Positions 1 through 64,000 of a stretch of 64,000 nt of DNA are shown in pieces. Positions within the stretch are counted from its first letter, which is position 1, and the number at the start of each line of letters is the position of its first letter. Location: assembly GCA_902790175.1 (NCBI GenBank), contig CADAQZ010000012.1, forward strand, positions 19,166-83,165. Reading direction: 5' to 3'. Source of the DNA: an uncultured Eubacteriales bacterium (GTDB lineage Bacteria > Bacillota > Clostridia > Christensenellales > Aristaeellaceae). Position numbers and translations under genes: made by a program. The notes beneath the pieces were generated by a model. It saw only the letters and a program-made list of their open reading frames with translations, was not told the DNA's origin and ran no database searches.

Positions 1-591
1 CTGGGCGTGGAGAACATCGAGAAGGTCGGCGCCATCGGCATTCCCGGCTACGGCTGGCAGGCGCGGATCATCGACGAGCAGGGTAATGATGTCAAACAGG
101 GCGAGGTCGGCGAGCTGGCCGTGAAGGGCCCCGGCGTCATGACCTGCTACTACAAGGACGAGAAGGCCACCGCCGAGGTGCTGCGTGACGGCTGGCTCTG
201 GACCGGCGACATGGCCATGCAGGACGAGGACGGCTTCATCTACCTGGTGGACCGCAAGAAGGACGTCATCATCACCGGCGGCGAGAACCTCTATCCGGTG
301 CAGATCGAGGACTTCCTGCGCGCGCATCCCGCCATCAAGGACGTGGCCGTGATCGGCATCCCGCACCCGCGCCTGGGCGAGATCGCCGCGGCGATTATCG
401 AGCTCAAGAGCGGCGCGACGGCCACCGAGGCGGACATCGAGGAGTTCTGCAAGGGCATGCCGCGCTACAAGCGCCCCCGCAGGATCATCTTCGCCACCGT
501 GCCGCGCAATCCCACCGGCAAGATCGAAAAACCGAAGCTGCGCGAGATCTACGGCGCCAAGCAGCTCGTCGCCGAGCAGGTGGAGAGCTGA
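1..591 (+). CDS. Acyl-CoA synthetase (AMP-forming), C-terminal part, cut by window edge
   Basis: The frame is open from the first base, so the gene starts outside the window; about 196 codons are visible, ending in TGA at 589-591. The C-terminal half of an ANL-superfamily adenylating enzyme is seen: the GWLWTGD segment, the hinge region DRKKDVIITGGENLYP that precedes the C-terminal subdomain, and PTGKIEK near the end holding the catalytic lysine. Such enzymes activate a carboxylic acid to acyl-AMP and then acyl-CoA. The substrate cannot be told without the N-terminal pocket. A phenylacetate-CoA ligase follows on the same strand after a 206-bp repeat-filled gap, so the two may share a catabolic theme, which is inference. 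Confidence 0.9.
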   Translation: MGVENIEKVGAIGIPGYGWQARIIDEQGNDVKQGEVGELAVKGPGVMTCYYKDEKATAEVLRDGWLWTGDMAMQDEDGFIYLVDRKKDVIITGGENLYPVQIEDFLRAHPAIKDVAVIGIPHPRLGEIAAAIIELKSGATATEADIEEFCKGMPRYKRPRRIIFATVPRNPTGKIEKPKLREIYGAKQLVAEQVES

Positions 592-601
592 GAGGCGATA
601 G

Positions 602-640
602 TTTAGAGTGGAGAGTTGAGAGTGGAGAGTGGAGAGTGAG
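602..640. repeat. Heptanucleotide array (AGAGTGG/AGAGTTG units)
   Basis: About five head-to-tail 7-mers of the type AGAGTGG, AGAGTTG, AGAGTGG, AGAGTGG, AGAGTGA lie directly after the first gene. It is one of many arrays with the same period in this window (see findings). A GC-rich hairpin (arms 651-658 and 662-669) and a second repeat module at 695-743 follow, so the whole 592-797 gap is repeat DNA with no gene. Confidence 0.85.
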
Positions 641-694
641 GAAGCTGTAGGGGCGGCGATGCGCCGCCCGCCCGCGCCCGCCCCCGCGCCTACC

Positions 695-743
695 TTGCCT
701 CCCCTGTGTAAGGGGAGGTGGCCCGTAGGGCCGGAGGGGTTGT
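695..743. repeat. GC-rich double-hairpin intergenic module, copy 1
   Basis: Two adjacent small hairpins: CCTCCCC pairing with GGGGAGG, then GGCCC pairing with GGGCC, ending in GGAGGGGTTGT. Near-identical copies lie at 11700-11748, 31839-31884 and 50826-50871, and looser relatives at 39060-39115 and 61983-62156. All are intergenic. It encodes nothing recognisable. Confidence 0.85.
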
Positions 744-797
744 CGTCCCCCGCCCGCGCATCATCCCCAGTTACGATCGGAAGGATAGGTTGAGAAC

Positions 798-2120
798 ATG
801 AGCCAAACTGAACGGAGAATCTACAACCCCGCCGTCGAGTGCATCAGCCGGGACGAGCTGCACAAGCTGCAGGGCGAGCGGCTGGTGAAGACCGTGAAGC
901 GGGAGTACGAGAACGTGCCGGTCTACCGCGCGCGCATGGACGCCGCGGGCGTCAAGCCCGAGGACATCCGCGGGCTGGAGGATCTGAAGTACCTGCCCTT
1001 CATGGAGAAGACGGACCTGCGGGACTACTATCCCTTCCAGCTGTTCGCCTCCCCGAAGAAGGACATCATCCGCATCCAGGGCTCCTCCGGCACCACCGGC
1101 AAGCCCATCGTTTCGGGCTACACCCGCAATGACATCGAGGTCTGGAGCGAGATGATGGCCCGCACGCTGACCGCCGCGGGCTGTACCGACGAGGACATCG
1201 TGCAGGTCACCTACGGCCTGGGCCTGTTCACCGGCGGCTTCGGCGCGTATCAGGGCGCGGACAAGCTGGGCGCGATGGTCATCCCGATGTCCAGCGGCAA
1301 CACCCAGCGCCAGATCACGATGATGAAGGACCTGGGAACCACGATCCTCTGCTGCACGCCCTCCTACGCCACCTACCTGGGCGAGACCATCCGCGAGATG
1401 GGCATTGACCCGGCCAAGGACCTGAAGCTGAAGGCGGGCTGCTTCGGCGCAGAGCCCTGGACCGAGGAGATGCGCGTGCGCATCGAGCAGCTTCTGAACA
1501 TCGATGCCTGCGACATCTACGGCCTGACGGAGATCGCCGGCCCCGGCGTGGCGTTCGAGTGCCTGGAGAAGCACGGCATGCACATCAACGAGGACCACGT
1601 GATCGCCGAGATCATCAACCCGACCACCGGCGAGCAGCTGCCCTACGGCATGCCCGGCGAGCTGGTGTTCACCACGATCACCAAGACCGGCATGCCCATG
1701 CTGCGCTACCGCACGCACGACATCTGCACGCTGACGGACGACAAGTGCCGCTGCGGGCGCACGCTGGCCCGCATGGGCCGCATCACTGGCCGCACCGACG
1801 ACATGCTGGTCATCCGCGGCGTCAACGTGTTCCCCAGCCAGATCGAATCGGTGCTGGTGGGCGCGGACGGCGTCGCCCCGCACTACATGCTCGTCGTGGA
1901 CCGCGTGAATTCCTCCGACACGCTGGAGGTGCAGGTGGAGCTGACCGAGGACATGTTCGGCGACACCGTGTCCCACATCGAGAACGTGCGCAAGTACATC
2001 ACCGGCCAGATCAAGTCCGTGGTGGGCATCGCCTCCAAGGTGACGCTGGTCGCGCCCAAGTCCATCCCGCGCAGCGAGGGCAAGGCCAAGCGCGTGATCG
2101 ACAAACGCAATCTTCATTAA
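798..2120 (+). CDS. paaK: Phenylacetate-CoA ligase
   Basis: Predicted 440-residue AMP-forming ligase making phenylacetyl-CoA (or a related aryl-CoA) from the acid, ATP and CoA. The P-loop-like signature SSGTTGKP is near residues 96-103, YGLTEIAGPG near the middle, and a Cys-containing stretch DDKCRCGRT before the C-terminal domain, all typical of the PaaK family, whose usual length is about 430-440. The ATG at 798 follows a purine-rich GGAAGGATAGG. The next gene, an ACT-domain protein, starts 13 bp after the stop; this pair is common beside indolepyruvate or 2-oxoacid ferredoxin oxidoreductases in anaerobes, where the ligase handles aryl acids from aromatic amino-acid breakdown. The natural substrate is not proven by sequence. 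Confidence 0.95.
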   Translation: MSQTERRIYNPAVECISRDELHKLQGERLVKTVKREYENVPVYRARMDAAGVKPEDIRGLEDLKYLPFMEKTDLRDYYPFQLFASPKKDIIRIQGSSGTTGKPIVSGYTRNDIEVWSEMMARTLTAAGCTDEDIVQVTYGLGLFTGGFGAYQGADKLGAMVIPMSSGNTQRQITMMKDLGTTILCCTPSYATYLGETIREMGIDPAKDLKLKAGCFGAEPWTEEMRVRIEQLLNIDACDIYGLTEIAGPGVAFECLEKHGMHINEDHVIAEIINPTTGEQLPYGMPGELVFTTITKTGMPMLRYRTHDICTLTDDKCRCGRTLARMGRITGRTDDMLVIRGVNVFPSQIESVLVGADGVAPHYMLVVDRVNSSDTLEVQVELTEDMFGDTVSHIENVRKYITGQIKSVVGIASKVTLVAPKSIPRSEGKAKRVIDKRNLH

Positions 2121-2133
2121 GGAGGGGCTGGCC

Positions 2134-2574
2134 GTGTTTATCAAGCAGATTTCCGTATTCCTCGAGAACCACCCCGGCGCGCTGCGGGAGATGACCGAGC
2201 TGCTGGGCAAGGGCGGCGTGGACATGCTGGCGCTGTCCGTGGCCGACACGCAGAACTTCGGCATCATTCGCATCATCGTGTCCAGCGACCAGATCGACCC
2301 CGCCGTGGAGGCGCTGCGCGCGAACGGCTACATCGCCAAGGTGAACCACGTGATTTGCGCCGAGGTGCCGGATCGGCCGCTGGGCCTGTGCGAGCTCTTG
2401 GCCCTGGTCGAGAAGGCGGGCCTGTCCGTGGAGTACATGTACTCGTTCCTGCGCGCGTCCCGCCCCGGCGAGGCCGCGCTGATCCTGCGCTTCTCCAACG
2501 GCGAAAAGGCCGCCAAGCTGTTCCAGATGAACAGCATCAAGACCCTCAGCCAGGAGGATGTGGACGGAATGTGA
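2134..2574 (+). CDS. Tandem ACT-domain protein linked to PaaK
   Basis: 146 residues from a GTG at 2134 with GGAGGGG just upstream. Two ACT modules can be read: residues 3-65 (QISVFLENHPGALREMTELL is a classic ACT opening) and 70-140 (LGLCELLALVEKAGLSVEYMY). ACT domains usually bind amino acids and control enzyme activity, so an allosteric partner for the ligase is likely but inferred. There are 13 bp between paaK and this gene, so they are probably co-transcribed. Its last 29 bp overlap the convergent end of the minus-strand protease gene. Confidence 0.9.
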   Translation: MFIKQISVFLENHPGALREMTELLGKGGVDMLALSVADTQNFGIIRIIVSSDQIDPAVEALRANGYIAKVNHVICAEVPDRPLGLCELLALVEKAGLSVEYMYSFLRASRPGEAALILRFSNGEKAAKLFQMNSIKTLSQEDVDGM

Positions 2575-3430
2575 TCGCATCTTCGATCGTCAGATCCGCG
2601 TTGCGTTCCAATACTGCCCTCAGCAGCCGCCGGTCGTCCGTGAAGGACACCAGGCGGCTGCCGCTGTATACGGCGTAGAGCGTGAGGGCGTCGGCGCGGG
2701 CGGCGCGCAAGGCCGCGCGGGCGGGACAGTCGCCGCCGACGGCCCACACCCGGGCGGGGACGGGCGCAGTCAGGGGCTTGAGTTCAGACAGCAGCGCCTT
2801 CAGCCGCGCGCCGGAGAGCGCCCGGCGCTCGTCGCCCGCCGAGGCCAGCAGGAACACCGCGGCGAACACGGGGGAGAGGTTGAGTCGCCGCCCGGACAGC
2901 GCCGGGATGGCGGCCAGCGCGACGAGCAGCAGCGCCGTGAGCCGCCCCAGCCAGATGCCGACCTCCGCCGCGCGGGCGCGTCCGAGCCTTCCCTCCAGCA
3001 GCGCGTAGAGCATCCGCCCGCCGTCCAGCGGCAGCGCCGGGAGCAGGTTGAACAGCCCAAGCATCAAATTGGTGCGCACCAGCGCCAGCGCGAGGGCGGG
3101 GGAGATGAGCCGCCAGTGGGCCAACGCCGCCGAGGTCGTGAGCGCGATCAGGCTGCCGACGGGGCCCGCCGCCGCGACGGCCAGCAGCTTTGCCGGGGCC
3201 AGCGCGTAGGGGTTTTCCAGCGCGATGGCCCCGCCGAAGGGCATCAGCTTCAGCTGAGAAACGCCCACGCCCAGCGCCTTCGCCGCCAGCAGGTGGGCCG
3301 CCTCGTGAGCTGCTAGGCCGACCAACAGCGCCGCCACCTCCTCGCGCGCGCCCAAAAACAGCGCCGCCGCGGGCATCATCAGCGCCAGCGGGTGCGCCTT
3401 CACGCGCGTGCGGCCGACCGCGAGCGCCAC
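2546..3430 (-). CDS. spoIVFB: Site-2 (M50) intramembrane metalloprotease, SpoIVFB-like
   Basis: 294 residues. The zinc motif H42-E43-A-A-H46 sits in the first half and the second conserved motif NLLPALPLDGGR places Asp136 as third metal ligand; several hydrophobic helices surround both. In spore formers SpoIVFB cuts pro-sigma-K in the mother cell. The C-terminal tail of about 90 residues resembles a CBS-like regulatory region but is weak. Start is a GTG whose first base is the last base of the upstream TAG, so it is translationally coupled to the SpoIVFA-like gene. It is the last gene of the shape operon and runs tail-to-tail into the ACT gene. Pro-sigma-K itself is not in the window, so the substrate is inferred. 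Confidence 0.88.
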   Translation of the reverse strand: MALAVGRTRVKAHPLALMMPAAALFLGAREEVAALLVGLAAHEAAHLLAAKALGVGVSQLKLMPFGGAIALENPYALAPAKLLAVAAAGPVGSLIALTTSAALAHWRLISPALALALVRTNLMLGLFNLLPALPLDGGRMLYALLEGRLGRARAAEVGIWLGRLTALLLVALAAIPALSGRRLNLSPVFAAVFLLASAGDERRALSGARLKALLSELKPLTAPVPARVWAVGGDCPARAALRAARADALTLYAVYSGSRLVSFTDDRRLLRAVLERNADLTIEDAITFRPHPPG

Positions 3431-4173
3431 TACAGCGCCAGCCTTTCCGACGGGTCGATCGACTCGCCGCCGCTGCGCAGCTCAAAGTAGAGCCCCCCGC
3501 CGCTCGTGCCGAGCGCGTCGCCGCGGTTCACCGCGTCGCCCTGCGCGACATTCACCTCGGAGAGGTTCGCGTACACGCTCTCCAGGCCCTCGCCGTGGTC
3601 CACCAGCACGCCGAACAGCCCGCCGGAGAGGGGGCTGACGGCCGTGACCGTGCCCGCGCCGACGCTGCGCACCGCGGCATTCGCGCCGTCGAACAGCGTC
3701 CAGGGCTGCAGCGCGCTCCAGGCGTGCGCGATCGTGGCGTCCGTGGGCCGCGACATCTGACCGCCGCCGGACACGTTCAGGAAAACCAGCGCCGACTCCG
3801 GCATCAGGTTGCGCACGAAGGTCAGTTCGCCCAGCGAGTCGTCCAGGTCGATGCGCATGGTCAGCGCCCGCTGGATGCCCTCGCGGGCCTTCTGCGCCCA
3901 GGGCTGGCGCACGTTTCCCAGCGCCAGCACCCCCAGCAGCACCGCGCACGCGATGGCGCTGTTGCGCAGCAGCCGGTCGGAGAACGTGGCGCGCGGGCGT
4001 GGCGCGCGGGGCTGGCCGCGCTTTTTGCCGGGATGGCCCGGCTTTGCCGGGTCGGAGGGAGTATTCCCGCGCCTCGGGCTTTCCGTCTTTTTCCGCTTTC
4101 GGATCTCTGCCGGTCTCGCCCTTCCCTCCGGCGGCATCTGCGTGTGAATGGTCAGCGTGCTGTTTTCAGACAT
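3430..4173 (-). CDS. spoIVFA: SpoIVFA-like membrane protein with degenerate M23 (LytM) domain
   Basis: 247 residues: a basic, proline-rich N-terminus, one membrane helix at about residues 67-87 (AIACAVLLGVLALG), an extracytoplasmic linker, and a C-terminal LytM/M23 fold at about 155-245. The metal-binding positions are not kept: the family YAHL is YANL here and the family LHFEVR is LYFELR, so a regulatory rather than hydrolytic role is expected, as for SpoIVFA, which anchors and restrains SpoIVFB. The stop overlaps the protease start by one base. The start has the strong ribosome site GGGAGGGA. A non-catalytic peptidoglycan-binding protein is the main alternative. Confidence 0.85.
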   Translation of the reverse strand: MSENSTLTIHTQMPPEGRARPAEIRKRKKTESPRRGNTPSDPAKPGHPGKKRGQPRAPRPRATFSDRLLRNSAIACAVLLGVLALGNVRQPWAQKAREGIQRALTMRIDLDDSLGELTFVRNLMPESALVFLNVSGGGQMSRPTDATIAHAWSALQPWTLFDGANAAVRSVGAGTVTAVSPLSGGLFGVLVDHGEGLESVYANLSEVNVAQGDAVNRGDALGTSGGGLYFELRSGGESIDPSERLAL

Positions 4174-4204
4174 AAAAATCCCTCCCGTCGTTCAAGCGTA
4201 TGCG

Positions 4205-4282
4205 GGAGGGGGAAAGATTAGAGTTGAGAGTGAAGAGTGGAGAGTGAAGCTGCCGTGCGGCTGCTTTCTTATCTCTAAACTC
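4205..4282. repeat. Facing heptad arrays between rodA and spoIVFA
   Basis: Direct 7-mers (AGAGTTG, AGAGTGA, AGAGTGG) face an inverted run reading CTCTAAACTCTC about 30 bp away, with a small GC hairpin (CTGCCGTGCGGC) between them. This fills the 101-bp gap, so the operon transcript would carry a sizeable hairpin here. Confidence 0.75.
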
Positions 4283-5522
4283 TCTTGAGTTCCACGACCT
4301 TCTCCGTGCCGGTCTTTTGGCGCTGTTCGTGCTGGCGCGAGCGCATCACCACGTTCATCACCAGGCCGATGCCCATCATGTTGGTGAGCATGTTGCTGCC
4401 GCCGTAGCTGACGAACGGCAGCGGGATGCCTGTGACCGGCAGAAGCCCGATCACCATGCCGATGTTTTCGACCACGTGGAACAGCAGCATGGCCATCACG
4501 CCCACGATGACGTAGGAGCCGTAGGCATCCTTCGTGCGCATCGCCAGCACGATCAGCCGCGCGATCAGCAGGATGTAGGCCAATATCAGCGACGCGCCGC
4601 CCACCAGGCCGAACGACTCGCACACGATGGCGAATATGAAGTCGGTATGGTCGTCGGAGATGTAGCCCAGCGAGGCGAAGCTGCCGGGCGAGACGATGCC
4701 CTTGCCCAGTATGCCGCCTGAGCCGATGGCGATCTGGCCGTTGATGATCTGCCGGGCCTCGTCGGGGTAGGCCTCCGGGTCCAGCCACATCAGTATGCGC
4801 GTGAAGCGGAAGTTGTCCGAGCCGGAGTTGTTCATGAAGTACCACAGCGGGATCATCAGCAGCACCATCACGCCGATCACGCCCCAGATCAGCTTGCTGC
4901 TGGTGCCGGACACGAACACCATCACGCTGAACACCGCCAGGTACACCAGCGCCGTGCCCACGTCCGGCTGGGCCACGATCAGCACCATCGGGATGCCCAC
5001 GTAGATGGCCAGCGGGATCACGTCGTGGATCGACATGATGGGCTTCACGCGCACGCAGAACGCCTTTGCCAGCGCGATGATGATGGCGATCTTGCACATC
5101 TCCGACGGCTGGAAGCCGCGGTCGCTGCCCCAGTTGAAGAAGGCGGTCATGCCGCCGCGGCCCGCCTGTGCCAGCAGCAGCGTCAGCGACAGCAGTATGA
5201 TCTGCGCGGCGTAGATGGTGTTGGCGTAGTGCTCGTAGAGCTGGTAGGGGAAGAATATGACGGCGGCCATGGCCACCAGGCCCGCGCCGATCCAGATCAG
5301 CTGCAGGCGGGAGTAGGTGATGGGCTGGGTAGCCAGCATGTCGATGACGTTCGCCGGCGTTTCCGTCACCTGCGTGGACGTGGCCGAGAAGATGCACACG
5401 ACGCCGAACAGCGAAATGACGAGCACGATGATCAACAGGGGCCAGTCAAAATACTTCATCAGGCTCCTGTCGAAGCGGTTGTCCTTGATGTACTTGAAAA
5501 ACGCTCTGATTCTGGATAACAT
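4275..5522 (-). CDS. rodA: Peptidoglycan glycosyltransferase RodA (SEDS family)
   Basis: 415 residues with about ten membrane helices and the SEDS signature near the C-terminus (PLPFVSYGGSNMLTNMMGIG). SEDS proteins polymerise lipid II glycan strands; RodA works with a class B PBP in the elongasome. The neighbour immediately upstream (10 bp gap) is the PBP2-like transpeptidase, and mreBCD lie before that, which favours RodA over FtsW or SpoVE. Length is slightly above the usual 370-400. Start ATG at 5522 has the weak ribosome site AAGGGAA. Confidence 0.95.
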   Translation of the reverse strand: MLSRIRAFFKYIKDNRFDRSLMKYFDWPLLIIVLVISLFGVVCIFSATSTQVTETPANVIDMLATQPITYSRLQLIWIGAGLVAMAAVIFFPYQLYEHYANTIYAAQIILLSLTLLLAQAGRGGMTAFFNWGSDRGFQPSEMCKIAIIIALAKAFCVRVKPIMSIHDVIPLAIYVGIPMVLIVAQPDVGTALVYLAVFSVMVFVSGTSSKLIWGVIGVMVLLMIPLWYFMNNSGSDNFRFTRILMWLDPEAYPDEARQIINGQIAIGSGGILGKGIVSPGSFASLGYISDDHTDFIFAIVCESFGLVGGASLILAYILLIARLIVLAMRTKDAYGSYVIVGVMAMLLFHVVENIGMVIGLLPVTGIPLPFVSYGGSNMLTNMMGIGLVMNVVMRSRQHEQRQKTGTEKVVELKRV

Positions 5523-5532
5523 GGTGTTTCCC

Positions 5533-8013
5533 TTATTCTGCCATACTGAACTCCGTCGGCACGGTGAATTCCTCGCTGTGCTGGAGGGAGTCCAGGTAGT
5601 ACTCGATCACGGGCTTAATGGCGTAGGCGGAGTACGCGCCGGCATAGCCGTTCTGCACGTAGCAGACCACGACGACCTTCGGGCTGTCCGCCGGGGCGTA
5701 GGCGACCATCCAGCTGTTGTTCTCCACGTCCAGCTCCGTGCGCTGGGAGGTTCCGGTCTTGGCGGCGATCTTGTACTTGCTGTCCTTGAAGAACTTGGCC
5801 GCGGTACCGCCGGCCACCTCGTCGGTAACGTCCTCCATGCCCGCGCGGATGGTGGCGAAGTAGAGGGGGTCGCTGTCGATCTGGTTGGCGACGATCGGCT
5901 GCTTCTCCAGCACCACGGCCCCGTCCGGCGCGATGATCTTGTCCACGATCTGCGCGTCGTACACGGTGCCGCCGTTGACGATGGCGCTGACGTAGCGCGC
6001 GACGGCCACGGGCGTCACCTGCGTGATGGACTGGCCGATGGCGCACATGATGGTCTCGTTCGGCGTCCAGTAGATGTCGGCCAGGTAGGTGACGAACGTG
6101 TTGACCATGTAGTGGCTGGAGATGTAGTCGCGCGGCAGGCCGATGTCGTACTGCAAGATCTCGCGGATGGGCTGATACCACTGCTCCTTGCTGTTGTAGC
6201 TGACGGCGATCTTCATCAGGTCGTTCAGGGCCTTTTCCAGCACCTCCGAGGACACGTTCATCTTGCGCTCGGCGATGATCTCCTCCAGCGTGGTCTTCAT
6301 GGCCGTGTAGGTCAGAAGCGGCTTGGCGGTGTTCTGCCAGGTTGGGCTGTTTTCCGGGTCGTAGAGCATGTGCTGGTTGCCCACGAAGCTGGTGGCCTCG
6401 CCGGGCAGCTCGATGTTGGTCTTGCTGGTGAGGCCCAGCGCCGCGGCCCATTGGTACAGCCGGTCGATGCCCAGCCGGTAGCCCACGGTGTAGAAGTACA
6501 TGTTGCAGCTGTTCTTCAGCGCCTTTTCGAGGTTCTGGTTCTGGTGCTCCTCCGGGTGGCTGGTCCAGCACTTGGCGGGCCGGTCGGCGTTGGTCTCGGT
6601 GAAGCCCTCGGGTCGGTCGTTGATGATCTCGTCCACGGTGATGACGCCCTCGGTGAGTCCGCCCAGCGCCGTACACATCTTGAAGATGGAACCGGGCGAA
6701 TCCTTGGTCCCGATGGCGCGGTTGAGCAGCGGGTTGTTGCCGGTCAGCACGGCGTCCCACAGCGTCGGGTCCACGCGGCCGTCGTTGAACATGCTCAGGT
6801 CGTAGCTGGGCACGCTCACCATGCCCAGCACCCGCCCGGTGTAGGGGTCCATGGCCACCATCGCGCCGGTCTCGGCCAGCTTGATCTCGCGGCCCTGCTC
6901 GGCGTATTCCTTCAGGATGTCCTCGTTCTCGCGCAGCCAGTGGCCCCAGCGCAGGGAATCTTCCTGGATGGCGTGGATGTCCTTGATGGCGCTCTCCAGC
7001 CGCGCGGCCATGTAGTTCTGCAAGTCCACGTCGATGGTCAGCACCACGGAATTGCCGTCGGTGGGCGCGGTGTAGGAAAGCTCGCGCACGGCCTTGCCGC
7101 GGGTGTCCACCTCCACGGCGCGGGTGCCCTGGCGGTACTGGATGTAGGGCGACAGCTGGTCCTCCAGGCTGCGCTCCACGCCGTCGGAGCCGATGTAGGC
7201 GTCGTTCGGGTAGCCCTGGTTCTGGTAGCTCTCCAGCTGGGATGCGGAGATCTTGCTGGTGTAGCCCACGATGTGGCAGGCCGTCTCGCCCTGGGGATAG
7301 ACGCGCGAGGAGCTCTCCTCCACGTCCACGCCCAGCAGGTCCAGCGCGCGGACCTCGATCTCGGACACGGTCTCGTAGCCCACGTCGTAGGCGATGGTCA
7401 CGGGCGTGGGCTTAAAGGCGTTCATGCGGCTCTCCTGCCACAGCGAGAGCACCTTCACGATCATGCTCTCCTCGGCGTCGCGGCCCAGCACGTCCAGCAC
7501 GCGATACTTCTGCACCAGCGTGCGGTACAGGTCCTCCTCGGGCACCTTGCTGACGTAGAAGTTGCTGCGCCACTGGCGCTCGCGGGTCTGCTCCACGGCG
7601 GCGCTGCCCGAGCCGCTGTCGAAGCGCCAGACGCCCTCCTCGTCCTTCTTCAGCCAAAAGTCGTTCACGGTGCTCTTGCCGTTGGACTCCACCAGCTTGA
7701 TCACGTCCACCAGCGTCTGCGTGTAGGCGAGGCGGTCGGCGTCGCTGTTCTTCAGCGGGTCGCGGTAGAAGGTGACGTTGAAGCTGCGGCGGTCGTAGGC
7801 GAGGGGCACCATGTTGGTGTCGTAGATGGTGCCGCGCATGCCGTAGAGCGTGATGGTCTTGGCCGAGCGCGTCTCAGCACGCTCGGAGTAGGTCTCGCCG
7901 CGGGAGCGGATCATCCAGTTGAGCCGCACGAAGAACGCGGCGAACACAAGCAGCAGTATGCCCGAGAGGATCAGCATGCGGCGCACAAACATGCGCTTGA
8001 GTTCCGGCTTCAA
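5533..8013 (-). CDS. mrdA: Class B penicillin-binding protein 2 (elongasome transpeptidase)
   Basis: 826 residues, longer than the usual 600-700. It has one N-terminal membrane helix (about residues 11-29), a pedestal/dimerisation region, and a C-terminal transpeptidase with S442-I-F-K (SxxK), S502-C-N (SxN) and K752-T-G-T-S (KTG). It crosslinks peptidoglycan during cylindrical growth as partner of RodA. The TTG start at 8013 overlaps the mreD stop as TTGA and is preceded by GGAGG at a 10-nt spacing. The extra length lies between the pedestal and the SxxK motif and again between SxN and KTG, and was not matched to any known insert. Confidence 0.95.
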   Translation of the reverse strand: MKPELKRMFVRRMLILSGILLLVFAAFFVRLNWMIRSRGETYSERAETRSAKTITLYGMRGTIYDTNMVPLAYDRRSFNVTFYRDPLKNSDADRLAYTQTLVDVIKLVESNGKSTVNDFWLKKDEEGVWRFDSGSGSAAVEQTRERQWRSNFYVSKVPEEDLYRTLVQKYRVLDVLGRDAEESMIVKVLSLWQESRMNAFKPTPVTIAYDVGYETVSEIEVRALDLLGVDVEESSSRVYPQGETACHIVGYTSKISASQLESYQNQGYPNDAYIGSDGVERSLEDQLSPYIQYRQGTRAVEVDTRGKAVRELSYTAPTDGNSVVLTIDVDLQNYMAARLESAIKDIHAIQEDSLRWGHWLRENEDILKEYAEQGREIKLAETGAMVAMDPYTGRVLGMVSVPSYDLSMFNDGRVDPTLWDAVLTGNNPLLNRAIGTKDSPGSIFKMCTALGGLTEGVITVDEIINDRPEGFTETNADRPAKCWTSHPEEHQNQNLEKALKNSCNMYFYTVGYRLGIDRLYQWAAALGLTSKTNIELPGEATSFVGNQHMLYDPENSPTWQNTAKPLLTYTAMKTTLEEIIAERKMNVSSEVLEKALNDLMKIAVSYNSKEQWYQPIREILQYDIGLPRDYISSHYMVNTFVTYLADIYWTPNETIMCAIGQSITQVTPVAVARYVSAIVNGGTVYDAQIVDKIIAPDGAVVLEKQPIVANQIDSDPLYFATIRAGMEDVTDEVAGGTAAKFFKDSKYKIAAKTGTSQRTELDVENNSWMVAYAPADSPKVVVVCYVQNGYAGAYSAYAIKPVIEYYLDSLQHSEEFTVPTEFSMAE

Positions 8014-8558
8014 AAGGATTTCACCTCCCTGTCGCGGGCGGACACGCGCGTGCGCTCGCTGCCCAGCAGGATGTGGTAGGCCAGCGGGCGCAGAAGCAGC
8101 GTCAGCGCGGTGACGATCAGCGCACGCAGCGCGATGTTCATAAAGTACATCCAGTGCAGCTCGGCGGTGTTGAAGTACTGGATCACCAGCAGCACGGCCT
8201 CGCCCGTCGCGTAGAGCACGAACACCCAGATGGCGCGCTGGAAGCGTTTGCGGCGCGCCAGGCGGCGGCCGGTGCGCAGGTGTTCGCCGGGGTTATAGAG
8301 GATCAGGCCGATCATGAATCCGACGGCCATAAAGAAGAATGTCATCAGCCCCAGCGTGCCGGAGGTGATGTCGATCAGCAGGCCCCCGATGGTGCCGTAC
8401 AGCAGCCCGCGCATGCGCCCCATCAGCATCCCGATCAGCAGCACGGCAACCACCGTCAGCGGCACGGCGTAAACGCCGCCATAGACGATGGGCAGCACGG
8501 TGGTGTCGAGGATGAAGGTTGCCAGGATCAGCAACGCGGGCGCAAATCGACGAAGCAA
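8010..8558 (-). CDS. mreD: Rod shape-determining protein MreD
   Basis: 182 residues, nearly all hydrophobic, with five to six membrane helices and short charged loops, matching MreD in length and character. It belongs to the elongasome scaffold with MreB, MreC, RodA and PBP2. The stop overlaps the PBP2 start. MreD sequences diverge strongly, so position between mreC and pbp2 carries much of the call. Confidence 0.9.
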   Translation of the reverse strand: MLRRFAPALLILATFILDTTVLPIVYGGVYAVPLTVVAVLLIGMLMGRMRGLLYGTIGGLLIDITSGTLGLMTFFFMAVGFMIGLILYNPGEHLRTGRRLARRKRFQRAIWVFVLYATGEAVLLVIQYFNTAELHWMYFMNIALRALIVTALTLLLRPLAYHILLGSERTRVSARDREVKSF

Positions 8559-8614
8559 AGTGTTAACCTCCAGAATGCTAAATCACTGACTTGCTGGGGG
8601 TATCGGGGGTGGCA

Positions 8615-8643
8615 GTGGCGGGGGAGCTTGCTCCCCCGTCCAC
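8615..8643. repeat. Hairpin CGGGGGAGC / GCTCCCCCG between mreC and mreD
   Basis: A perfect 9-bp stem (8619-8627 with 8630-8638) with TT as loop, inside a GTGG...CCAC frame. A close relative of the same module lies at about 47690-47720 in the pyrR leader region. There is no U-run, so it looks like a dispersed intergenic repeat rather than a terminator. Confidence 0.7.
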
Positions 8644-8644
8644 A

Positions 8645-9754
8645 TTAGTTCTCCCGTACCCACTCGTCCTCCGGCAGGCTCTCGAGGATCTGCACGGTGG
8701 CGTCGGCGGAGGGATAGCTCCAGGTCTCCTCGGCGGGCGTGGGGGACGGGGTGGGCGTGGCGTCCGGACCGGGCGTCGCGCCGATCTGGCCGGGCGCGCG
8801 CGTGGCGTTTCCAACGACGGGCAGGGCCTCGTCGCGGTCGGTCTCGATCACTTCGCGCAGCACGAATACCTCTTCGATGTGCTTGAAGTCTGCCGACGGG
8901 GCGATCACGGCGTAGCTGCCCTCGCTGCCGGCGTCCATGGACACGGCGGTGACGGTGCCGATGTGCAGCCCCTTCGGGAACAGCGAGTCCGTGCCCGACG
9001 TGATCACCGCGTCGCCCGGCATGATGCTGTTCAGATTGGGCAGGTAGTACACAAAGCACTGGGCGTCGTCGTCGGTGGCGGCCACGCGCCCGCGCATGAT
9101 GCCGTTGTCGCGCGTGCTCTGCACCATGCAGGCCACGGCGCTGCGGGAATCGATGATGCAGATGACCTTGGCGTAGTTCATGCCGGCCTCGTACACGCGG
9201 CCGATCAGCCCGTCGCCGTTGACCACGGACATGCCGGCGTTCACGCCATCGTTCTTGCCGCGGTTGATGGAGAAGGTTTCGAACCATTGGCCGGGGTCGC
9301 GGGCGATCACGCGCGCGAAGATCGGGTCCAGCGCCTCGTAGCGGCTCTTGGCATCCAGCGCGGCCTGCAGGCGCTCGTTTTCGCGGATGGCCTCCTGCGC
9401 GCTCTGCAGTTGCAGGCTCAGCTGCTGGTTCTCCACCGACAGGGCCTCGTACTCGTCCTCCAGCCTGTCGTAGTCCCGCCAGCGCTGCACGAACTGGCGC
9501 ACGCTCTCGGTCGCGCCGGTGAACGCGCTCTGCACGCGGCTGAACAGCGAGCCGATACCGTTTTCGGCGATGGAGATCTCGCTGCTGTTGCGTAGCACCA
9601 GGAAGAACACGATGGCGGCGACCGCCAGCAGCACCAGCACCGAAAACAGCACGCGACGGCGCGTGAGCTGCGCCCGGCGCTGCTCCTGCGTCGAACGCCG
9701 TACCCGCCGCCCCTTCGCGGCACGCTGCTTTTTGGGGGCTTTGCTTCTTGGCAT
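8645..9754 (-). CDS. mreC: Rod shape-determining protein MreC
   Basis: 369 residues: basic N-terminus, one membrane helix at about 32-53, a coiled-coil region about 70-125 (long run of E/Q/L with heptad character), then the beta-rich MreC core including GDGLIGRVYEAG and PGDAVITSG. The C-terminal 60 residues are P/T-rich and probably disordered. MreC is the periplasmic-side scaffold that activates PBP2. An 86-bp gap holding a hairpin repeat separates it from mreD. Confidence 0.95.
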   Translation of the reverse strand: MPRSKAPKKQRAAKGRRVRRSTQEQRRAQLTRRRVLFSVLVLLAVAAIVFFLVLRNSSEISIAENGIGSLFSRVQSAFTGATESVRQFVQRWRDYDRLEDEYEALSVENQQLSLQLQSAQEAIRENERLQAALDAKSRYEALDPIFARVIARDPGQWFETFSINRGKNDGVNAGMSVVNGDGLIGRVYEAGMNYAKVICIIDSRSAVACMVQSTRDNGIMRGRVAATDDDAQCFVYYLPNLNSIMPGDAVITSGTDSLFPKGLHIGTVTAVSMDAGSEGSYAVIAPSADFKHIEEVFVLREVIETDRDEALPVVGNATRAPGQIGATPGPDATPTPSPTPAEETWSYPSADATVQILESLPEDEWVREN

Positions 9755-9784
9755 CTTCTCTTTAACTCCCTTTGGAAGTAGTTA

Positions 9785-9868
9785 TCGAGTGAGGAGTTAG
9801 GAGTGAGGAGTGAGGAGTGTCAGTTTGCTAACTTCAACTCCTAACTCCTAACTCCTCACTCCTAACTC
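9785..9868. repeat. Facing heptad arrays between mreB and mreC
   Basis: Four direct units (AGGAGTT, AGGAGTG, AGGAGTG, AGGAGTG) are followed about 20 bp later by at least five inverted units of the same type (AACTCCT, AACTCCT, CACTCCT). The two arms can pair over about 30 bp. This fills the whole 115-bp mreB-mreC gap. Confidence 0.85.
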
Positions 9869-9869
9869 G

Positions 9870-10910
9870 TCAAATCTCTATCAGGCATCCGCTCTGCTCG
9901 AACTTCGTCATCATGCGGTCGCTGGAGGCGATCATGCAGCAGCCCAGCGCCACGTCGTCCTGCGGGGCCTCGTCGATGGTCACGCGCAGGCCGAGCATCT
10001 CGCCCAGGCGCTCGCCCAGGCCCTCCAGCAGCGCGCCGCCGCCGGACAGGTACAGCCCCTGGGGCAGTATGTCCTCCGCCAGCTCCGGCGGGATGTTCTC
10101 GAAGGCGTCGCGGATGTTCTCCACCAGCGCCTCCAGCGGGGGCTGGATGGCGTTGTGCACGTCCGCGGCCGTGATTTCCACGGTGTTGGGCTTGCCGCTG
10201 GCGGCGTCGCGGCCGCGCAGCGTGACGGTCTGGTGCAAAAGCGACGGCGAGCGCACGGCGCTGCCCAGGTCGATCTTCAGATCTTCCGCCGTGCGCTGGC
10301 CGATGACCAGCCCCTTCTCGCGGCGGATGTAGCGGATGATGGCCTCGTCGAGCCCGGCGGAGCCCGTGCGCAGCGTGCGCGCGGCCGCCACGCCGTTCAT
10401 CGACACGATCGTGACCTCCGTGGTGGAGCCGCCGATGCACACCAGCAGCGACCCGCGCGGCTCCTCGATGGGCACGCCCGCGCCTACGGCCGCCGCCACG
10501 CTGCTGCGCACCATGGCGCTGCGCCGCGCCCCGGCCGTGCGCACGGCCTCCTCCAGCGCGTTCTGCTCCACGCGGGTACAGCCCTGCGACATCGACACCA
10601 CCAGCCGGTTCTTCTCCAGCGCGCGCCGCTTGCCCAGCGCCTTGTTCGCCAGCCGCTGGATCAGCGCCGTGGTCAGCTCGATATTGCCCACGGCCCCGTC
10701 CATCACGGGGCTGATCAGCGCCACGTCCTTGGGCGTGCGGCCCAGCATCTGCCGCGCGTCGCGGCCCACGGCCAGGATCTGGTCGGTGTCCTCGCGCAGC
10801 GTCAGCACGTAGCTGGGCTCGCGCAGCACGATGCCCTCGTTCTCCAGGCAGATCGTCACGTTGGCGGAGCCCAGGTCGATGCCCACGCCGCCCGATGAGA
10901 ATACACCCAT
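9870..10910 (-). CDS. mreB: Rod shape-determining protein MreB
   Basis: 346 residues, the normal length for this bacterial actin. Phosphate-1 motif GIDLGSANVTI at residues 9-19, the phosphate-2 region LLVCIGGSTTEVTIVS and the adenosine motif LYLSGGGALLEGLGE are all present. It organises elongation-mode wall synthesis. Start ATG at 10910 is preceded by GGAGG. Encoded directly after maf. Confidence 0.96.
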   Translation of the reverse strand: MGVFSSGGVGIDLGSANVTICLENEGIVLREPSYVLTLREDTDQILAVGRDARQMLGRTPKDVALISPVMDGAVGNIELTTALIQRLANKALGKRRALEKNRLVVSMSQGCTRVEQNALEEAVRTAGARRSAMVRSSVAAAVGAGVPIEEPRGSLLVCIGGSTTEVTIVSMNGVAAARTLRTGSAGLDEAIIRYIRREKGLVIGQRTAEDLKIDLGSAVRSPSLLHQTVTLRGRDAASGKPNTVEITAADVHNAIQPPLEALVENIRDAFENIPPELAEDILPQGLYLSGGGALLEGLGERLGEMLGLRVTIDEAPQDDVALGCCMIASSDRMMTKFEQSGCLIEI

Positions 10911-10943
10911 AATAAACCTCCGGTTTGAGAGTTGAGAGTGTGG

Positions 10944-11516
10944 TTACATCCCAAAATGCGCCAACATCTCCTTGACCTCCACGACAGGGAAGCCGATCAC
11001 GTTCTCCAGCTCGCCGTCGAGCTTCGATACGAACGCGCCCGCCCCGCCCTGGATGGCATAGGCTCCGGCCTTGTCCATCGGCTCGCCGGTAGAGATGTAG
11101 GCGTCGATCTCTTCGTCCGTCAGGGCGCGGAACGTGACGCCGGTGCGCACGGCGCGGGTCTCGATCTGGCCCGTGGCGGCGTCCAGCACGCACACGCCGG
11201 TGAACACCTCGTGCTCGCGGTCCGACAGCGCCTTCAGCATCGCGCGGGCGTCCGCGGCGTCGGCAGGCTTGCCCAGCGGCACGCCGTCCAGCGACACCAG
11301 CGTGTCCGAGGCGATCACGACGCCCTCTTGAAAATGCGCCGCCGCCGCGCGCGCCTTGCGCTGCGCCAGCGTGAACACGATGTCCCGCGCGTGGCCGGTC
11401 ACGTGCTCGTCCACGTCCGGCGCGCAGATCTCAAATGCGTAGCCCATCTTAGCCAGCAGCTCCCGCCGCCGGGGCGACCCCGAGGCCAGGATCAGCTTTT
11501 TGTTGCCGTTTGACAT
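10944..11516 (-). CDS. maf: Maf-family nucleoside triphosphate pyrophosphatase
   Basis: 190 residues. The Maf signature ASGSPRRRELL lies at residues 11-21, followed by SDTLVSLDGVPLGKP and the YAIQGGAGAF segment. Maf proteins hydrolyse non-canonical or methylated NTPs. The gene opens the mreBCD-pbp2-rodA operon, the same maf-mreB order as in Bacillus. mreB starts 33 bp downstream, with a short heptad array (AGAGTTG AGAGTGT) in the gap. Confidence 0.94.
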   Translation of the reverse strand: MSNGNKKLILASGSPRRRELLAKMGYAFEICAPDVDEHVTGHARDIVFTLAQRKARAAAAHFQEGVVIASDTLVSLDGVPLGKPADAADARAMLKALSDREHEVFTGVCVLDAATGQIETRAVRTGVTFRALTDEEIDAYISTGEPMDKAGAYAIQGGAGAFVSKLDGELENVIGFPVVEVKEMLAHFGM

Positions 11517-11561
11517 GAAAAACCTCTATAGCGCATAATTCTACATTCTATACCATCAAAC

Positions 11562-11567
11562 ATTATA
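11562..11567 (-). promoter_or_regulatory. Probable extended -10 promoter of the maf-mre operon
   Basis: On the minus strand the region reads TGTGGTATAAT, an extended -10 element (TG-n-TATAAT), about 45 bp before the maf start. The -35 region is poor (TTTTAT), as often tolerated with an extended -10. It lies just after the hairpin that closes the upstream ligase gene. Confidence 0.6.
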
Positions 11568-11591
11568 CCACACATTTTCCGCGAATAAAAG

Positions 11592-11617
11592 CAATTCCCG
11601 GCTTTGACCGGGAATTG
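11592..11617 (-). terminator. Intrinsic terminator of the minus-strand acyl-CoA ligase
   Basis: Perfect 10-bp stem CAATTCCCGG / CCGGGAATTG with a 6-nt loop. On the minus strand it is followed by CTTTTATT, a U-rich tail, so it should end transcription coming from the ligase gene before the maf promoter. Confidence 0.8.
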
Positions 11618-11639
11618 TCACGAACATATTACACATAGA

Positions 11640-11790
11640 AAACATTGTCAGACGCGCTTCGCGCGCCAGCTCCCCTTGAAAGGGGAGCCAAGTATCTTCT
11701 TGCCTCCCCTGTGTAAGGGGAGGTGGCGCGTAGCGCCGGAGGGGTTGTAGGGGCGGCGGTGCGCCGCGGGGCGCGGCCCCACCACCCGCA
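11640..11790. repeat. Cluster of hairpin repeat modules, no gene
   Basis: The gap holds GCGCG hairpins and CTCCCCTT...AAGGGGAG (11651-11690), the double-hairpin module (11700-11748) and the GTAGGGGCGGCG...CGCCGC hairpin (about 11748-11770). No open frame with a ribosome site is seen. Confidence 0.8.
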
Positions 11791-11802
11791 ATGCCGCCTG
11801 CC

Positions 11803-13509
11803 CTATTCCGCCGCCTGCTTTTCCAGCGCGCGGAAGTCGATCTTGCCGATGGGCGTCACGGGCAGCGCGTCTATGAACTGGTATCGGATCGGCTGGGCGT
11901 ACTCCGGCAGCTCCCGCGCGCAGATCGCCCGGATTTCATTTTCCGCCGCCTGTGCGTTTGCGCCGGGATTGAGCACCGCGAACACGACGGGCAGCATGCC
12001 CTGGCTGTGTTCGGCGTCGCGCACGCCCACCGCGCAGCTTGCCTCCACCAATTCGCTGCGGTTCACGGCCTGCTCGATCGCCGACGGGAAGACCTTGAAG
12101 CCGTCGTGGCGAACGATCATGCGCTTGATGCGGTCCGCGATGAACAGGCTGCCGTTTTCGTTCATATAGCCGATGTCACCTGAGTGGATCCACAGCCGTC
12201 CGTCCGCGTGGCGGCGCAGTATGGCGTCGGTCGCCTCGGGGTTGCCGTAGTAGCCGAGCATGACGTTCGGCCCGGTGATGCAGACCTCGCCGCGCTGTTT
12301 GTAGGGAAGTTCCTCGCCCGTCTGGGGGTCAAATATGGCGATAGTGGTCTGGACGTAGGGGATGCCGACGCTGCCGATCTCGTTGTTCTGGTCGATGGTG
12401 GCGGTCACGGCGGCGCAGAGCTCCGTCATGCCGTAGCCCTTCGTGACGTTGTGCTTGCATCCGTGCGCCCGCACAAAGGCATTGGCCGCCTTCTCCAGCC
12501 CGACATCCATCGAATCGCCGCCCACCGCCGCCAGGACGATGTTGGAGAAGTCGGCCCGGGCCAGCTTCCTGCTGTGGATGATCGTTCCCCAGTAGGACGG
12601 CACAAAGACCATGTGGACGGGCTTGTGCTTGAGCAGGAGCAGATCAAACTTCTTTGGGTCGAAGGCGGGAATGAGGATCGTCTCCATGCCCACGACCAGC
12701 GGCAGGCAGATGCCCATGCCGAGGCCGTAGGCGATGAACGGCGGCATGATGCCCATCCATGTATGCACGCGCCGCATGTCGATGCCCGTCTCGATGGACT
12801 GGAACACCATGGCGTTGAGGTTGTCGTCGCTCAGCATCACGCCCTTGGGCGCGCCGGTCGTGCCGCCGGTGTGCACGATCAGGCAGCAGCGGTCGGCTCG
12901 GTAGGGCGCAGGCTTGAAACCCTTGCCGATCCCGGACGCGATGAAATCCCGCCACGGCACGCAGTTCTCCGCCAGCTTCGGCGCGGGCTTTGTCAGCCGG
13001 TAGGCGAAGCGCTTGACGCCAGGAAGCGAATCGGCGGGGGATGTGACGATGATCTTTTCCACGCCCGTGCCCTGCGTCGCCTGGGCGACCTTGCCGTACG
13101 CGGCGTCCAGTGTCACGACGATCTTCGCGTTCACCTCCCGGATGTATTCGCGGATGCCCTCGGGGCTGGTGCGCGGGTCGACCATGTTGGACACGGCGCC
13201 CAGCCGGTCCAGCGCGTAGAAGATGTACACCGTTTCCGGCGTGGTGACGCTGGCGACGACGACGATGTCGCCCTCCCCGACGCCCAGCGCTGCAAAGGAT
13301 GCCGCCGCCTCGTCGATGTGCCTGAACAGTTCCAGGAAGGTGACCCGGTTACCGAAATAGTTGAGCGCGACGCGACCGGTATAGTCTTTGTTCTGCCGCC
13401 ACAGGTATTCATAGATGGTGCACTTCGGCAGCGGGGCGTTGATCGCCTCGTCCGGGTAGTATTTCAGCCAGGGGCGGTCGATGGACGGATAGCCGGTCAG
13501 TTGTGTCAT
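11803..13509 (-). CDS. AMP-dependent acyl-CoA synthetase/ligase
   Basis: 568 residues from the ATG at 13509, which has AAAGGAG nine bases upstream; an upstream in-frame start lacks such a site. Full ANL architecture: P-loop HTGGTTGAPKG at about 220, GYGMTE near 360, GRLWIHSGD at about 435 and the C-terminal GKIDFRALEK with the catalytic lysine. Acid substrate unknown; the length fits medium/long-chain or aryl-acid ligases. It is divergent from a small XRE regulator across 150 bp containing three copies of one palindrome, so repression by that regulator is likely. Ends in an intrinsic terminator at 11592-11617. Confidence 0.93.
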   Translation of the reverse strand: MTQLTGYPSIDRPWLKYYPDEAINAPLPKCTIYEYLWRQNKDYTGRVALNYFGNRVTFLELFRHIDEAAASFAALGVGEGDIVVVASVTTPETVYIFYALDRLGAVSNMVDPRTSPEGIREYIREVNAKIVVTLDAAYGKVAQATQGTGVEKIIVTSPADSLPGVKRFAYRLTKPAPKLAENCVPWRDFIASGIGKGFKPAPYRADRCCLIVHTGGTTGAPKGVMLSDDNLNAMVFQSIETGIDMRRVHTWMGIMPPFIAYGLGMGICLPLVVGMETILIPAFDPKKFDLLLLKHKPVHMVFVPSYWGTIIHSRKLARADFSNIVLAAVGGDSMDVGLEKAANAFVRAHGCKHNVTKGYGMTELCAAVTATIDQNNEIGSVGIPYVQTTIAIFDPQTGEELPYKQRGEVCITGPNVMLGYYGNPEATDAILRRHADGRLWIHSGDIGYMNENGSLFIADRIKRMIVRHDGFKVFPSAIEQAVNRSELVEASCAVGVRDAEHSQGMLPVVFAVLNPGANAQAAENEIRAICARELPEYAQPIRYQFIDALPVTPIGKIDFRALEKQAAE

Positions 13510-13546
13510 AGTGATAACTCCTTTGATGTGCTTTCCTGGCAATTGT

Positions 13547-13562
13547 TAGTGATTTATCACTA
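13547..13562. promoter_or_regulatory. Operator-like palindrome O1 (TAGTGA-N4-TCACTA)
   Basis: TAGTGATTTATCACTA: six-base arms TAGTGA/TCACTA around TTTA. It lies 38 bp upstream of the ligase start codon. The same arms recur at O2 and O3; see findings. Confidence 0.7.
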
Positions 13563-13581
13563 GTATACCACAAATTCACCG

Positions 13582-13601
13582 ATTAGTGAAGCATCACTAA
13601 T
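13582..13601. promoter_or_regulatory. Operator-like palindrome O2 (ATTAGTGA-N4-TCACTAAT)
   Basis: The longest copy, with eight-base perfect arms around AGCA. Its centre is 37 bp from O1 and 42 bp from O3, near three and a half to four helical turns, suiting cooperative binding of a small dimeric HTH protein. Confidence 0.72.
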
Positions 13602-13624
13602 ATTTTACGTTCCAAACCTCTATC

Positions 13625-13641
13625 TTAGTGATAGATCACTT
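13625..13641. promoter_or_regulatory. Operator-like palindrome O3 (AGTGA-N4-TCACT)
   Basis: TTAGTGATAGATCACTT lies immediately before the ribosome-binding site (13643-13650) of the XRE gene. This position would allow autorepression. Confidence 0.7.
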
Positions 13642-13658
13642 GAAAGGAGGCGTGGAAC

Positions 13659-13901
13659 GTGACGACCCAGCAGACCGTCGCCGCGCGGATCAAGGAGCTT
13701 TGCAAGCAGCGCGGCATCACGCCGAACGGATTGGCCTATCTGTCGGCGGTTTCACAGAGCACGATCAAGAGCATCCTCAACGGCGAGAGCCAGAATCCCG
13801 GCGTTGTGACGCTGAAAAAGCTGTGCGACGCCTTTGAGATCACCCTCGGCGAGTTCTTCTCGACGCCGGAGTTTGACGAACTGGAGCAGGAAATCAAATG
13901 A
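13659..13901 (+). CDS. Small XRE-family HTH transcriptional regulator
   Basis: 80 residues from GTG at 13659, eight bases after AAAGGAGG. Almost the whole protein is one HTH_3 domain (residues 5-65; LAYLSAVSQSTIKSILNGES is the recognition region), with a short acidic tail. No effector domain is present, so it may answer to a partner protein or only set basal expression. Its neighbour on the other side of the palindromes is an acyl-CoA ligase, the probable target. A hairpin at 13902-13928 closes the gene. Confidence 0.92.
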   Translation: MTTQQTVAARIKELCKQRGITPNGLAYLSAVSQSTIKSILNGESQNPGVVTLKKLCDAFEITLGEFFSTPEFDELEQEIK

Positions 13902-13928
13902 CCGCCTGTCACGAAATGTGACGGGCGG
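13902..13928. terminator. Hairpin between the XRE gene and htpG
   Basis: CCGCCTGTCAC pairs with GTGACGGGCGG (one G-U pair) around GAAAT, immediately after the XRE stop and 49 bp after the htpG end on the other strand. The tail is only TTTGAAA, so termination strength is uncertain; it may serve both convergent genes. Confidence 0.6.
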
Positions 13929-13976
13929 TTTGAAATACAGGAGCAGCGAAGGATTTTTTCACTTTATAAAGGCGCT

Positions 13977-15845
13977 TTACTTCTCGATCAACTCCGTCAG
14001 CAGCTGGTTGCTGCGGCGGAGGAAGTCCACCATGCGGTCGGCGACCAGGGGCTGGCGCGCCATTTCGGCCAGGTCGGCTACCTGGGCGCACACGGTCTCG
14101 GTTTTTTCGCCCTCGTCGGCGTCCTGCAGCCACTTCACCAGCGGGTGCTTGTCGTTGAGCACGAGCGTGCGCTTCTCCGGCAGCTTCATGTCGGGGCCGC
14201 CCCAGCGGCTGGACATCTCGGTGAAGCGGCGGTTCTGCTCGTCCACGGTGATCATCGCGATCAGCGCGTCGTCCTTGAAGGGCTTGAGCTGCACGTCCAC
14301 CTGGTCGTCGTTCATGACCTTGCGGAACAGACCCTCCAGCTTCTTGCGGGCGTCCTCGCTGATCTCGCCATCCTCGGTGAGGCTGTCGGCGGCGGCGTCC
14401 ACGCGCTTGAAAGAGACCTTCTGCTCGCGCTCGGAATACTCCAGGAAGCTGATGAAGTTGTTGTCGATCAGCGTGTCCAAGAGGATGACGTCCTTGCCCT
14501 GGTCGTTGTAGAGCTGGATCATCTGTGCCTGGCGCTTCTCGTCGCTGGCGTAGTAGACCACCTTGTCCTCGCCGTCCGCGCAGTTCTTGTTCAGGTATTC
14601 GTCCAGCGTGACGTACTCCCCGGCGGTGGTCTTGTAGATCAGCGCGCCCTTCACGCGCTCGTAGAACTTTTCGTCCTTGATGCAGCCGTACTTCACGAAC
14701 GGGTGGATGTCGTCCCAGTAGCGCTGGTAGTCCTCGCGCTTGGTGTTGAATTCGCTCACGAGGCGGTCGGCCACCTTGCGCGTGATGTAGGCGGCCATCT
14801 TCTTCACGTAGCCGTCGTTTTGCAGGAACGAGCGCGACACGTTCAGCGGCAGGTCCGGGCAGTCCACGCAGCCCTTCAAGAGCAGCAGGAACTCCGGGAT
14901 GACCTCCTTGATGTTGTCCGCGACGAACACCTGGTTGTTATACAGCTTGATGACGCCCTCGCTGGCGGTAAACTCGTTCTTGATGCGGGGGAAGTAGAGG
15001 ATGCCCTTCAGGTTGAACGGGTACTCGGCGTTCAGGTGGATCCAGAACAGCGGCTCTTCGAAGTCGTGGAACACCTTGCGGTAGAACTCGCGGTACTCCT
15101 CGTCGGTGCACTCGTTCGGCCGCTTCATCCACAGCGGATGGATGTCGTTGATCGGCTTGGGCTCCTCCGGCTCCTTTTCTTCCTTCTTCTCCTCGCCCTC
15201 CTTGGGCTCCTCGGGCTTCTTCACTTCCGTCACATAGATCGGCACCGGCATGAACGCGCAGTGCTTTTCGAGCGTCTCGCGAAGCGTCCACAGGTTCAGG
15301 AAGTCCTTGTCGGCGTCGTCGATGTACAGCGTGATGGCCGTGCCGCGCTCGGTGCGGTCGGAGGGCTCGATTTCGTACTCCATGCCGTCCTCGCTCGTCC
15401 AGCGCACGGCGGGGGAGCCGTCGTAGCTCTTCGAGTCGATGACCACCTTGTCGGACACCATGAACGCGCTGTAGAAGCCCAGGCCAAAGTGGCCGATGAT
15501 GCCCGCGCCCTCGCCCTTGCTCTCCTCGGTGTACTTGGTGATGAAGTCCGTCGCGCCGGAGAACGCCACCTGTGCGATGTACTTGACGATCTCGTACTCG
15601 GTCATGCCGATGCCGTTGTCAATAAACGTCAGCGTGCCCTTTTCCTTGTCCGTGATCACGTCGATGCGGTCGGGCGCGTCGTCGCCCTCGGCCTTTCCGT
15701 TGCCGACCAGCCAGCGATACTTCTTGATCGCGTCGCAGCCGTTGGAGATCAGCTCGCGGGCGAAGATATCCTTGTCGGAGTACAGCCACTGCTTGATGAC
15801 CGGCATGATGTTTTCAGCGTTAATGGATACGGTTCCCCTGGACAT
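13977..15845 (-). CDS. htpG: Molecular chaperone HtpG (Hsp90)
   Basis: 622 residues, normal for bacterial Hsp90. The GHKL ATPase domain shows ELISNGCDA (N-box), DNGIGM and GHFGLGFYSAF; a charged E/K-rich linker at about 205-225 precedes the middle domain. The start ATG at 15845 has TAAGGAGGAAAA upstream. Cytosolic ATP-dependent chaperone for late folding. A consensus promoter (15892-15919) and a perfect CIRCE (15927-15953) lie upstream, pointing to HrcA control. Confidence 0.97.
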   Translation of the reverse strand: MSRGTVSINAENIMPVIKQWLYSDKDIFARELISNGCDAIKKYRWLVGNGKAEGDDAPDRIDVITDKEKGTLTFIDNGIGMTEYEIVKYIAQVAFSGATDFITKYTEESKGEGAGIIGHFGLGFYSAFMVSDKVVIDSKSYDGSPAVRWTSEDGMEYEIEPSDRTERGTAITLYIDDADKDFLNLWTLRETLEKHCAFMPVPIYVTEVKKPEEPKEGEEKKEEKEPEEPKPINDIHPLWMKRPNECTDEEYREFYRKVFHDFEEPLFWIHLNAEYPFNLKGILYFPRIKNEFTASEGVIKLYNNQVFVADNIKEVIPEFLLLLKGCVDCPDLPLNVSRSFLQNDGYVKKMAAYITRKVADRLVSEFNTKREDYQRYWDDIHPFVKYGCIKDEKFYERVKGALIYKTTAGEYVTLDEYLNKNCADGEDKVVYYASDEKRQAQMIQLYNDQGKDVILLDTLIDNNFISFLEYSEREQKVSFKRVDAAADSLTEDGEISEDARKKLEGLFRKVMNDDQVDVQLKPFKDDALIAMITVDEQNRRFTEMSSRWGGPDMKLPEKRTLVLNDKHPLVKWLQDADEGEKTETVCAQVADLAEMARQPLVADRMVDFLRRSNQLLTELIEK

Positions 15846-15891
15846 ATTTTTTCCTCCTTAAGGCAATGATTCACATTGGGTTCACATCCCT

Positions 15892-15919
15892 ATTATAGCC
15901 TGAAAGCGGGGGATGTCAA
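15892..15919 (-). promoter_or_regulatory. Consensus sigma-A promoter of htpG
   Basis: On the minus strand TTGACA (15914-15919), a 16-bp spacer, and TATAAT (15892-15897): both hexamers are perfect. It lies about 50 bp before the htpG start codon, so basal transcription should be strong and probably needs a repressor. Confidence 0.9.
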
Positions 15920-15926
15920 GTAAATT

Positions 15927-15953
15927 TTAGCACTCAAATAAAAAGAGTGCTAA
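15927..15953. promoter_or_regulatory. CIRCE element (HrcA operator)
   Basis: TTAGCACTC, nine bases, GAGTGCTAA: an exact match to the CIRCE consensus including the 9-bp spacer. It sits directly upstream of the -35 box of htpG. In Bacillus CIRCE controls groE and dnaK, not htpG, so HrcA control of htpG would differ from that model; hrcA is not in the window. Confidence 0.92.
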
Positions 15954-16059
15954 CAAAACGGCGGTAGCAACTTCGATTTTAGAGAATTCTACTGTTGGTT
16001 GCTTGCAAATGTTGGTTGAATGTGCTATGGTGTATCTGGGCAGAATGCCAGGGAGGCCA

Positions 16060-16151
16060 GATTGCCACGGCCTGCGGCCTCGCAATGACGCGTGTGCGAC
16101 TTGCGACGTCATTGCGAGGAGGCCGGGTGAAGCCCGGCTGACGCGGCAATC
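16060..16151. repeat. Palindromic intergenic element (GATTGCC ends, CGCAATGACG core)
   Basis: Terminal GATTGCC (16060-16066) and GGCAATC (16145-16151) enclose CGCAATGACG (16081-16090) facing CGTCATTGCG (16107-16116). This 92-bp nested palindrome resembles small non-coding repeats seen in many bacterial genomes. No gene is seen in 15954-16196. Confidence 0.8.
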
Positions 16152-16196
16152 CGGTTCCCAAAACTCAAAACACCGAACTTGATTGGAGGCGGAACT

Positions 16197-17768
16197 ATGA
16201 TCGATAACATCGCGGTCGGAAAGACCATCGCAAAGCTTCGGCAGAACAAGAACATGACCCAGCAGCAGCTGGCGGCGGCGCTGAGCGTATCGCATCAGGC
16301 CGTTTCCAAGTGGGAGACGGGCGCGGCGCTGCCGGACGTGCAGACCCTGATGGCGCTGACGCGCCTGTTCGGCATCACGATGGAGCAGCTGCTGGACGGC
16401 GAGGTGCCCGAGGACCGGGTGGAGCCGCCGAAGCCGGCCTCTCCGTTTGACGAGCCGATCCAGAATATCGGAAACTTCGTCAACAACCTTGTAAACGGCA
16501 TCTTCAAGTCCCAGCCCAAGGACGCCGAGGCGCCCGAGATCGACGCCGAAGGCGAGGATGCGCCCGCCGAGGCCGCCGAAGCCGCCGAGGGCGCGGAATC
16601 CGCGCAGGGCGAGGGCGAGGAAGCGCCCGCCAACGACTTCGACGTGCAGCGGCTGTTGCAGATGGCGCCCTTCATGACCAAGCCCGCCGTGGACGAGCTG
16701 CTTTTGGAGAACCGCGACAAGCTGACGGCGGGGGACATCGCGCGCTTCGCGCCGTTTGCCAGCCAGGAGTGCCTGGAGAAGCTGATCCAGAACAGCGAGC
16801 AGGAGATCAACTGGGACGTGCTGCGCAAGGTCGCGCCGTTCCTCAAGCGCGAAATGGTGGACAAGCTGGCGAAGGCCGCGTCCAAGGGCGGGCAGTACGC
16901 CAAGAAGGCCGTGGAGAGTACCGGCATCAACACCGAGGACTTCGGCAAGACCGTGCAGGACGTGGGCCAGAAGATCGGCGCTGGCTTGGAGTCCGCCTTC
17001 CGCAAGGCGGCCAAGCTGGGCGGCGACGTGGTCGGCGGCGTGTCCAGCACGATCAACGGCCTTGTGGACGGCGCGCGCGAGCGCCAGGCCCGGGCCGACG
17101 CGCTGCGTCGCGCGGCCTGCGAGCGCGCGCTGGCGGATGAGAAGTGGGACTGGCTCGCAGAGCACATCCCCGAGATCCGCGACGAGGAGCTTCTGCGCGA
17201 GATCGCCCAGAAGGCCAACGGCCTGGGCCTGCACGACTGGGTGCTGGAAAACCTGAACGGCTACGCCGACACCCGCACCATCGACGCCGCCATCGAGGCG
17301 GGCAACTGGGGCTGGCTGGGCGACCACGTCTGGCAGTTCGAGGACGAATTGCAGGAGAAGATCGCGCTGGCCGCCGCCAAGCAGGAGAACTGGCAGTGGC
17401 TGTCCACCTACGCCGAGCAGATCTCGCTGGAGAACTGCGCCGACGAGATCGCCATCGCCGCCTACAAGGCCGAGGCGCGCGTGCTGGCGCTGCAAATGGC
17501 CGAGCACTGCATGAACGATTCTCAGCGCGAGGCCCTGGCGAACGAGGCCGTCGCCGCCGGCGACTACGACTACCTGCAGCAGCTGTCCGAGCTGCTCACC
17601 CCCGAGTACATTGGCCGCGTGCTGCTGGCCGACGCCCAGAACAAGCAGTGGGACCGCGTGGCCCGCTTCGTCGGCCTCGCCGACCCCGACAGCGTCGGGC
17701 AGATGATGGAGCTGGCCATCGCCGAGGGCAACTTCGACGCCATCGATATGCTGGACGAACACCTGTGA
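16197..17768 (+). CDS. HTH protein with acidic linker and tandem helical repeats
   Basis: 523 residues from ATG 16197 (GGAGG eight bases upstream). Residues 8-62 are an XRE HTH (MTQQQLAAALSVSHQAVSKW). A linker at about 105-145 is rich in Glu and Ala. Next come three short repeats containing APF (MAPFMT, FAPFAS, VAPFLK), then from about residue 308 to the end seven to eight helical repeats of 25-29 residues opening with WDWL, HDWV, WGWL, WQWL, YDYL, WDRV, FDAI and each ending in an Ala-rich helix. I do not recognise the family beyond the HTH. The layout suggests a DNA-binding protein with a protein-binding solenoid. No membrane segment. A single-gene unit between repeat elements. Confidence 0.9.
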   Translation: MIDNIAVGKTIAKLRQNKNMTQQQLAAALSVSHQAVSKWETGAALPDVQTLMALTRLFGITMEQLLDGEVPEDRVEPPKPASPFDEPIQNIGNFVNNLVNGIFKSQPKDAEAPEIDAEGEDAPAEAAEAAEGAESAQGEGEEAPANDFDVQRLLQMAPFMTKPAVDELLLENRDKLTAGDIARFAPFASQECLEKLIQNSEQEINWDVLRKVAPFLKREMVDKLAKAASKGGQYAKKAVESTGINTEDFGKTVQDVGQKIGAGLESAFRKAAKLGGDVVGGVSSTINGLVDGARERQARADALRRAACERALADEKWDWLAEHIPEIRDEELLREIAQKANGLGLHDWVLENLNGYADTRTIDAAIEAGNWGWLGDHVWQFEDELQEKIALAAAKQENWQWLSTYAEQISLENCADEIAIAAYKAEARVLALQMAEHCMNDSQREALANEAVAAGDYDYLQQLSELLTPEYIGRVLLADAQNKQWDRVARFVGLADPDSVGQMMELAIAEGNFDAIDMLDEHL

Positions 17769-17993
17769 TGGAGTGTGGAGTGAGGAGTTAGGAGTTTAGA
17801 GTGGAGAGTGGAGAGTGGGAATAGTATTGTTTCGATGTTGAGATAATCGATATGTACAGATTCTTCAACTTCGCTGACGCTTCGCTCAGAATGACAGCCA
17901 ACGCGACGCAATGTCATTCTTCTCGGAATGACAGTCAATGCGGTATATTGTCATTCTGAGCGGAGGCGCAGCCGGAGTCGAAGAATCTTTTTA
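17769..17993. repeat. Heptad array plus 131-bp palindromic element
   Basis: 17769-17815 is a heptad array (AGTGTGG, AGGAGTT, AGAGTGG). 17858-17988 is an inverted repeat starting AGATTCTTC and ending GAAGAATCT, with internal CAGAATGACA / TGTCATTCTG arms. No gene is seen. A shorter relative of the second element lies at about 41766-41812. Confidence 0.8.
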
Positions 17994-18022
17994 TTGCGCG
18001 CTTCCCCCAATCATGCTATAAT
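17994..18022 (+). promoter_or_regulatory. Probable promoter of the DUF2232-rplI-dnaB cluster
   Basis: TTGCGC, a 17-bp spacer and TATAAT with a TG one base before it (TGCTATAAT). It is 34 bp upstream of the TTG start and just downstream of the palindromic element. Confidence 0.7.
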
Positions 18023-18055
18023 ACATCCTGTATTAATATATTCGGAGGCGGACAC

Positions 18056-19135
18056 TTGGAATCCAGACAGCTTGTTTCCGTGTCGAAGGGACGCCTGGCG
18101 GGGAATATCGTGCTGGCGCTGGTCATCGGCGCGCTGCTGCCGCTGGTGGCGGTGCTGCAGATCTCGCTGCTTCCGCCGGTATTGATGCTGGGCGGCATAT
18201 TCGCCGTGCGCATGCAGGCGCGCGCGGGCTGGCTGCCCGCGGCGGTACTGTTCGGCGCGGCGCTGGCCTCGACGATGTGGTTCCTGGGCGAGGTCATGGC
18301 GCTGATGCTGCTGGCGGCGGCGATACTGCCCGCCGTCTGGGTGATGCGCGGCATGGCCCGCAAGCGCCCGTTCTTCGAGCAGATGAAGTGGGGCGTCGTC
18401 GCCTATGCGCTGGGGCTGGTGGTAGCCATGGTGACCGCGTACCTCAGCTTCGGCGGCCGCATGATCGCCCGCTTCACGGACGTGCTGCGCGCGGAGTTCG
18501 TGCGCATGCCGGACGCGGCGCTACAACCGTTCGTGGAGGCGATCAACTCGGCGCTCTCGCTGGGCGGCGCGACGGGCCAGCGCTACACCGTGGCGCTCTA
18601 TCGCGAGCAGCTGGACGGCGTGCTGGACCTGATGCAGCAGACCTACGCCCAGGCGCTGCCGGGGGCGCTCTTGACGGGCGCGCTGCTCTCGGGCGTGATC
18701 AGCGTGTTCTGGGGCAACTGGACCATGGCGCGCCAGGGCCGGGCCACCAACGAGAGCTTCGTGGGCATGACGGGCTGGTTCCTGCCCGCCCAGCTGACCT
18801 GGGGGCTGCTGGGGCTGTGGGTCGCGGGGCTGGTGCTGGCCATGGGCGGCTACTCGGCGGGGCCCACCGCGTATGACGCCACGCGATCGCTGGCCTGCGC
18901 GGGCTTCTTCATCCAGGCGATGGCCGCGCTGGATCGGCGGATGCTGCGCTCCGGGCGCGAGCTGGGCCGGCGGAAGCTGCTGATCGGGCTGTTGTGCGCG
19001 GCGGGGCTGCTGCTGCCGGACGCGGCCGTGCTGCTGGCCGTGATGGGCGTGGCGTCGGCGCTGTTCGGCTCCCACGGGGCGCTGAAGCGGCCCGCGAACC
19101 CGGATCAATCGGATCGGGACGATCCGCAGGAATAG
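18056..19135 (+). CDS. DUF2232 (YybS-like) multi-pass membrane protein
   Basis: 359 residues from TTG at 18056, seven bases after GGAGG. Eight or more membrane helices; a soluble loop at about 135-195. In Bacillus and many Clostridia yybS sits just before gdpP, rplI and dnaC; here gdpP is missing and rplI follows after 12 bp. The function of the family is not established; some relatives look like ECF-type S components. The call relies on topology and the conserved gene order. Confidence 0.85.
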   Translation: MESRQLVSVSKGRLAGNIVLALVIGALLPLVAVLQISLLPPVLMLGGIFAVRMQARAGWLPAAVLFGAALASTMWFLGEVMALMLLAAAILPAVWVMRGMARKRPFFEQMKWGVVAYALGLVVAMVTAYLSFGGRMIARFTDVLRAEFVRMPDAALQPFVEAINSALSLGGATGQRYTVALYREQLDGVLDLMQQTYAQALPGALLTGALLSGVISVFWGNWTMARQGRATNESFVGMTGWFLPAQLTWGLLGLWVAGLVLAMGGYSAGPTAYDATRSLACAGFFIQAMAALDRRMLRSGRELGRRKLLIGLLCAAGLLLPDAAVLLAVMGVASALFGSHGALKRPANPDQSDRDDPQE

Positions 19136-19147
19136 GAGGCAATCGAG

Positions 19148-19597
19148 ATGAAGGTTATCCTGCTACAGGACATCAAGGGAAGCGGCAAGAAGGGACAGAT
19201 CGTGGAGGTTTCCGACGGCTACGGCCGCAACTACCTGCTGCCCCGGAAGCTGGCGAAGGAGGCGACCGCCGAGGCGGTGAACGCGCTGGAGAAGTCCCGC
19301 GGGGCGGACCGGCACCGCGAGGAGGTGCGCAAGCAGCAGGCCGAGGAGCGCTCCCGCGAACTGAAGGGCAAGGTGATCCAGCTGGAGGTGAAGGGCGGCG
19401 AGAACGGCAAGCTGTACGGCTCCGTGACCAACGACCAGATCGCCACCGCCCTGAAGGAGCAGCACGGCATCGACATCGACAAGCGCAAGCTGGAGCAGGA
19501 GGAGCCCATCAAGAAGGAGGGCCAGGCCTTCGTCACCCTCAAGCTCTATCCCGGCATCTCGACGCGGATGATCGTGAACGTAAGGATTAAGAGATAA
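19148..19597 (+). CDS. rplI: 50S ribosomal protein L9
   Basis: 149 residues, exactly family length. The N-terminal RNA-binding domain has the L9 signature GKKGQIVEVSDGYGRNYLLP; a long central helix (about 40-75) links it to the C-terminal domain GKLYGSVTNDQIATAL. Ribosome-binding site AGGAGG precedes the ATG. Located between DUF2232 and dnaB as in other Bacillota. Confidence 0.97.
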   Translation: MKVILLQDIKGSGKKGQIVEVSDGYGRNYLLPRKLAKEATAEAVNALEKSRGADRHREEVRKQQAEERSRELKGKVIQLEVKGGENGKLYGSVTNDQIATALKEQHGIDIDKRKLEQEEPIKKEGQAFVTLKLYPGISTRMIVNVRIKR

Positions 19598-19677
19598 GAG
19601 TTGAGAGTTTAGAGTTTAGATAGAGTTAGTGGAAGCACTATTTCACTGAACTCTGAACTCTAAACGCTAAACTCTCG
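19598..19677. repeat. Facing heptad arrays between rplI and dnaB
   Basis: Direct units AGAGTTG, AGAGTTT, AGAGTTT face inverted units CTCTGAA, CTCTAAA, CTAAACTCTC about 30 bp later. The arms can pair. They sit inside what is probably one transcript. Confidence 0.85.
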
Positions 19678-19697
19678 CGTTTTACCAAGGAGTACAT

Positions 19698-21062
19698 ATG
19701 GAGACTTACAACTCTGCCCCCGACATCGCCCGCACGCCGCCGAGCCATCCGGCATCGGAGCGCAGCGTGCTGGGCGCGATGCTCAGGTCCCGCCAGGCGG
19801 CGCAGGTCGCCGCGGAGAGCTTGCGCCCGGACGACTTCTACGACCCCGCCAATCGGGAGATATTCGCCGCCATGCTCAGCCTGTCGGACGAATCGCGCCC
19901 GATCGACCTGGTGACCCTCGACGAGGAATTGACCCGCCGGGGCCGTTTGGATGCCGTGGGCGGGGCCTCGTACCTGATCGATCTGCGCCAGAGCGTGCCC
20001 TCCGCTGCGAACGTGCAGGCCTACATCCGCATCGTGGACGAGAAGGCCACGCTGCGCCGCCTGATCGCCGCCGCGGAGCAGATCATGCGCGACAGCTACG
20101 CCGGCGATCGGGAGAACGTCGAGATCCTGGAGAGCGCCGAGAAGGCGATCTACGACATCACGATGCGCAAGGGCGGCGAACAGCTGCAGCCCATCCAGCC
20201 GGTGCTGATCAGCACGTTCGAGAAGATCGAGCAGCTGGTGAAGAACCACGGCCGCATCGAGGGCGTGCCCACCGGCTATCGCGAGCTGGACGACCTGCTC
20301 ACGGGCCTGCACCCGGGCGAGCTGGTGCTGGTGGCGGGGCGTCCCGCCATGGGCAAGACCTCCATCGGCATGAACTTCGTCGAAAACGCCGCCATCCGCG
20401 CCGGGAAGAAGGCCGCCGTGTTCTCGCTGGAGATGCCGGCGGAGCAGCTGGCCATGCGCATGATGTGCACCGAGGCCCGCGTGGACATGCAGAAGGTGCG
20501 CCGCGGGGCCATCGACGACGAGGAGTGGGGGAAGCTGGCGGACGCGCTGGTGAGCATCGGCCCGGCCCAGATCTACATCGACTGTACCCCGGGCATCACG
20601 GTGCCTGAGATGCGCTCGAAGGCCCGCCGCCTGCAACTGGAAAAGGGTCTGGATCTGATCCTGGTGGACTACCTGTCGCTGATGTCGGCCACCGGCCGCT
20701 TCGGCAGCCGCCAGGAGGAGGTCTCGCAGATCTCGCGCACGTTGAAGAGCCTGGCGCTGGAACTGGGCGTGCCCGTGATCGCGCTGCAACAGCTCTCGCG
20801 CGCGCCCGCGGGCCGCTCCAACCACCGGCCGCTGCTCTCGGACATTCGCGAATCCGGCGCCATCGAGCAGGACGCGGACGTGGTGATGTTCATCCATCGC
20901 GAGGATTACTACGACCCCGAGACGCCCGACAAGAACGTCGCCGAGCTGATCATCGCCAAGCAGCGCAACGGCGCCCTCGGCACCGTGAAGCTGGGCTGGA
21001 AGGGCGAGTACACCTGGTTTATGGACTTGTCTGCTAGGGCAAAAGAAGCAGTTTTTGATTGA
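19698..21062 (+). CDS. dnaB: Replicative DNA helicase DnaB (DnaC in Bacillus)
   Basis: 454 residues. N-terminal DnaB domain (residues 14-115), linker helix, then the RecA-like ATPase with Walker A GRPAMGKTS near residue 215, Walker B LILVDYLSL and the H3 region QQLSRAPAGR. Hexameric helicase that unwinds the fork. The AAGGAGTACAT ribosome site precedes ATG 19698. The last 29 bp overlap the convergent NUDIX gene. Confidence 0.97.
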   Translation: METYNSAPDIARTPPSHPASERSVLGAMLRSRQAAQVAAESLRPDDFYDPANREIFAAMLSLSDESRPIDLVTLDEELTRRGRLDAVGGASYLIDLRQSVPSAANVQAYIRIVDEKATLRRLIAAAEQIMRDSYAGDRENVEILESAEKAIYDITMRKGGEQLQPIQPVLISTFEKIEQLVKNHGRIEGVPTGYRELDDLLTGLHPGELVLVAGRPAMGKTSIGMNFVENAAIRAGKKAAVFSLEMPAEQLAMRMMCTEARVDMQKVRRGAIDDEEWGKLADALVSIGPAQIYIDCTPGITVPEMRSKARRLQLEKGLDLILVDYLSLMSATGRFGSRQEEVSQISRTLKSLALELGVPVIALQQLSRAPAGRSNHRPLLSDIRESGAIEQDADVVMFIHREDYYDPETPDKNVAELIIAKQRNGALGTVKLGWKGEYTWFMDLSARAKEAVFD

Positions 21063-21603
21063 GCTTGCGATAGACCTCCGCCATGAACGGCTCCTCCTTG
21101 TTGTCGGCAGCCTCCTGTAGCGGCAGCCAGGCCACGGCGCTGTTCTCGTCGGGCTTGGGGCGCAGCGGCTGGGCGTCGTCGGTCTCGAGCAGGTAGGTGA
21201 CGTTCAGGTGCAGGTGGGCGGACACGAACTGTCCGCGCTTGAAGTGACTGTTCACGGGGAGGACCTCGACCGAGTAGATCTCGCCCGTCACGGGCGCGAC
21301 GGCCTCCAGGCCGGTCTCCTCGCGGGCCTCGCGCAGCGCCACGGCCAGCAGGTCGCTCTCGCCGTCGGCGTGGCCGCCGGTCCACGACCAGGTCCTGTAG
21401 ATGTTGTGCCACGCCATCAGCGCCCTGTCGCGCGCCGGGTTCACGATCCACGAGGATGCCGTGAAGTGGGCAAAGGGGTTGTCCCGCGTCAGCGGCGTCT
21501 GGAGCGTGTCGAGCGCCAGCAAGAGCAGCTCCCGGTCCCGCGCCTCCCGCGCGTCCGTCGGCGCGTAGGCCATGATCTTATCCCGCAATGCCTGCATGGG
21601 CAT
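21034..21603 (-). CDS. NUDIX hydrolase
   Basis: 189 residues. A Nudix box is seen at about 77-100 (GGHADGE, then REAREETGL), with the first Glu one position off the strict consensus spacing. The neighbouring WSWTGGHADGESD pattern is typical of the IDI/NUDIX group acting on isopentenyl-type or ADP-ribose-type substrates. The substrate is not known. Convergent with dnaB and divergent from tagD. Confidence 0.88.
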   Translation of the reverse strand: MPMQALRDKIMAYAPTDAREARDRELLLLALDTLQTPLTRDNPFAHFTASSWIVNPARDRALMAWHNIYRTWSWTGGHADGESDLLAVALREAREETGLEAVAPVTGEIYSVEVLPVNSHFKRGQFVSAHLHLNVTYLLETDDAQPLRPKPDENSAVAWLPLQEAADNKEEPFMAEVYRKLNQKLLLLP

Positions 21604-21680
21604 CCCTCGCTTTCACGTTCTATGATACCAGTATAGCGTTTCGCGCGCTGCTTTTCAACCATCAACAACGGAGGTTTTCC

Positions 21681-22079
21681 ATGAAGCGCGTCATCACCTA
21701 CGGCACCTTTGACCTTTTGCACTACGGCCACATCAACCTGCTGCGCCGCGCCCGGGCGCTGGGCGACTACCTGATCGTGGCCCTCTCCACGGACGAGTTC
21801 AACCGCGTGGAGAAGAACAAGATGTGCTATTTCAGCTACGAGGAGCGCAAGCTCCTGCTGGAGTCGATCCGCTACGTGGACCTGGTGATCCCCGAGGAGA
21901 ACTGGGACCAGAAGCGCTCCGACGTGCACCTGTACCACGTGGACACCTTCGTGATGGGCGACGACTGGGAGGGGAAGTTTGACTTCCTGAAGGAAGAGGG
22001 CTGCGAGGTGGTCTACCTGCCGCGCACGCCCGAGATCTCGAGCACGCAGATCAAGAATGATTTGGGGAATAGGGAGTAG
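21681..22079 (+). CDS. tagD: Glycerol-3-phosphate cytidylyltransferase-like protein
   Basis: 132 residues from ATG 21681 (GGAGG upstream); an earlier in-frame start lacks a site. The nucleotidyltransferase signature HYGH at residues 15-18 and the C-terminal RTPEISSTQIK (family RTxGISTT) are clear. TagD makes CDP-glycerol for wall teichoic acid or other glycerol-phosphate polymers. It stands alone here, with no other teichoic acid genes in view, and a strong terminator follows, so it is probably monocistronic. A cytidylyltransferase for another polyol phosphate is possible. Confidence 0.9.
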   Translation: MKRVITYGTFDLLHYGHINLLRRARALGDYLIVALSTDEFNRVEKNKMCYFSYEERKLLLESIRYVDLVIPEENWDQKRSDVHLYHVDTFVMGDDWEGKFDFLKEEGCEVVYLPRTPEISSTQIKNDLGNRE

Positions 22080-22097
22080 GGAGTAGGGAATAGGAAT

Positions 22098-22126
22098 CAA
22101 CGGGGGCGGCAAAGCCGCCCCCGTTG
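22098..22126 (+). terminator. Intrinsic terminator after tagD
   Basis: Perfect 13-bp GC-rich stem (CAACGGGGGCGGC / GCCGCCCCCGTTG) with an AAA loop, followed by GTTCTGTTTTAC. It also sits just beyond the end of the convergent GNAT gene. A short heptad array (AGGGAGT units, 22077-22095) precedes it. Confidence 0.85.
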
Positions 22127-22134
22127 GTTCTGTT

Positions 22135-22683
22135 TTACAGCCTTTTCACCATGCACACCAAATCCCGGTAACTGCCGTCCTTCAGGCGGATGGCGTCGGG
22201 ACGCTTGGCGACCTTGACGAAGCCCATCTTCTCATACAGCGCGCGGCCCCGCGCGTTGCCGTCGATGTACTCCAGCTCCACCTGCTCCACGCCGCGCGCG
22301 CGGGCGGCGTCGAGCATCGCCTCGAACATGGCCGTGCCGATACCCTGTCCCCAGAATTTCCGGTACAGCGCGATGGCGACGTCGGCCCGGTGGCGGCATT
22401 TGATCTGCGGGAAGAACTGCAGGTTGCAGTTGCCCGCCAATTCGCCTCCCACGAAGCAGCAGAGCATCAGGCTGTTCGGGTTGTCCTTGAAGGCTTGCAG
22501 CAGCTCGCGCTCCTTCTCCAGCGTGTAGCGGTCGCACTCCTCCGGGTAGCGCAGTACGAACTCCGTCTCCGCGGCGGTGTCCTTGAGGTATTGTATCATC
22601 TGCGGCGCGTCGTCCGGCTCCGCCACGCGCAGCACGGCCTCGCGCCCGTCCCTGAGGGTGAAGCGCCTGGGATCGAACAACAT
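22135..22683 (-). CDS. GNAT-family N-acetyltransferase
   Basis: 182 residues of one GNAT domain. Motif A is seen as ALYRKFWGQGIGTAMFEAML (about residues 110-128, holding the acetyl-CoA pyrophosphate loop), followed by YIDGNARGRALYEKMGFVK. Acceptor unknown. Start ATG 22683 follows GGAGGCGA. Its start is 29 bp from the end of the upstream HTH-cupin-ligase gene on the same strand, so both are probably on the T-box-controlled transcript. Confidence 0.92.
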   Translation of the reverse strand: MLFDPRRFTLRDGREAVLRVAEPDDAPQMIQYLKDTAAETEFVLRYPEECDRYTLEKERELLQAFKDNPNSLMLCCFVGGELAGNCNLQFFPQIKCRHRADVAIALYRKFWGQGIGTAMFEAMLDAARARGVEQVELEYIDGNARGRALYEKMGFVKVAKRPDAIRLKDGSYRDLVCMVKRL

Positions 22684-22712
22684 GGCGATCGCCTCCGATT
22701 CGTTTTCAAAGA

Positions 22713-24983
22713 TCAGAGCTTGTTCCTCTGGATCTTCCCGCTGATGGTCTTAGGCAGCTCGTCGCGGAAGACGACGATGCGGGGGTACTTGTAGGGCGCG
22801 GTGCGCTTCTTGACGTAGTTCTGGATGTCCTTCTTGAGCTCCTCGGTGGCCTCGATGCCCTTGGTGAGCACGATGCTGGCCTTGACCACCTGGCCGCGGA
22901 TCTCGTCCGGGGCGGCGGAGACGCCGCACTCCAGCACGTAGGGCAGCTCCATGATGACACTCTCGATCTCAAACGGCCCGATGCGGTAGCCGGACGACTT
23001 GATCACATCGTCGGTGCGGCTGACGTACCAGAAGTAGCCGTCCTCGTCGCGCCACGCCATGTCGCGCGTGTGGTAGAGGCCGTCGTGCCAGACGGCGTTC
23101 GTGGCCTCCTCGTTGCCGTAGTAGCCCGCGAACAGGCCGCAGGGGATGCCCTTGTCCGTGCGGATGACGATCTCGCCCGGCTCGCCGACCTTCACGGGGT
23201 TGCCGTCCGGGTCCACCAGGTCCACGTCGAACAGCGGGCTGGGCTTGCCCATGGAGCCCACCTTCGGCTTCGTGCCGGCGAAGTTGCCCAGCACCAGCGT
23301 GGTTTCGGTCTGGCCGAACGCCTCCATGATGGACAGGCCCGTGGTCTTCTTGAACAGGTTGAACACCTCGGGGTTCAGCGCTTCGCCCGCGGTGCAGGCG
23401 CAGTGGATGCTGGACAGGTCGTACTTGGAGATGTCCTCGCGGATCAGGAAGCGGTACATCGTCGGCGGTGCGCAGAACGTGGTGATGTTGTACTTCTTGA
23501 ACATCGGCAGGATGTCGTGCGCGTTGAAGCGGTCGAAGTCGTACACGAACACGGCGCACTCGTTCATCCATTGCCCGTACAGCTTGCCCCACAGCGCCTT
23601 GCCCCAGCCGGTGTCGGAGATCGTGAAGTGCAGGCCGTCCGGCTCCACGTTGTGCCAGTAGTGGGCGGTGATGAAGTGGCCCAGCGGGTAGCAGTGGGTG
23701 TGCATGGCCAGCTTCGGATAGCCGGTGGTGCCGGAGGAGAAGAACATCACCATCGGGTCGTCGCCGCAGGGCGCGTCCTCGGTGCGGGGGAACGCGGAGC
23801 GGTAGCTCAGGTATTCCTCGTCGAAGTCGTGCCAGCCCTCGCGCTGCCCGCCGCAGAGCACGCGGGTCTTGACGTAGGGACAGGTCTCGATGGCCTCCTC
23901 CACGTGCGAGGCGGCGTCGCCGTCGGCCGTGACGCAGATGGCGCTGACGCCCGCGGTCTCGAAGCGGTACTCGTAATCCTTCTTCAGAAGCTGGTCCGTG
24001 GCGGGGATGGCGACGGCGCCCAGCTTGTGCAGCGCCATCATTACGACCCAGAACTGCCAGTTGCGCCGCAGCACCAGCATCACGCGGTCGCCCCGCTTGA
24101 CTCCCAGGGCCTTGAAGTAGTTGGCGGCGCGGTTCGACTTGCGGCTGATGTCCTCGAAGGTGAAGCGCTGCTCGTTGTTGTTGCGGTCCACGTACAGGAG
24201 CGCCAGCTTGTCCGGCTTGCGCTCGGCCAGGCCGTCCACGATGTCGAACGCGAAGTTGAACTTGTCGCGGGTGGGGAACGCGATGTGCTGCAGGTGGCCC
24301 TCGCCGTCCTCGTCCAGGTCCACGAACTTGTCGTAGATCATGTGCTGCTTGGCGGGGCGCACGGCCATCACGGTCTGCGTCACCTGCTCCTGCTCCACCT
24401 TCTCGCCGGGCAGCACCACGGCCACGAACGTGCAGTCGCGGCCGCCGGTGGCGATCATGCCGTGGGGTGTGGAGGAGTTGTAGTAGATGCTGTCGCCCTC
24501 CTTGAGGTGCTCCACGTGGTCGCCCACGCGCACGAGCAGCTCGCCCGAGAGGATCAGGTCAAACTCCTGGCCGGAGTGCGTGGTGGTGTGGATGGGCTTG
24601 TCCTGCAGCTCCTCCGAGTAGCTGTAGGTGACCCAGAAGGGCTCGGCGATCTTGCCGGAGAACATCGGCGCGAGGTTGGAGATCTCGATGCCCTCCTCGC
24701 GGGCGGTGATGCTGGCCTCGCCCTTGCGCGTGACGTTGTAGGAGCGCAGGTTGGCGCTGCGGCCCTCCATCAGGTCGGTGATATCCACGCCGAAGATGCG
24801 CGCGCAGTTGTGGATGAACGTGAAGGGCAGGTCGGCCTTGCCGGCCTCGTAGTCGATGTAGGTCTCCACATCCAGGCCGGTCTGGTCCGCCATATAGACG
24901 ACGCTGTAGCCCGCGATCTCGCGCAGGGCGCGGATACGGGTGCCCACCTCGTAGAGCATACCGGTCATTTCCGTTGTGTTCAT
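22713..24983 (-). CDS. HTH-cupin-acyl-CoA synthetase fusion protein
   Basis: 756 residues from ATG 24983 (GGAGGACA upstream). Three modules: XRE HTH at about 10-68 (RIRALREIAGYSVVYMADQTG), a cupin at about 110-180 (HSGQEFDLILSGELLVRVG, with STPHGM), and an AMP-forming acyl-CoA synthetase from about 220 to the end (MFFSSGTTGYPK, EAFGQTETT, DDVIKSSGYRIGP, KTISGKIQRNKL). The enzyme part resembles acetyl/medium-chain-type ligases. HTH-cupin is the layout of small-molecule-sensing regulators; fused here to an enzyme it could sense the same acid. A T-box leader precedes the gene and a GNAT gene follows. Confidence 0.92.
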   Translation of the reverse strand: MNTTEMTGMLYEVGTRIRALREIAGYSVVYMADQTGLDVETYIDYEAGKADLPFTFIHNCARIFGVDITDLMEGRSANLRSYNVTRKGEASITAREEGIEISNLAPMFSGKIAEPFWVTYSYSEELQDKPIHTTTHSGQEFDLILSGELLVRVGDHVEHLKEGDSIYYNSSTPHGMIATGGRDCTFVAVVLPGEKVEQEQVTQTVMAVRPAKQHMIYDKFVDLDEDGEGHLQHIAFPTRDKFNFAFDIVDGLAERKPDKLALLYVDRNNNEQRFTFEDISRKSNRAANYFKALGVKRGDRVMLVLRRNWQFWVVMMALHKLGAVAIPATDQLLKKDYEYRFETAGVSAICVTADGDAASHVEEAIETCPYVKTRVLCGGQREGWHDFDEEYLSYRSAFPRTEDAPCGDDPMVMFFSSGTTGYPKLAMHTHCYPLGHFITAHYWHNVEPDGLHFTISDTGWGKALWGKLYGQWMNECAVFVYDFDRFNAHDILPMFKKYNITTFCAPPTMYRFLIREDISKYDLSSIHCACTAGEALNPEVFNLFKKTTGLSIMEAFGQTETTLVLGNFAGTKPKVGSMGKPSPLFDVDLVDPDGNPVKVGEPGEIVIRTDKGIPCGLFAGYYGNEEATNAVWHDGLYHTRDMAWRDEDGYFWYVSRTDDVIKSSGYRIGPFEIESVIMELPYVLECGVSAAPDEIRGQVVKASIVLTKGIEATEELKKDIQNYVKKRTAPYKYPRIVVFRDELPKTISGKIQRNKL

Positions 24984-25059
24984 GGGAATGTCCTCCTTCG
25001 CTTCGGTCGTACCGGGGTCAATCGAATATCCGACAAAGTCCTGTGGGAGGTGGTCCATA

Positions 25060-25355
25060 AAAAAACCCGCCTCACGCCATGCCTTCGCATGCTTGAGACG
25101 AGTTGCAATCAACCCGCGGTACCACTCAAATTGCACGTTGCCGTGCCCCTTCAGGCTCCATCAAGCCCTGTGCCTTTACGCAGCATTCACGGGAAGCGTC
25201 TACTCGATTCCCCGCCCTCGGGGATCTTTCGGGCTTCCGGCTCGGAAGGGATGGGCTTGTGAGCAACCTGCGTCCGACCTTTCAGCATCCGGCCGGCTCT
25301 CTGCGCGCCGATTGGCTCCGCCGTCTTCGTCATCGCCTTTGAGATATATTCGATT
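25060..25355 (-). ncRNA. T-box riboswitch leader
   Basis: Minus-strand order: promoter, Stem I region with GATGACGAAGACGG and the conserved CAGAGAGCCGG followed by GGATGCTGAAAGG, then the T-box sequence GAGTGGTACCGCG (complement of 25114-25126; 12 of 14 match the consensus), flanked by TGCAAT/ATTGCA, then a terminator hairpin (CGTCTCA...TGAGGCG) with seven or more U. The UGGU would pair with a tRNA whose discriminator base is A. The specifier codon could not be fixed by hand. Expected action: uncharged tRNA stabilises the antiterminator and turns on the HTH-cupin-ligase and GNAT genes. Confidence 0.88.
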
Positions 25356-25361
25356 GTGGTT

Positions 25362-25390
25362 ATTCTATCACCAGCCCCGGCGTCTGTCAA
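25362..25390 (-). promoter_or_regulatory. Promoter of the T-box transcript
   Basis: Minus strand TTGACA (25385-25390), 17-bp spacer, TAGAAT (25362-25367). It gives a leader of about 370 nt before the ATG at 24983. Confidence 0.82.
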
Positions 25391-25487
25391 AGGTTTATCG
25401 CGTTAAATTTATATTGAGGGTCGCCACGCGCGCGTATATTTTGTAGGAAAAGACCGGAAACGTTCGACAAACTGCCGAACAATCGAC

Positions 25488-25516
25488 TTGACAAGCGGCG
25501 GCAATACTGCTAGATT
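25488..25516 (+). promoter_or_regulatory. Promoter of the P-loop ATPase / oxidoreductase cluster
   Basis: TTGACA (25488-25493), 17-bp spacer, TAGATT (25511-25516), 31 bp before the ATPase start. A small inverted repeat GTTCG...CGAAC (25462-25480) lies just upstream and could be an operator. Confidence 0.75.
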
Positions 25517-25547
25517 ATTTATCAAAGTAAAGCGAAGAGGTGGCCAG

Positions 25548-26264
25548 ATGGGTCAGTTCAGCGGGCTTCGCAAGCCCGACCGGCGCGTGATGGTCGTCAC
25601 CGGCCACTACGGCAGCGGCAAGACGGAGTTCTGCGTGAGCCTGGCGATGCGGCTGGCGAAGCTGGGCTTCGGGCCGTATGAGCGCCTGGGCCTGGTGGAC
25701 CTGGACATCGCCAACCCCTACTTCCGCTCCCGCGAGCGCCGGGAGACGCTGGAAGCCGCGGGCGTAAAGGTGTACGGCAGCGCCTACATCCACGAAATCA
25801 CCGCCGAGCTTCCCGCGCTGGGCGCGGACATCCGAGCGCCACTGGAGGACGCGGGCTGCCGCGTGATCGTGGACGTGGGCGGCAACGACTCCGGCGCGGT
25901 GGTGCTCAACCAGTTCGGCAAGTACTTCGACCCCGAGGACGCGCTGTTTCTGATCGTCGTGAACGCCAACCGGCCCGAGACGCGCGACCTGGAAGGGGCG
26001 CTTTCGCACCTGCGGGCCATCGAGCAGAAGACCGGGCGGCGCATTGACGGCGTGATCAACAACTGCCACCTGCTGCGCGAGACCGACGCCGCGTGCGTGG
26101 CGAAGGGACACGCGCTGTGCGAGGCGCTCTGCGAAGCGACGGGGAAGCTCCTCTGGTGCGACACCTACCCCTCGGGCATCGTCCCCGAAGGCGATCTCGC
26201 CGGGAAGTACGAGCACCTGCTGCCGCTGGGGATGTACATGCGGCCGACATGGATAGACAAATGA
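25548..26264 (+). CDS. P-loop ATPase of the ParA/CobQ type
   Basis: 238 residues from ATG 25548, with AGAGG seven bases upstream. Walker A GHYGSGKTE at about residues 19-27, LVDLDIANPYFRS (Walker A' / switch region) and RVIVDVGGNDSG (Walker B-like). This is a SIMIBI-class nucleotide-binding protein. The oxidoreductase genes start 155 bp downstream on the same strand across a heptad-repeat hairpin, so it may help mature or regulate that iron-sulfur enzyme; that role is inference. No DNA-binding or membrane part is seen. Confidence 0.85.
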   Translation: MGQFSGLRKPDRRVMVVTGHYGSGKTEFCVSLAMRLAKLGFGPYERLGLVDLDIANPYFRSRERRETLEAAGVKVYGSAYIHEITAELPALGADIRAPLEDAGCRVIVDVGGNDSGAVVLNQFGKYFDPEDALFLIVVNANRPETRDLEGALSHLRAIEQKTGRRIDGVINNCHLLRETDAACVAKGHALCEALCEATGKLLWCDTYPSGIVPEGDLAGKYEHLLPLGMYMRPTWIDK

Positions 26265-26392
26265 GGAATGAGAAATGAGGAATGAGGAATGAAAGTCAGC
26301 CGGAGATGTGACCGGCTCCCAATAATGAACAAATCCCACAGGGATTTGCGCCGCAATTCCTCATTCCTAATTCCTAATTCATAATTTTTCAA
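26264..26392. repeat. Facing heptad arrays (AGGAATG type) with inner hairpins
   Basis: Direct units AGGAATG, AGAAATG, AGGAATG, AGGAATG face inverted units ATTCCTC, ATTCCTA, ATTCCTA about 75 bp later. Between them are AGCCGG...CCGGCT and AAATCCC-ACA-GGGATTT hairpins. The unit differs from the AGAGTGG type elsewhere but the 7-bp period is the same. Confidence 0.85.
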
Positions 26393-26419
26393 ACCTGCCA
26401 TGCAAGGAGGCTTACGATA

Positions 26420-26653
26420 ATGGCAAACAGAAGGTTCAAGGTCGTCTTCGACCGGGAGCGCTGCAAGGGATGCGAGCTGTGCCGCAGCTTCTGCCCGAAG
26501 CAGATCATCGCCATGGACACCCAGGTGAACGCCAAGGGCTACTGCCCCGCGATGATCGTCGATCAGGAGCAGTGCATCGGCTGCCAGAGCTGCGCGACCG
26601 TCTGTCCCGACTGCGCGATCGAGATTTTCCAGCTGGAGGAGGGGGAAGCATGA
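26420..26653 (+). CDS. 2-oxoacid:ferredoxin oxidoreductase, ferredoxin-like (delta) subunit
   Basis: 77 residues with two 4Fe-4S motifs, CKGCELCRSFCPK (about 15-27) and CIGCQSCATVCPD (about 51-63). It carries electrons from the TPP site to external ferredoxin. AAGGAGG precedes the ATG. The stop overlaps the next start as ATGA, so stoichiometric translation with the alpha subunit is likely. Confidence 0.95.
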   Translation: MANRRFKVVFDRERCKGCELCRSFCPKQIIAMDTQVNAKGYCPAMIVDQEQCIGCQSCATVCPDCAIEIFQLEEGEA

Positions 26654-27726
26654 GCGAGAAGGTATTGATGAAGGGCAACGAGGCCTTCGCCGAGGCGGTC
26701 ATCCGCGGCGGCGCGCGCTTCTACTTTGGCTATCCCATCACCCCCCAGAGCGAGATCCCGGAGTTCATGAGCCGGGAGCTGCCCAAGCGGGGCGGCAAGT
26801 TCCTCCAGGCGGAGAGCGAGCTGGGCGCGATCAACATGGCCTACGGCTGCGGCGCGGCCGGCGGCAGCGGCTTTATCTCGTCCTCGTCCCCGGGCATCGC
26901 GCTGATGCAGGAGGGCATGAGCTTCCTCTGCGGCGCGGAGGTGCCGGTGACGCTTCTGAACGTGTCGCGCGGCGGCCCCGGCATCGGCTCGATCCAACCC
27001 GGCCAGGCCGACTACAACCAGGTGACCCGCGGCGGCGGCAACGGCGACTATCGCATCCCCGTGTTCGCGCCCGCGTCGATCCAGGAGGCCGTGGACATCC
27101 TCTACGAGTGCCCGTCCATCGCCGACAAGTATCGCAACCCGGTGATGGTGCTGGCCGACGGCCTGATGGGCCAGATGATGGAGCCCGTGATGCTGCCTGA
27201 GGAGAAGCACGCGCTGACCAGCGAGGAGATCTCCACCGCGAAGCCCTGGGCGCTGTCCGGCAGCAAGAAGGGCACGCGCAGCGTGGTCAAGAGCCTGCGG
27301 CTGCAGCCGGAGGTGCTGGAGGAGCACGTGGAGCACCTGTTTGAGAAGTACGCCGCCATGGAGAAGGAACTGGAGCGCGTCGAGGTCGAGAACCTCGAGG
27401 GCGCCGAGGTCGTGTTCGTGGCGTTCGGCACGATGGCGCGCCTGGCCCGCGAGGCCATGGAGCTTCTGGAGGCCCAGGGCGTGAAGGCCGGCCTGATCCG
27501 GCCCATCAGCCTGTGGCCGTATCCCTACGGCGCGTTTGAGCAGATCCCCGCCACCGCGAAGGCCGTGATCTCCGTGGAGCTGAGCATGGGCCAGATGCTC
27601 CAGGACATCAACCTGGGCGTGAAGGGCCGCGTGCCCGTCAAACTCATCCACCGCGTGGGCGGCATGCTGCCGACGAGCCTGGAGGTCGTGGAAAAGACGA
27701 AGAAGATACTGGAGGAAGTGCGATGA
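26650..27726 (+). CDS. vorB: 2-oxoacid:ferredoxin oxidoreductase alpha subunit (VorB type)
   Basis: 358 residues from the ATG overlapping the ferredoxin stop. FYFGYPITPQSEIPEFM and ESELGAINMAYG are the family signatures of the pyrimidine-binding domain; the C-terminal third is the transketolase-C-like domain (VVFVAFGTMARLAREA). The family oxidatively decarboxylates branched-chain or other 2-oxoacids to acyl-CoA with ferredoxin. The size and motifs fit clostridial VorB; 2-oxoglutarate or another 2-oxoacid cannot be excluded. Second gene of four. Confidence 0.93.
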   Translation: MSEKVLMKGNEAFAEAVIRGGARFYFGYPITPQSEIPEFMSRELPKRGGKFLQAESELGAINMAYGCGAAGGSGFISSSSPGIALMQEGMSFLCGAEVPVTLLNVSRGGPGIGSIQPGQADYNQVTRGGGNGDYRIPVFAPASIQEAVDILYECPSIADKYRNPVMVLADGLMGQMMEPVMLPEEKHALTSEEISTAKPWALSGSKKGTRSVVKSLRLQPEVLEEHVEHLFEKYAAMEKELERVEVENLEGAEVVFVAFGTMARLAREAMELLEAQGVKAGLIRPISLWPYPYGAFEQIPATAKAVISVELSMGQMLQDINLGVKGRVPVKLIHRVGGMLPTSLEVVEKTKKILEEVR

Positions 27727-28472
27727 AACCTGTATTTACCGTAACAGAGGGCATGCTGCCCGTCAGCACCAGCTATTGCCCCGGCTGCACCCACGGCGTC
27801 GCACACCGCATCATCATGGAGACGCTGGACGAGATGGGCCTGCTCGGGGACACCCTGGGCGTCGCGCCCATCGGCTGCTCCGTCGTGGCGCACCAGTTCA
27901 TGAACGTGGACATGTGCGAGGCGGCCCACGGCCGCGCCCCGGCGGTGGCCTCCGGCATCCGCCGCGTGCACCCGGACAAGGTCGTGTTCACCTACCAGGG
28001 CGACGGCGACCTGGCCTCCATCGGCATGGGCGAGATCGTCCACGCCGCGGCCCGTGGGGAGAAGTTCACCACGTTCTTCATCAACAACGGCATCTACGGC
28101 ATGACCGGCGGCCAGATGGCCCCCACCACGCTGATCGGCCAGCGCTCCACCACCTGCGTGGACGGCCGCACGCGCGAGCAGGCGGGCATGCCGCTGAAGA
28201 TCTGCGAGCTGCTGGCCACGCTGGACGGCCCGGCCTACATCGAGCGCGTGGCGCTGAACAGCCCGGCGCACATCCGCGCGGCGAAGAAGGCCGTGCGCAA
28301 GGCGTTTGAGTACCAGCTCGCGGGCAAGGGCTTCACGTTCATCGAGATGCTGTCCATCTGTCCCACGAACTGGGGCCTGACGCCGCCCAAGGCGATGCAG
28401 TGGCTGGAGGAGAACATGATGGCCTACTATCCGCTGGGCGTCTACCGCGACGTTGAAAAGGAGGCGCAGTGA
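27723..28472 (+). CDS. 2-oxoacid:ferredoxin oxidoreductase beta subunit (TPP-binding)
   Basis: 249 residues; start overlaps the alpha stop (ATGA). CPGCTHG, then GVAPIGCSVV, and the TPP/Mg motif YQGDGDLASIGMGE followed by FFINNGIYGMTGGQM are seen. It binds the diphosphate of TPP at the active site with the alpha subunit. Third gene of the unit. Confidence 0.95.
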   Translation: MKPVFTVTEGMLPVSTSYCPGCTHGVAHRIIMETLDEMGLLGDTLGVAPIGCSVVAHQFMNVDMCEAAHGRAPAVASGIRRVHPDKVVFTYQGDGDLASIGMGEIVHAAARGEKFTTFFINNGIYGMTGGQMAPTTLIGQRSTTCVDGRTREQAGMPLKICELLATLDGPAYIERVALNSPAHIRAAKKAVRKAFEYQLAGKGFTFIEMLSICPTNWGLTPPKAMQWLEENMMAYYPLGVYRDVEKEAQ

Positions 28473-28473
28473 C

Positions 28474-29007
28474 ATGGCGACGACGAAGCTGTTTTTCGCC
28501 GGTTCCGGCGGACAGGGCGTATTGACGATGGGCCAGATGCTGACCTACGCGGCCATGTACGCCGACATGAACGCCACCTGGCTTCCCTCCTACGGCCCGG
28601 AGATGCGCGGCGGCACCGCGAACTGCACCGTGGTCATCAGCCCCGACAAGCCCGTGTCCTGCCCGCTGATCTACGAGGCGGACGACGTGGTGGTGATGAA
28701 CCTGCCGTCGCTGTTGAAGTTTGAATCGCTGGTGAAGCCCGGCGGCAACCTGTTCGTGAACAGTTCGCTGATCGAGCAGAAGGCGACGCGCGACGACATC
28801 AACGTCTACTACGTGCCCGCGAACGACATCGCGCTGGAGCTGGGCAACGCCCGCACCGCGAACGTCGTGATGCTCGGCGCGCTGATGTCCGTCAGCCCCG
28901 TCGTGCCGGTGGAGATGGTCTACAAGATCATGGAAAAGACGTTCTCCGGCCGCAAGGCGCATTTGCTGGACATCAACAAGACCGCGTTCCACGCCTGGAA
29001 GCAGTGA
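28474..29007 (+). CDS. 2-oxoacid:ferredoxin oxidoreductase gamma subunit
   Basis: 177 residues from ATG 28474, one base after the beta stop, with AAAAGGAGG inside the end of beta. FAGSGGQGVLTMGQML is the gamma-domain glycine motif and SYGPEMRGGTANCTV the family core. It contributes to CoA binding. A perfect terminator follows at once, so the unit is ferredoxin-alpha-beta-gamma. Confidence 0.95.
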   Translation: MATTKLFFAGSGGQGVLTMGQMLTYAAMYADMNATWLPSYGPEMRGGTANCTVVISPDKPVSCPLIYEADDVVVMNLPSLLKFESLVKPGGNLFVNSSLIEQKATRDDINVYYVPANDIALELGNARTANVVMLGALMSVSPVVPVEMVYKIMEKTFSGRKAHLLDINKTAFHAWKQ

Positions 29008-29013
29008 AAAACC

Positions 29014-29036
29014 GGCGGGCATTGCCCGCCGTTTTT
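29014..29036. terminator. Intrinsic terminator after the oxidoreductase genes
   Basis: GGCGGGC-ATT-GCCCGCC followed by GTTTTTT. On the other strand the hairpin lies just after the NUDIX stop and is followed by a short A/T stretch, so it may act both ways. Confidence 0.92.
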
Positions 29037-29039
29037 TCA

Positions 29040-29663
29040 CTAATCGAATTCCACCGTCCAATTCTCATCCGCCGCCGCGCGAAAGCACATTGCGATCTGC
29101 GCGGCGGTGGTCTTGTTTTCCGCCAGCGGGCTGGGGAGCTCGTCCGGGCCGAAGAAGCCGCAGGCGACGGTCTCCAGGTTCGGCTTGAATTCGCCGGACA
29201 CGTAGTCGCAGAGTATGAACGCGGAGCAGATGTTGAACAGGAACTGCCGCGTGTTGCGCGTGTTGTGGTCGTGCAGCGCGATCACCCGCCGGGGCCTCAC
29301 GACCATCCCGGCCTCCTCCAGCGCCTCCTTGGCGGCGTTGGAGCGCAGCGTCTGGTCGTAGTCCACCCAGCCGCCGGGCAGCGCCCACTTGCCGTTCGCC
29401 TCCTGCACCAGCAATAGCTTACCGCCGCGCATCACGGCCGCGCGGGTGTCCAGCTTCGGGGTCTGGTAGCCGTCGCCGGCGCAGAACGTCGCGCGGATCT
29501 GTTCCACGGGCACGTCCCCCAGCGCCGCGACCATCTCCGCCGAGATCTCCCGGATGCGCTTGAAGCGCTCGATGTCATACTTGTCCTTGCAGTAGGCCAG
29601 CGCGCACTGCGAGAGGTCCTGCAGCTCCCTGGCCCAGTCGAGCCATGTCTGTCCGTTCGCCAT
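29040..29663 (-). CDS. NUDIX hydrolase with N-terminal helical domain
   Basis: 207 residues. An N-terminal helical segment (about 1-60) with RFKRIREISAEMVA is typical of the ADP-ribose/nucleotide-sugar pyrophosphatase group. The Nudix box runs from GGWVDYDQ to KEALEEAGM (about 97-119), with Ala-Lys-Glu replacing the canonical Arg-Glu start. Cytosolic house-cleaning of nucleoside diphosphate derivatives is likely; substrate unknown. AGGAG precedes ATG 29663. Single gene. Confidence 0.9.
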   Translation of the reverse strand: MANGQTWLDWARELQDLSQCALAYCKDKYDIERFKRIREISAEMVAALGDVPVEQIRATFCAGDGYQTPKLDTRAAVMRGGKLLLVQEANGKWALPGGWVDYDQTLRSNAAKEALEEAGMVVRPRRVIALHDHNTRNTRQFLFNICSAFILCDYVSGEFKPNLETVACGFFGPDELPSPLAENKTTAAQIAMCFRAAADENWTVEFD

Positions 29664-29758
29664 GCCTTTATCTCCTGTAAATCAGATGCCATGAGTATAC
29701 CCCGCGCCGCCCGCGCTGTCAAGGTGCAGCGCGCCACGCGCGGCGATGCAGATTTAAT

Positions 29759-29788
29759 TTGTCTATCCCCCCCAAAATGTGTTATACT
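29759..29788 (+). promoter_or_regulatory. Probable ligA promoter
   Basis: TTGTCT, an 18-bp spacer and TATACT, 24 bp before the ligA ATG. Confidence 0.6.
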
Positions 29789-29794
29789 GTGTGA

Positions 29795-31804
<2,010 letters not shown>

Positions 31805-32110
31805 GGAGTGAGGAGTTGATAGCGGCTGCAGCGCGCTCTTGCCTCCCCTTTCAAGGGGAGGTGGCGCGAAGCGCCGGAGGGGTTTCAGGATGGCATCAGC
31901 CGCCAGTTGTAGGGGCAGCGTTGCGCCGCCCGCCAAAAGCCCTCCCCAGCGCCCCTGAAGGGGGCTGAGGGCCCAGCGCATTTGGCTGCGCGGGCCCGAA
32001 ACCCGCGACCGGCAAAGCGTTGCCAGGGCGCGGGGCGGTTCAGGGGAAGGTGCCGAACGAAGTGAGGCGGGAGAGGTCGTCCCCCTTTAAATTTCCGCTA
32101 CCCCATAGGC
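31805..32110. repeat. Mosaic of intergenic repeat modules after ligA
   Basis: In order: short AGGAGTG heptad run, a GCGGCTGCAGCGC hairpin, the double-hairpin module (31839-31884), the GTAGGGGCAGCG...CGCCGCCC module (31908-31934), CCCTTCAGG-type inverted segments and CGGGCCCGAAACCCG. No open frame with a ribosome site is seen; this looks like pure repeat accretion. Confidence 0.8.
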
Positions 32111-32128
32111 AATCGGCTAATGATGTGG

Positions 32129-32134
32129 TATAAT
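32129..32134 (+). promoter_or_regulatory. Extended -10 element P1 upstream of yicC
   Basis: TGTGGTATAAT with no good -35. Followed six bases later by a perfect inverted repeat (32140-32158). Confidence 0.6.
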
Positions 32135-32139
32135 GATTA

Positions 32140-32158
32140 GGAAAACGGAACGTTTTCC
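32140..32158. promoter_or_regulatory. Inverted repeat between two yicC promoters
   Basis: GGAAAACG-GAA-CGTTTTCC, perfect 8-bp arms. Located just downstream of the P1 -10, a typical operator position; it could also be a short RNA hairpin. Confidence 0.55.
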
Positions 32159-32199
32159 GGGTCGGCGGGCCCCGGAGGGCAGCACGCCGACAATCATGG

Positions 32200-32205
32200 T
32201 ATAAT
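32200..32205 (+). promoter_or_regulatory. Extended -10 element P2 upstream of yicC
   Basis: ATGGTATAATG, the same TGGTATAAT core as P1, 50 bp before the yicC start. Confidence 0.6.
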
Positions 32206-32255
32206 GAACGTGGGCATTTATCCGCCACAGACATCTCGCGTTGGGAGGAGTTACC

Positions 32256-33134
32256 ATGTTGAGCATGACGGGCTACGGGCGCGCGTTCGTGGAGCGGGAC
32301 GGACGGCAGATGACCGTGGAGGTCAAGAGCGTGAACCACCGCTTCCTGGACATCTCCTTCCGGATGCCCCGGAACCTGATGTTCCTGGAGGACGCGGCGC
32401 GCAAGGCCGTGGGGGAGAAGCTCTCCCGCGGGCACGTGGACGTGTTCGTGACGTACAAGAACCTGCGCACGGACGCGCGCAAGGTGACGGCGGACGTGGC
32501 GCTGTTCAACGCCTACGCCGACGCGCTGCAGGAGCTGAGCACCGCCTCCGGCGGCGGCATGCGCGACGACCGCACGCTGATGACCATCGCGCGGATGCCG
32601 GACGTACTGATGGTCTGCGAGGCCGAGGAGGATCAGGAGGCCGTGCTTTCGCTGATGCGCGAGGCGCTCGACGGCGCGCTGGACGAGCTGATCGCCATGC
32701 GCCGCCGGGAGGGCGAGGCCATGAAGGCGGACCTGTCCGGCCGCGTGGAGGCCATCCAGAAGATGACCGACGCCGTGGAGGCCCGCTATCCCGAGACGGT
32801 GGAGGCGTACAAGCAGCGGCTGAAGGGCGCCGTGCAGGAGCTGATGGGCGGCGAGGCGGACGAGACGCGGCTGATGATGGAGGTGGCCCTGATGGCCGAC
32901 CGCAGCGCCATCGCCGAGGAGACCGTGCGCCTGAACAGCCACCTGCGCCAGCTGCGCGCGCTGTTTGACAGCGACGAGCCCGTCGGCCGGCGCATCGACT
33001 TCATCGTGCAGGAATTGAACCGCGAGGTGAACACCATCTCCTCCAAGTCGCAGGACATCCCCATCACCCGGCTGACCGTCGACCTGAAGGCGGAGATCGA
33101 AAAGCTGCGCGAGCAGCTGCAGAACATCGAGTGA
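32256..33134 (+). CDS. yicC: YicC-family endoribonuclease
   Basis: 292 residues from ATG 32256 (GGGAGGAG upstream). N-terminal MLSMTGYGRAFVE, then VKSVNHRFLDISFRMP, and the C-terminal DUF1732 block RIDFIVQELNREVNTISSKSQD are the family hallmarks. YicC proteins are RNases linked to small-RNA and stress regulation. First gene of the long housekeeping string. In Bacillus remA lies between yicC and gmk; it is absent here. Confidence 0.95.
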   Translation: MLSMTGYGRAFVERDGRQMTVEVKSVNHRFLDISFRMPRNLMFLEDAARKAVGEKLSRGHVDVFVTYKNLRTDARKVTADVALFNAYADALQELSTASGGGMRDDRTLMTIARMPDVLMVCEAEEDQEAVLSLMREALDGALDELIAMRRREGEAMKADLSGRVEAIQKMTDAVEARYPETVEAYKQRLKGAVQELMGGEADETRLMMEVALMADRSAIAEETVRLNSHLRQLRALFDSDEPVGRRIDFIVQELNREVNTISSKSQDIPITRLTVDLKAEIEKLREQLQNIE

Positions 33135-33175
33135 CCCGGTTTTCCCAATACATAAGCATGAGGGAGTGACCGACC

Positions 33176-33814
33176 ATGGCGAACCGAGGCAGGCTGTTTG
33201 TCATCTCCGGTCCCGCGGGCGCGGGCAAGACGGAGATCGTCAAGAAACTGATCGAGCGGCATCCGGACGTGAAGCTGTCGGTGTCGTGCACCACCCGCGC
33301 GCCCCGTCCCGGCGAGGTGAACGGCGTGAACTACCACTTCGTCAGCGACGAGCGCTTCGACGAACTGGTGGCCGAGGGCGCGTTCTACGAGTGGGCGCAC
33401 GTGCACCAGAACCGCTACGGCACGCTGAAGCACACCGTGCAGCAGGAGCTCTCCAAGGGCCACGACCTGATCCTGGAGATCGACGTGCAGGGCTGCCTGC
33501 AGGCCATGGCGCAGGACGAGACCGTCACCGGCATCTTCGTCTGCCCGCCCAGCCGCGAAAACCTGGAGCGGCGGCTGCGGGGGCGGGGCACCGAGACGGA
33601 GGAGTCCATCCGCGTGCGGCTGAACAACGTGGCCGGGGAGGTGGCCCAGGCCTATAAGTACCACTACGTGATCATCCACCAGGACTGGAGCGACGTTCCA
33701 AACGCGCTGGAGATCGCGGCCGAGGAGGCCTACGCCATCATCGCCGCCCGCCGCCTGGAGCTCGCCAACCGAAAGGACTTTTTGGACCACCTGAGCGAAA
33801 CGCTCAGAAGCTAG
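33176..33814 (+). CDS. gmk: Guanylate kinase
   Basis: 212 residues. Walker A GPAGAGKTE at residues 12-20, SCTTRAPRPGEVNGVNYHF (GMP-binding) and the lid region follow. Converts GMP to GDP. 41 bp after yicC. Its neighbour rpoZ is the usual partner. Confidence 0.97.
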   Translation: MANRGRLFVISGPAGAGKTEIVKKLIERHPDVKLSVSCTTRAPRPGEVNGVNYHFVSDERFDELVAEGAFYEWAHVHQNRYGTLKHTVQQELSKGHDLILEIDVQGCLQAMAQDETVTGIFVCPPSRENLERRLRGRGTETEESIRVRLNNVAGEVAQAYKYHYVIIHQDWSDVPNALEIAAEEAYAIIAARRLELANRKDFLDHLSETLRS

Positions 33815-33839
33815 CAACAATGACCGGAGGTAATGCATT

Positions 33840-34055
33840 ATGATGACCGAACCCCCCATCGGCGAACTGCTGGAGAAGGTGGACTGCCGCTACACGCTGG
33901 CCGTGGAGGCGTCCAAGCGCGCCCGCGAGATCATCGCCGGCAGCCTGCCGCTGATCGACACCAAGGAGACCAAGCCGCTGTCCATCGCCATCGAGGAGAT
34001 CAACCGCCGGCTGATCACCTACACCCGCGACGAGGAAGCGGACAGCGAGGAGTAA
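33840..34055 (+). CDS. rpoZ: RNA polymerase omega subunit
   Basis: 71 residues; [24 protein letters not shown] matches the conserved omega N-terminal block, and [15 protein letters not shown] the second. Supports assembly of beta-prime. Two ATGs in tandem at 33840 and 33843 can serve as start; GGAGG lies upstream. A hairpin follows at 34092-34120. Confidence 0.95.
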
Positions 34056-34091
34056 TTGATCGCGACGCCCTCGAACCATAGAGACTTTCGC

Positions 34092-34120
34092 AGCGAAACC
34101 CGGCCCGGGCTGGTTTCGCT
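34092..34120 (+). terminator. Hairpin between rpoZ and coaBC
   Basis: AGCGAAACC / GGTTTCGCT, perfect 9-bp arms around an 11-nt GC-rich loop that can extend the stem, then TCTTTGAG. It is a weak terminator or processing site inside the housekeeping string and could split it into two expression units. Confidence 0.55.
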
Positions 34121-34169
34121 TCTTTGAGTTGGAACATCCGATGCTTTCACCGGGAAGGAGTGCGGGACT

Positions 34170-35360
34170 ATGCTGAAGGACAGGCAAATCGTGCTGGGCG
34201 TGACGGGCGGCATCGCGGCCTACAAGGCGTGCGACCTGACCAGCCGCCTGGTGAAACAGGGCGCGAAGGTGCGGGTGGTGCTCACGGAGCACGCGGCCCG
34301 CTTCGTGCCGCCCATGACGTTCGCCGCGCTCAGCGGCTATCCCGCCTGCACGGACACGTTCGCGCCCCGCATGGAGCTGGAGCATATCTCGCTGGCGAAG
34401 TGGGCCGACGCCTTCGTGATCGCCCCCGCGACGGCCAACTGCCTCGGCAAGCTGGCAAACGGCATCGCCGACGACCTGCTGACCACCACGGCGCTGGCGA
34501 CCACCGCGCCGCTGCTCATCGCCCCGGCGATGAACGCCAACATGTGGCGGCACCCGGCCACGCAGGCGAACCTTCAAACGCTGCTGAACCGCGGCGCGAA
34601 GACCGTCGGCCCCGGCGTGGGCCGCCTGGCCTGCGGCGACGACGACGTGGGCCGCATGTCAGAGCCCGCAGAGATCGTCGAGGCGCTGGAAAAGCTGCTG
34701 AACGGGAAGCGGGACTTCGAGGGCGTCAAGGTGCTGGTGACGGCCGGCCCGACCGTGGAGCGCATCGACCCGGTGCGCTACATCACCAATCGCTCCACCG
34801 GCAAGATGGGCTACGCCATCGCCGAGGCCGCGCGGGACCGCGGGGCCGAGGTCGCGCTCGTGTCCGGGCCGGTGAACCTCGCCGCGCCCGCGGGCGTGGA
34901 GCTCGTGCCCATCGAATCCAGCGGGGATTTGTGCGCGGCGGTGCTCGCGCGCGGCGAATGGGCCGACGTGGTGATCCAGGCCGCCGCCCCCGCGGATTTC
35001 ACGCCCGAGACGTTTACCGAGGGCAAGATCAAGAAGACCGGCGAGGACATGGTGCTGCGCCTCAAGAATACCACCGACATCGCCGCTGAGTTGGGCAGGC
35101 GCAAGCGCCCCGGCCAGGTGCTGGTGGCGTTCGCCGCCGAGACCGACGACGTGCTCGAAAACGCCCGCGGCAAGCTGGAACGCAAGAACGCGGACATGGT
35201 CGTGGCCAACGACGTCAGCCGCGCCGACGCCGGCTTCGGCGTGGACACCAACGCCGTGACGCTCGTCACCCGTGACGGCGAGACGGCGCTGCCGCTGATG
35301 CGCAAGCGCGAGGTCGCGGACGGCATACTGGACGCCGTGGCCGCGATGATCGGGGCGTAG
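34170..35360 (+). CDS. coaBC: Bifunctional phosphopantothenoylcysteine decarboxylase/synthetase
   Basis: 396 residues. CoaC flavoprotein half: GVTGGIAAYKACDL at the start, active His in RMELEHISLAKWADA, and APAMNANMWRHPA. CoaB half from about 185: VTAGPTVERIDPVRYITNRSTGKMG and PADFTPE. Makes 4'-phosphopantetheine for CoA in two steps. 1 bp separates its stop from priA, so they are co-translated. Confidence 0.97.
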   Translation: MLKDRQIVLGVTGGIAAYKACDLTSRLVKQGAKVRVVLTEHAARFVPPMTFAALSGYPACTDTFAPRMELEHISLAKWADAFVIAPATANCLGKLANGIADDLLTTTALATTAPLLIAPAMNANMWRHPATQANLQTLLNRGAKTVGPGVGRLACGDDDVGRMSEPAEIVEALEKLLNGKRDFEGVKVLVTAGPTVERIDPVRYITNRSTGKMGYAIAEAARDRGAEVALVSGPVNLAAPAGVELVPIESSGDLCAAVLARGEWADVVIQAAAPADFTPETFTEGKIKKTGEDMVLRLKNTTDIAAELGRRKRPGQVLVAFAAETDDVLENARGKLERKNADMVVANDVSRADAGFGVDTNAVTLVTRDGETALPLMRKREVADGILDAVAAMIGA

Positions 35361-35361
35361 C

Positions 35362-37584
35362 ATGTACGCGCAGGTCATCGTCGATCTCTCCGCCGAGGCG
35401 GTGGACCGGCAGTTCACCTACGCCGTGCCCGCGGGCATGGACGTTCGGCCCGGCCAGCTGGTCGAGGTGCCCTTCGGCCCCAGAACGCTGGAGGGCTTCG
35501 TGGTGTCGCTGTCCGGAAGCTGCGATTTGCCGCCGGAAAAGGTGAAGCCCATCCGCCGCGTGACGCGCGGGGAGCCCGCGATCCTGCCGGATCTGATGGA
35601 GCTGGCCGAGTGGATGCACGCGCGCTACCTGTGCAACCTGGTGGACGCGCTGCGGCTGATGCTCCCTTCCGAGATGCGCAGCGGCCGGGTGCGCGAGCGC
35701 ACGGAGCGATGCGCGCGGCTGAACCTGACGGAGGAGCAGATCGACGCCTTCGCCGCGGCCAATCCCCGCGCGAAGAAGCAGATCGAGCTGCTCATGCGGC
35801 TGCGCGACGGCGATCTCATGACGGCGCGGATCGGCGAGAAGTCCGCGCTGAAGGCGCTCGTTGACAAGGGCGCGATCGCGCTCTACGACCGCGAGCACCG
35901 GCGCACGCCGCACGTGATGCGCGGCGACGAGAGCACCGCCGACCCCGAGCTCCTGCCCGAGCAGAGGCGAGCCGTCGACCAGTTGACGGCGGCGCTGCCG
36001 GGCGGCGGGCGGTTCCTGCTGCACGGCGTCACCGGCTCCGGCAAGACCGAGGTCTACATCCGGCTGATCCGCCGGGCGCTGGAGGTGGGCAGGACGGCCA
36101 TCGTGCTGGTGCCGGAGATCGCGCTCACGCCGCAAATGGCGGCCTGGTTCCACGGGCGCTTCGGCGGGGACGCCGCCGTGCTGCACTCCGCGCTCTCCGC
36201 CGGGGAGCGCTTCGACGAGTGGCGGCGCATCCGCTCCGGCGAGGCCCGCGTGGTGATCGGCGCGCGCAGCGCCATATTCGCGCCGGTCAATAACCTGGGC
36301 GTGATCGTGGTGGACGAGGAGCACGAGACCAGCTACCAGTCCGACCACCGGCCCCGCTACGACGCGCGCGAGGTGGCCTGGAAGCGGGCCGATCAGCACG
36401 GCGCCGTGCTGGTGCTGGGCAGCGCCACGCCCTCGATCACCACCTACATGCGCGCCATGCCCGGCGTGCGCCCGGAAAACAGGCTGACGCTGATCGAACT
36501 GCGCCAGCGGGCGAACGGGCGGCCGATGCCCGAGGTGGAGGTCGTGGACATGCGCGGCGAGTTCGAGCGCGGCAACCACTCCATCTTCTCCGCGAAGCTG
36601 GCGGGCGAATTGCGCCGCTGCCTGGACGACGGGCACCAGGCCATGCTGTTCATCAACCGCCGGGGACACTCCACATTCGTGTCCTGCCGCGCGTGCGGCT
36701 ACGTCGTGAAGTGCGACCAGTGCGACGTGACGATGACCTGGCACCAGGCCGAAAACGCGCTGCGCTGCCACTACTGCGGCAGGACCCTCCCGCCGCCCAA
36801 GAAGTGCCCGAAGTGCGGAAGCAAGTACATCAAGTACTTCGGCGCAGGCACCCAGAAGGTGCAGGAGGAGGTCCGGCGGTTGTTCCCGGACGCGCGCGTG
36901 GCGCGCCTGGACATCGACACCACCCGGGAAAAGGACGCTCACGAGCGCATCCTCAGTCGCTTCAAGCGCGGCGAGGCGAACGTGCTGGTGGGCACGCAGA
37001 TGATCGCCAAGGGGCTGGACTTCCCGAACGTCGCGCTGGTGGGCGTGGTGGCGGCGGACCTGTCGCTGAACCTGCCGGACTATCGCAGCGTGGAGCGCAC
37101 GTTCCAGCTGATCACGCAGGTGGCGGGCCGCGCGGGCCGGGCGGAGGTGCCCGGGCGCGTGGTGGTGCAGACCTACGACCCCGAACACTACGGCATTGCG
37201 CTGGCTGCAGCGCAGGACTACCGCGCCTTCTACACCCGCGAGAGCGCCCACCGCCGCGCCGCGCTGTACCCGCCGTTTACGATGATCGCGCGGATCATCT
37301 ACAGCGGCCGAGACGCCGGGACCGTGGCGGCGGCGGCGCAGGCCGACGAGGCGCGCCTGGGCGCGTACCTGGACGAGAGCGGCGCGCGGGCGGACACCGT
37401 GCAACTGGGGGCCATGGAGGCCCCGATCAGCATGATCCGGGGCGATACCCGCTGGCAGCTGCTGATCAAGCTCTATTTCAAGGCCGACCTCGAGGCCGTC
37501 GCCGCGCGGATGCAGGCCCTGGCCGACGCCGCCCCCGACGGCGTGCGCGCGGAGCTGGAGATCAATCCGAACAGTATGATATAA
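35362..37584 (+). CDS. priA: Primosomal replication restart helicase PriA
   Basis: 740 residues. N-terminal 3'-DNA-binding and winged-helix regions, helicase Walker A GVTGSGKTEVY at about 227-237, DEEH (Walker B), and a zinc-binding insert with eight Cys between about residues 443 and 482 (CRACGYVVKCDQC ... CHYCG ... CPKCG). Restarts stalled forks. Located between coaBC and def as in Bacillus. Confidence 0.97.
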   Translation: MYAQVIVDLSAEAVDRQFTYAVPAGMDVRPGQLVEVPFGPRTLEGFVVSLSGSCDLPPEKVKPIRRVTRGEPAILPDLMELAEWMHARYLCNLVDALRLMLPSEMRSGRVRERTERCARLNLTEEQIDAFAAANPRAKKQIELLMRLRDGDLMTARIGEKSALKALVDKGAIALYDREHRRTPHVMRGDESTADPELLPEQRRAVDQLTAALPGGGRFLLHGVTGSGKTEVYIRLIRRALEVGRTAIVLVPEIALTPQMAAWFHGRFGGDAAVLHSALSAGERFDEWRRIRSGEARVVIGARSAIFAPVNNLGVIVVDEEHETSYQSDHRPRYDAREVAWKRADQHGAVLVLGSATPSITTYMRAMPGVRPENRLTLIELRQRANGRPMPEVEVVDMRGEFERGNHSIFSAKLAGELRRCLDDGHQAMLFINRRGHSTFVSCRACGYVVKCDQCDVTMTWHQAENALRCHYCGRTLPPPKKCPKCGSKYIKYFGAGTQKVQEEVRRLFPDARVARLDIDTTREKDAHERILSRFKRGEANVLVGTQMIAKGLDFPNVALVGVVAADLSLNLPDYRSVERTFQLITQVAGRAGRAEVPGRVVVQTYDPEHYGIALAAAQDYRAFYTRESAHRRAALYPPFTMIARIIYSGRDAGTVAAAAQADEARLGAYLDESGARADTVQLGAMEAPISMIRGDTRWQLLIKLYFKADLEAVAARMQALADAAPDGVRAELEINPNSMI

Positions 37585-37596
37585 ACGGAGGCAACT

Positions 37597-38073
37597 ATGG
37601 CAATTCGCAAGATCGTGGAAATGGGCAAGGACGACATACTGCGCAAGCACTCCCGCCGGGTGACGAAGTTCGACCGCCGGCTGGCCGTGCTGCTGGACGA
37701 CATGGCAGAGACCATGTACGAGGCAGACGGCGTGGGCCTGGCCGCGCCGCAGGTGGGCACGCTGAAGCGGGTCGTCGTGATCGACGTGGGCGAGGGCATC
37801 ATCGAGCTGGTGAACCCGGAGATCGTCTCCCAGGAGGGCGAGGCCATCAGCACCGAGGGCTGCCTGTCCGTGCCCGGGCGTCGCGGCACCGTGAAGCGCC
37901 CCGAGAAGGTGCGCGTGCGCGCACAGGACCGCAAGGGCAACCCCATCGAGCTGGAGGGAGAGGGCCTGCTGGCCGTGTGCCTGTGCCACGAGCTGGACCA
38001 CCTGGACGGCATCCTGTACGTGGACAAGATGATCGAGGACGTGACGGACAAGGTTGAAGAAGAAAATGAATAA
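37597..38073 (+). CDS. def: Peptide deformylase
   Basis: 158 residues. All three motifs: [18 protein letters not shown] and CHELDHLDG (HExxH zinc site). Removes the formyl group from nascent proteins. AACGGAGG precedes the ATG; its last 8 bp overlap the fmt start. Confidence 0.97.
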
Positions 38074-39022
38074 GTATCGTGTCGTATTCATGGGTACTCC
38101 CGACTTTGCGGTGCCGTCGCTGAAGGCGCTGGCGGAGGATGGGCGATATGACATCGTGGGCGTGATCACCCAGCCGGACCGCCCCGCCGGGCGCGGCAAC
38201 CGGCTGACGGCCTGCCCCGTCAAGCAGTACGCGCTGGAGAAGGGCCTGCCCGTCTACCAGTTCGAGCGCATCCGCAGGCCCGAGGGCGTCGCACAGATGA
38301 AGGCGCTGGCCCCGGACGTGTGCGTGACGGCCGCGTTCGGCCAGATATTGACGCAGGAGCTGTTGGACATTCCCGCCCACGGCACCGTGAACGTGCACGC
38401 CTCGCTGCTGCCGAAGCACCGGGGCTCGGCTCCGATCAACTGGTGCGTTCTGATGGGCGAGACCGTGACGGGCGTGACGATCATGCGCACCAACGCCGGC
38501 ATCGACACCGGCGACATGCTCAGAAGTGCGTCCACCCCGATCGGCGAAATGGAGACCGCCGGGGAATTGACGGTGCGGCTGTCGGAACTGGGTGCGAAGC
38601 TGCTTTCAGAGACCCTGCCGGATTACCTGGAGGGCAAGATCAAGCCTGTCCCGCAGGACCCGGACGCCGCCAGCTACCAGCCGATGCTGGACAAGGCCAT
38701 GGGCGAGGTGGACTGGACGATGGGCGCGACCGAGATCGCGAATCGCGTGCGCGGGCTCAACCCCTGGCCCTGCGCCTACACCGACCTGGACGGCGGGCGG
38801 CTGAAGCTGTACCTCGCCCGCGCGATGGATTGTGATGCGAGTGCCGCGCCCGGCACCGTGATCGCCTCGTCTCCGAAGGAGGGGCTGGTCGTGCGGTGCG
38901 GCGAGGGCGCGCTGGAGATCCTCGAGATGCAGGCCCCCGGCGGCAAGCGCATGGCCGCGAAGGCGTATCTGATGGGGAAGAAGATCGAAGTGGGGACGAC
39001 ATTTGGAAGAGTGGAGAGTTAA
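38066..39022 (+). CDS. fmt: Methionyl-tRNA formyltransferase
   Basis: 318 residues from ATG 38066, which overlaps the def stop; an in-frame TTG 12 bases earlier is possible. [17 protein letters not shown] opens the protein; the formyl-transfer signature is [16 protein letters not shown] with the catalytic Asn/His/Asp set. Uses 10-formyl-THF to formylate initiator tRNA. The C-terminal tRNA-binding domain is complete. A repeat insert (39018-39115) separates it from rsmB. Confidence 0.95.
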
Positions 39023-39115
39023 GAGTTGAGAGTGGAGAGAAAGAGCGCGGAAAGCCGCCAAAAGCCTTCCCCTATGGGGAAGGTGGCCCGCGAAGCGGGT
39101 CGGATGAGGTCTTTT
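39018..39115. repeat. Heptad array plus hairpin module in the fmt-rsmB gap
   Basis: AGAGTTA, AGAGTTG, AGAGTGG units are followed by AAAGCCTTCCCC-TAT-GGGGAAGG and CCCGCGAAGCGGG hairpins and GGATGAGGTCTTTT. The ATG inside GGATGAGG is the best in-frame start for rsmB, so the repeat seems to supply the start. Confidence 0.8.
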
Positions 39116-40504
39116 GACGCCAACGCCTCGAACCGAAATGCGAGCCGTGGCAAACCGCCTCGATCCCCTCGCCTCACCGCCCGCGACGCGGCGCTTCGGG
39201 CGCTGCAGGACGTGGCGCGGGGCGACGCCTTCGCCGCGCAGGCGCTGGACCGCCGCCTGGAGGAGGCGCGGCTGCATCCGGACGACCGGCGGCTGGCGGC
39301 GGGGCTGTTCTACACCGCGGTGGAGAACCGGCTGCATATCCAGTACATGCTCGACCGCTTCCTGGACCAGAAGCCGGAGCCGGTCGTGGTGGACATACTG
39401 CACCTCGCCGCGGCGCAACTGCTGTTCATGGACCGCGTGCCCGACCACGCCGCCGTTGACGAGGCCGTGAAGCAGGTGCGCGCCGCGCGCCGCGAGGGCT
39501 TTTCCGGGCTCGTGAACGCGGTGTTGAGGAGCCTGATCCGAGCGCGGGACGCTGGGGAGCTGGCGCTGCCCAACCGCGAGGCGGACCCGCTGGCGTGGCT
39601 GTCGGTGAAGTACTCGATCGCCGAGCCCGCCGCGCGGCGGCTGATCGACGCCTACGGGCTGGACGGGGCCGCGGCCATCGCGGGCTGGACGCCGCCCAGG
39701 CGCGAGCAAACCGTGCGCGTGAACCGCCTGCGCATGGACGAGGCCGCCTTCGAGGCGTGGCTGGACGAACAGCAGCTGAAGTGGCGGCGCGGCGCGGTAT
39801 CCGGCGCTTACATCGTCGAGGATGCGGGCAACCTGGCTGCACACGAGGGCTATCGCCGCGGCGTGTTCTCCATCCAGGGTCAGAGCGCCATGCTGGCGGC
39901 GCTGGCCATGGAGGTGAAGCCCGGCATGCAGGTGCTGGATGCCTGCGCCGCGCCGGGGGGTAAGACCTGCCTGTTGGCCGAGCACATGGGCACGTCCGGG
40001 CGCGTGTTCGCGTGGGACGTGCACCCGCACCGCGTGGAGCTGATCCGAGCCGCGGCGCATAGGCTCGGGCTCGAAAACGTGCGCCCCAGCGAGCGCGACG
40101 CCCGCCGGGTGCCGGAGGACATGAAGTTGTCGATGGACGCCGTTCTGGTGGACGCGCCATGCTCCGGCCTGGGCGTGATCGCCGACAAGCCGGACATCAA
40201 GTATCGCCAGAGCGAGGAGAGCCTCGCGGCGCTGCCGCCGCTGCAAAGGCAGATTCTGGAGGCGTGCGCCGCGGCGGTGAAGCCGGGCGGCCGGCTGGTG
40301 TACGCCACCTGCACGCTGCTGCCGGAGGAAAACGAAATGCAGGCGCGCGCGTTCCTGGACGCCCACCCGGAGTTTGTGCCGGATATGGGCGACGGCTGGC
40401 TGCCGGAGGCGCTGAAGCCCCGGCTGTCGGACGGCATGCTGCAGATCCGCCCGGACCTCGACGGTCTGGAGGGCTTCTTCATCGCGCGGATGCGGAGGAA
40501 GTGA
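39104..40504 (+). CDS. rsmB: 16S rRNA (cytosine-967-C5)-methyltransferase RsmB
   Basis: 466 residues if the ATG at 39104 is used. N-terminal NusB-like domain from about residue 28 (LTARDAALRALQDVARGDAF), then a Rossmann methyltransferase: QVLDACAAPGGKTC (SAM motif I), DAVLVDAPCSGLGV with the PC catalytic Cys, and YATCTLLPEENE with the second Cys. The first 25 residues have no family counterpart and come from the repeat module plus about 40 bp of unique DNA. The frame stays open further upstream through the repeats, so the true start is uncertain. Confidence 0.92.
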   Translation: MRSFDANASNRNASRGKPPRSPRLTARDAALRALQDVARGDAFAAQALDRRLEEARLHPDDRRLAAGLFYTAVENRLHIQYMLDRFLDQKPEPVVVDILHLAAAQLLFMDRVPDHAAVDEAVKQVRAARREGFSGLVNAVLRSLIRARDAGELALPNREADPLAWLSVKYSIAEPAARRLIDAYGLDGAAAIAGWTPPRREQTVRVNRLRMDEAAFEAWLDEQQLKWRRGAVSGAYIVEDAGNLAAHEGYRRGVFSIQGQSAMLAALAMEVKPGMQVLDACAAPGGKTCLLAEHMGTSGRVFAWDVHPHRVELIRAAAHRLGLENVRPSERDARRVPEDMKLSMDAVLVDAPCSGLGVIADKPDIKYRQSEESLAALPPLQRQILEACAAAVKPGGRLVYATCTLLPEENEMQARAFLDAHPEFVPDMGDGWLPEALKPRLSDGMLQIRPDLDGLEGFFIARMRRK

Positions 40505-40506
40505 AG

Positions 40507-40553
40507 GAAACGACCTCTTCCGACCTCGCAGGCCAGACGGAAGAGGTCGTTTC
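40507..40553 (+). terminator. Long perfect hairpin between rsmB and rlmN
   Basis: GAAACGACCTCTTCCG (40507-40522) pairs perfectly with CGGAAGAGGTCGTTTC (40538-40553), 15-nt loop. It begins just after the rsmB stop (TGA, 40502-40504). The tail TTTCTCC is only partly U-rich, so it may be a leaky terminator or an RNA stability element. Confidence 0.65.
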
Positions 40554-40578
40554 TCCACTCCCGAATGAAAGGACGCAC

Positions 40579-41649
40579 ATGGACAAGATAGAACTGCTGG
40601 GGCTGACCGGCGAGGAGCTGACGCGCTTCGTGGTGGACGACCTGGGCGAGAGCAAGTTCCGCGCGGGGCAGATCGCGGGGTGGCTGAACCGCGGCGCGGA
40701 CATCGATGGCATGACGAACCTGTCCGCCGCGCTGCGCGCGCGGCTGAACGAGATCGCCGTGGCTAACCCGGTGCGCATCCTCGAGAGCTTCAAGTCGAAG
40801 CTGGACGAGACGGAGAAGTTCCTCTACGCGCTGCCGGACGGCAACCTGATCGAGGGCGTGCTGATGCGCTACCACCACGGCGACACGCTGTGCGTGTCCA
40901 CACAGGTGGGCTGCCGCATGGGCTGCGCCTTCTGCGCCAGCACGCTGGAGGGCCGCGTGCGCGACCTGACGCCGGGCGAGATCCTCGGCCAGGTGGCGGC
41001 GGCGAACCGGCACATCCAGGCCGAGGACCCCGGGCGCCGCGTACACAACATCGTGCTGATGGGCAGCGGCGAGCCGCTGGACAACTACGACAACGTGGTC
41101 AAGTTCCTGCGCCTGGTGAACGATCCGAACGGGCTGAACATCTCGCTGCGCAACATATCGCTGTCCACCTGCGGGCTGGTGCGTCGGATGTACGACTTCG
41201 CCAAGGAGGGCCTGCCGGTGACGCTCTCGCTGTCGCTGCACGCCCCCAACGACGAGATCCGCCAGAAGATCATGCCCGTGGCCCACGCCTACCCCTACAG
41301 CGAGGTGCTGGCGGCCTGCAAGTACTACGTGGAGCAGACCGGGCGGCGCGTGATCTTCGAGTACGCGCTGATCAAGGACCTGAACAGCGACGTGCGCTGC
41401 GCCGAGGAGTTGGCGCGGCGGCTGCGCGGCCTGCGCTGCCACGTGAACCTGATTCCACTGAACGACGTGAAGGAGCGCAACCTCGCCGCGCCCGACCGCC
41501 GGACGGTGGACGCCTTCCTCAAGCGGCTCGAGCTCAAGCACATCTCCGCCACCGTCCGCCGCGAAATGGGCGCGGACATCGAGGGCGCGTGCGGACAGCT
41601 GCGCCGCAAAGTGCTCGACACTTTGAGGAGTGAGGAGAGTGGAGAGTGA
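40579..41649 (+). CDS. rlmN: 23S rRNA/tRNA adenine-C2 methyltransferase RlmN
   Basis: 356 residues from ATG 40579 with GAAAGGA upstream. Radical SAM motif C112-R-M-G-C116-A-F-C119, MGSGEPLDNYDNVV and the C-terminal segment holding the methyl-carrying Cys (GACGQLRR). Methylates A2503 of 23S rRNA and some tRNAs. The family MGMGEP is MGSGEP here, a small change. Same place in the string as in Bacillus. Confidence 0.96.
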   Translation: MDKIELLGLTGEELTRFVVDDLGESKFRAGQIAGWLNRGADIDGMTNLSAALRARLNEIAVANPVRILESFKSKLDETEKFLYALPDGNLIEGVLMRYHHGDTLCVSTQVGCRMGCAFCASTLEGRVRDLTPGEILGQVAAANRHIQAEDPGRRVHNIVLMGSGEPLDNYDNVVKFLRLVNDPNGLNISLRNISLSTCGLVRRMYDFAKEGLPVTLSLSLHAPNDEIRQKIMPVAHAYPYSEVLAACKYYVEQTGRRVIFEYALIKDLNSDVRCAEELARRLRGLRCHVNLIPLNDVKERNLAAPDRRTVDAFLKRLELKHISATVRREMGADIEGACGQLRRKVLDTLRSEESGE

Positions 41650-41944
41650 AGAGTGGAGAGTGGAGTTGTGGTGCAAATCCCTGCGGGATTTGTTTTGATT
41701 GAAACAGGACTTTACCACGATGTTTGTCACCCCGATCGCTGGGTTGTCCTGAACGGAACGTACAGATCCTTCGCTTCGCTCAGGATGACAGCGCTTCGCT
41801 CAGGATCTTGAATAAAAAGAAATCCGCAAGGATTTCAACCTGAACTCCACTCTCCACTCTCCACACTCCACTCTCGTTCACGCCCACGATACGCTCAACA
41901 ACCCAACCTACCATCTACGTACAACACCACTGGAGGTCACGCCC
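41650..41944. repeat. Repeat-filled gap before stp, no gene
   Basis: Direct heptads (AGAGTGA, AGAGTGG; from about 41632) face inverted heptads (CTCCACT units, about 41845-41876). Between are CAAATCCC-TGC-GGGATTTG and GAAATCC-GCAA-GGATTTC hairpins and two copies of CTTCGCTCAGGAT around GATGACAG. No open frame is seen. Confidence 0.82.
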
Positions 41945-42670
41945 ATGAAGGTCTACGCGATTACGGATATCGGCAGGATGCGCCCGATCAACGAGGACTC
42001 CTACTACGCGCCCCGGGAGGGGGAGCGCTTCTGCGCCGTGGCGGACGGCATGGGCGGACACAACGCCGGCGAGGTGGCCAGCGCGCTGGCGGTGCAGGTG
42101 TTCTCCGAGCACATGCGCGCTGTGGACGACATCACGGCCGAGGCGCTGCACGACGCCGTGGAGCGCGCGAACGACGCCGTGTACCAGGCGGCGCTGGAGA
42201 ACGCCTCGATGAGCGGCATGGGCACCACCTTCTCCGCCCTCGCCCAGGAGGGGGAGACCGTGTACCTGGCCCACGTGGGCGACAGCCGCATCTACCTCGT
42301 GCGCCGCGGGGCCATCATGCAGGTGACCACCGACCACACGCTGGTGGAGGAGATGGTGCAGAAGGGGCTCATCACGCCCCGCGAGGCCCGCATCCACCCC
42401 AAGCGCAACATCATCACCCGCGCGCTGGGCACCGAGGAGAGCGTGCAGATCGACATCGTGCAGATGGGCGCGCGCCCCGGCGACGCCTTCTTCCTGTGCA
42501 GCGACGGCATGACCAACTATGTGGACGAGCGGGAGATCCTGCGCACCGCCATGTCCGACCAGGCGTGGGAGGACAAGCTCAGGCACCTGGTGTCCATCGC
42601 GCTGGAGAACGGCGGCGCCGACAACATCACGGCGCTCTTTGCCGTGGTTGAGGAGGCGGACGCGAGATGA
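41945..42670 (+). CDS. stp: PP2C-family serine/threonine phosphatase
   Basis: 241 residues. PP2C motifs in order: DIGRMRPINEDS (metal Asp in NED), VADGMGGHNAGEVAS, MGTTFSAL, AHVGDSRIYL, LCSDGMTNYV and ADNITA. Dephosphorylates targets of the adjacent PASTA kinase in control of wall growth and sporulation/germination. Its stop overlaps the kinase start as ATGA. Ribosome site TGGAGG. Confidence 0.96.
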   Translation: MKVYAITDIGRMRPINEDSYYAPREGERFCAVADGMGGHNAGEVASALAVQVFSEHMRAVDDITAEALHDAVERANDAVYQAALENASMSGMGTTFSALAQEGETVYLAHVGDSRIYLVRRGAIMQVTTDHTLVEEMVQKGLITPREARIHPKRNIITRALGTEESVQIDIVQMGARPGDAFFLCSDGMTNYVDEREILRTAMSDQAWEDKLRHLVSIALENGGADNITALFAVVEEADAR

Positions 42671-44505
42671 TCGGACACGTCATATCGGGCCGATATGTCG
42701 TGCAAGCCGTCGTCGGAACCGGCGGCATGGCGGTCGTCTATCGCGCCTTCGATAAAAAGAAAAACAGGATCGTCGCCATCAAGGTGCTGCGCCCGGAGTA
42801 CGAGTCGGACGAGGAGTTTGTGCGCCGCTTCAGCCGCGAGGCCGAGGCCGCCAGCAAGGTGAGCCACGAGAACATCGTGAACATGCTGGACGTGGGCATC
42901 GACGGCGACATGCGCTACATCGTGATGGAGTACGTGGACGGGCAGACGCTGAAGGAGATGATCCGCCAGCGTGGCACCATCCACCCGGATACCGCCATCC
43001 GCATGGCCATCCGCATCCTCGCGGCCGTGGACCACGCCCACCGCAACGGCATCGTCCACCGGGACATCAAGCCCCAGAACATCATGGTGGACAACCAGGG
43101 CCGCGTGAAGGTGGCTGACTTCGGCATCGCCCGCCTGAAGGCGGCGCAGACCACCGCCACCGAGGAGGGCAGCAACGGCTCCGTGCTCGGCAGCGTGCAC
43201 TACTTCTCCCCGGAGCAGGCGCGCGGCGAGGTGGCCGATGAGAAGAGCGACCTCTACTCCGTGGGCGTCGTGATGTACGAGATGCTCACCGGCCAGGTGC
43301 CCTTCGACGGCGAGACCAGCGTGTCCGTGGCGCTCAAGCACGTCAGCGAGGAGCCCAAGTCCATGCGCGACCACCAGGAGGGCATCTCCAAGGCGCTGGA
43401 CGAGGTGGTGATGCGCGCGCTGTGCAAGGACGCCTCCAAGCGCTACCAGACCGCCGCCGAGATGGCCGCGGACCTGCGCAAGTGCATCTCCCACCCGCAG
43501 GGCGGCTTCGTGGTCTATCCCAAGGACCCGGACGAGCTGGAGCGCGAGAAGGAGGAGCGCCGCCGCAAGCGCGCGCGCGATCGGCGCAAGATCAAGCAGG
43601 CGGTGATCACCTGCATCGCGGTCGGCGTCGTATTGATGATCGCCGGGGGCGTGTGGTATTTCCTGAACACCTCGAACACCTACATGATGCCCGATTTGGT
43701 GGGCCAGGAGCAGCTGCTGGCGCAGGACGCGCTGGAGCAGCTGGGCGGATCGAGCGAATTGGATTACGCCTATAGCGAGGATTACGAGGAAGGCATCGTC
43801 ATCGCCCAGTCGCGCCGCGTGGGCGCGCGGGTCAAGACCAGTGCGCCGGTGACGCTCACCGTCAGCCGGGGCACCCAGTGGTACTACCTGGACGACTGCG
43901 CCGGGCAGAAGCTGGACGAAGCGTCCGAGACGCTGCGCGCGCTGGGCGTGGAGAGCGTCGAGGCGCTCTACGTGGAGTCCGACGCGCCGGTGGGCACGGT
44001 GATCGCCGTGTCCCCGGAGGTGCAGACCACGCAGGCCAAGGATACGCCCGTGATCTTCACCGTCTCTGGCCAGCGCATCCCCGCGCCGGCGCTCGCGGGC
44101 ATGAAGCTGGAGGACGCGCAGGCGCTTCTGGAGGCCGAGGGCCTCGCGCTGGGCGCCGTCAGCGAGGACGCCGCGCCCGACGCCCAGCCCGGCACCGTCG
44201 TCAGCCAGAGCGTGGACGCGGGCGAGACGCTGATGATGGGCGCGACGGTGGATGTCGTCGTCTGTCCGGCGCAGGAAATGCTCTACTACCCGGCTTCGAA
44301 GCTGTCGGTGGTGGTGCCGCTGAACGGCAGCGACGTGCTGCTGACGATGACCGCGCCCTCCGGGCTTTCGCAGGAGGTCTACCACGGCGTGCTCAACGCC
44401 GGCACCTACCGCCTCGCCCTCTCCAGCGCCGAGCCCGGCGAGCACACCGTCCAGATCACGATGGACGGCGTGGAGATGGAGACGCAGACGGTGCAGTTTG
44501 AATAG
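42667..44505 (+). CDS. prkC: PASTA-domain serine/threonine kinase
   Basis: 612 residues. Kinase domain about 10-270: GTGGMAVVYRAFD (P-loop), AIKVL (catalytic Lys), HRDIKPQN and ADFGIAR. A basic juxtamembrane run (RRKRARDRRKIKQ) and a membrane helix at about 315-333 follow, then three PASTA repeats (about 338-540) and a C-terminal beta-like domain of about 75 residues. PASTA repeats sense muropeptides or lipid II. Paired with stp. Confidence 0.96.
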   Translation: MIGHVISGRYVVQAVVGTGGMAVVYRAFDKKKNRIVAIKVLRPEYESDEEFVRRFSREAEAASKVSHENIVNMLDVGIDGDMRYIVMEYVDGQTLKEMIRQRGTIHPDTAIRMAIRILAAVDHAHRNGIVHRDIKPQNIMVDNQGRVKVADFGIARLKAAQTTATEEGSNGSVLGSVHYFSPEQARGEVADEKSDLYSVGVVMYEMLTGQVPFDGETSVSVALKHVSEEPKSMRDHQEGISKALDEVVMRALCKDASKRYQTAAEMAADLRKCISHPQGGFVVYPKDPDELEREKEERRRKRARDRRKIKQAVITCIAVGVVLMIAGGVWYFLNTSNTYMMPDLVGQEQLLAQDALEQLGGSSELDYAYSEDYEEGIVIAQSRRVGARVKTSAPVTLTVSRGTQWYYLDDCAGQKLDEASETLRALGVESVEALYVESDAPVGTVIAVSPEVQTTQAKDTPVIFTVSGQRIPAPALAGMKLEDAQALLEAEGLALGAVSEDAAPDAQPGTVVSQSVDAGETLMMGATVDVVVCPAQEMLYYPASKLSVVVPLNGSDVLLTMTAPSGLSQEVYHGVLNAGTYRLALSSAEPGEHTVQITMDGVEMETQTVQFE

Positions 44506-44650
44506 AGTGGAGAGTAAAAGTGGAGAGTGGAGAGAAGAATGCCGCGCATCTATGTCTGTGTGCATCATAGGCTATGTTTCTGCGAAGCAACGGTGATTCG
44601 ACGCGGCAGCTACACATTTTAATCTTCACACTCCACTCTCAACTCTCAAA
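44506..44650. repeat. Facing heptad arrays between prkC and rsgA
   Basis: AGAGTGG, AGAGTAA, AGTGGAG units directly after prkC face CACTCCACTCTCAACTCTC just before the rsgA ribosome site. Again both arms lie inside a likely operon. Confidence 0.8.
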
Positions 44651-44667
44651 AAAACCGGAGGTTTTCC

Positions 44668-45564
44668 ATGTCCCAGACAACGACGCGCATCGGCACCATA
44701 TTGCAGGGCATCGGCGGGTTTTACACAGCGCGGGACGAATCCGGCGCGCTGTACACGCTGCGGGCCCAGGGCAAGCTGCGGCGCGAGCGCCTGAAGCCCA
44801 AGGTGGGCGACGAGGTGGAGCTTTCGCCGGGCGAGGGCGAGGAGCACGGCTGGATACTGCGCATCCTGCCGCGGCGCAACGAGCTGGTCCGCCCCCCGGT
44901 GGCGAACATCGATGTGATCGTGGTGGTGGCCGCGGCGGCCACGCCGCAGGCGGACCTGATGATGGTGGACCGGCTGCTGCTGAACGCCCGTCGCGCGGGC
45001 ATCGCGGCCCAGCTGGTCGTGAACAAGAGCGACCTGGACGGCGCGCGGGCGAACGAGATCGCCGCGCAGTACCGGGGCGCGGACGTGGACCCGATGCTGG
45101 TGTGCGCCGAGACGGGCGAGGGCATGGACGCGCTGCGCGCCCGGCTTCGCGGCAAGACGCACGCGCTGGCGGGGCAGTCCGGCGCGGGAAAGAGCACGAT
45201 GATCAACGCGCTCTACGGCCTGGACCTGGAGACGGGCGACCTCTCGCACAAGATCGAGCGCGGCAAGAACACCACGCGCCACTGCCAGCTGATCCCCGTG
45301 GAGGGCGGCGGCATGGTGCTGGACACGCCCGGGTTCAGCCTGCTGGAGACGGACGTGTTCGACCCGGTGGAGCTCAAGGACGGCTGGCCGGAATTCGCGC
45401 CCTACGAGGGCAAGTGCTTCTTCCAGCCCTGCTACCACGCCACCGAGCCGCGCTGCGCGGTGCGCGAGGCCGTGGCGGCGGGGGAGATCGACCCGCGGCG
45501 GCACGAGCGCTATGTGGCATTGCTGGACGAGATGAGACAGAGATGGAGGGATCGCTATGATTAA
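44668..45564 (+). CDS. rsgA: Ribosome small-subunit GTPase RsgA
   Basis: 298 residues. N-terminal OB fold, then a circularly permuted GTPase: VNKSDLDGA (G4) precedes GQSGAGKSTMINAL (G1) and LDTPGFSLLE (G3). The C-terminal zinc site is CFFQPCYH...C. Late 30S maturation factor. GGAGG precedes ATG 44668. Its end overlaps the rpe start by 8 bp. Confidence 0.96.
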   Translation: MSQTTTRIGTILQGIGGFYTARDESGALYTLRAQGKLRRERLKPKVGDEVELSPGEGEEHGWILRILPRRNELVRPPVANIDVIVVVAAAATPQADLMMVDRLLLNARRAGIAAQLVVNKSDLDGARANEIAAQYRGADVDPMLVCAETGEGMDALRARLRGKTHALAGQSGAGKSTMINALYGLDLETGDLSHKIERGKNTTRHCQLIPVEGGGMVLDTPGFSLLETDVFDPVELKDGWPEFAPYEGKCFFQPCYHATEPRCAVREAVAAGEIDPRRHERYVALLDEMRQRWRDRYD

Positions 45565-46204
45565 GGTTGCCCCTTCCCTGCTGGCGGCGGATTACCTGAA
45601 GATCGGCGAGGACATCCGGCGCGTGGCCGAGGCCGGCGCGGACTGGCTGCACTTTGACGTGATGGACGGCAGCTTTGTGCCGAACGTCAGCTTCGGGCCG
45701 GAGATGTGCCGCCGCGCGGCGACCTGCGGCCTGCCCGTGGACGCCCACCTGATGGTGGTGAACCCCGAAAAGCACATCGACACCTTCGCCGCCGCGGGCG
45801 CGAAGATCATCACCGTGCACGCCGAGGCCACCGTGCACCTGCACCGCTGCCTGCAGCAGATCCGCGCCGCGGGCTGCATGGCGGGCGTGGCGCTGAACCC
45901 GGCCACCTCGCACGAGGCGCTGCGTTACGTGCTGGGCGACTTCGACCTGGCGCTGGTGATGACCGTGAACCCCGGCTTCGGCGGACAGAAGCTGATCCCC
46001 GCCTGCATCGACAAGGTGGCCGCCGTGCGCCGCATGCTGAACGACGCGGGCCTCGACGCCATCGTGGAGGTGGACGGCGGCGTGAACCTCGAGACCGCGC
46101 CGCGGCTCGTCGCCGCCGGGGCCGACATGCTCGTCGCCGGCAGCGCGCTGTACGGCGCGAAGGACGTCGCCGCGTTCATCCGCGGCGTCAGGGGAGAGGA
46201 CTGA
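45557..46204 (+). CDS. rpe: Ribulose-phosphate 3-epimerase
   Basis: 215 residues, TIM barrel. KVAPSLLAADYLKIGED, HFDVMDGSFVPNVSFGP, VDAHLMV, MTVNPGFGGQ and VDGGVN are all canonical. Interconverts ribulose-5-P and xylulose-5-P. Last gene of the string; in Bacillus thiN follows, here a serpin does. Ribulose/xylulose link with the xylulokinase at 51.7 kb is metabolic only. Confidence 0.97.
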   Translation: MIKVAPSLLAADYLKIGEDIRRVAEAGADWLHFDVMDGSFVPNVSFGPEMCRRAATCGLPVDAHLMVVNPEKHIDTFAAAGAKIITVHAEATVHLHRCLQQIRAAGCMAGVALNPATSHEALRYVLGDFDLALVMTVNPGFGGQKLIPACIDKVAAVRRMLNDAGLDAIVEVDGGVNLETAPRLVAAGADMLVAGSALYGAKDVAAFIRGVRGED

Positions 46205-46332
46205 GAGTTGAGAGTGGAGAGTGAAGAGTGGAGAGTTGATGGCCGCTGCCGCGCGGCATTTCTGTAGGGGCGGCGTTGCGCCGCCCGTCTGGAACCCGCT
46301 GGGTATTCTCAACTCCTCACTCCTCACTCAAC
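46205..46332. repeat. Facing heptad arrays with hairpin modules before the serpin
   Basis: AGAGTTG, AGAGTGG, AGAGTGA, AGAGTGG units, then GCCGCTGCCGCGCGGC and the GTAGGGGCGGCG...CGCCGCCC module, then inverted AACTCCT, CACTCCT, CACTCAA. The order of modules matches other loci. Confidence 0.85.
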
Positions 46333-46347
46333 AAAGGAGGTCATTCC

Positions 46348-47472
46348 ATGCGCAAGATCATTGCCATCGTTCTCCTGCTATTGCTTTGCGCTTCGGCGCT
46401 GGCGGAGGCCGCGCCGGGCAACCGGCTGGGCTACAAGGTGCTGGCGGAGCTGTCCGGCGGCAAGCGCAACGCGTTCGTCTCGCCAGTCAGCCTGGCATGG
46501 GCGCTGTCCATGGCCGCCGACGGCGCGAAGGGCGAGACCCGGCAGAAGCTGCTCAAGGCGCTGGACGCGGACGACACCGACGCCGTGGCCGCGCTGGCGG
46601 AGCCGCTTGTTGAGGCCGGCGTCCGCTGGGCCAACGCCGCGTTCGTCGCCGACAGCCTTGCGCTGCTTGAGGACTACGAGGCGCGCATCGCGTCGGCCTA
46701 CGAGGCTGAGCGCTTTGCGCTGTCCGGGGCCGATGCCGTCAAAGACTGGGTGCGCGAAAAGACGGACGGTCTGATCGAGGACATCCCACTTTCGCTGGAC
46801 GGCGACGCGAAGCTGGTGCTGGCGAACGCCGTGGCCATGGAGGCGGAGTGGGCCTCGCCGTTTGAGCCGGACGACACCTGGGACGACACCTTCCACACGC
46901 CCGACGGCGACGTGACCGTGCCGTTCATGCACCAGGAGACCTACGCGCAGTACGGCGAGGGCATGGGCGTGCAGCTGGTGTGCAAGGGCTATATGAACGG
47001 GGGTCTGGCGCTGATGATCGCGCTGCCGCCGGAGGGCGGCCTGAAGCGGGCGCTGACCAACCTGGCGGAGAACCCCAACTCGTTCTTCACGTTCAAGCCC
47101 AACCCGCAGAACGTCTCGCTGGCGCTGCCGAAGCTGGACCTCTCCACCGAGGAGAGCCTGGTGGACGCCATCGTGGCGACGGGCTGCTGGGTGCCGTTCA
47201 GCGACAAGTACGCCGACTACTCCGGCATCAGCGACACGCCGCTGCTGGTTTCCGACGTGTTGCAGCAGGTGCGCTTCCAGCTGGACGAGGAGGGCACCCG
47301 CGCCGCCGCGGCCACCGAGGTCGTGATGGTGGAGGGCACGGCCCTGGACGACGACGAGGGCCCCAAGCCGATCCCGTTCGTCTGCGACCGGCCGTTCATC
47401 GTCGCCGTCGTGGACCGCTCCACCGGCGCGATCCTGTTCGCCGGGGCGGTGGTGAACCCGCTGGGCGATTGA
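46348..47472 (+). CDS. Secreted serpin-family protease inhibitor
   Basis: 374 residues from ATG 46348 with AAAGGAGG eight bases upstream. A Sec signal peptide (residues 1-20, IIAIVLLLLLCASALAEA) has no lipobox. Serpin core signs: FVSPVSLAWALSMAADGAKGET, the VLANAVAMEAEW strand, and the reactive loop near residue 320: EEGTRAAAATEVV hinge, followed by the C-terminal FVCDRPFIVAVVDRSTGAILFAG. The small-residue hinge argues for an inhibitory serpin; the P1 residue cannot be set by eye. Bacterial serpins often guard against host or competitor serine proteases. Confidence 0.93.
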   Translation: MRKIIAIVLLLLLCASALAEAAPGNRLGYKVLAELSGGKRNAFVSPVSLAWALSMAADGAKGETRQKLLKALDADDTDAVAALAEPLVEAGVRWANAAFVADSLALLEDYEARIASAYEAERFALSGADAVKDWVREKTDGLIEDIPLSLDGDAKLVLANAVAMEAEWASPFEPDDTWDDTFHTPDGDVTVPFMHQETYAQYGEGMGVQLVCKGYMNGGLALMIALPPEGGLKRALTNLAENPNSFFTFKPNPQNVSLALPKLDLSTEESLVDAIVATGCWVPFSDKYADYSGISDTPLLVSDVLQQVRFQLDEEGTRAAAATEVVMVEGTALDDDEGPKPIPFVCDRPFIVAVVDRSTGAILFAGAVVNPLGD

Positions 47473-47536
47473 CGGGTTCATGCCTGTTTCGCCACATTTT
47501 TAACACAAATCGCCATGTAACTTTTCAGTGCGCCGC

Positions 47537-47542
47537 TATAAT
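47537..47542 (+). promoter_or_regulatory. Probable -10 of the pyrR transcript
   Basis: TATAAT about 40 bp before the PyrR-binding motif; no good -35 is seen at the right distance. Confidence 0.5.
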
Positions 47543-47580
47543 AGTCTGCGGTTGGAGCGAGGCGCTCCGCCGTCGGGTCC

Positions 47581-47609
47581 TTTAAGTCGATCCCGTGAGG
47601 TCGGCAAGG
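47581..47609 (+). promoter_or_regulatory. PyrR-binding RNA motif (pyr leader)
   Basis: TTTAAGTCGATCCCGTGAGG followed by TCGGCAAGG closely matches the PyrR-binding loop (AUCCNGNGAGGYU context with flanking complementary bases). PyrR with UMP would bind here and favour the downstream terminator. Confidence 0.88.
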
Positions 47610-48414
<805 letters not shown>

Positions 48415-48521
48415 TTGATTGACAGCGCAAGCTGTGATCATAGAAGGCGGTTCGCCGCCGGGAACACATTGGAATCCTGGACTGAAACGAAAAACATTGC
48501 ACACTGAAGGAGGCAAGCGTC

Positions 48522-48818
48522 ATGAAGATCGACAAGAGTGTGGAAAACGGAAAGGTATGCTACGCGCTGGAGGGTCGGCTCGACACCACCACCGCGCCGG
48601 AGCTGGAGCAGGCGCTGAAGGTTGACATGGACGGCGCTGATGAGCTGACGCTGGATTTCAGCAAGCTGGACTACATCTCTTCCGCCGGACTGCGGGTTTT
48701 GCTGGCCGCGCACAAGGCAATGGGCGCGAAGGGCGGCATGAAGGTGACCAACGTGAACGAGATGGTGCGCGAGGTGTTTGACGTCACCGGTTTTGCGGAC
48801 ATTCTGAACATTGAGTGA
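48522..48818 (+). CDS. STAS-domain protein (anti-sigma factor antagonist type)
   Basis: 98 residues, one STAS domain. EGRLDTTTAPELEQAL and LDFSKLDYISSAGLRVLL hold the phosphorylatable Ser pair (SSAG) typical of SpoIIAA/RsbV-like antagonists. AAGGAGG precedes ATG 48522. The next gene, 12 bp on, is a candidate kinase-like partner. No sigma factor is nearby, so classical sigma control is not shown. Confidence 0.93.
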   Translation: MKIDKSVENGKVCYALEGRLDTTTAPELEQALKVDMDGADELTLDFSKLDYISSAGLRVLLAAHKAMGAKGGMKVTNVNEMVREVFDVTGFADILNIE

Positions 48819-48830
48819 GGAGAATGCGAT

Positions 48831-49409
48831 ATGAAATCTGAGGTAATCGTCGTATCCAGCAGGGGCCAGGGCATGGAGGCCGCGCTGGCACTGGCAGACA
48901 ATACTGCCGGACAGATGGGACTGACTTCCCGGGAAGCGCTGCACATGCGCCTGCTGGTCGAAGAGATGATGAACATGGTGCGCTCCATCATCGGCCAGCT
49001 CGAGGGCAAGTTCTGGATCGAGAACGAGGGCAAGTCCTACAAGCTGTACCTCCAGACCAAGACGCTGATGGACACCGAGCAGCGCAAGCAGCTGGTTTCG
49101 GCTTCCACGAGCGGCAAGAACGAGGCACATCGCGGCATCATGGGCAAGATCCGGGCGTTCTTTGAGCCCATGCCGATCGATGACACCCCGGCGTATCTGA
49201 TGGAGACGGTCATGCCGAACGCCGCGAATGGCGACCTCACCTGGTCCATGGAGGCCTATAAGGAGCGCCTGCTCAAGCGCAAGGAAGCCTCTGCCGGCGC
49301 GCAGGAGGAGTGGGACGAGCTTGAAAAGTCTGTGGTGTCCCACATCGCGGACAACGTCACGGTCAGCATCCGCGGGTATGACGTGGAACTGATGATACTC
49401 AAGAAATAG
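48831..49409 (+). CDS. Degenerate GHKL ATPase-like partner of the STAS protein
   Basis: 192 residues. LLVEEMMNMVRSII resembles the N-box (ExxxN) of RsbW/SpoIIAB-type kinases, but the DxGxG and GxGxG boxes expected after it are not evident; the last 40 residues return to a beta-rich GHKL-like end (NVTVSIRGYDVELMIL). An insert of about 70 residues lies between. It may bind the STAS protein without being an active kinase. Translationally close (12 bp) to the STAS gene. Function unproven. Confidence 0.7.
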   Translation: MKSEVIVVSSRGQGMEAALALADNTAGQMGLTSREALHMRLLVEEMMNMVRSIIGQLEGKFWIENEGKSYKLYLQTKTLMDTEQRKQLVSASTSGKNEAHRGIMGKIRAFFEPMPIDDTPAYLMETVMPNAANGDLTWSMEAYKERLLKRKEASAGAQEEWDELEKSVVSHIADNVTVSIRGYDVELMILKK

Positions 49410-49456
49410 GGTTTGTGCAACCATTGCATGGATACGAGAAAGGTGGATGAATTGAT

Positions 49457-50804
49457 ATGTCTGAGCAGGGTATACGCGACGCGAGATCGCTGGGTGCGCC
49501 CAAGATGCTGCTGCTGGGCTTCCAGCACATGTTCGCCATGTTTGCTGTTCGCGGGCCTGGGCACGCTGCTGTTCCACTTGCTCACGAAGGGCAGGGTGCC
49601 CGCGTTCCTGGGCTCCTCCTTCGCCTTCATCAGCGGCTACGCGGCCGTGGCGGCGCTGTTCGGGAATGACGAGGCCATCAACTGGATCCCCTACGCGGGC
49701 GTCGGCGTGGCCTGCGCGGGACTGTTGTACGCGGTGCTCTCCGCGCTGGTGCGCTCCTTTGGCGCCAAGCGTGTGATGCGCTTCTTCCCGCCCATCGTCA
49801 CCGGCCCGGTCATCATCTGCATCGGCCTGACGCTGGCCTATACCGCCATCGACAACTGCGCCACCAACTGGTGGATCGCCCTGCTGGCCATCGCCATCGT
49901 CATCGTGGCGAACATCTGGGGCAAGGGCATGATCCGCATCGTGCCGATCCTGCTGGGCGTGGTCGGCAGCTATGTCGTGGCCGCCATCTTCGGCCAGGTG
50001 GACTTCTCCGGCGTCGCTTCCGCCAAGTGGATCGGCTTCCCGATCCAGATGACGAACACCGTGTTCAGCCTGTTCAAGAGCTGTGACGGCGGCCGCCTCG
50101 TGAGCGCCATCGCCATCATGATGCCCATCGCGCTGGCGACGATGGTGGAGCACATCGGCGACGTGTGCGCCATCTCCTCCACCGTGGGCGAGAACTTCGT
50201 GGCCGATCCCGGCCTGCACCGCACGCTGCTGGGCGACGGCTCCGCCACCGCACTGGCCGCGCTGTTCGGCGCTCCGGCGAACACCACCTATGGCGAGAAC
50301 ACCGGCGTGCTGGCCATGACGAAGGTCTACGACCCCAAGGTCATCCGCATCGCGGCGGTGCTGGCCGTGCTGTTCGCGTTCTGCCCCAAGTTTGAGGCGC
50401 TGATCCACGCGATGCCCGCCGCCACCATCGGCGGCGTGAGCCTGATTCTCTACGGCATGATCTCCGCCGTGGGCGTCCGGAACGTGGTTGAGAACCAGGT
50501 GGACTTCACCAAGAGCCGCAACATCATCGTGGCCGCCATGATCCTCGGCCTCACGCTGGGCATCCACTTCTCCGGCAAGTTGGGCGCGGTTCCGGCCATG
50601 TCCATCAACGGCGCGGTCAGCTTCACCATCGGCGCGATTACCGTGAAGCTCTCCGGCCTGGCCGTGGGCGCGCTGGTCGGCATCATCCTCAACGCCATCC
50701 TGCCCGGCAACGACTACGAGTTCGGCGCGAACCCCCTGGGCGACACCGCCGTCAACTTCCAGCAGGGCGTGGATCGTCCGACCAATAAGAACAAGAAGAA
50801 GTAA
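49457..50804 (+). pseudogene. uraA: Uracil permease (NCS2 family), frameshifted by an internal deletion
   Basis: From ATG 49457 the frame reads a normal permease start (APKMLLLGFQHMFAMF) up to about 49545, then goes out of frame. The rest (LLFAGLGTLLFHLLTKGRVP ... to 50804) continues in another frame with all further helices, including the TMVEHIGDV and NTTYGENTGV motifs. Compared with the family, about 17 residues covering a conserved early helix are missing and the lost length is 3n+2 bp. The gene as read cannot make a full transporter. Either a true mutation or an assembly fault. Placement after pyrR suits uracil uptake. Confidence 0.85.
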
Positions 50805-50825
50805 GAAATACGGATCCCTTCATTT

Positions 50826-50871
50826 TGCCTCCCCTTTAAGGGGAGGTGGCCCGCGGGGCCGGAGGGGTTGT
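50826..50871. repeat. GC-rich double-hairpin module, copy after uraA
   Basis: CCTCCCC-TTTAA-GGGGAGG, then GGCCCGCGGGGCC and GGAGGGGTTGTAGG, running straight into the long palindrome. Confidence 0.85.
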
Positions 50872-50934
50872 AGGGTCAGCGTTGCGCAAAAAGGCCCCCT
50901 CAGCGAGGGGGCCTTTTTGCGCAACGCTGACCCT
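50872..50934. terminator. Bidirectional terminator: 30-bp perfect palindrome
   Basis: Arms 50872-50901 and 50905-50934 are perfectly complementary over 30 bp with AGC as loop. The inner part AAAAAGGCCCCCTC / GAGGGGGCCTTTTT is a symmetric A/U-flanked terminator for both converging genes; the outer AGGGTCAGCGTTGCGC half belongs to the repeat module family, here copied on both sides. Confidence 0.9.
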
Positions 50935-50948
50935 GTATCTCGATGCGC

Positions 50949-51668
50949 CTATAGCCGTACACTTTTCCCATCCCCGCAGAAGGGCGTGATCGCGCCGTCC
51001 GCGATCAGGTACGCCTCCCCGCGCAGGGTTTCGACGCCGCCTTCGATGTGCAGCCAGCTGCCGTCGGGCAGCGCGTAGAAGCGGCGGCCCATGCTGTCGG
51101 GGTAGGTGATGTCGTCGTAGATGTTGAGGCCGTCCAGCCGCGCGTCCAGATCCCCGTCGAAGTGGGGGAGGATCATGGTCTTCGTCAGCCCAAGCCCCGG
51201 CAGGAAGCGCTCGTAGGCGGGATCGATGCCCTCGCCTTCAAGCTCGGGCTGCGCGTAGACGGTCTCGGCGGCGTTCATCGTGCCCGCGCTGATGCCGATC
51301 AATACGCCCTCGAAGCCGGACAGCAGCGCCTTCAGGCCGATGTCGTGAAAGAATCGGTTTTGCGTCGGCACGTGCCCGCCGGTGAGGATGATCAACTCGG
51401 CTTTGGCCACGAGCGCGGCTGCCTGTTGGACGTTGCGCCGGTCGAGGATCGCGAAGTCCGAAAACGCGATGCCCGAGGCCTCGAATGCGGCCTTTTGCTC
51501 GGCGGCGTAGTGGTCGTTCGTGTCCGGCTCGTCCGGCGACGAGGCGACGAACAGCCCGCGCACGGGTCCGGCGGGCAGGCTCGCGCGCAGCGCGTCCACG
51601 AACCCGTTGGCCGGGTTGAGCGCGACGGCGTTCTCGAGGAACGGGTTGCTGGTCAGGAAGCAGATCAT
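50949..51668 (-). CDS. Peptidase E-like (S51) / class I glutamine amidotransferase-like protein
   Basis: 239 residues. LIILTGGHVPTQNRFF and the nucleophile elbow GISAGTMNAAE (Ser) are the S51 hallmarks; a His in ILPHFDG follows. S51 enzymes cut Asp-X dipeptides (PepE) or cyanophycin derivatives. With neither a signal peptide nor neighbours of clear function, cytosolic dipeptide turnover is the best guess. Confidence 0.9.
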   Translation of the reverse strand: MICFLTSNPFLENAVALNPANGFVDALRASLPAGPVRGLFVASSPDEPDTNDHYAAEQKAAFEASGIAFSDFAILDRRNVQQAAALVAKAELIILTGGHVPTQNRFFHDIGLKALLSGFEGVLIGISAGTMNAAETVYAQPELEGEGIDPAYERFLPGLGLTKTMILPHFDGDLDARLDGLNIYDDITYPDSMGRRFYALPDGSWLHIEGGVETLRGEAYLIADGAITPFCGDGKSVRL

Positions 51669-51693
51669 GGGACCTCCCTGTTGAGCATTATTT

Positions 51694-51720
51694 GTGGCGA
51701 CAGCCGTTGGCTGTCGCCAC
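51694..51720 (-). terminator. Hairpin downstream of xylulokinase
   Basis: Perfect 12-bp stem GTGGCGACAGCC / GGCTGTCGCCAC with a GTT loop, just after the minus-strand kinase stop. The tail (AAATAATGC on the minus strand) is not U-rich, so termination strength is uncertain. Confidence 0.6.
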
Positions 51721-51726
51721 TGTGGA

Positions 51727-53262
51727 TCAGTACCCCAGCTCCGCGCTCTTGTCGTACACGGACTTCAGGGCGTGATAGAGCATGTCGTAGACCTGATAGG
51801 TCTTTTCGTAGGCGGGCTGGTTGGCGGGATCGGGATGGGTTTCGGTCTCGGCCTTGATGACCTGCACGGCCTCGCCCAGGTTCTTCCAGACGCCCGCGCC
51901 GACGCCCGCGACCATCACCGCGCCGTAGGCGCCGCCCTCGTTCGCGGCGGACATCGTGTACACCGGCAGGTCAAAGATGTCGGCCTGCATCTGCCGCCAC
52001 AGCGCGCTGACGCTGCCGCCGCCGGAGGCGTAGACCTTCTCGTTGCTGGCGAAGTTTCCGAAGATGTCCACCAGCTGCTTGAGGGAGTAGGTGACGCCCT
52101 CCATCACGCTGCGGGTGATGTCGGCCTTCTTCGTGCCCAGCGTGAGCCCGTAGAAGGACGCGCGCGCGTTCGGGTCCGGATAGGGGCAGCGCTCGCCGGT
52201 CAGGTAGGGCGTGAACACCACGCCGTTCGCGCCGGGCACGGACTGCTCCGCGAGCTCGCCCATCACGTCGAACACGTTGCGGCCCTCGCTCTTGGCCTTG
52301 ATGGACTCCTCGCCGCACAGCTCGTCCTTGTACCAGCGATACGCGCCGCCGGCGGTCAGCGTGCAGCCGAAGGCCAGCCACAGGCCGGGCTCGTTGCCGC
52401 AGAACATCTGCAGATCGCCGTTGGGGTTGTGCTCGAAGTGGTCCAGCGCCATGGACACGTTGCCACTGGTGCCGATCACCACGCCCAGGATGCCCTGCTT
52501 CACCAGGCCCGCGCCGGTGGTCTGAATGACCGCGTCGCCGCCGCCGTAGTAGCAGCTCAGGCCCTCGGGCAGGCCCGTCAGCGCCGCGCACTCCTTCGTG
52601 ACGCCGCCCGCGCGCTCGGTGGACTCGTGCGCTTCGGGGAAGATGGCCTTGTCCAGCCCCGCGATGGCGATCAGCTCGTCCGACCACTTGCGGTTCTTCG
52701 TGTCGTAGAAGCCGGTGCCGGAGGCGTCGGACACGTCGATGCCCAGCTCGCCCGTCATCTTGAAGCGGATGTAGTCCTTCGGGCACACAAACAGCTTCAT
52801 GCGCTTGAAGTTTTCCGGCTCCTCGTCCCTGAGCCACAGGATCTTGCCGCCGGTGTAGCCGGTGAGCATGCGGTTGTTGGTGTAGGTCAGCAGCTTCTCC
52901 AGGCCGCCGGCCTTCTCGGTGATCCAATCGCACTGGGCCTGTGTGCGCTGGTCGCACCACAGGATGGACGGGCGGATGACCTCGTTGTTCTCGTCCAGGG
53001 CCACCAGGCCGTGCATCTGGCCGGAATAGCTGACGCCCGCGATGTCGGCGGGATTCACGCCGGACTTTTCAAGGATGGCCTTCAGGCCGCGCACGACGGC
53101 GTCCCACCAGTCCTTCGGGTCCTGCTCCGCCCAGCCGGGCTTGGGGGTGTAGAGCGGGTACTCCTGGGTGGAGGACGCGACGACCTTGCCGTCGCTGTCC
53201 GCGATGATGCACTTCGCGCCGGAGGTGCCCACGTCCAGGCCGATCAGGTATCTCTTGCTCAT
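51727..53262 (-). CDS. xylB: Xylulokinase (FGGY family)
   Basis: 511 residues. IGLDVGTSGAKCIIAD at the start, the xylulokinase-type SGQMHGLV, catalytic Asp in GGGDAVIQTTGAG, and the second ATP-binding half YASGGGSVSALWRQMQAD. Phosphorylates D-xylulose to xylulose-5-P for the pentose phosphate pathway. No xylose isomerase or transporter adjoins it, so it may serve more than xylose use. AAAGGAAG precedes ATG 53262. Confidence 0.94.
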   Translation of the reverse strand: MSKRYLIGLDVGTSGAKCIIADSDGKVVASSTQEYPLYTPKPGWAEQDPKDWWDAVVRGLKAILEKSGVNPADIAGVSYSGQMHGLVALDENNEVIRPSILWCDQRTQAQCDWITEKAGGLEKLLTYTNNRMLTGYTGGKILWLRDEEPENFKRMKLFVCPKDYIRFKMTGELGIDVSDASGTGFYDTKNRKWSDELIAIAGLDKAIFPEAHESTERAGGVTKECAALTGLPEGLSCYYGGGDAVIQTTGAGLVKQGILGVVIGTSGNVSMALDHFEHNPNGDLQMFCGNEPGLWLAFGCTLTAGGAYRWYKDELCGEESIKAKSEGRNVFDVMGELAEQSVPGANGVVFTPYLTGERCPYPDPNARASFYGLTLGTKKADITRSVMEGVTYSLKQLVDIFGNFASNEKVYASGGGSVSALWRQMQADIFDLPVYTMSAANEGGAYGAVMVAGVGAGVWKNLGEAVQVIKAETETHPDPANQPAYEKTYQVYDMLYHALKSVYDKSAELGY

Positions 53263-53310
53263 GGGGATCGACTTCCTTTCGCTTGGTTATATTAATGGAC
53301 TTTGTTCCAT

Positions 53311-53964
53311 TTATTTCTTCTTTTTCATTCTCTCCATGACCTTCTTCGAGATCTGGGAGATCTTGTGGAAATCGAGCGTGTTCTCCTTGCCCTTGATGAG
53401 GCGGTCGATGTTGCTGCGATGGCCGAACAGCGAAAGCGCCGCGACCGCGATGGCAAAGCCCACGAACAGCCAGTAGTTCGGCCGTCCGCGCTCCATGAAC
53501 ACGGTCAGCACCGGGAAGGCCACCGTGGTGATCAGCGACGCGATGGACATCGTGCGCGTGATGGCCACGGCGATGATCTGCACCACCAGCTCCGCCACGG
53601 CCATCATCGGGTTGATGGCGATGATCAGGCCCAGCGACGTGGCGATGCCCTTGCCGCCCCTGAAGCCCATGAACACGGGGAAGTCGTGGCCCAGTATGGC
53701 GCAGAAGCCGCCGATCAGCATGCCCAGGTCGCCGCCCAGCGCCCGGCCGATCAGGCAGGCCACATAGCCCTTCAGGCAGTCGCCCGCCAGCGTCAACACG
53801 CTCGGGAGCCAGCCCAGCGTCCTCAGCACGTTCGTCGTGCCGGAGTTGCCGCTGCCGTGCTTGCGGATGTCCCGGAGCCCATAGGCCTTCGACACCAGAT
53901 ACCCCGAGGAGATGCTCCCCATCAGGTAGCCGATGATCCCCGCGAGGATATATTTGAGTACCAT
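53311..53964 (-). CDS. plsY: Acyl-phosphate:glycerol-3-phosphate acyltransferase PlsY
   Basis: 217 residues from ATG 53964 (GGAGGTGA upstream). Five to six membrane helices; the three PlsY motifs are seen: GSISSGYLV, RKHGSGNSGTTNVLRTLG and GHDFPVFMGFRGGKGIAT. First acylation step of phospholipid synthesis. Lies after der in the same direction, as in Bacillota, though gpsA does not follow here. The basic C-terminal tail (MERMKKKK) is unremarkable. Confidence 0.96.
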   Translation of the reverse strand: MVLKYILAGIIGYLMGSISSGYLVSKAYGLRDIRKHGSGNSGTTNVLRTLGWLPSVLTLAGDCLKGYVACLIGRALGGDLGMLIGGFCAILGHDFPVFMGFRGGKGIATSLGLIIAINPMMAVAELVVQIIAVAITRTMSIASLITTVAFPVLTVFMERGRPNYWLFVGFAIAVAALSLFGHRSNIDRLIKGKENTLDFHKISQISKKVMERMKKKK

Positions 53965-53995
53965 CGTTTCACCTCCAGTACAAGGTGAGAGTTTA

Positions 53996-54143
53996 TTAGA
54001 GTGGAGAGTTGAGAGTGGAGAGTGGAGATAAAGACAGTGGCTGCCGCGTGGCTGTGTCACTTATGTCGCGGTAACGAAGCGTTGATCGAATGAAGAGTCC
54101 GGTGCGCGGCAAACTTACTCTTCACTCTTCACTCTAAACTCTT
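53996..54143. repeat. Facing heptad arrays between plsY and der
   Basis: AGAGTGG, AGAGTTG, AGAGTGG, AGAGTGG units at 53998-54030 face CTCTTCA, CTCTTCA, CTCTAAA, CTCTTTT at 54118-54143. Between them lies GGCTGCCGCGTGGC, the hairpin type also seen beside other arrays. Confidence 0.85.
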
Positions 54144-54146
54144 TTC

Positions 54147-55475
54147 TTACTCGTCCTTCTTCTTCCGCTCCCTGAGTATGAACTTCAGCGGGGTGCCCTC
54201 GAAGCCGAAGGCCTTGCGGAACTGCTTTTCCAGGTAGCGCTCGTAGGAGAAGTGCATCAGGTTCTGGTCGTTGACGAACATCACGAACGTCGGCGGCTGC
54301 ACGGCCTGCTGCGTGGCGTAGTAGATCTTCAGCCGACGCCCGGATGTGGCCGGGGGCTGCAGCGCGGCCTGCGCGTCCGCGAGGATGTCGTTTAAGAGGC
54401 CCGTGGTCACGCGGCGCGTGGCCTCGGCGTGTGCGGCGCGCACGGCTTCCAGCACGCGGTTCACGCGCTGGCCCGTCAGCGCCGAGATGAACAGCACCGG
54501 GGCGTAGGCCATGAACTTCAGGCTCTCGCGGACCTCGCGGACGAACTTGTCCATCGTCTTGGTGTCCTTCTCCACGGCATCCCACTTGTTGATCACGATG
54601 ACGGCGGCCTTGCCCTGCTCGTCGATGTAGCCCGCGATCTTGCTGTCCTGCTCGGTGACGCCCTGCGTGGCGTCGATCAGCATCAGCGCCACGTCGCAGC
54701 GGTCGATGGCGGCCAGCGCGCGCACGATGGAGAAGCGCTCCAGCGACTGATACTCGATGGCCCGCTTGCGGCGGATGCCTGCGGTGTCGATGATCACGAA
54801 GTCCTGCCCGTCGTCGGTGAAGCGGGTGTCGATGGCGTCGCGGGTGGTGCCCGCGATGTCGGACACCATCACGCGCTCCTCACCCAGGATGCGGTTGACG
54901 AGGCTGGACTTACCGACGTTCGGCTTGCCCACCACGGCGATCTGGATCGCGCCGACGTCCTCGTCCTCGGCGTCCGGGTCCGGGAACAGCTTGCACAGCT
55001 CCTCCAGCAGGTCGCCGAAGTTCAGGAGGTTCACGCTGGAAACGCCGATGGGATCGCCGATGCCGAGGTTGTAGAACTCGTAGATGTCGTCCATGCGCTT
55101 GATGTTGTCGATCTTGTTGACCACCAGCATCACGGGCTTGCCGCTCTTGCGCAGCATGTCGGCCACGTCCTCGTCGTCGGCCGTCATGCCGGCTTTGCCG
55201 TCCACGAAGAACAGGATCACGTCGCAGGTCTCGATGGCGATCTCCGCCTGGCGGCGCATCTGCGCAAGCAGCGGGTCGTCGCTGTTGGGATCGATGCCGC
55301 CGGTGTCGATCAGCGTAAATTTGTAGTTCTGCCACTCGCAGTCGGCGTACACGCGGTCGCGCGTGACGCCCGGCGTGTCCTCCACGATGGCGATGCGCTT
55401 GCCCACCATCTGGTTGAAGAAGGTGGACTTGCCCACGTTCGGCCTGCCCACGATGGCAACGAGGGGCTTTGACAT
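54147..55475 (-). CDS. der: Ribosome-associated GTPase Der (EngA)
   Basis: 442 residues from the second of two close ATGs (55475), which has GGAGG at a 9-nt spacing; the first (55481) is too close. Two tandem GTPase domains: VGRPNVGKSTFFN / DTPG / NKID and VGKPNVGKSSLVN / DTAGI / NKWD, then a KH-like domain. 50S assembly. Forms a cluster with the DUF512 gene upstream and plsY downstream. Confidence 0.97.
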   Translation of the reverse strand: MSKPLVAIVGRPNVGKSTFFNQMVGKRIAIVEDTPGVTRDRVYADCEWQNYKFTLIDTGGIDPNSDDPLLAQMRRQAEIAIETCDVILFFVDGKAGMTADDEDVADMLRKSGKPVMLVVNKIDNIKRMDDIYEFYNLGIGDPIGVSSVNLLNFGDLLEELCKLFPDPDAEDEDVGAIQIAVVGKPNVGKSSLVNRILGEERVMVSDIAGTTRDAIDTRFTDDGQDFVIIDTAGIRRKRAIEYQSLERFSIVRALAAIDRCDVALMLIDATQGVTEQDSKIAGYIDEQGKAAVIVINKWDAVEKDTKTMDKFVREVRESLKFMAYAPVLFISALTGQRVNRVLEAVRAAHAEATRRVTTGLLNDILADAQAALQPPATSGRRLKIYYATQQAVQPPTFVMFVNDQNLMHFSYERYLEKQFRKAFGFEGTPLKFILRERKKKDE

Positions 55476-55517
55476 AATCATAATCCTCCAAGATCAAATG
55501 GATGTAAACTCTGAACT

Positions 55518-56840
55518 CTAAACTCTTTTTTCCGAACCGCTGAGTTCCAATATCATATTGAGCAGGTCCTCGCCCCTGCGCCCGACGGGGCGTATGGGCT
55601 TGCCGAGGCGGCGGACGGCCTCGTCCAGCGTCATGTCGTCGAGGAACACGGCCTCGTCGCGCAGCATGCAGGTGGTGATCATCACCGCCTCGCAGTCCAC
55701 GCCCGCCATCTGCGCCGTCAGGTCGCCGCCGGTGATCAGCCCGGACACGGTGACGCTGGGGCCGAAGTAGGTGTTCTCCAGCGCGTGCACGGAGATGTCC
55801 GCGCCCGCAACGGGGCAGTCCAGAAGCATTTGCCGGATGAAGTCCGCCGCGGAGCGCCCGCAGGCGATGGCCAGCTTCCGGCCGCCCGGCGTCGCCCGGC
55901 GCATCTCCTTCGGAAGCTCCTCCCAGGCGTCGCGGTACTCGGTGTCCAGCAGCCTGAGCAGCCCCACGCCGTCGTCGATCTGCTCGTAGCCCTCGTAGGC
56001 CTCGTCCGGGGGAATGGGCAGGCCCGCCTGCAGGTAGAACTCGTCCGACGGGAACGCGAAGCGGGTGCCGCGCTCCCGGAGCAGTTTTTCGCGCCAGCGC
56101 TCGGCCAGCTCCACCACGGCGCGGGCCTCGTCCGGCCGATATGTGCGCAGCTCGGTCAGCCCCTCGCGGTGGCCGGTGAGCCCCACGGGCACCAGCGCCA
56201 GCGACTGTGCGCCGGGAAGCTGCGACAGCTCGCGGATCGTGCGCTCCAGCGCGGCCCCGTCGTTGAGACCCGGACAGAGCACGCACTGGCAGTGGAAGCG
56301 GATGCCGCCGTCCGACAGCGTTTGCAGCTGGCCCATCAGCCGCCGCGCCCGGGGCGTGCCCAGCAGGCGCACGCGCAGATCCGGGTCGGTGGCGTGCACG
56401 GAGATGTACAGCGGCGAGCAGCGCCGCGCGACGATGCGCCCGAGCTCCGCGTCCGAAACGTTCGTCAGCGTCACGTAGTTGCCCATCATCAGGCTCATGC
56501 GCCAGTCGTCGTCCTTCACGCGCATCGTCTCGCGCGCGCAGCCGGGCAGCTGGTCCACGAAGCAAAACAAACATTTATTGCAGCACAGGCGCGTCCCGGA
56601 CATCATCGGCGTTTCAAAGTTCAGGCCCAGCGGGGCGTACTCGTCCTTGCGGACGGCGAAGTCCACGGGCCTGCCGTCGCGCAGGATCTGCACCGTCAGC
56701 CGCTTCTGCGCCGACAGCGCCTGGTAGTCGATGAAGTCGATCATGGCATGCCCGTCCAGGCGCGCCAGCCTGTCGCCCGCGCGGATGCCCGCGCGCGCCG
56801 CGGGGCTTTCGGGATCGACTGATACGATGAGGTGAGACAT
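55518..56840 (-). CDS. DUF512 radical-SAM-like protein with N-terminal PDZ domain
   Basis: 440 residues. PDZ-like start (VDPESPAARAGIRAGDRLARLDG), the Cys motif CNKCLFCFVDQLP at about 86-98 resembling a radical SAM CxxxCxxC site, and the DUF512 C-terminal block (KLAIACGRSAADFIRQML). Constant neighbour of der in many Clostridia; function not established. A short inverted heptad run lies in the 42-bp gap to der. Confidence 0.92.
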   Translation of the reverse strand: MSHLIVSVDPESPAARAGIRAGDRLARLDGHAMIDFIDYQALSAQKRLTVQILRDGRPVDFAVRKDEYAPLGLNFETPMMSGTRLCCNKCLFCFVDQLPGCARETMRVKDDDWRMSLMMGNYVTLTNVSDAELGRIVARRCSPLYISVHATDPDLRVRLLGTPRARRLMGQLQTLSDGGIRFHCQCVLCPGLNDGAALERTIRELSQLPGAQSLALVPVGLTGHREGLTELRTYRPDEARAVVELAERWREKLLRERGTRFAFPSDEFYLQAGLPIPPDEAYEGYEQIDDGVGLLRLLDTEYRDAWEELPKEMRRATPGGRKLAIACGRSAADFIRQMLLDCPVAGADISVHALENTYFGPSVTVSGLITGGDLTAQMAGVDCEAVMITTCMLRDEAVFLDDMTLDEAVRRLGKPIRPVGRRGEDLLNMILELSGSEKRV

Positions 56841-56866
56841 GCGTGCTCCTGTTCCCTGTTTCCTAA

Positions 56867-56915
56867 TCCCTAATCCCTAATCCCTAATCCCTAATCCCTA
56901 ATCCCTAATCCCTAA
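56867..56915. repeat. Seven perfect copies of TCCCTAA
   Basis: Seven exact head-to-tail TCCCTAA units (AGGGATT on the other strand), with degenerate units on the 5' side, directly upstream of the DUF512 gene. Same 7-bp period as the other arrays in the window. The rest of the 56841-57058 gap is A/T-rich and GAAAGCG-type sequence with no gene. Confidence 0.95.
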
Positions 56916-57058
56916 TTCTCCAAATATATTATGCCCCATTTTTCCAAATCCGTCAACGGCGAAAGCGAAAAAGGGCGCCCAAAAGGCGCGATTTTGCCGG
57001 GAAGGCAACGCTTTTTGCGTCCGGGCGCATAAAATGACAATTATTTACTGAAACTGAC

Positions 57059-57087
57059 TTGCGAAAGGGAGCGCTTTGAGTTATAAT
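57059..57087 (+). promoter_or_regulatory. ppdK promoter
   Basis: TTGCGA, 17-bp spacer, TATAAT; 57 bp before the ATG. Confidence 0.72.
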
Positions 57088-57144
57088 GAAGTGCTTATAT
57101 GTAAGACCCGCAAACCAAATATCAAATTGGGAGGAGAATACACC

Positions 57145-59719
<2,575 letters not shown>

Positions 59720-59758
59720 TGCGCCCTTTGACTGAGAACGGGCTCAACGCCTGAACAC

Positions 59759-59797
59759 ACCGGCCCTGCCTCACCCACGTGGGGCGGGCCGGTATTT
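59759..59797 (+). terminator. Terminator-like hairpin after ppdK
   Basis: ACCGGCCC (59759-59766) pairs with GGGCCGGT (59786-59793), extended inside by CC/GG pairs, then ATTTTGC. Confidence 0.75.
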
Positions 59798-59818
59798 TGC
59801 ATATCTGGAGGAAAACAT

Positions 59819-60931
59819 ATGAAGATCGGTTGCGTAAAGGAAATCAAGAACAACGAGTTCCGCGTGGGCCTGACGCCGGACAACGTGTGCGCCTACATCG
59901 CCGCGGGCCACCACGTGTACGTGGAGATGGGCGCGGGCGTGGGCTCGGGCTTTTCGGACAACGAATACGTGAACGCGGGCGCCTCGCTGATCGAGGACCC
60001 GGCGGACATCTGGCGCCTGGTGGACATGATGGTGAAGGTCAAGGAGCCGCTGGAGGAGGAGTACCCGCTATTCCACGACGGCCTGATCCTCTACACCTAC
60101 CTGCACCTCGCGGCGGACAAGCAGCAGACCGACGCGCTGCTCAAGGGCAAGGTGCGCGCCGTGGCCTATGAGACGATCCAGGAGGCGGACCGCTCGCTTC
60201 CGTGCCTGGCGCCGATGAGCCAGATCGCGGGCCGCCTGTCCATCCAGGAGGGCGCGAAGTACCTCGAGAAGCGCTTTGGCGGCGAGGGCATCCTGCTGGC
60301 GGGCGTGCCGGGCACGCCGAAGGCTAACGTCGTGATCCTCGGCGGCGGCACCGTGGGCATGAACGCCTGCAAGATCGCCGTGGGCATGGGCGCGAACGTG
60401 ACGATACTGGACGTGAATCTGAAGCGGCTGGAGGAGCTGGACAACATGTTCGGCGCGCACATCCAGACGCTGGTGTCCAACGACAGCAACGTGGAGCGCG
60501 TGCTCCGCGACGCGGACCTGGTGATCGGCTCGGTGCTGATCCCCGGCGGCTCCACGCCCAAGCTGTTCAAGGCGAAGTACCTGAAGAGCATGAAGGAGGG
60601 CGCGGTGTTCGTCGACGTCGCCATCGACCAGGGCGGCTGCGGCGAGTCCTCCCACGTGACCACCCACGACGACCCGGTGTTCATCCAGGAGGGCGTCGTG
60701 CACTACTGCGTGGGCAACATGCCCGGCGCGGTGCCGCGCACGAGCACCATCGCGCTGACGAACGCCACGCTGCGCTACGGCCTGCAGATTGCCGGGGCGG
60801 GCTTGGAGGAAGCGTGCCGCAACAGCGATGTGATCTGCTCCGGCGTCAACACGTTCGACGGCAAGCTGACGTGCAAAAACGTGGCGCTGGCGCACGGCTA
60901 CGAGTACACGGACATCAAGAGCCTGATCTAA
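59819..60931 (+). CDS. ald: Alanine dehydrogenase
   Basis: 370 residues, normal length. KEIKNNEFRVGLTP at the N-terminus (substrate Arg), MVKVKEP, LHLA (catalytic His), and the Rossmann motif VVILGGGTVGMNACKIA. Interconverts alanine and pyruvate with NAD. Follows ppdK after its terminator-like hairpin, giving a pyruvate-centred pair. TCTGGAGGA precedes the ATG. Confidence 0.97.
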   Translation: MKIGCVKEIKNNEFRVGLTPDNVCAYIAAGHHVYVEMGAGVGSGFSDNEYVNAGASLIEDPADIWRLVDMMVKVKEPLEEEYPLFHDGLILYTYLHLAADKQQTDALLKGKVRAVAYETIQEADRSLPCLAPMSQIAGRLSIQEGAKYLEKRFGGEGILLAGVPGTPKANVVILGGGTVGMNACKIAVGMGANVTILDVNLKRLEELDNMFGAHIQTLVSNDSNVERVLRDADLVIGSVLIPGGSTPKLFKAKYLKSMKEGAVFVDVAIDQGGCGESSHVTTHDDPVFIQEGVVHYCVGNMPGAVPRTSTIALTNATLRYGLQIAGAGLEEACRNSDVICSGVNTFDGKLTCKNVALAHGYEYTDIKSLI

Positions 60932-60942
60932 AGAGGTGCACC

Positions 60943-61974
60943 ATGTTCAACCAAACCGCCTATGAGGCGAGCCTCGCCGTAGCGTGCGCGGGCGTGTCGC
61001 TGAAGGGGAAAAAGGTGCTCGTCACCGGCGCGACGGGCCTGATCGGCTCCTTTCTCGTGGACGCGCTCGCGCGGCTGAACGAGGCCGAGGGCGCGCAAAA
61101 TGAGATCTACGCCGCCGGGCGAAGCGCCGAGGGCATAGAAAAGCGCTTCGGCGCGCTCACCGACAGGCCGTACTTTCACTACGTGCCCTACGACGCGACG
61201 AAGCCCGTGGCGCTCGACTTCGAGCCGGACTATGTGATCCACGCCGCCACCAGCGCGCACCCGCTGGCCTACGCCACGGACCCGGTGGGCATCATGCGCG
61301 CCAACCTCTTTGGCGCGATGGAGCTGCTGGAGGCCTTGCGCGCGCAGGGGCACGGGCGCTTTCTGCTGCTGTCCACCGGCGAGACCTACGGCGAAAATCC
61401 GAATCTGCCGGACGGCTTTTCCGAGACGGACCACGGCTGGATCGATCCGATGCTGCCCCGCGCGTGCTATCCCGAGAGCAAGCGCGCCGCCGAGACGCTC
61501 TGCGCCAGCTACGCCGCGCAGTACGGCGTGGACGCGCTCGTGGCGCGGCTGTGCCACGTCTACGGGCCGACCTTTACCGCCGCCAACAGCCGCGCCGACG
61601 CGCAGTTCATCCGCAAGGCGCTGGCGGGGGAGGACATCGTGATGAAGAGTGCGGGCAGCCAGGTGCGCTCGTTCTGCTACGTGGCCGACGCCGTGAATGC
61701 GCTGCTCGCGCTGCTGGAAAGGGGCGCGCGCGGCGAGGCCTACAACGTCGCCAACCGCGCGTCCGTGGCCTCCATCCGCCAGTACGCCGAGACGCTCGCC
61801 GACATCGCCGGGGTGAGCGTGACCTTCGACGTGCCCCCGGAGGCCGAGAAGGCCGGGTACACCAAGATCACCCGCGCCGTGCTCAACCCCGCCAAGCTGG
61901 AAAGACTCGGCTGGCATCCGCGCTTCGATTTGCGCGAGGGGCTGGAAGCGACGTATCGGTGCTGTAAGGGCTGA
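60943..61974 (+). CDS. NAD-dependent epimerase/dehydratase (extended SDR)
   Basis: 343 residues from ATG 60943, 11 bp after ald, with AAGAGG upstream. The Rossmann signature VTGATGLIGSFLVDAL lies at about 28-43; LLSTGETYG and the YPESK (YxxxK) catalytic pair are seen. This class works on nucleotide-sugars. No sugar-transferase neighbours, so the substrate is open. Confidence 0.9.
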   Translation: MFNQTAYEASLAVACAGVSLKGKKVLVTGATGLIGSFLVDALARLNEAEGAQNEIYAAGRSAEGIEKRFGALTDRPYFHYVPYDATKPVALDFEPDYVIHAATSAHPLAYATDPVGIMRANLFGAMELLEALRAQGHGRFLLLSTGETYGENPNLPDGFSETDHGWIDPMLPRACYPESKRAAETLCASYAAQYGVDALVARLCHVYGPTFTAANSRADAQFIRKALAGEDIVMKSAGSQVRSFCYVADAVNALLALLERGARGEAYNVANRASVASIRQYAETLADIAGVSVTFDVPPEAEKAGYTKITRAVLNPAKLERLGWHPRFDLREGLEATYRCCKG

Positions 61975-61982
61975 TACATGCC

Positions 61983-62156
61983 AAAAGGCTTCCCCTTGAG
62001 GGGAAGCTGTCACCGCAGGTGACTGATGAGGTGTCTCCGATGGCTAAGATCGTCTTTCTGATAGAGGATCGAAGCCTGTGGGGACACCTCATCCGCCCCT
62101 GTCGGGGCACCTGACGCTGACGCTAGGCTTTCGCCCCCTCTAGGGGAAGGCTTTTT
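61983..62156. repeat. MITE-like palindromic element with imperfect terminal inverted repeats
   Basis: Ends read AAAAGGCTTCCCCT and AGGGGAAGGCTTTTTT. Inside, GATGAGGTGTC (62025-62035) faces a perfect GACACCTCATC (62083-62093). No coding frame. The end units are the variant hairpin module seen at 39060-39115. Confidence 0.8.
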
Positions 62157-62179
62157 TGTAGCATCACGGTTGACAGCTC

Positions 62180-63268
62180 TTAATCTCTCTTTTCTGGTTT
62201 CCTCCCCACGATTCCTCCCGTCAGTTCGCTGACGCTCCTGCCCATCTTCTGCCACGCGCCCTTGAGGCTGCCGGTGCTGGCGAGGGCGTAGACGGCGGCG
62301 GCGAGCAGGCCCAGGCCGATCACCCACGCGATGCCCTTCGCCGCGCCGCTGGTCGAGGCGCTGCGGCCCTCGGCCTTCGCGCCCGGTCCGTACAGCACGT
62401 TGTCCAGCACCTCGGCGATATAGTTGGTGGCCTCCTGCGCCTTCTCCTTCTCGATCTCGTGCGTGCCGAACTCCAGAAGCAGCGCGTGCGGGTACAGCTC
62501 CTGGTTGTAGTTGCCCTTCCCGATGAAAATGTCCTTGATCAGCCCGGGGTACTCCCGGTCGGCCTCCGCCTTGATCTGCTGGGCGAAGGCCTTGTTTTCC
62601 GCGGCGTTCTGGTTGTTGCGGCCCACGAACAGCCTCACCTTGCTGATGTCCTCGCCGTCCACCTTCGTTTCGTACTCCTCGGCGGGCACGGCGTCGCGGT
62701 GGATGTCCAGCAGCGCGTCCGGGTTCTTCTTTAAGAGCTCCTCCGCCGTGCGGCGCGAGCGCGTGTAGGCGTCGGCGTCGTGGGGCAAAAACGTCTCCTT
62801 TGAGTAAACGGCGTCGATGCCGCGCTTCTCCAGCGCCTTCTTGAGGCTGTCGCCCACGTCATAGATGCCGGCGTTCTTCCACTTGGAGTAGGTGCCGTCG
62901 TCCGGCACGTAGCTCTCGTCGCTGTGGGTGGAGTACATGGCGACCAGCTTCTTGTCGTCACTGTTTTCCTTTTTTGCGGCGAAGGCGGCGAGCGCGGCCT
63001 CGTCCGCTTCGGCGCGGCCCAGGTACTCGGCGGTCGCGGTCTGAGCGGCGTCGTCCACGTGCGCCACGCGATACCAGCCGTCGTCTGCGGAGATGTACTC
63101 GTCGCCCGGGTAGATGCGCCCGCCGCGCCGCGTGAGCAGCCTGCCGTCTTCGTCCAGCAGCGCGTACACGCAGTCGCCGTCCATTTCGGCGCGCGCGGCC
63201 GCGCCGAGCGTCATCAGCGCCAGGATCGTAAGAAAGCCCGCGGCTACGCGGATGATGACGCCCCTCAT
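62180..63268 (-). CDS. spoIIP: Stage II sporulation protein P
   Basis: 362 residues from ATG 63268, which overlaps the upstream stop (ATGA). Signal-anchor (residues 5-25), a short SH3-like stretch (GRIYPGDEYISADDGWYRV), then the SpoIIP amidase/endopeptidase domain: MYSTHSDESYVPDDG, DIHRDAVP and LEFGTHE supply the zinc ligands. A C-terminal membrane helix (about 312-331) is present. Degrades peptidoglycan during engulfment with SpoIID and SpoIIM. Confidence 0.93.
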   Translation of the reverse strand: MRGVIIRVAAGFLTILALMTLGAAARAEMDGDCVYALLDEDGRLLTRRGGRIYPGDEYISADDGWYRVAHVDDAAQTATAEYLGRAEADEAALAAFAAKKENSDDKKLVAMYSTHSDESYVPDDGTYSKWKNAGIYDVGDSLKKALEKRGIDAVYSKETFLPHDADAYTRSRRTAEELLKKNPDALLDIHRDAVPAEEYETKVDGEDISKVRLFVGRNNQNAAENKAFAQQIKAEADREYPGLIKDIFIGKGNYNQELYPHALLLEFGTHEIEKEKAQEATNYIAEVLDNVLYGPGAKAEGRSASTSGAAKGIAWVIGLGLLAAAVYALASTGSLKGAWQKMGRSVSELTGGIVGRKPEKRD

Positions 63269-63924
63269 CGCTGTTCCCTCCGGACGAAGTCGCCGTTGAC
63301 GAACTCCCGCGTGGGCTTTTGACGCCCCCGCTTGACGCGCTCGACGATCTCGCCCACGATCTCCGAAAGCAGCACCGCCAGCAGTCCCGCGACCACGATC
63401 ACGTCGAAGCCGCCCGCGCCGCCCAGCGCCAGCCGCTGGTCCGCGCCCATCGCGTTGGCGTAGCCCCAGCTGGCCAGGTTTGCCAGCATCACGCCCAGCG
63501 TGCCCGCGATGAACGCGCCGCGCCGCGAGCGCCCGAACAGATACGCGATGATGCCGCCCGCGATGCCGTAGGCGATGGACGGGTCGACGACCATGGCCTC
63601 CGGCTCGTCGGGCATCACCCGGCCCAGCACGAACACCGCCGCGGCGGTCAGAAGCGCCGCCAGCACGCTGCGCACGCGCTCCCAGAGCGTGTCCGCCTTC
63701 ACGAGCAGATACACGCACAGCCCCAGCGGGATCAGCGCCCCGCCGACGTTGAACGAGAAGCGCCGCGTCACCGGGATCTCCGGCAAAAACCCGCCCGCGA
63801 TGATCAGCGCGATGAACAGGATCGCCTCGCGGTCCGTCAGCCGCAGCTTGTCCAGCACCCGCTGTCCCGCCCCGAACAGGATCAGTACCCCCGCCCCGAG
63901 CAACAGAAAAAACCCAATCGACAT
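63265..63924 (-). CDS. DUF1614 multi-pass membrane protein
   Basis: 219 residues, six to seven membrane helices, with the family core FLPEIPVTRR and VDPSIAYGIAGGIIAYL and GGAGGFDVIVVAGLLAVLLSE. Function unknown. Co-transcribed with spoIIP through a 4-bp overlap, so a sporulation link is likely but inferred. Its ribosome-binding site is buried in a perfect hairpin (63931-63959). Confidence 0.88.
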   Translation of the reverse strand: MSIGFFLLLGAGVLILFGAGQRVLDKLRLTDREAILFIALIIAGGFLPEIPVTRRFSFNVGGALIPLGLCVYLLVKADTLWERVRSVLAALLTAAAVFVLGRVMPDEPEAMVVDPSIAYGIAGGIIAYLFGRSRRGAFIAGTLGVMLANLASWGYANAMGADQRLALGGAGGFDVIVVAGLLAVLLSEIVGEIVERVKRGRQKPTREFVNGDFVRREQR

Positions 63925-63930
63925 GAAAAC

Positions 63931-63959
63931 ACCTCCGAATTGCCTTGCGATTCGGAGGT
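63931..63959 (-). promoter_or_regulatory. Shine-Dalgarno-sequestering hairpin before DUF1614-spoIIP
   Basis: On the minus-strand mRNA, ACCTCCGAAT, nine bases, ATTCGGAGGT, then GTTTTCATG. The perfect 10-bp stem fully pairs the GGAGGT ribosome site with ACCTCC, so translation should be off unless the stem is opened. Confidence 0.8.
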
Positions 63960-63984
63960 AGTATTGACCAGGGGAGGGAGAAAT

Positions 63985-64000
63985 ATGAATGAGAGGGGAG
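63985..64000 (+). CDS. Possible start of a plus-strand gene leaving the window
   Basis: GGGAGGGAGAAATATGAATGAG has a good ribosome site and ATG at 63985, but only five codons are visible. It may equally be chance in a purine-rich promoter region. Confidence 0.2.

Follow-up and report, generated by a model that had tools for sequence, protein, structure and literature searches.

An isoleucine-type T-box before an acyl-CoA ligase gene, and its probable role in isoleucine synthesis from scavenged 2-methylbutyrate in an uncultured Eubacteriales bacterium

That rumen and gut anaerobes require branched-chain acids, and that they build isoleucine from 2-methylbutyrate, is long-established physiology. 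Robinson and Allison reportedly described this synthesis in rumen anaerobes in 1969, and a 1984 paper by Monticello is said, from its title, to deal with isoleucine synthesis from propionate or alpha-methylbutyrate in Clostridium sporogenes. For M. ruminantium, a rumen methanogen, reductive carboxylation of 2-methylbutyrate is given as the probable isoleucine route (PMC2812497). The acyl-CoA synthetase MacsMa prefers 2-methylbutyrate, and its acyl-pocket residue Trp259 is described as critical (PMC10455477). MbcS acts selectively on 2-methylbutyrate and isobutyrate but poorly on isovalerate, and in Staphylococcus aureus it feeds branched-chain fatty acid synthesis (PMC10026030). T-boxes, in turn, are found upstream of classical amino-acid genes, among them leuA and the tRNA synthetase genes (PMC2700814, PMC7438776).

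We analyzed a window of 64,000 nucleotides, meaning the whole stretch of DNA under study, from an uncultured Eubacteriales bacterium (contig CADAQZ010000012.1). A sequence-only reading had claimed a complete T-box leader upstream of an HTH-cupin-acyl-CoA ligase gene. The promoter, stem I, T-box core and terminator were all present on the minus strand, as follows.

25362 to 25390, minus strand: sigma-70-type promoter TTGACA-17-TAGAAT, read directly (TTGACA 25390 to 25385, TAGAAT 25367 to 25362).
25091 to 25342, minus strand: T-box leader (RF00230), from a covariance match and conservation in the genus.
25250 to 25252, minus strand: isoleucine specifier AUC, 5' of the CUUC strand of lower stem I with a single base between them.
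25115 to 25127, minus strand: T-box core GAGTGGTACCGCG (antiterminator), located in the sequence.
25059 to 25102, minus strand: intrinsic terminator CTCGTCTCA / TGAGGCGGG followed by seven T; the 5' arm CTCGTCTCA is an antiterminator arm too.
22713 to 24983, minus strand: HTH(XRE)-Cupin_2-AMP-binding-AMP-binding_C acyl-CoA ligase of 756 aa, from domain matches; predicted 2-methylbutyryl-CoA synthetase.

The check with Rfam model RF00230 that had been proposed gave a match across the full model (25342 to 25091, minus strand, model positions 1 to 219, E 3e-12 in a 551-base search), though its 58.6 bits lie below the gathering score of 93. For this reason, a default Rfam scan of the whole window did not report the T-box. 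The low covariance score is typical for T-boxes of this genome: only 3 of its 13 T-box matches exceed 93 bits and 10 fall below, including those before ileS (90.3 bits) and valS (92.5 bits). The leader is kept in 23 of the 24 same-genus loci, our own counted; the 24th, L041, is cut off by a contig end and begins within the gene. The E value of 3e-12 together with this conservation ruled out a chance resemblance, and the T-box before the ligase is real.

The 3' arm of the antiterminator (25102 to 25094) doubles as the 5' arm of the terminator, whose T-run ends at 25059. Both helices form nine of nine pairs and are mutually exclusive. When a fixed rule was applied to 123 leaders of relatives, antiterminator arms were present in all 123 and were joined by a terminator with a T-run in 103. 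With the downstream sequence shuffled over 20 rounds, the means were 23.2 and 0.3 and the maxima 32 and 1, respectively. Single-sequence minimum free energy folding of the leader was not distinctive (z −0.74). A Shine-Dalgarno sequence, GGAGG (24996 to 24992), and the ATG at 24983 follow, so the leader reads into the ligase gene that had been named and not into another. The locus thus matches the transcriptional antitermination type of T-box (RF00230) in its full-length match, stem I specifier, core and competing terminator; what differs is the target, a branched-chain acyl-CoA ligase.

The sequence-only reading gave no specifier codon and recommended fixing it. We read the specifier as the triplet that lies 5' of the 3' strand of lower stem I, separated from it by a single base. 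In this leader, GAAG (25328 to 25325) pairs with CUUC (25248 to 25245), and the codon is AUC, isoleucine, at 25252 to 25250. The frame is the one prioritised by TBDB, where AUC is the usual Ile specifier (0.99; PMC7778990). The context GCCCAUC occurs in the leader of 23 of 24 same-genus loci (own counted, the 24th cut at the contig end). Readings as CCC, CAU or another frame were rejected: the AUC frame is common to Ile-type leaders, and Val-type leaders carry GUA, GUG or GUC in that same frame. Applied to the T-boxes of the host genome, the rule was right in five of six cases (metG AUG, valS GUC, ileS AUC, pheS UUC and trpB-like UGG), and the script was off by one base at the thrS T-box. The script is strict: it missed 4 of the 13 own-genome T-boxes, missed L045 and miscalled L068, and the last two specifiers were assigned Ile by eye. 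Elsewhere in this genome we read, also by eye, UGG before a gene that resembles trpX but scores below its family cut-off, and AAC before asnB. Two further T-boxes read UAC (Tyr), at L008 and, by eye, at L003; they stand before a gene resembling PLP aminotransferases (its best model, PdxR, was below cut-off) and a gene that looks by eye like a symporter and had no NCBIfam match.

The gene class originally assigned was borne out by HTH, Cupin_2, AMP-binding and AMP-binding_C domain matches. The closest PDB relative of the ligase is 3etc (E 1.4e-187), with the ligase domain aligned over residues 232 to 754. We take 3etc to be MacsMa, the Methanosarcina acetivorans acyl-CoA synthetase. This fits the title of the structure paper, which is among the references listed in PMC10455477, and the residue numbering agrees. 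The window ligase keeps the equivalents of Trp259 and Gly255 within the aligned domain, whereas MacsMa is archaeal and lacks the HTH-cupin N-terminus. We know of no MacsMa under T-box control. The N-terminal 230 residues of the ligase, searched alone, gave a weak PDB match (3h8u, E 0.0019). MbcS, which acts on 2-methylbutyrate and isobutyrate, is the best NCBIfam model, at 427.5 bits against an equivalog cut-off of 850; since this is half of the cut-off, we do not call the ligase MbcS. MbcS differs further in being one enzyme for both acids that feeds membrane lipids. Within the accessible portions of the papers covered by our search, PMC2494555 and PMC3766115 included, we found none that joins a T-box with these genes; the surveys Vitreschak 2008 and Gutierrez-Preciado 2009 lay outside that search.

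The genes on either side of the ligase and its leader are the following.

22135 to 22683, minus strand: GNAT acetyltransferase, 29 bases downstream of the ligase on the same strand.
25548 to 26264, plus strand: ATPase-like protein (P-loop by eye), divergent from the ligase; its homologues lie beside vor genes in relatives.
26420 to 26653, plus strand: 2x[4Fe-4S] ferredoxin (delta-type subunit), from family matches.
26650 to 27726, plus strand: VorB-type alpha subunit of a 2-oxoacid:ferredoxin oxidoreductase (NF005507, 466 bits, cut-off 399, scanned from 26653).
27723 to 28472, plus strand: beta (TPP) subunit; best NCBIfam match below its cut-off.
28474 to 29007, plus strand: gamma subunit, TIGR02175 over cut-off.

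The acetyltransferase had been read as a co-controlled partner of the ligase. We rejected it as part of the unit, as it is not conserved: it neighbours the ligase in 13 of 23 loci of the genus, where contig ends truncate some, and in none of 80 loci from other genomes, these being the best 80 of at least 592 relatives. The vor genes of the window are divergent from the ligase and have no T-box of their own. Our scan of genome contigs yielded 80 named loci, the best 80 of at least 592 confirmed relatives, and many locus titles among the matches listed name ruminant-gut samples. Of these best 80 of at least 592, 33 have vor genes no more than 8 kb away and 23 an aminotransferase at that range; contig ends truncate some of the loci. 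A homologue of the ATPase-like protein, which itself had no Pfam or NCBIfam match, occurs in 34 of the same best 80.

Three genomes of the same taxonomic order, G043, G044 and G046, carry a tandem pair of HTH-cupin-ligases with one T-box per ligase; an ATPase-like gene and vor genes come next. The first ligase has the specifier AUC and the second GUA. A third T-box upstream reads CUC and precedes a LeuA-like gene and a TIM-barrel-AMP-ligase. The branched-chain aminotransferase lies between the ligases and vor in G043 and G046 and just past them in G044, and it was over cut-off in or beside the ligase-vor cluster in all five non-genus genomes searched (G028, G043, G044, G046 and G050).

After removal of L036 to L042 (six duplicates and one incomplete row), 144 deduplicated full-length ligases remained, of which 86 are preceded by an Ile T-box, 38 by a Val T-box and 20 by none that was called; no ligase among the 144 had a T-box for another amino acid. 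Three calls named an amino acid other than Ile, Val or Leu: Asp twice and Gly once. One of them was the misread Ile leader of L068, and the others, Asp in L058 and Gly in L133, were weak-scoring and did not precede a fused ligase. Five fused ligases without a called T-box (L137, L138, L140, L142 and L143) form one clade and have Gly461. At L045, a match to Gut-1 RNA (RF01706) at 9636 to 9707, with 41.4 bits against a gathering score of 50, lies just upstream of the Ile T-box on the opposite strand.

Comparison of the ligases by specifier led to a single residue near the acyl pocket.

23601 to 23603, minus strand: codon of Gly461, the counterpart of MacsMa Gly255; Ile-type ligases have Gly at this residue and Val-type ligases Ala.

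The MacsMa equivalent, Gly255, lies four residues before Trp259, and the 3etc chain has Gly there; the offset of 23 between this chain and the published numbering was verified on motif III (431-YHTGD). In a first set of 104 proteins, residue 461 was Gly in every Ile-type ligase (67/67) and Ala in every Val-type one (37/37, L141 included), while W465, the equivalent of Trp259, was Trp in all 67 and all 37. We fixed this rule and applied it to a held-out set from a class-wide search (99 ligases, 6 duplicates dropped, 93 new, 14 of them without a call: 10 Gly, 4 Ala). It was right for all 79 (Ile-Gly 59/59, Val-Ala 20/20). A third set was added after dropping L249, the double of L244, and eight rows seen earlier. 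A specifier was read for 207 of all 242 rows, by eye for two of them. Of these, 131 were Ile, all with Gly at residue 461 (131/131), and 76 were Val, all with Ala there (76/76). The 35 ligases without a T-box call divide into 23 with Gly and 12 with Ala.

These 207 agreements are not 207 independent events, since the tree holds just two independent switches between Ile and Val specifiers, and phylogeny limits what can be inferred. In a first tree of 124 ligases (the 144 less 17 near-identical genus rows and 3 short proteins), 36 of the 37 Val-type proteins fell in one clade (SH-aLRT 100), and the Ile/Val label required two changes. L141 is a Val-type protein nested among Ile-type ligases. With its relatives it makes up a second Val lineage of 20 rows and one without a call, which form one clade (support 100) inside Ile-type branches; the 242-row tree was built without columns 461 and 747. 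In the genomes of L141 and L094, the second Val-type gene and an Ile-type gene were both read, and many other L141-related genomes have a second match at 66 to 70% identity. Of the 756 positions, 461 alone switches completely and identically in the two Val lineages, and position 747 follows closely, from Ile to mostly Thr or Val. A paired sign test, made before the extra L141 relatives joined, gave p 0.5; with only two switches, no paired comparison can return a small p. What gives the association its weight is that a single substitution close to the pocket recurs exactly. The residue has changed a third time in L182, a ligase lacking a T-box: it carries Ala461 where its nearest rows have Gly, so residue 461 is able to change without a Val T-box.

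The HTH and Cupin_2 domains suggest another purpose for the T-box, namely that the N-terminal part is a transcription factor whose level the T-box sets, and in some genomes the XRE-cupin and the ligase are indeed separate adjacent genes. We regard this as highly improbable, given that the specifier tracks ligase pocket residue 461 and that the N-terminus has a weak PDB match only. Of the 15 most type-specific positions, which are mostly N-terminal, L141 keeps the Ile-type letter at 9, and the N-terminus therefore does not follow the specifier as residue 461 does.

We also searched the host genome for the standard branched-chain pathway. The family search found no match for ilvD and only 22 bits against a cut-off of 226 for ilvC; the absence is suggestive only, since the genome is 87.8% complete. 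Among 28 same-genus genomes, ilvC was over cut-off in five, and those five carry ilvC and the ligase both. Across 24 order-level genomes, the anticorrelation between ligase and ilvC had p 0.0045 for any ligase and p 0.17 for fused full-length ligases only. A branched-chain aminotransferase match in the host (G000, C58, 27074 to 27944) is in two overlapping pieces, as in G018, from a frameshift or an assembly error. The host also has a split XRE-cupin gene and ligase gene (L061, contig C14, 7634 to 9899), with no T-box core found in the 400 bases upstream. The L061 ligase has Ala at the 461 position and, on that ground, may be this genome's isobutyrate (Val) enzyme under other control. Four other unfused ligases, L056 to L059, have M, G, A and G there.

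These data bear on a role in lipid priming. There, the ligase would supply 2-methylbutyryl-CoA as a primer of branched-chain membrane lipids, in the manner of MbcS in S. aureus, and the paralogue would supply isobutyryl-CoA; the T-box would sense low Ile or Val because these amino acids are the other source of primers. Such a role would give the same T-box specificities, and the NCBIfam model that scored highest, albeit below its cut-off, was MbcS, an enzyme that supplies branched-chain fatty acid synthesis (PMC10026030). It is nonetheless unlikely in our judgment, as the ligase is clustered with vor and branched-chain aminotransferase genes in relatives and the missing ilvC and ilvD matches in the host genome point to amino acids. 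The lipid and amino-acid roles are compatible with each other.

The sequence-only reading had placed the ligase outside amino-acid biosynthesis and had proposed a switch tying amino-acid shortage to generic acid activation. Neither view was supported. The Ile specifier, the kinship with MacsMa and MbcS, the adjoining genes of a ketoisovalerate-type (VOR) ferredoxin oxidoreductase and the clustered aminotransferase in relatives point instead to branched-chain amino-acid synthesis, and the T-box-controlled ligase is most likely an amino-acid biosynthesis gene. We think it likely that the isoleucine-specific T-box controls isoleucine synthesis from scavenged 2-methylbutyrate, and that the paralogue with a Val T-box likewise serves the conversion of isobutyrate to valine.

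From what is known of T-box biology, uncharged tRNA-Ile would pair with AUC in stem I and hold the antiterminator, letting transcription run into the ligase gene. The ligase would then convert 2-methylbutyrate, presumably released by other gut microbes, to 2-methylbutyryl-CoA. The adjoining ferredoxin oxidoreductase, run reductively, would add CO2 to give 3-methyl-2-oxopentanoate, from which a branched-chain aminotransferase would form isoleucine. The switch would in this way govern isoleucine synthesis by acid scavenging in a bacterium without detected ilvC or ilvD. In related Clostridia, isobutyrate is most likely turned into valine in the same manner, with the paralogous ligase controlled by a Val T-box. 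The combination of ligase and ferredoxin oxidoreductase, plus an aminotransferase, is that of the reductive carboxylation route of rumen anaerobes and methanogens; that route is known as physiology, whereas here there are amino-acid-matched T-boxes and separate Ile and Val ligases.

The oxidoreductase could also work in the oxidative direction. VOR enzymes are often part of amino-acid fermentation, and in a catabolic module the oxidoreductase would oxidise branched-chain 2-oxo acids, leaving the ligase for acid disposal or uptake. We give this catabolic reading very little credence: a T-box raises expression at amino-acid shortage, which is the wrong sign for catabolism, an AMP-forming ligase costs ATP, and specifier and pocket residue agree in 207/207 ligases with a specifier.

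Isoleucine and valine may not be the only amino acids involved. In the loci of relatives, all 21 calls of Leu (CUC/CUG) T-boxes, one leader counted twice, stand before a LeuA-like gene. The host genome has such a T-box (CUC; L002, 1501 to 1756) before the LeuA-like gene of L060 (contig C47, 4376 to 8393), where the LeuA-like protein is followed by an 804-aa fusion of a xylose-isomerase-like TIM barrel and an AMP-ligase. This arm resembles the known Leu T-box before leuA in having a CUC/CUG T-box before a LeuA-like gene. It differs in that the host's LeuA-like protein (HMGL-like and LeuA_dimer) is below the cut-offs of the leuA models it matched and is followed by the TIM-barrel-AMP-ligase fusion. 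leuB over its cut-off of 353.2 bits was found in 0/11 genomes, and the host genome had no match of any kind. Partial matches in G014 (352.0 bits) and G018 (351.2 bits) are near the cut-off, so leuB is probably present in these two.

More tentatively, and with clear doubt on our part, there may be a three-arm Ile/Val/Leu T-box regulon in gut Clostridia through which branched-chain amino acids are made from scavenged acids. Specifier and pocket (Gly/Ala461) would switch together when a ligase changes substrate, and the fused HTH-cupin would sense the acid or acyl-CoA, so that need (uncharged tRNA) and supply would both gate the one transcript.

Each element, whether T-box, ligase family or pathway, was already known separately; what appears to be new is a matched Ile/Val T-box regulon for acid-scavenging synthesis. 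It offers candidate genes, regulators and a readable code for branched-chain-acid physiology, in which the specifier would tell the acid for each ligase. Substrates can thereby be predicted for hundreds of unassigned acyl-CoA ligases (at least 592 relatives), and one residue, 461, is predicted to swap 2-methylbutyrate for isobutyrate. In this family, a riboswitch specifier and an enzyme active-site region have changed in step, twice.
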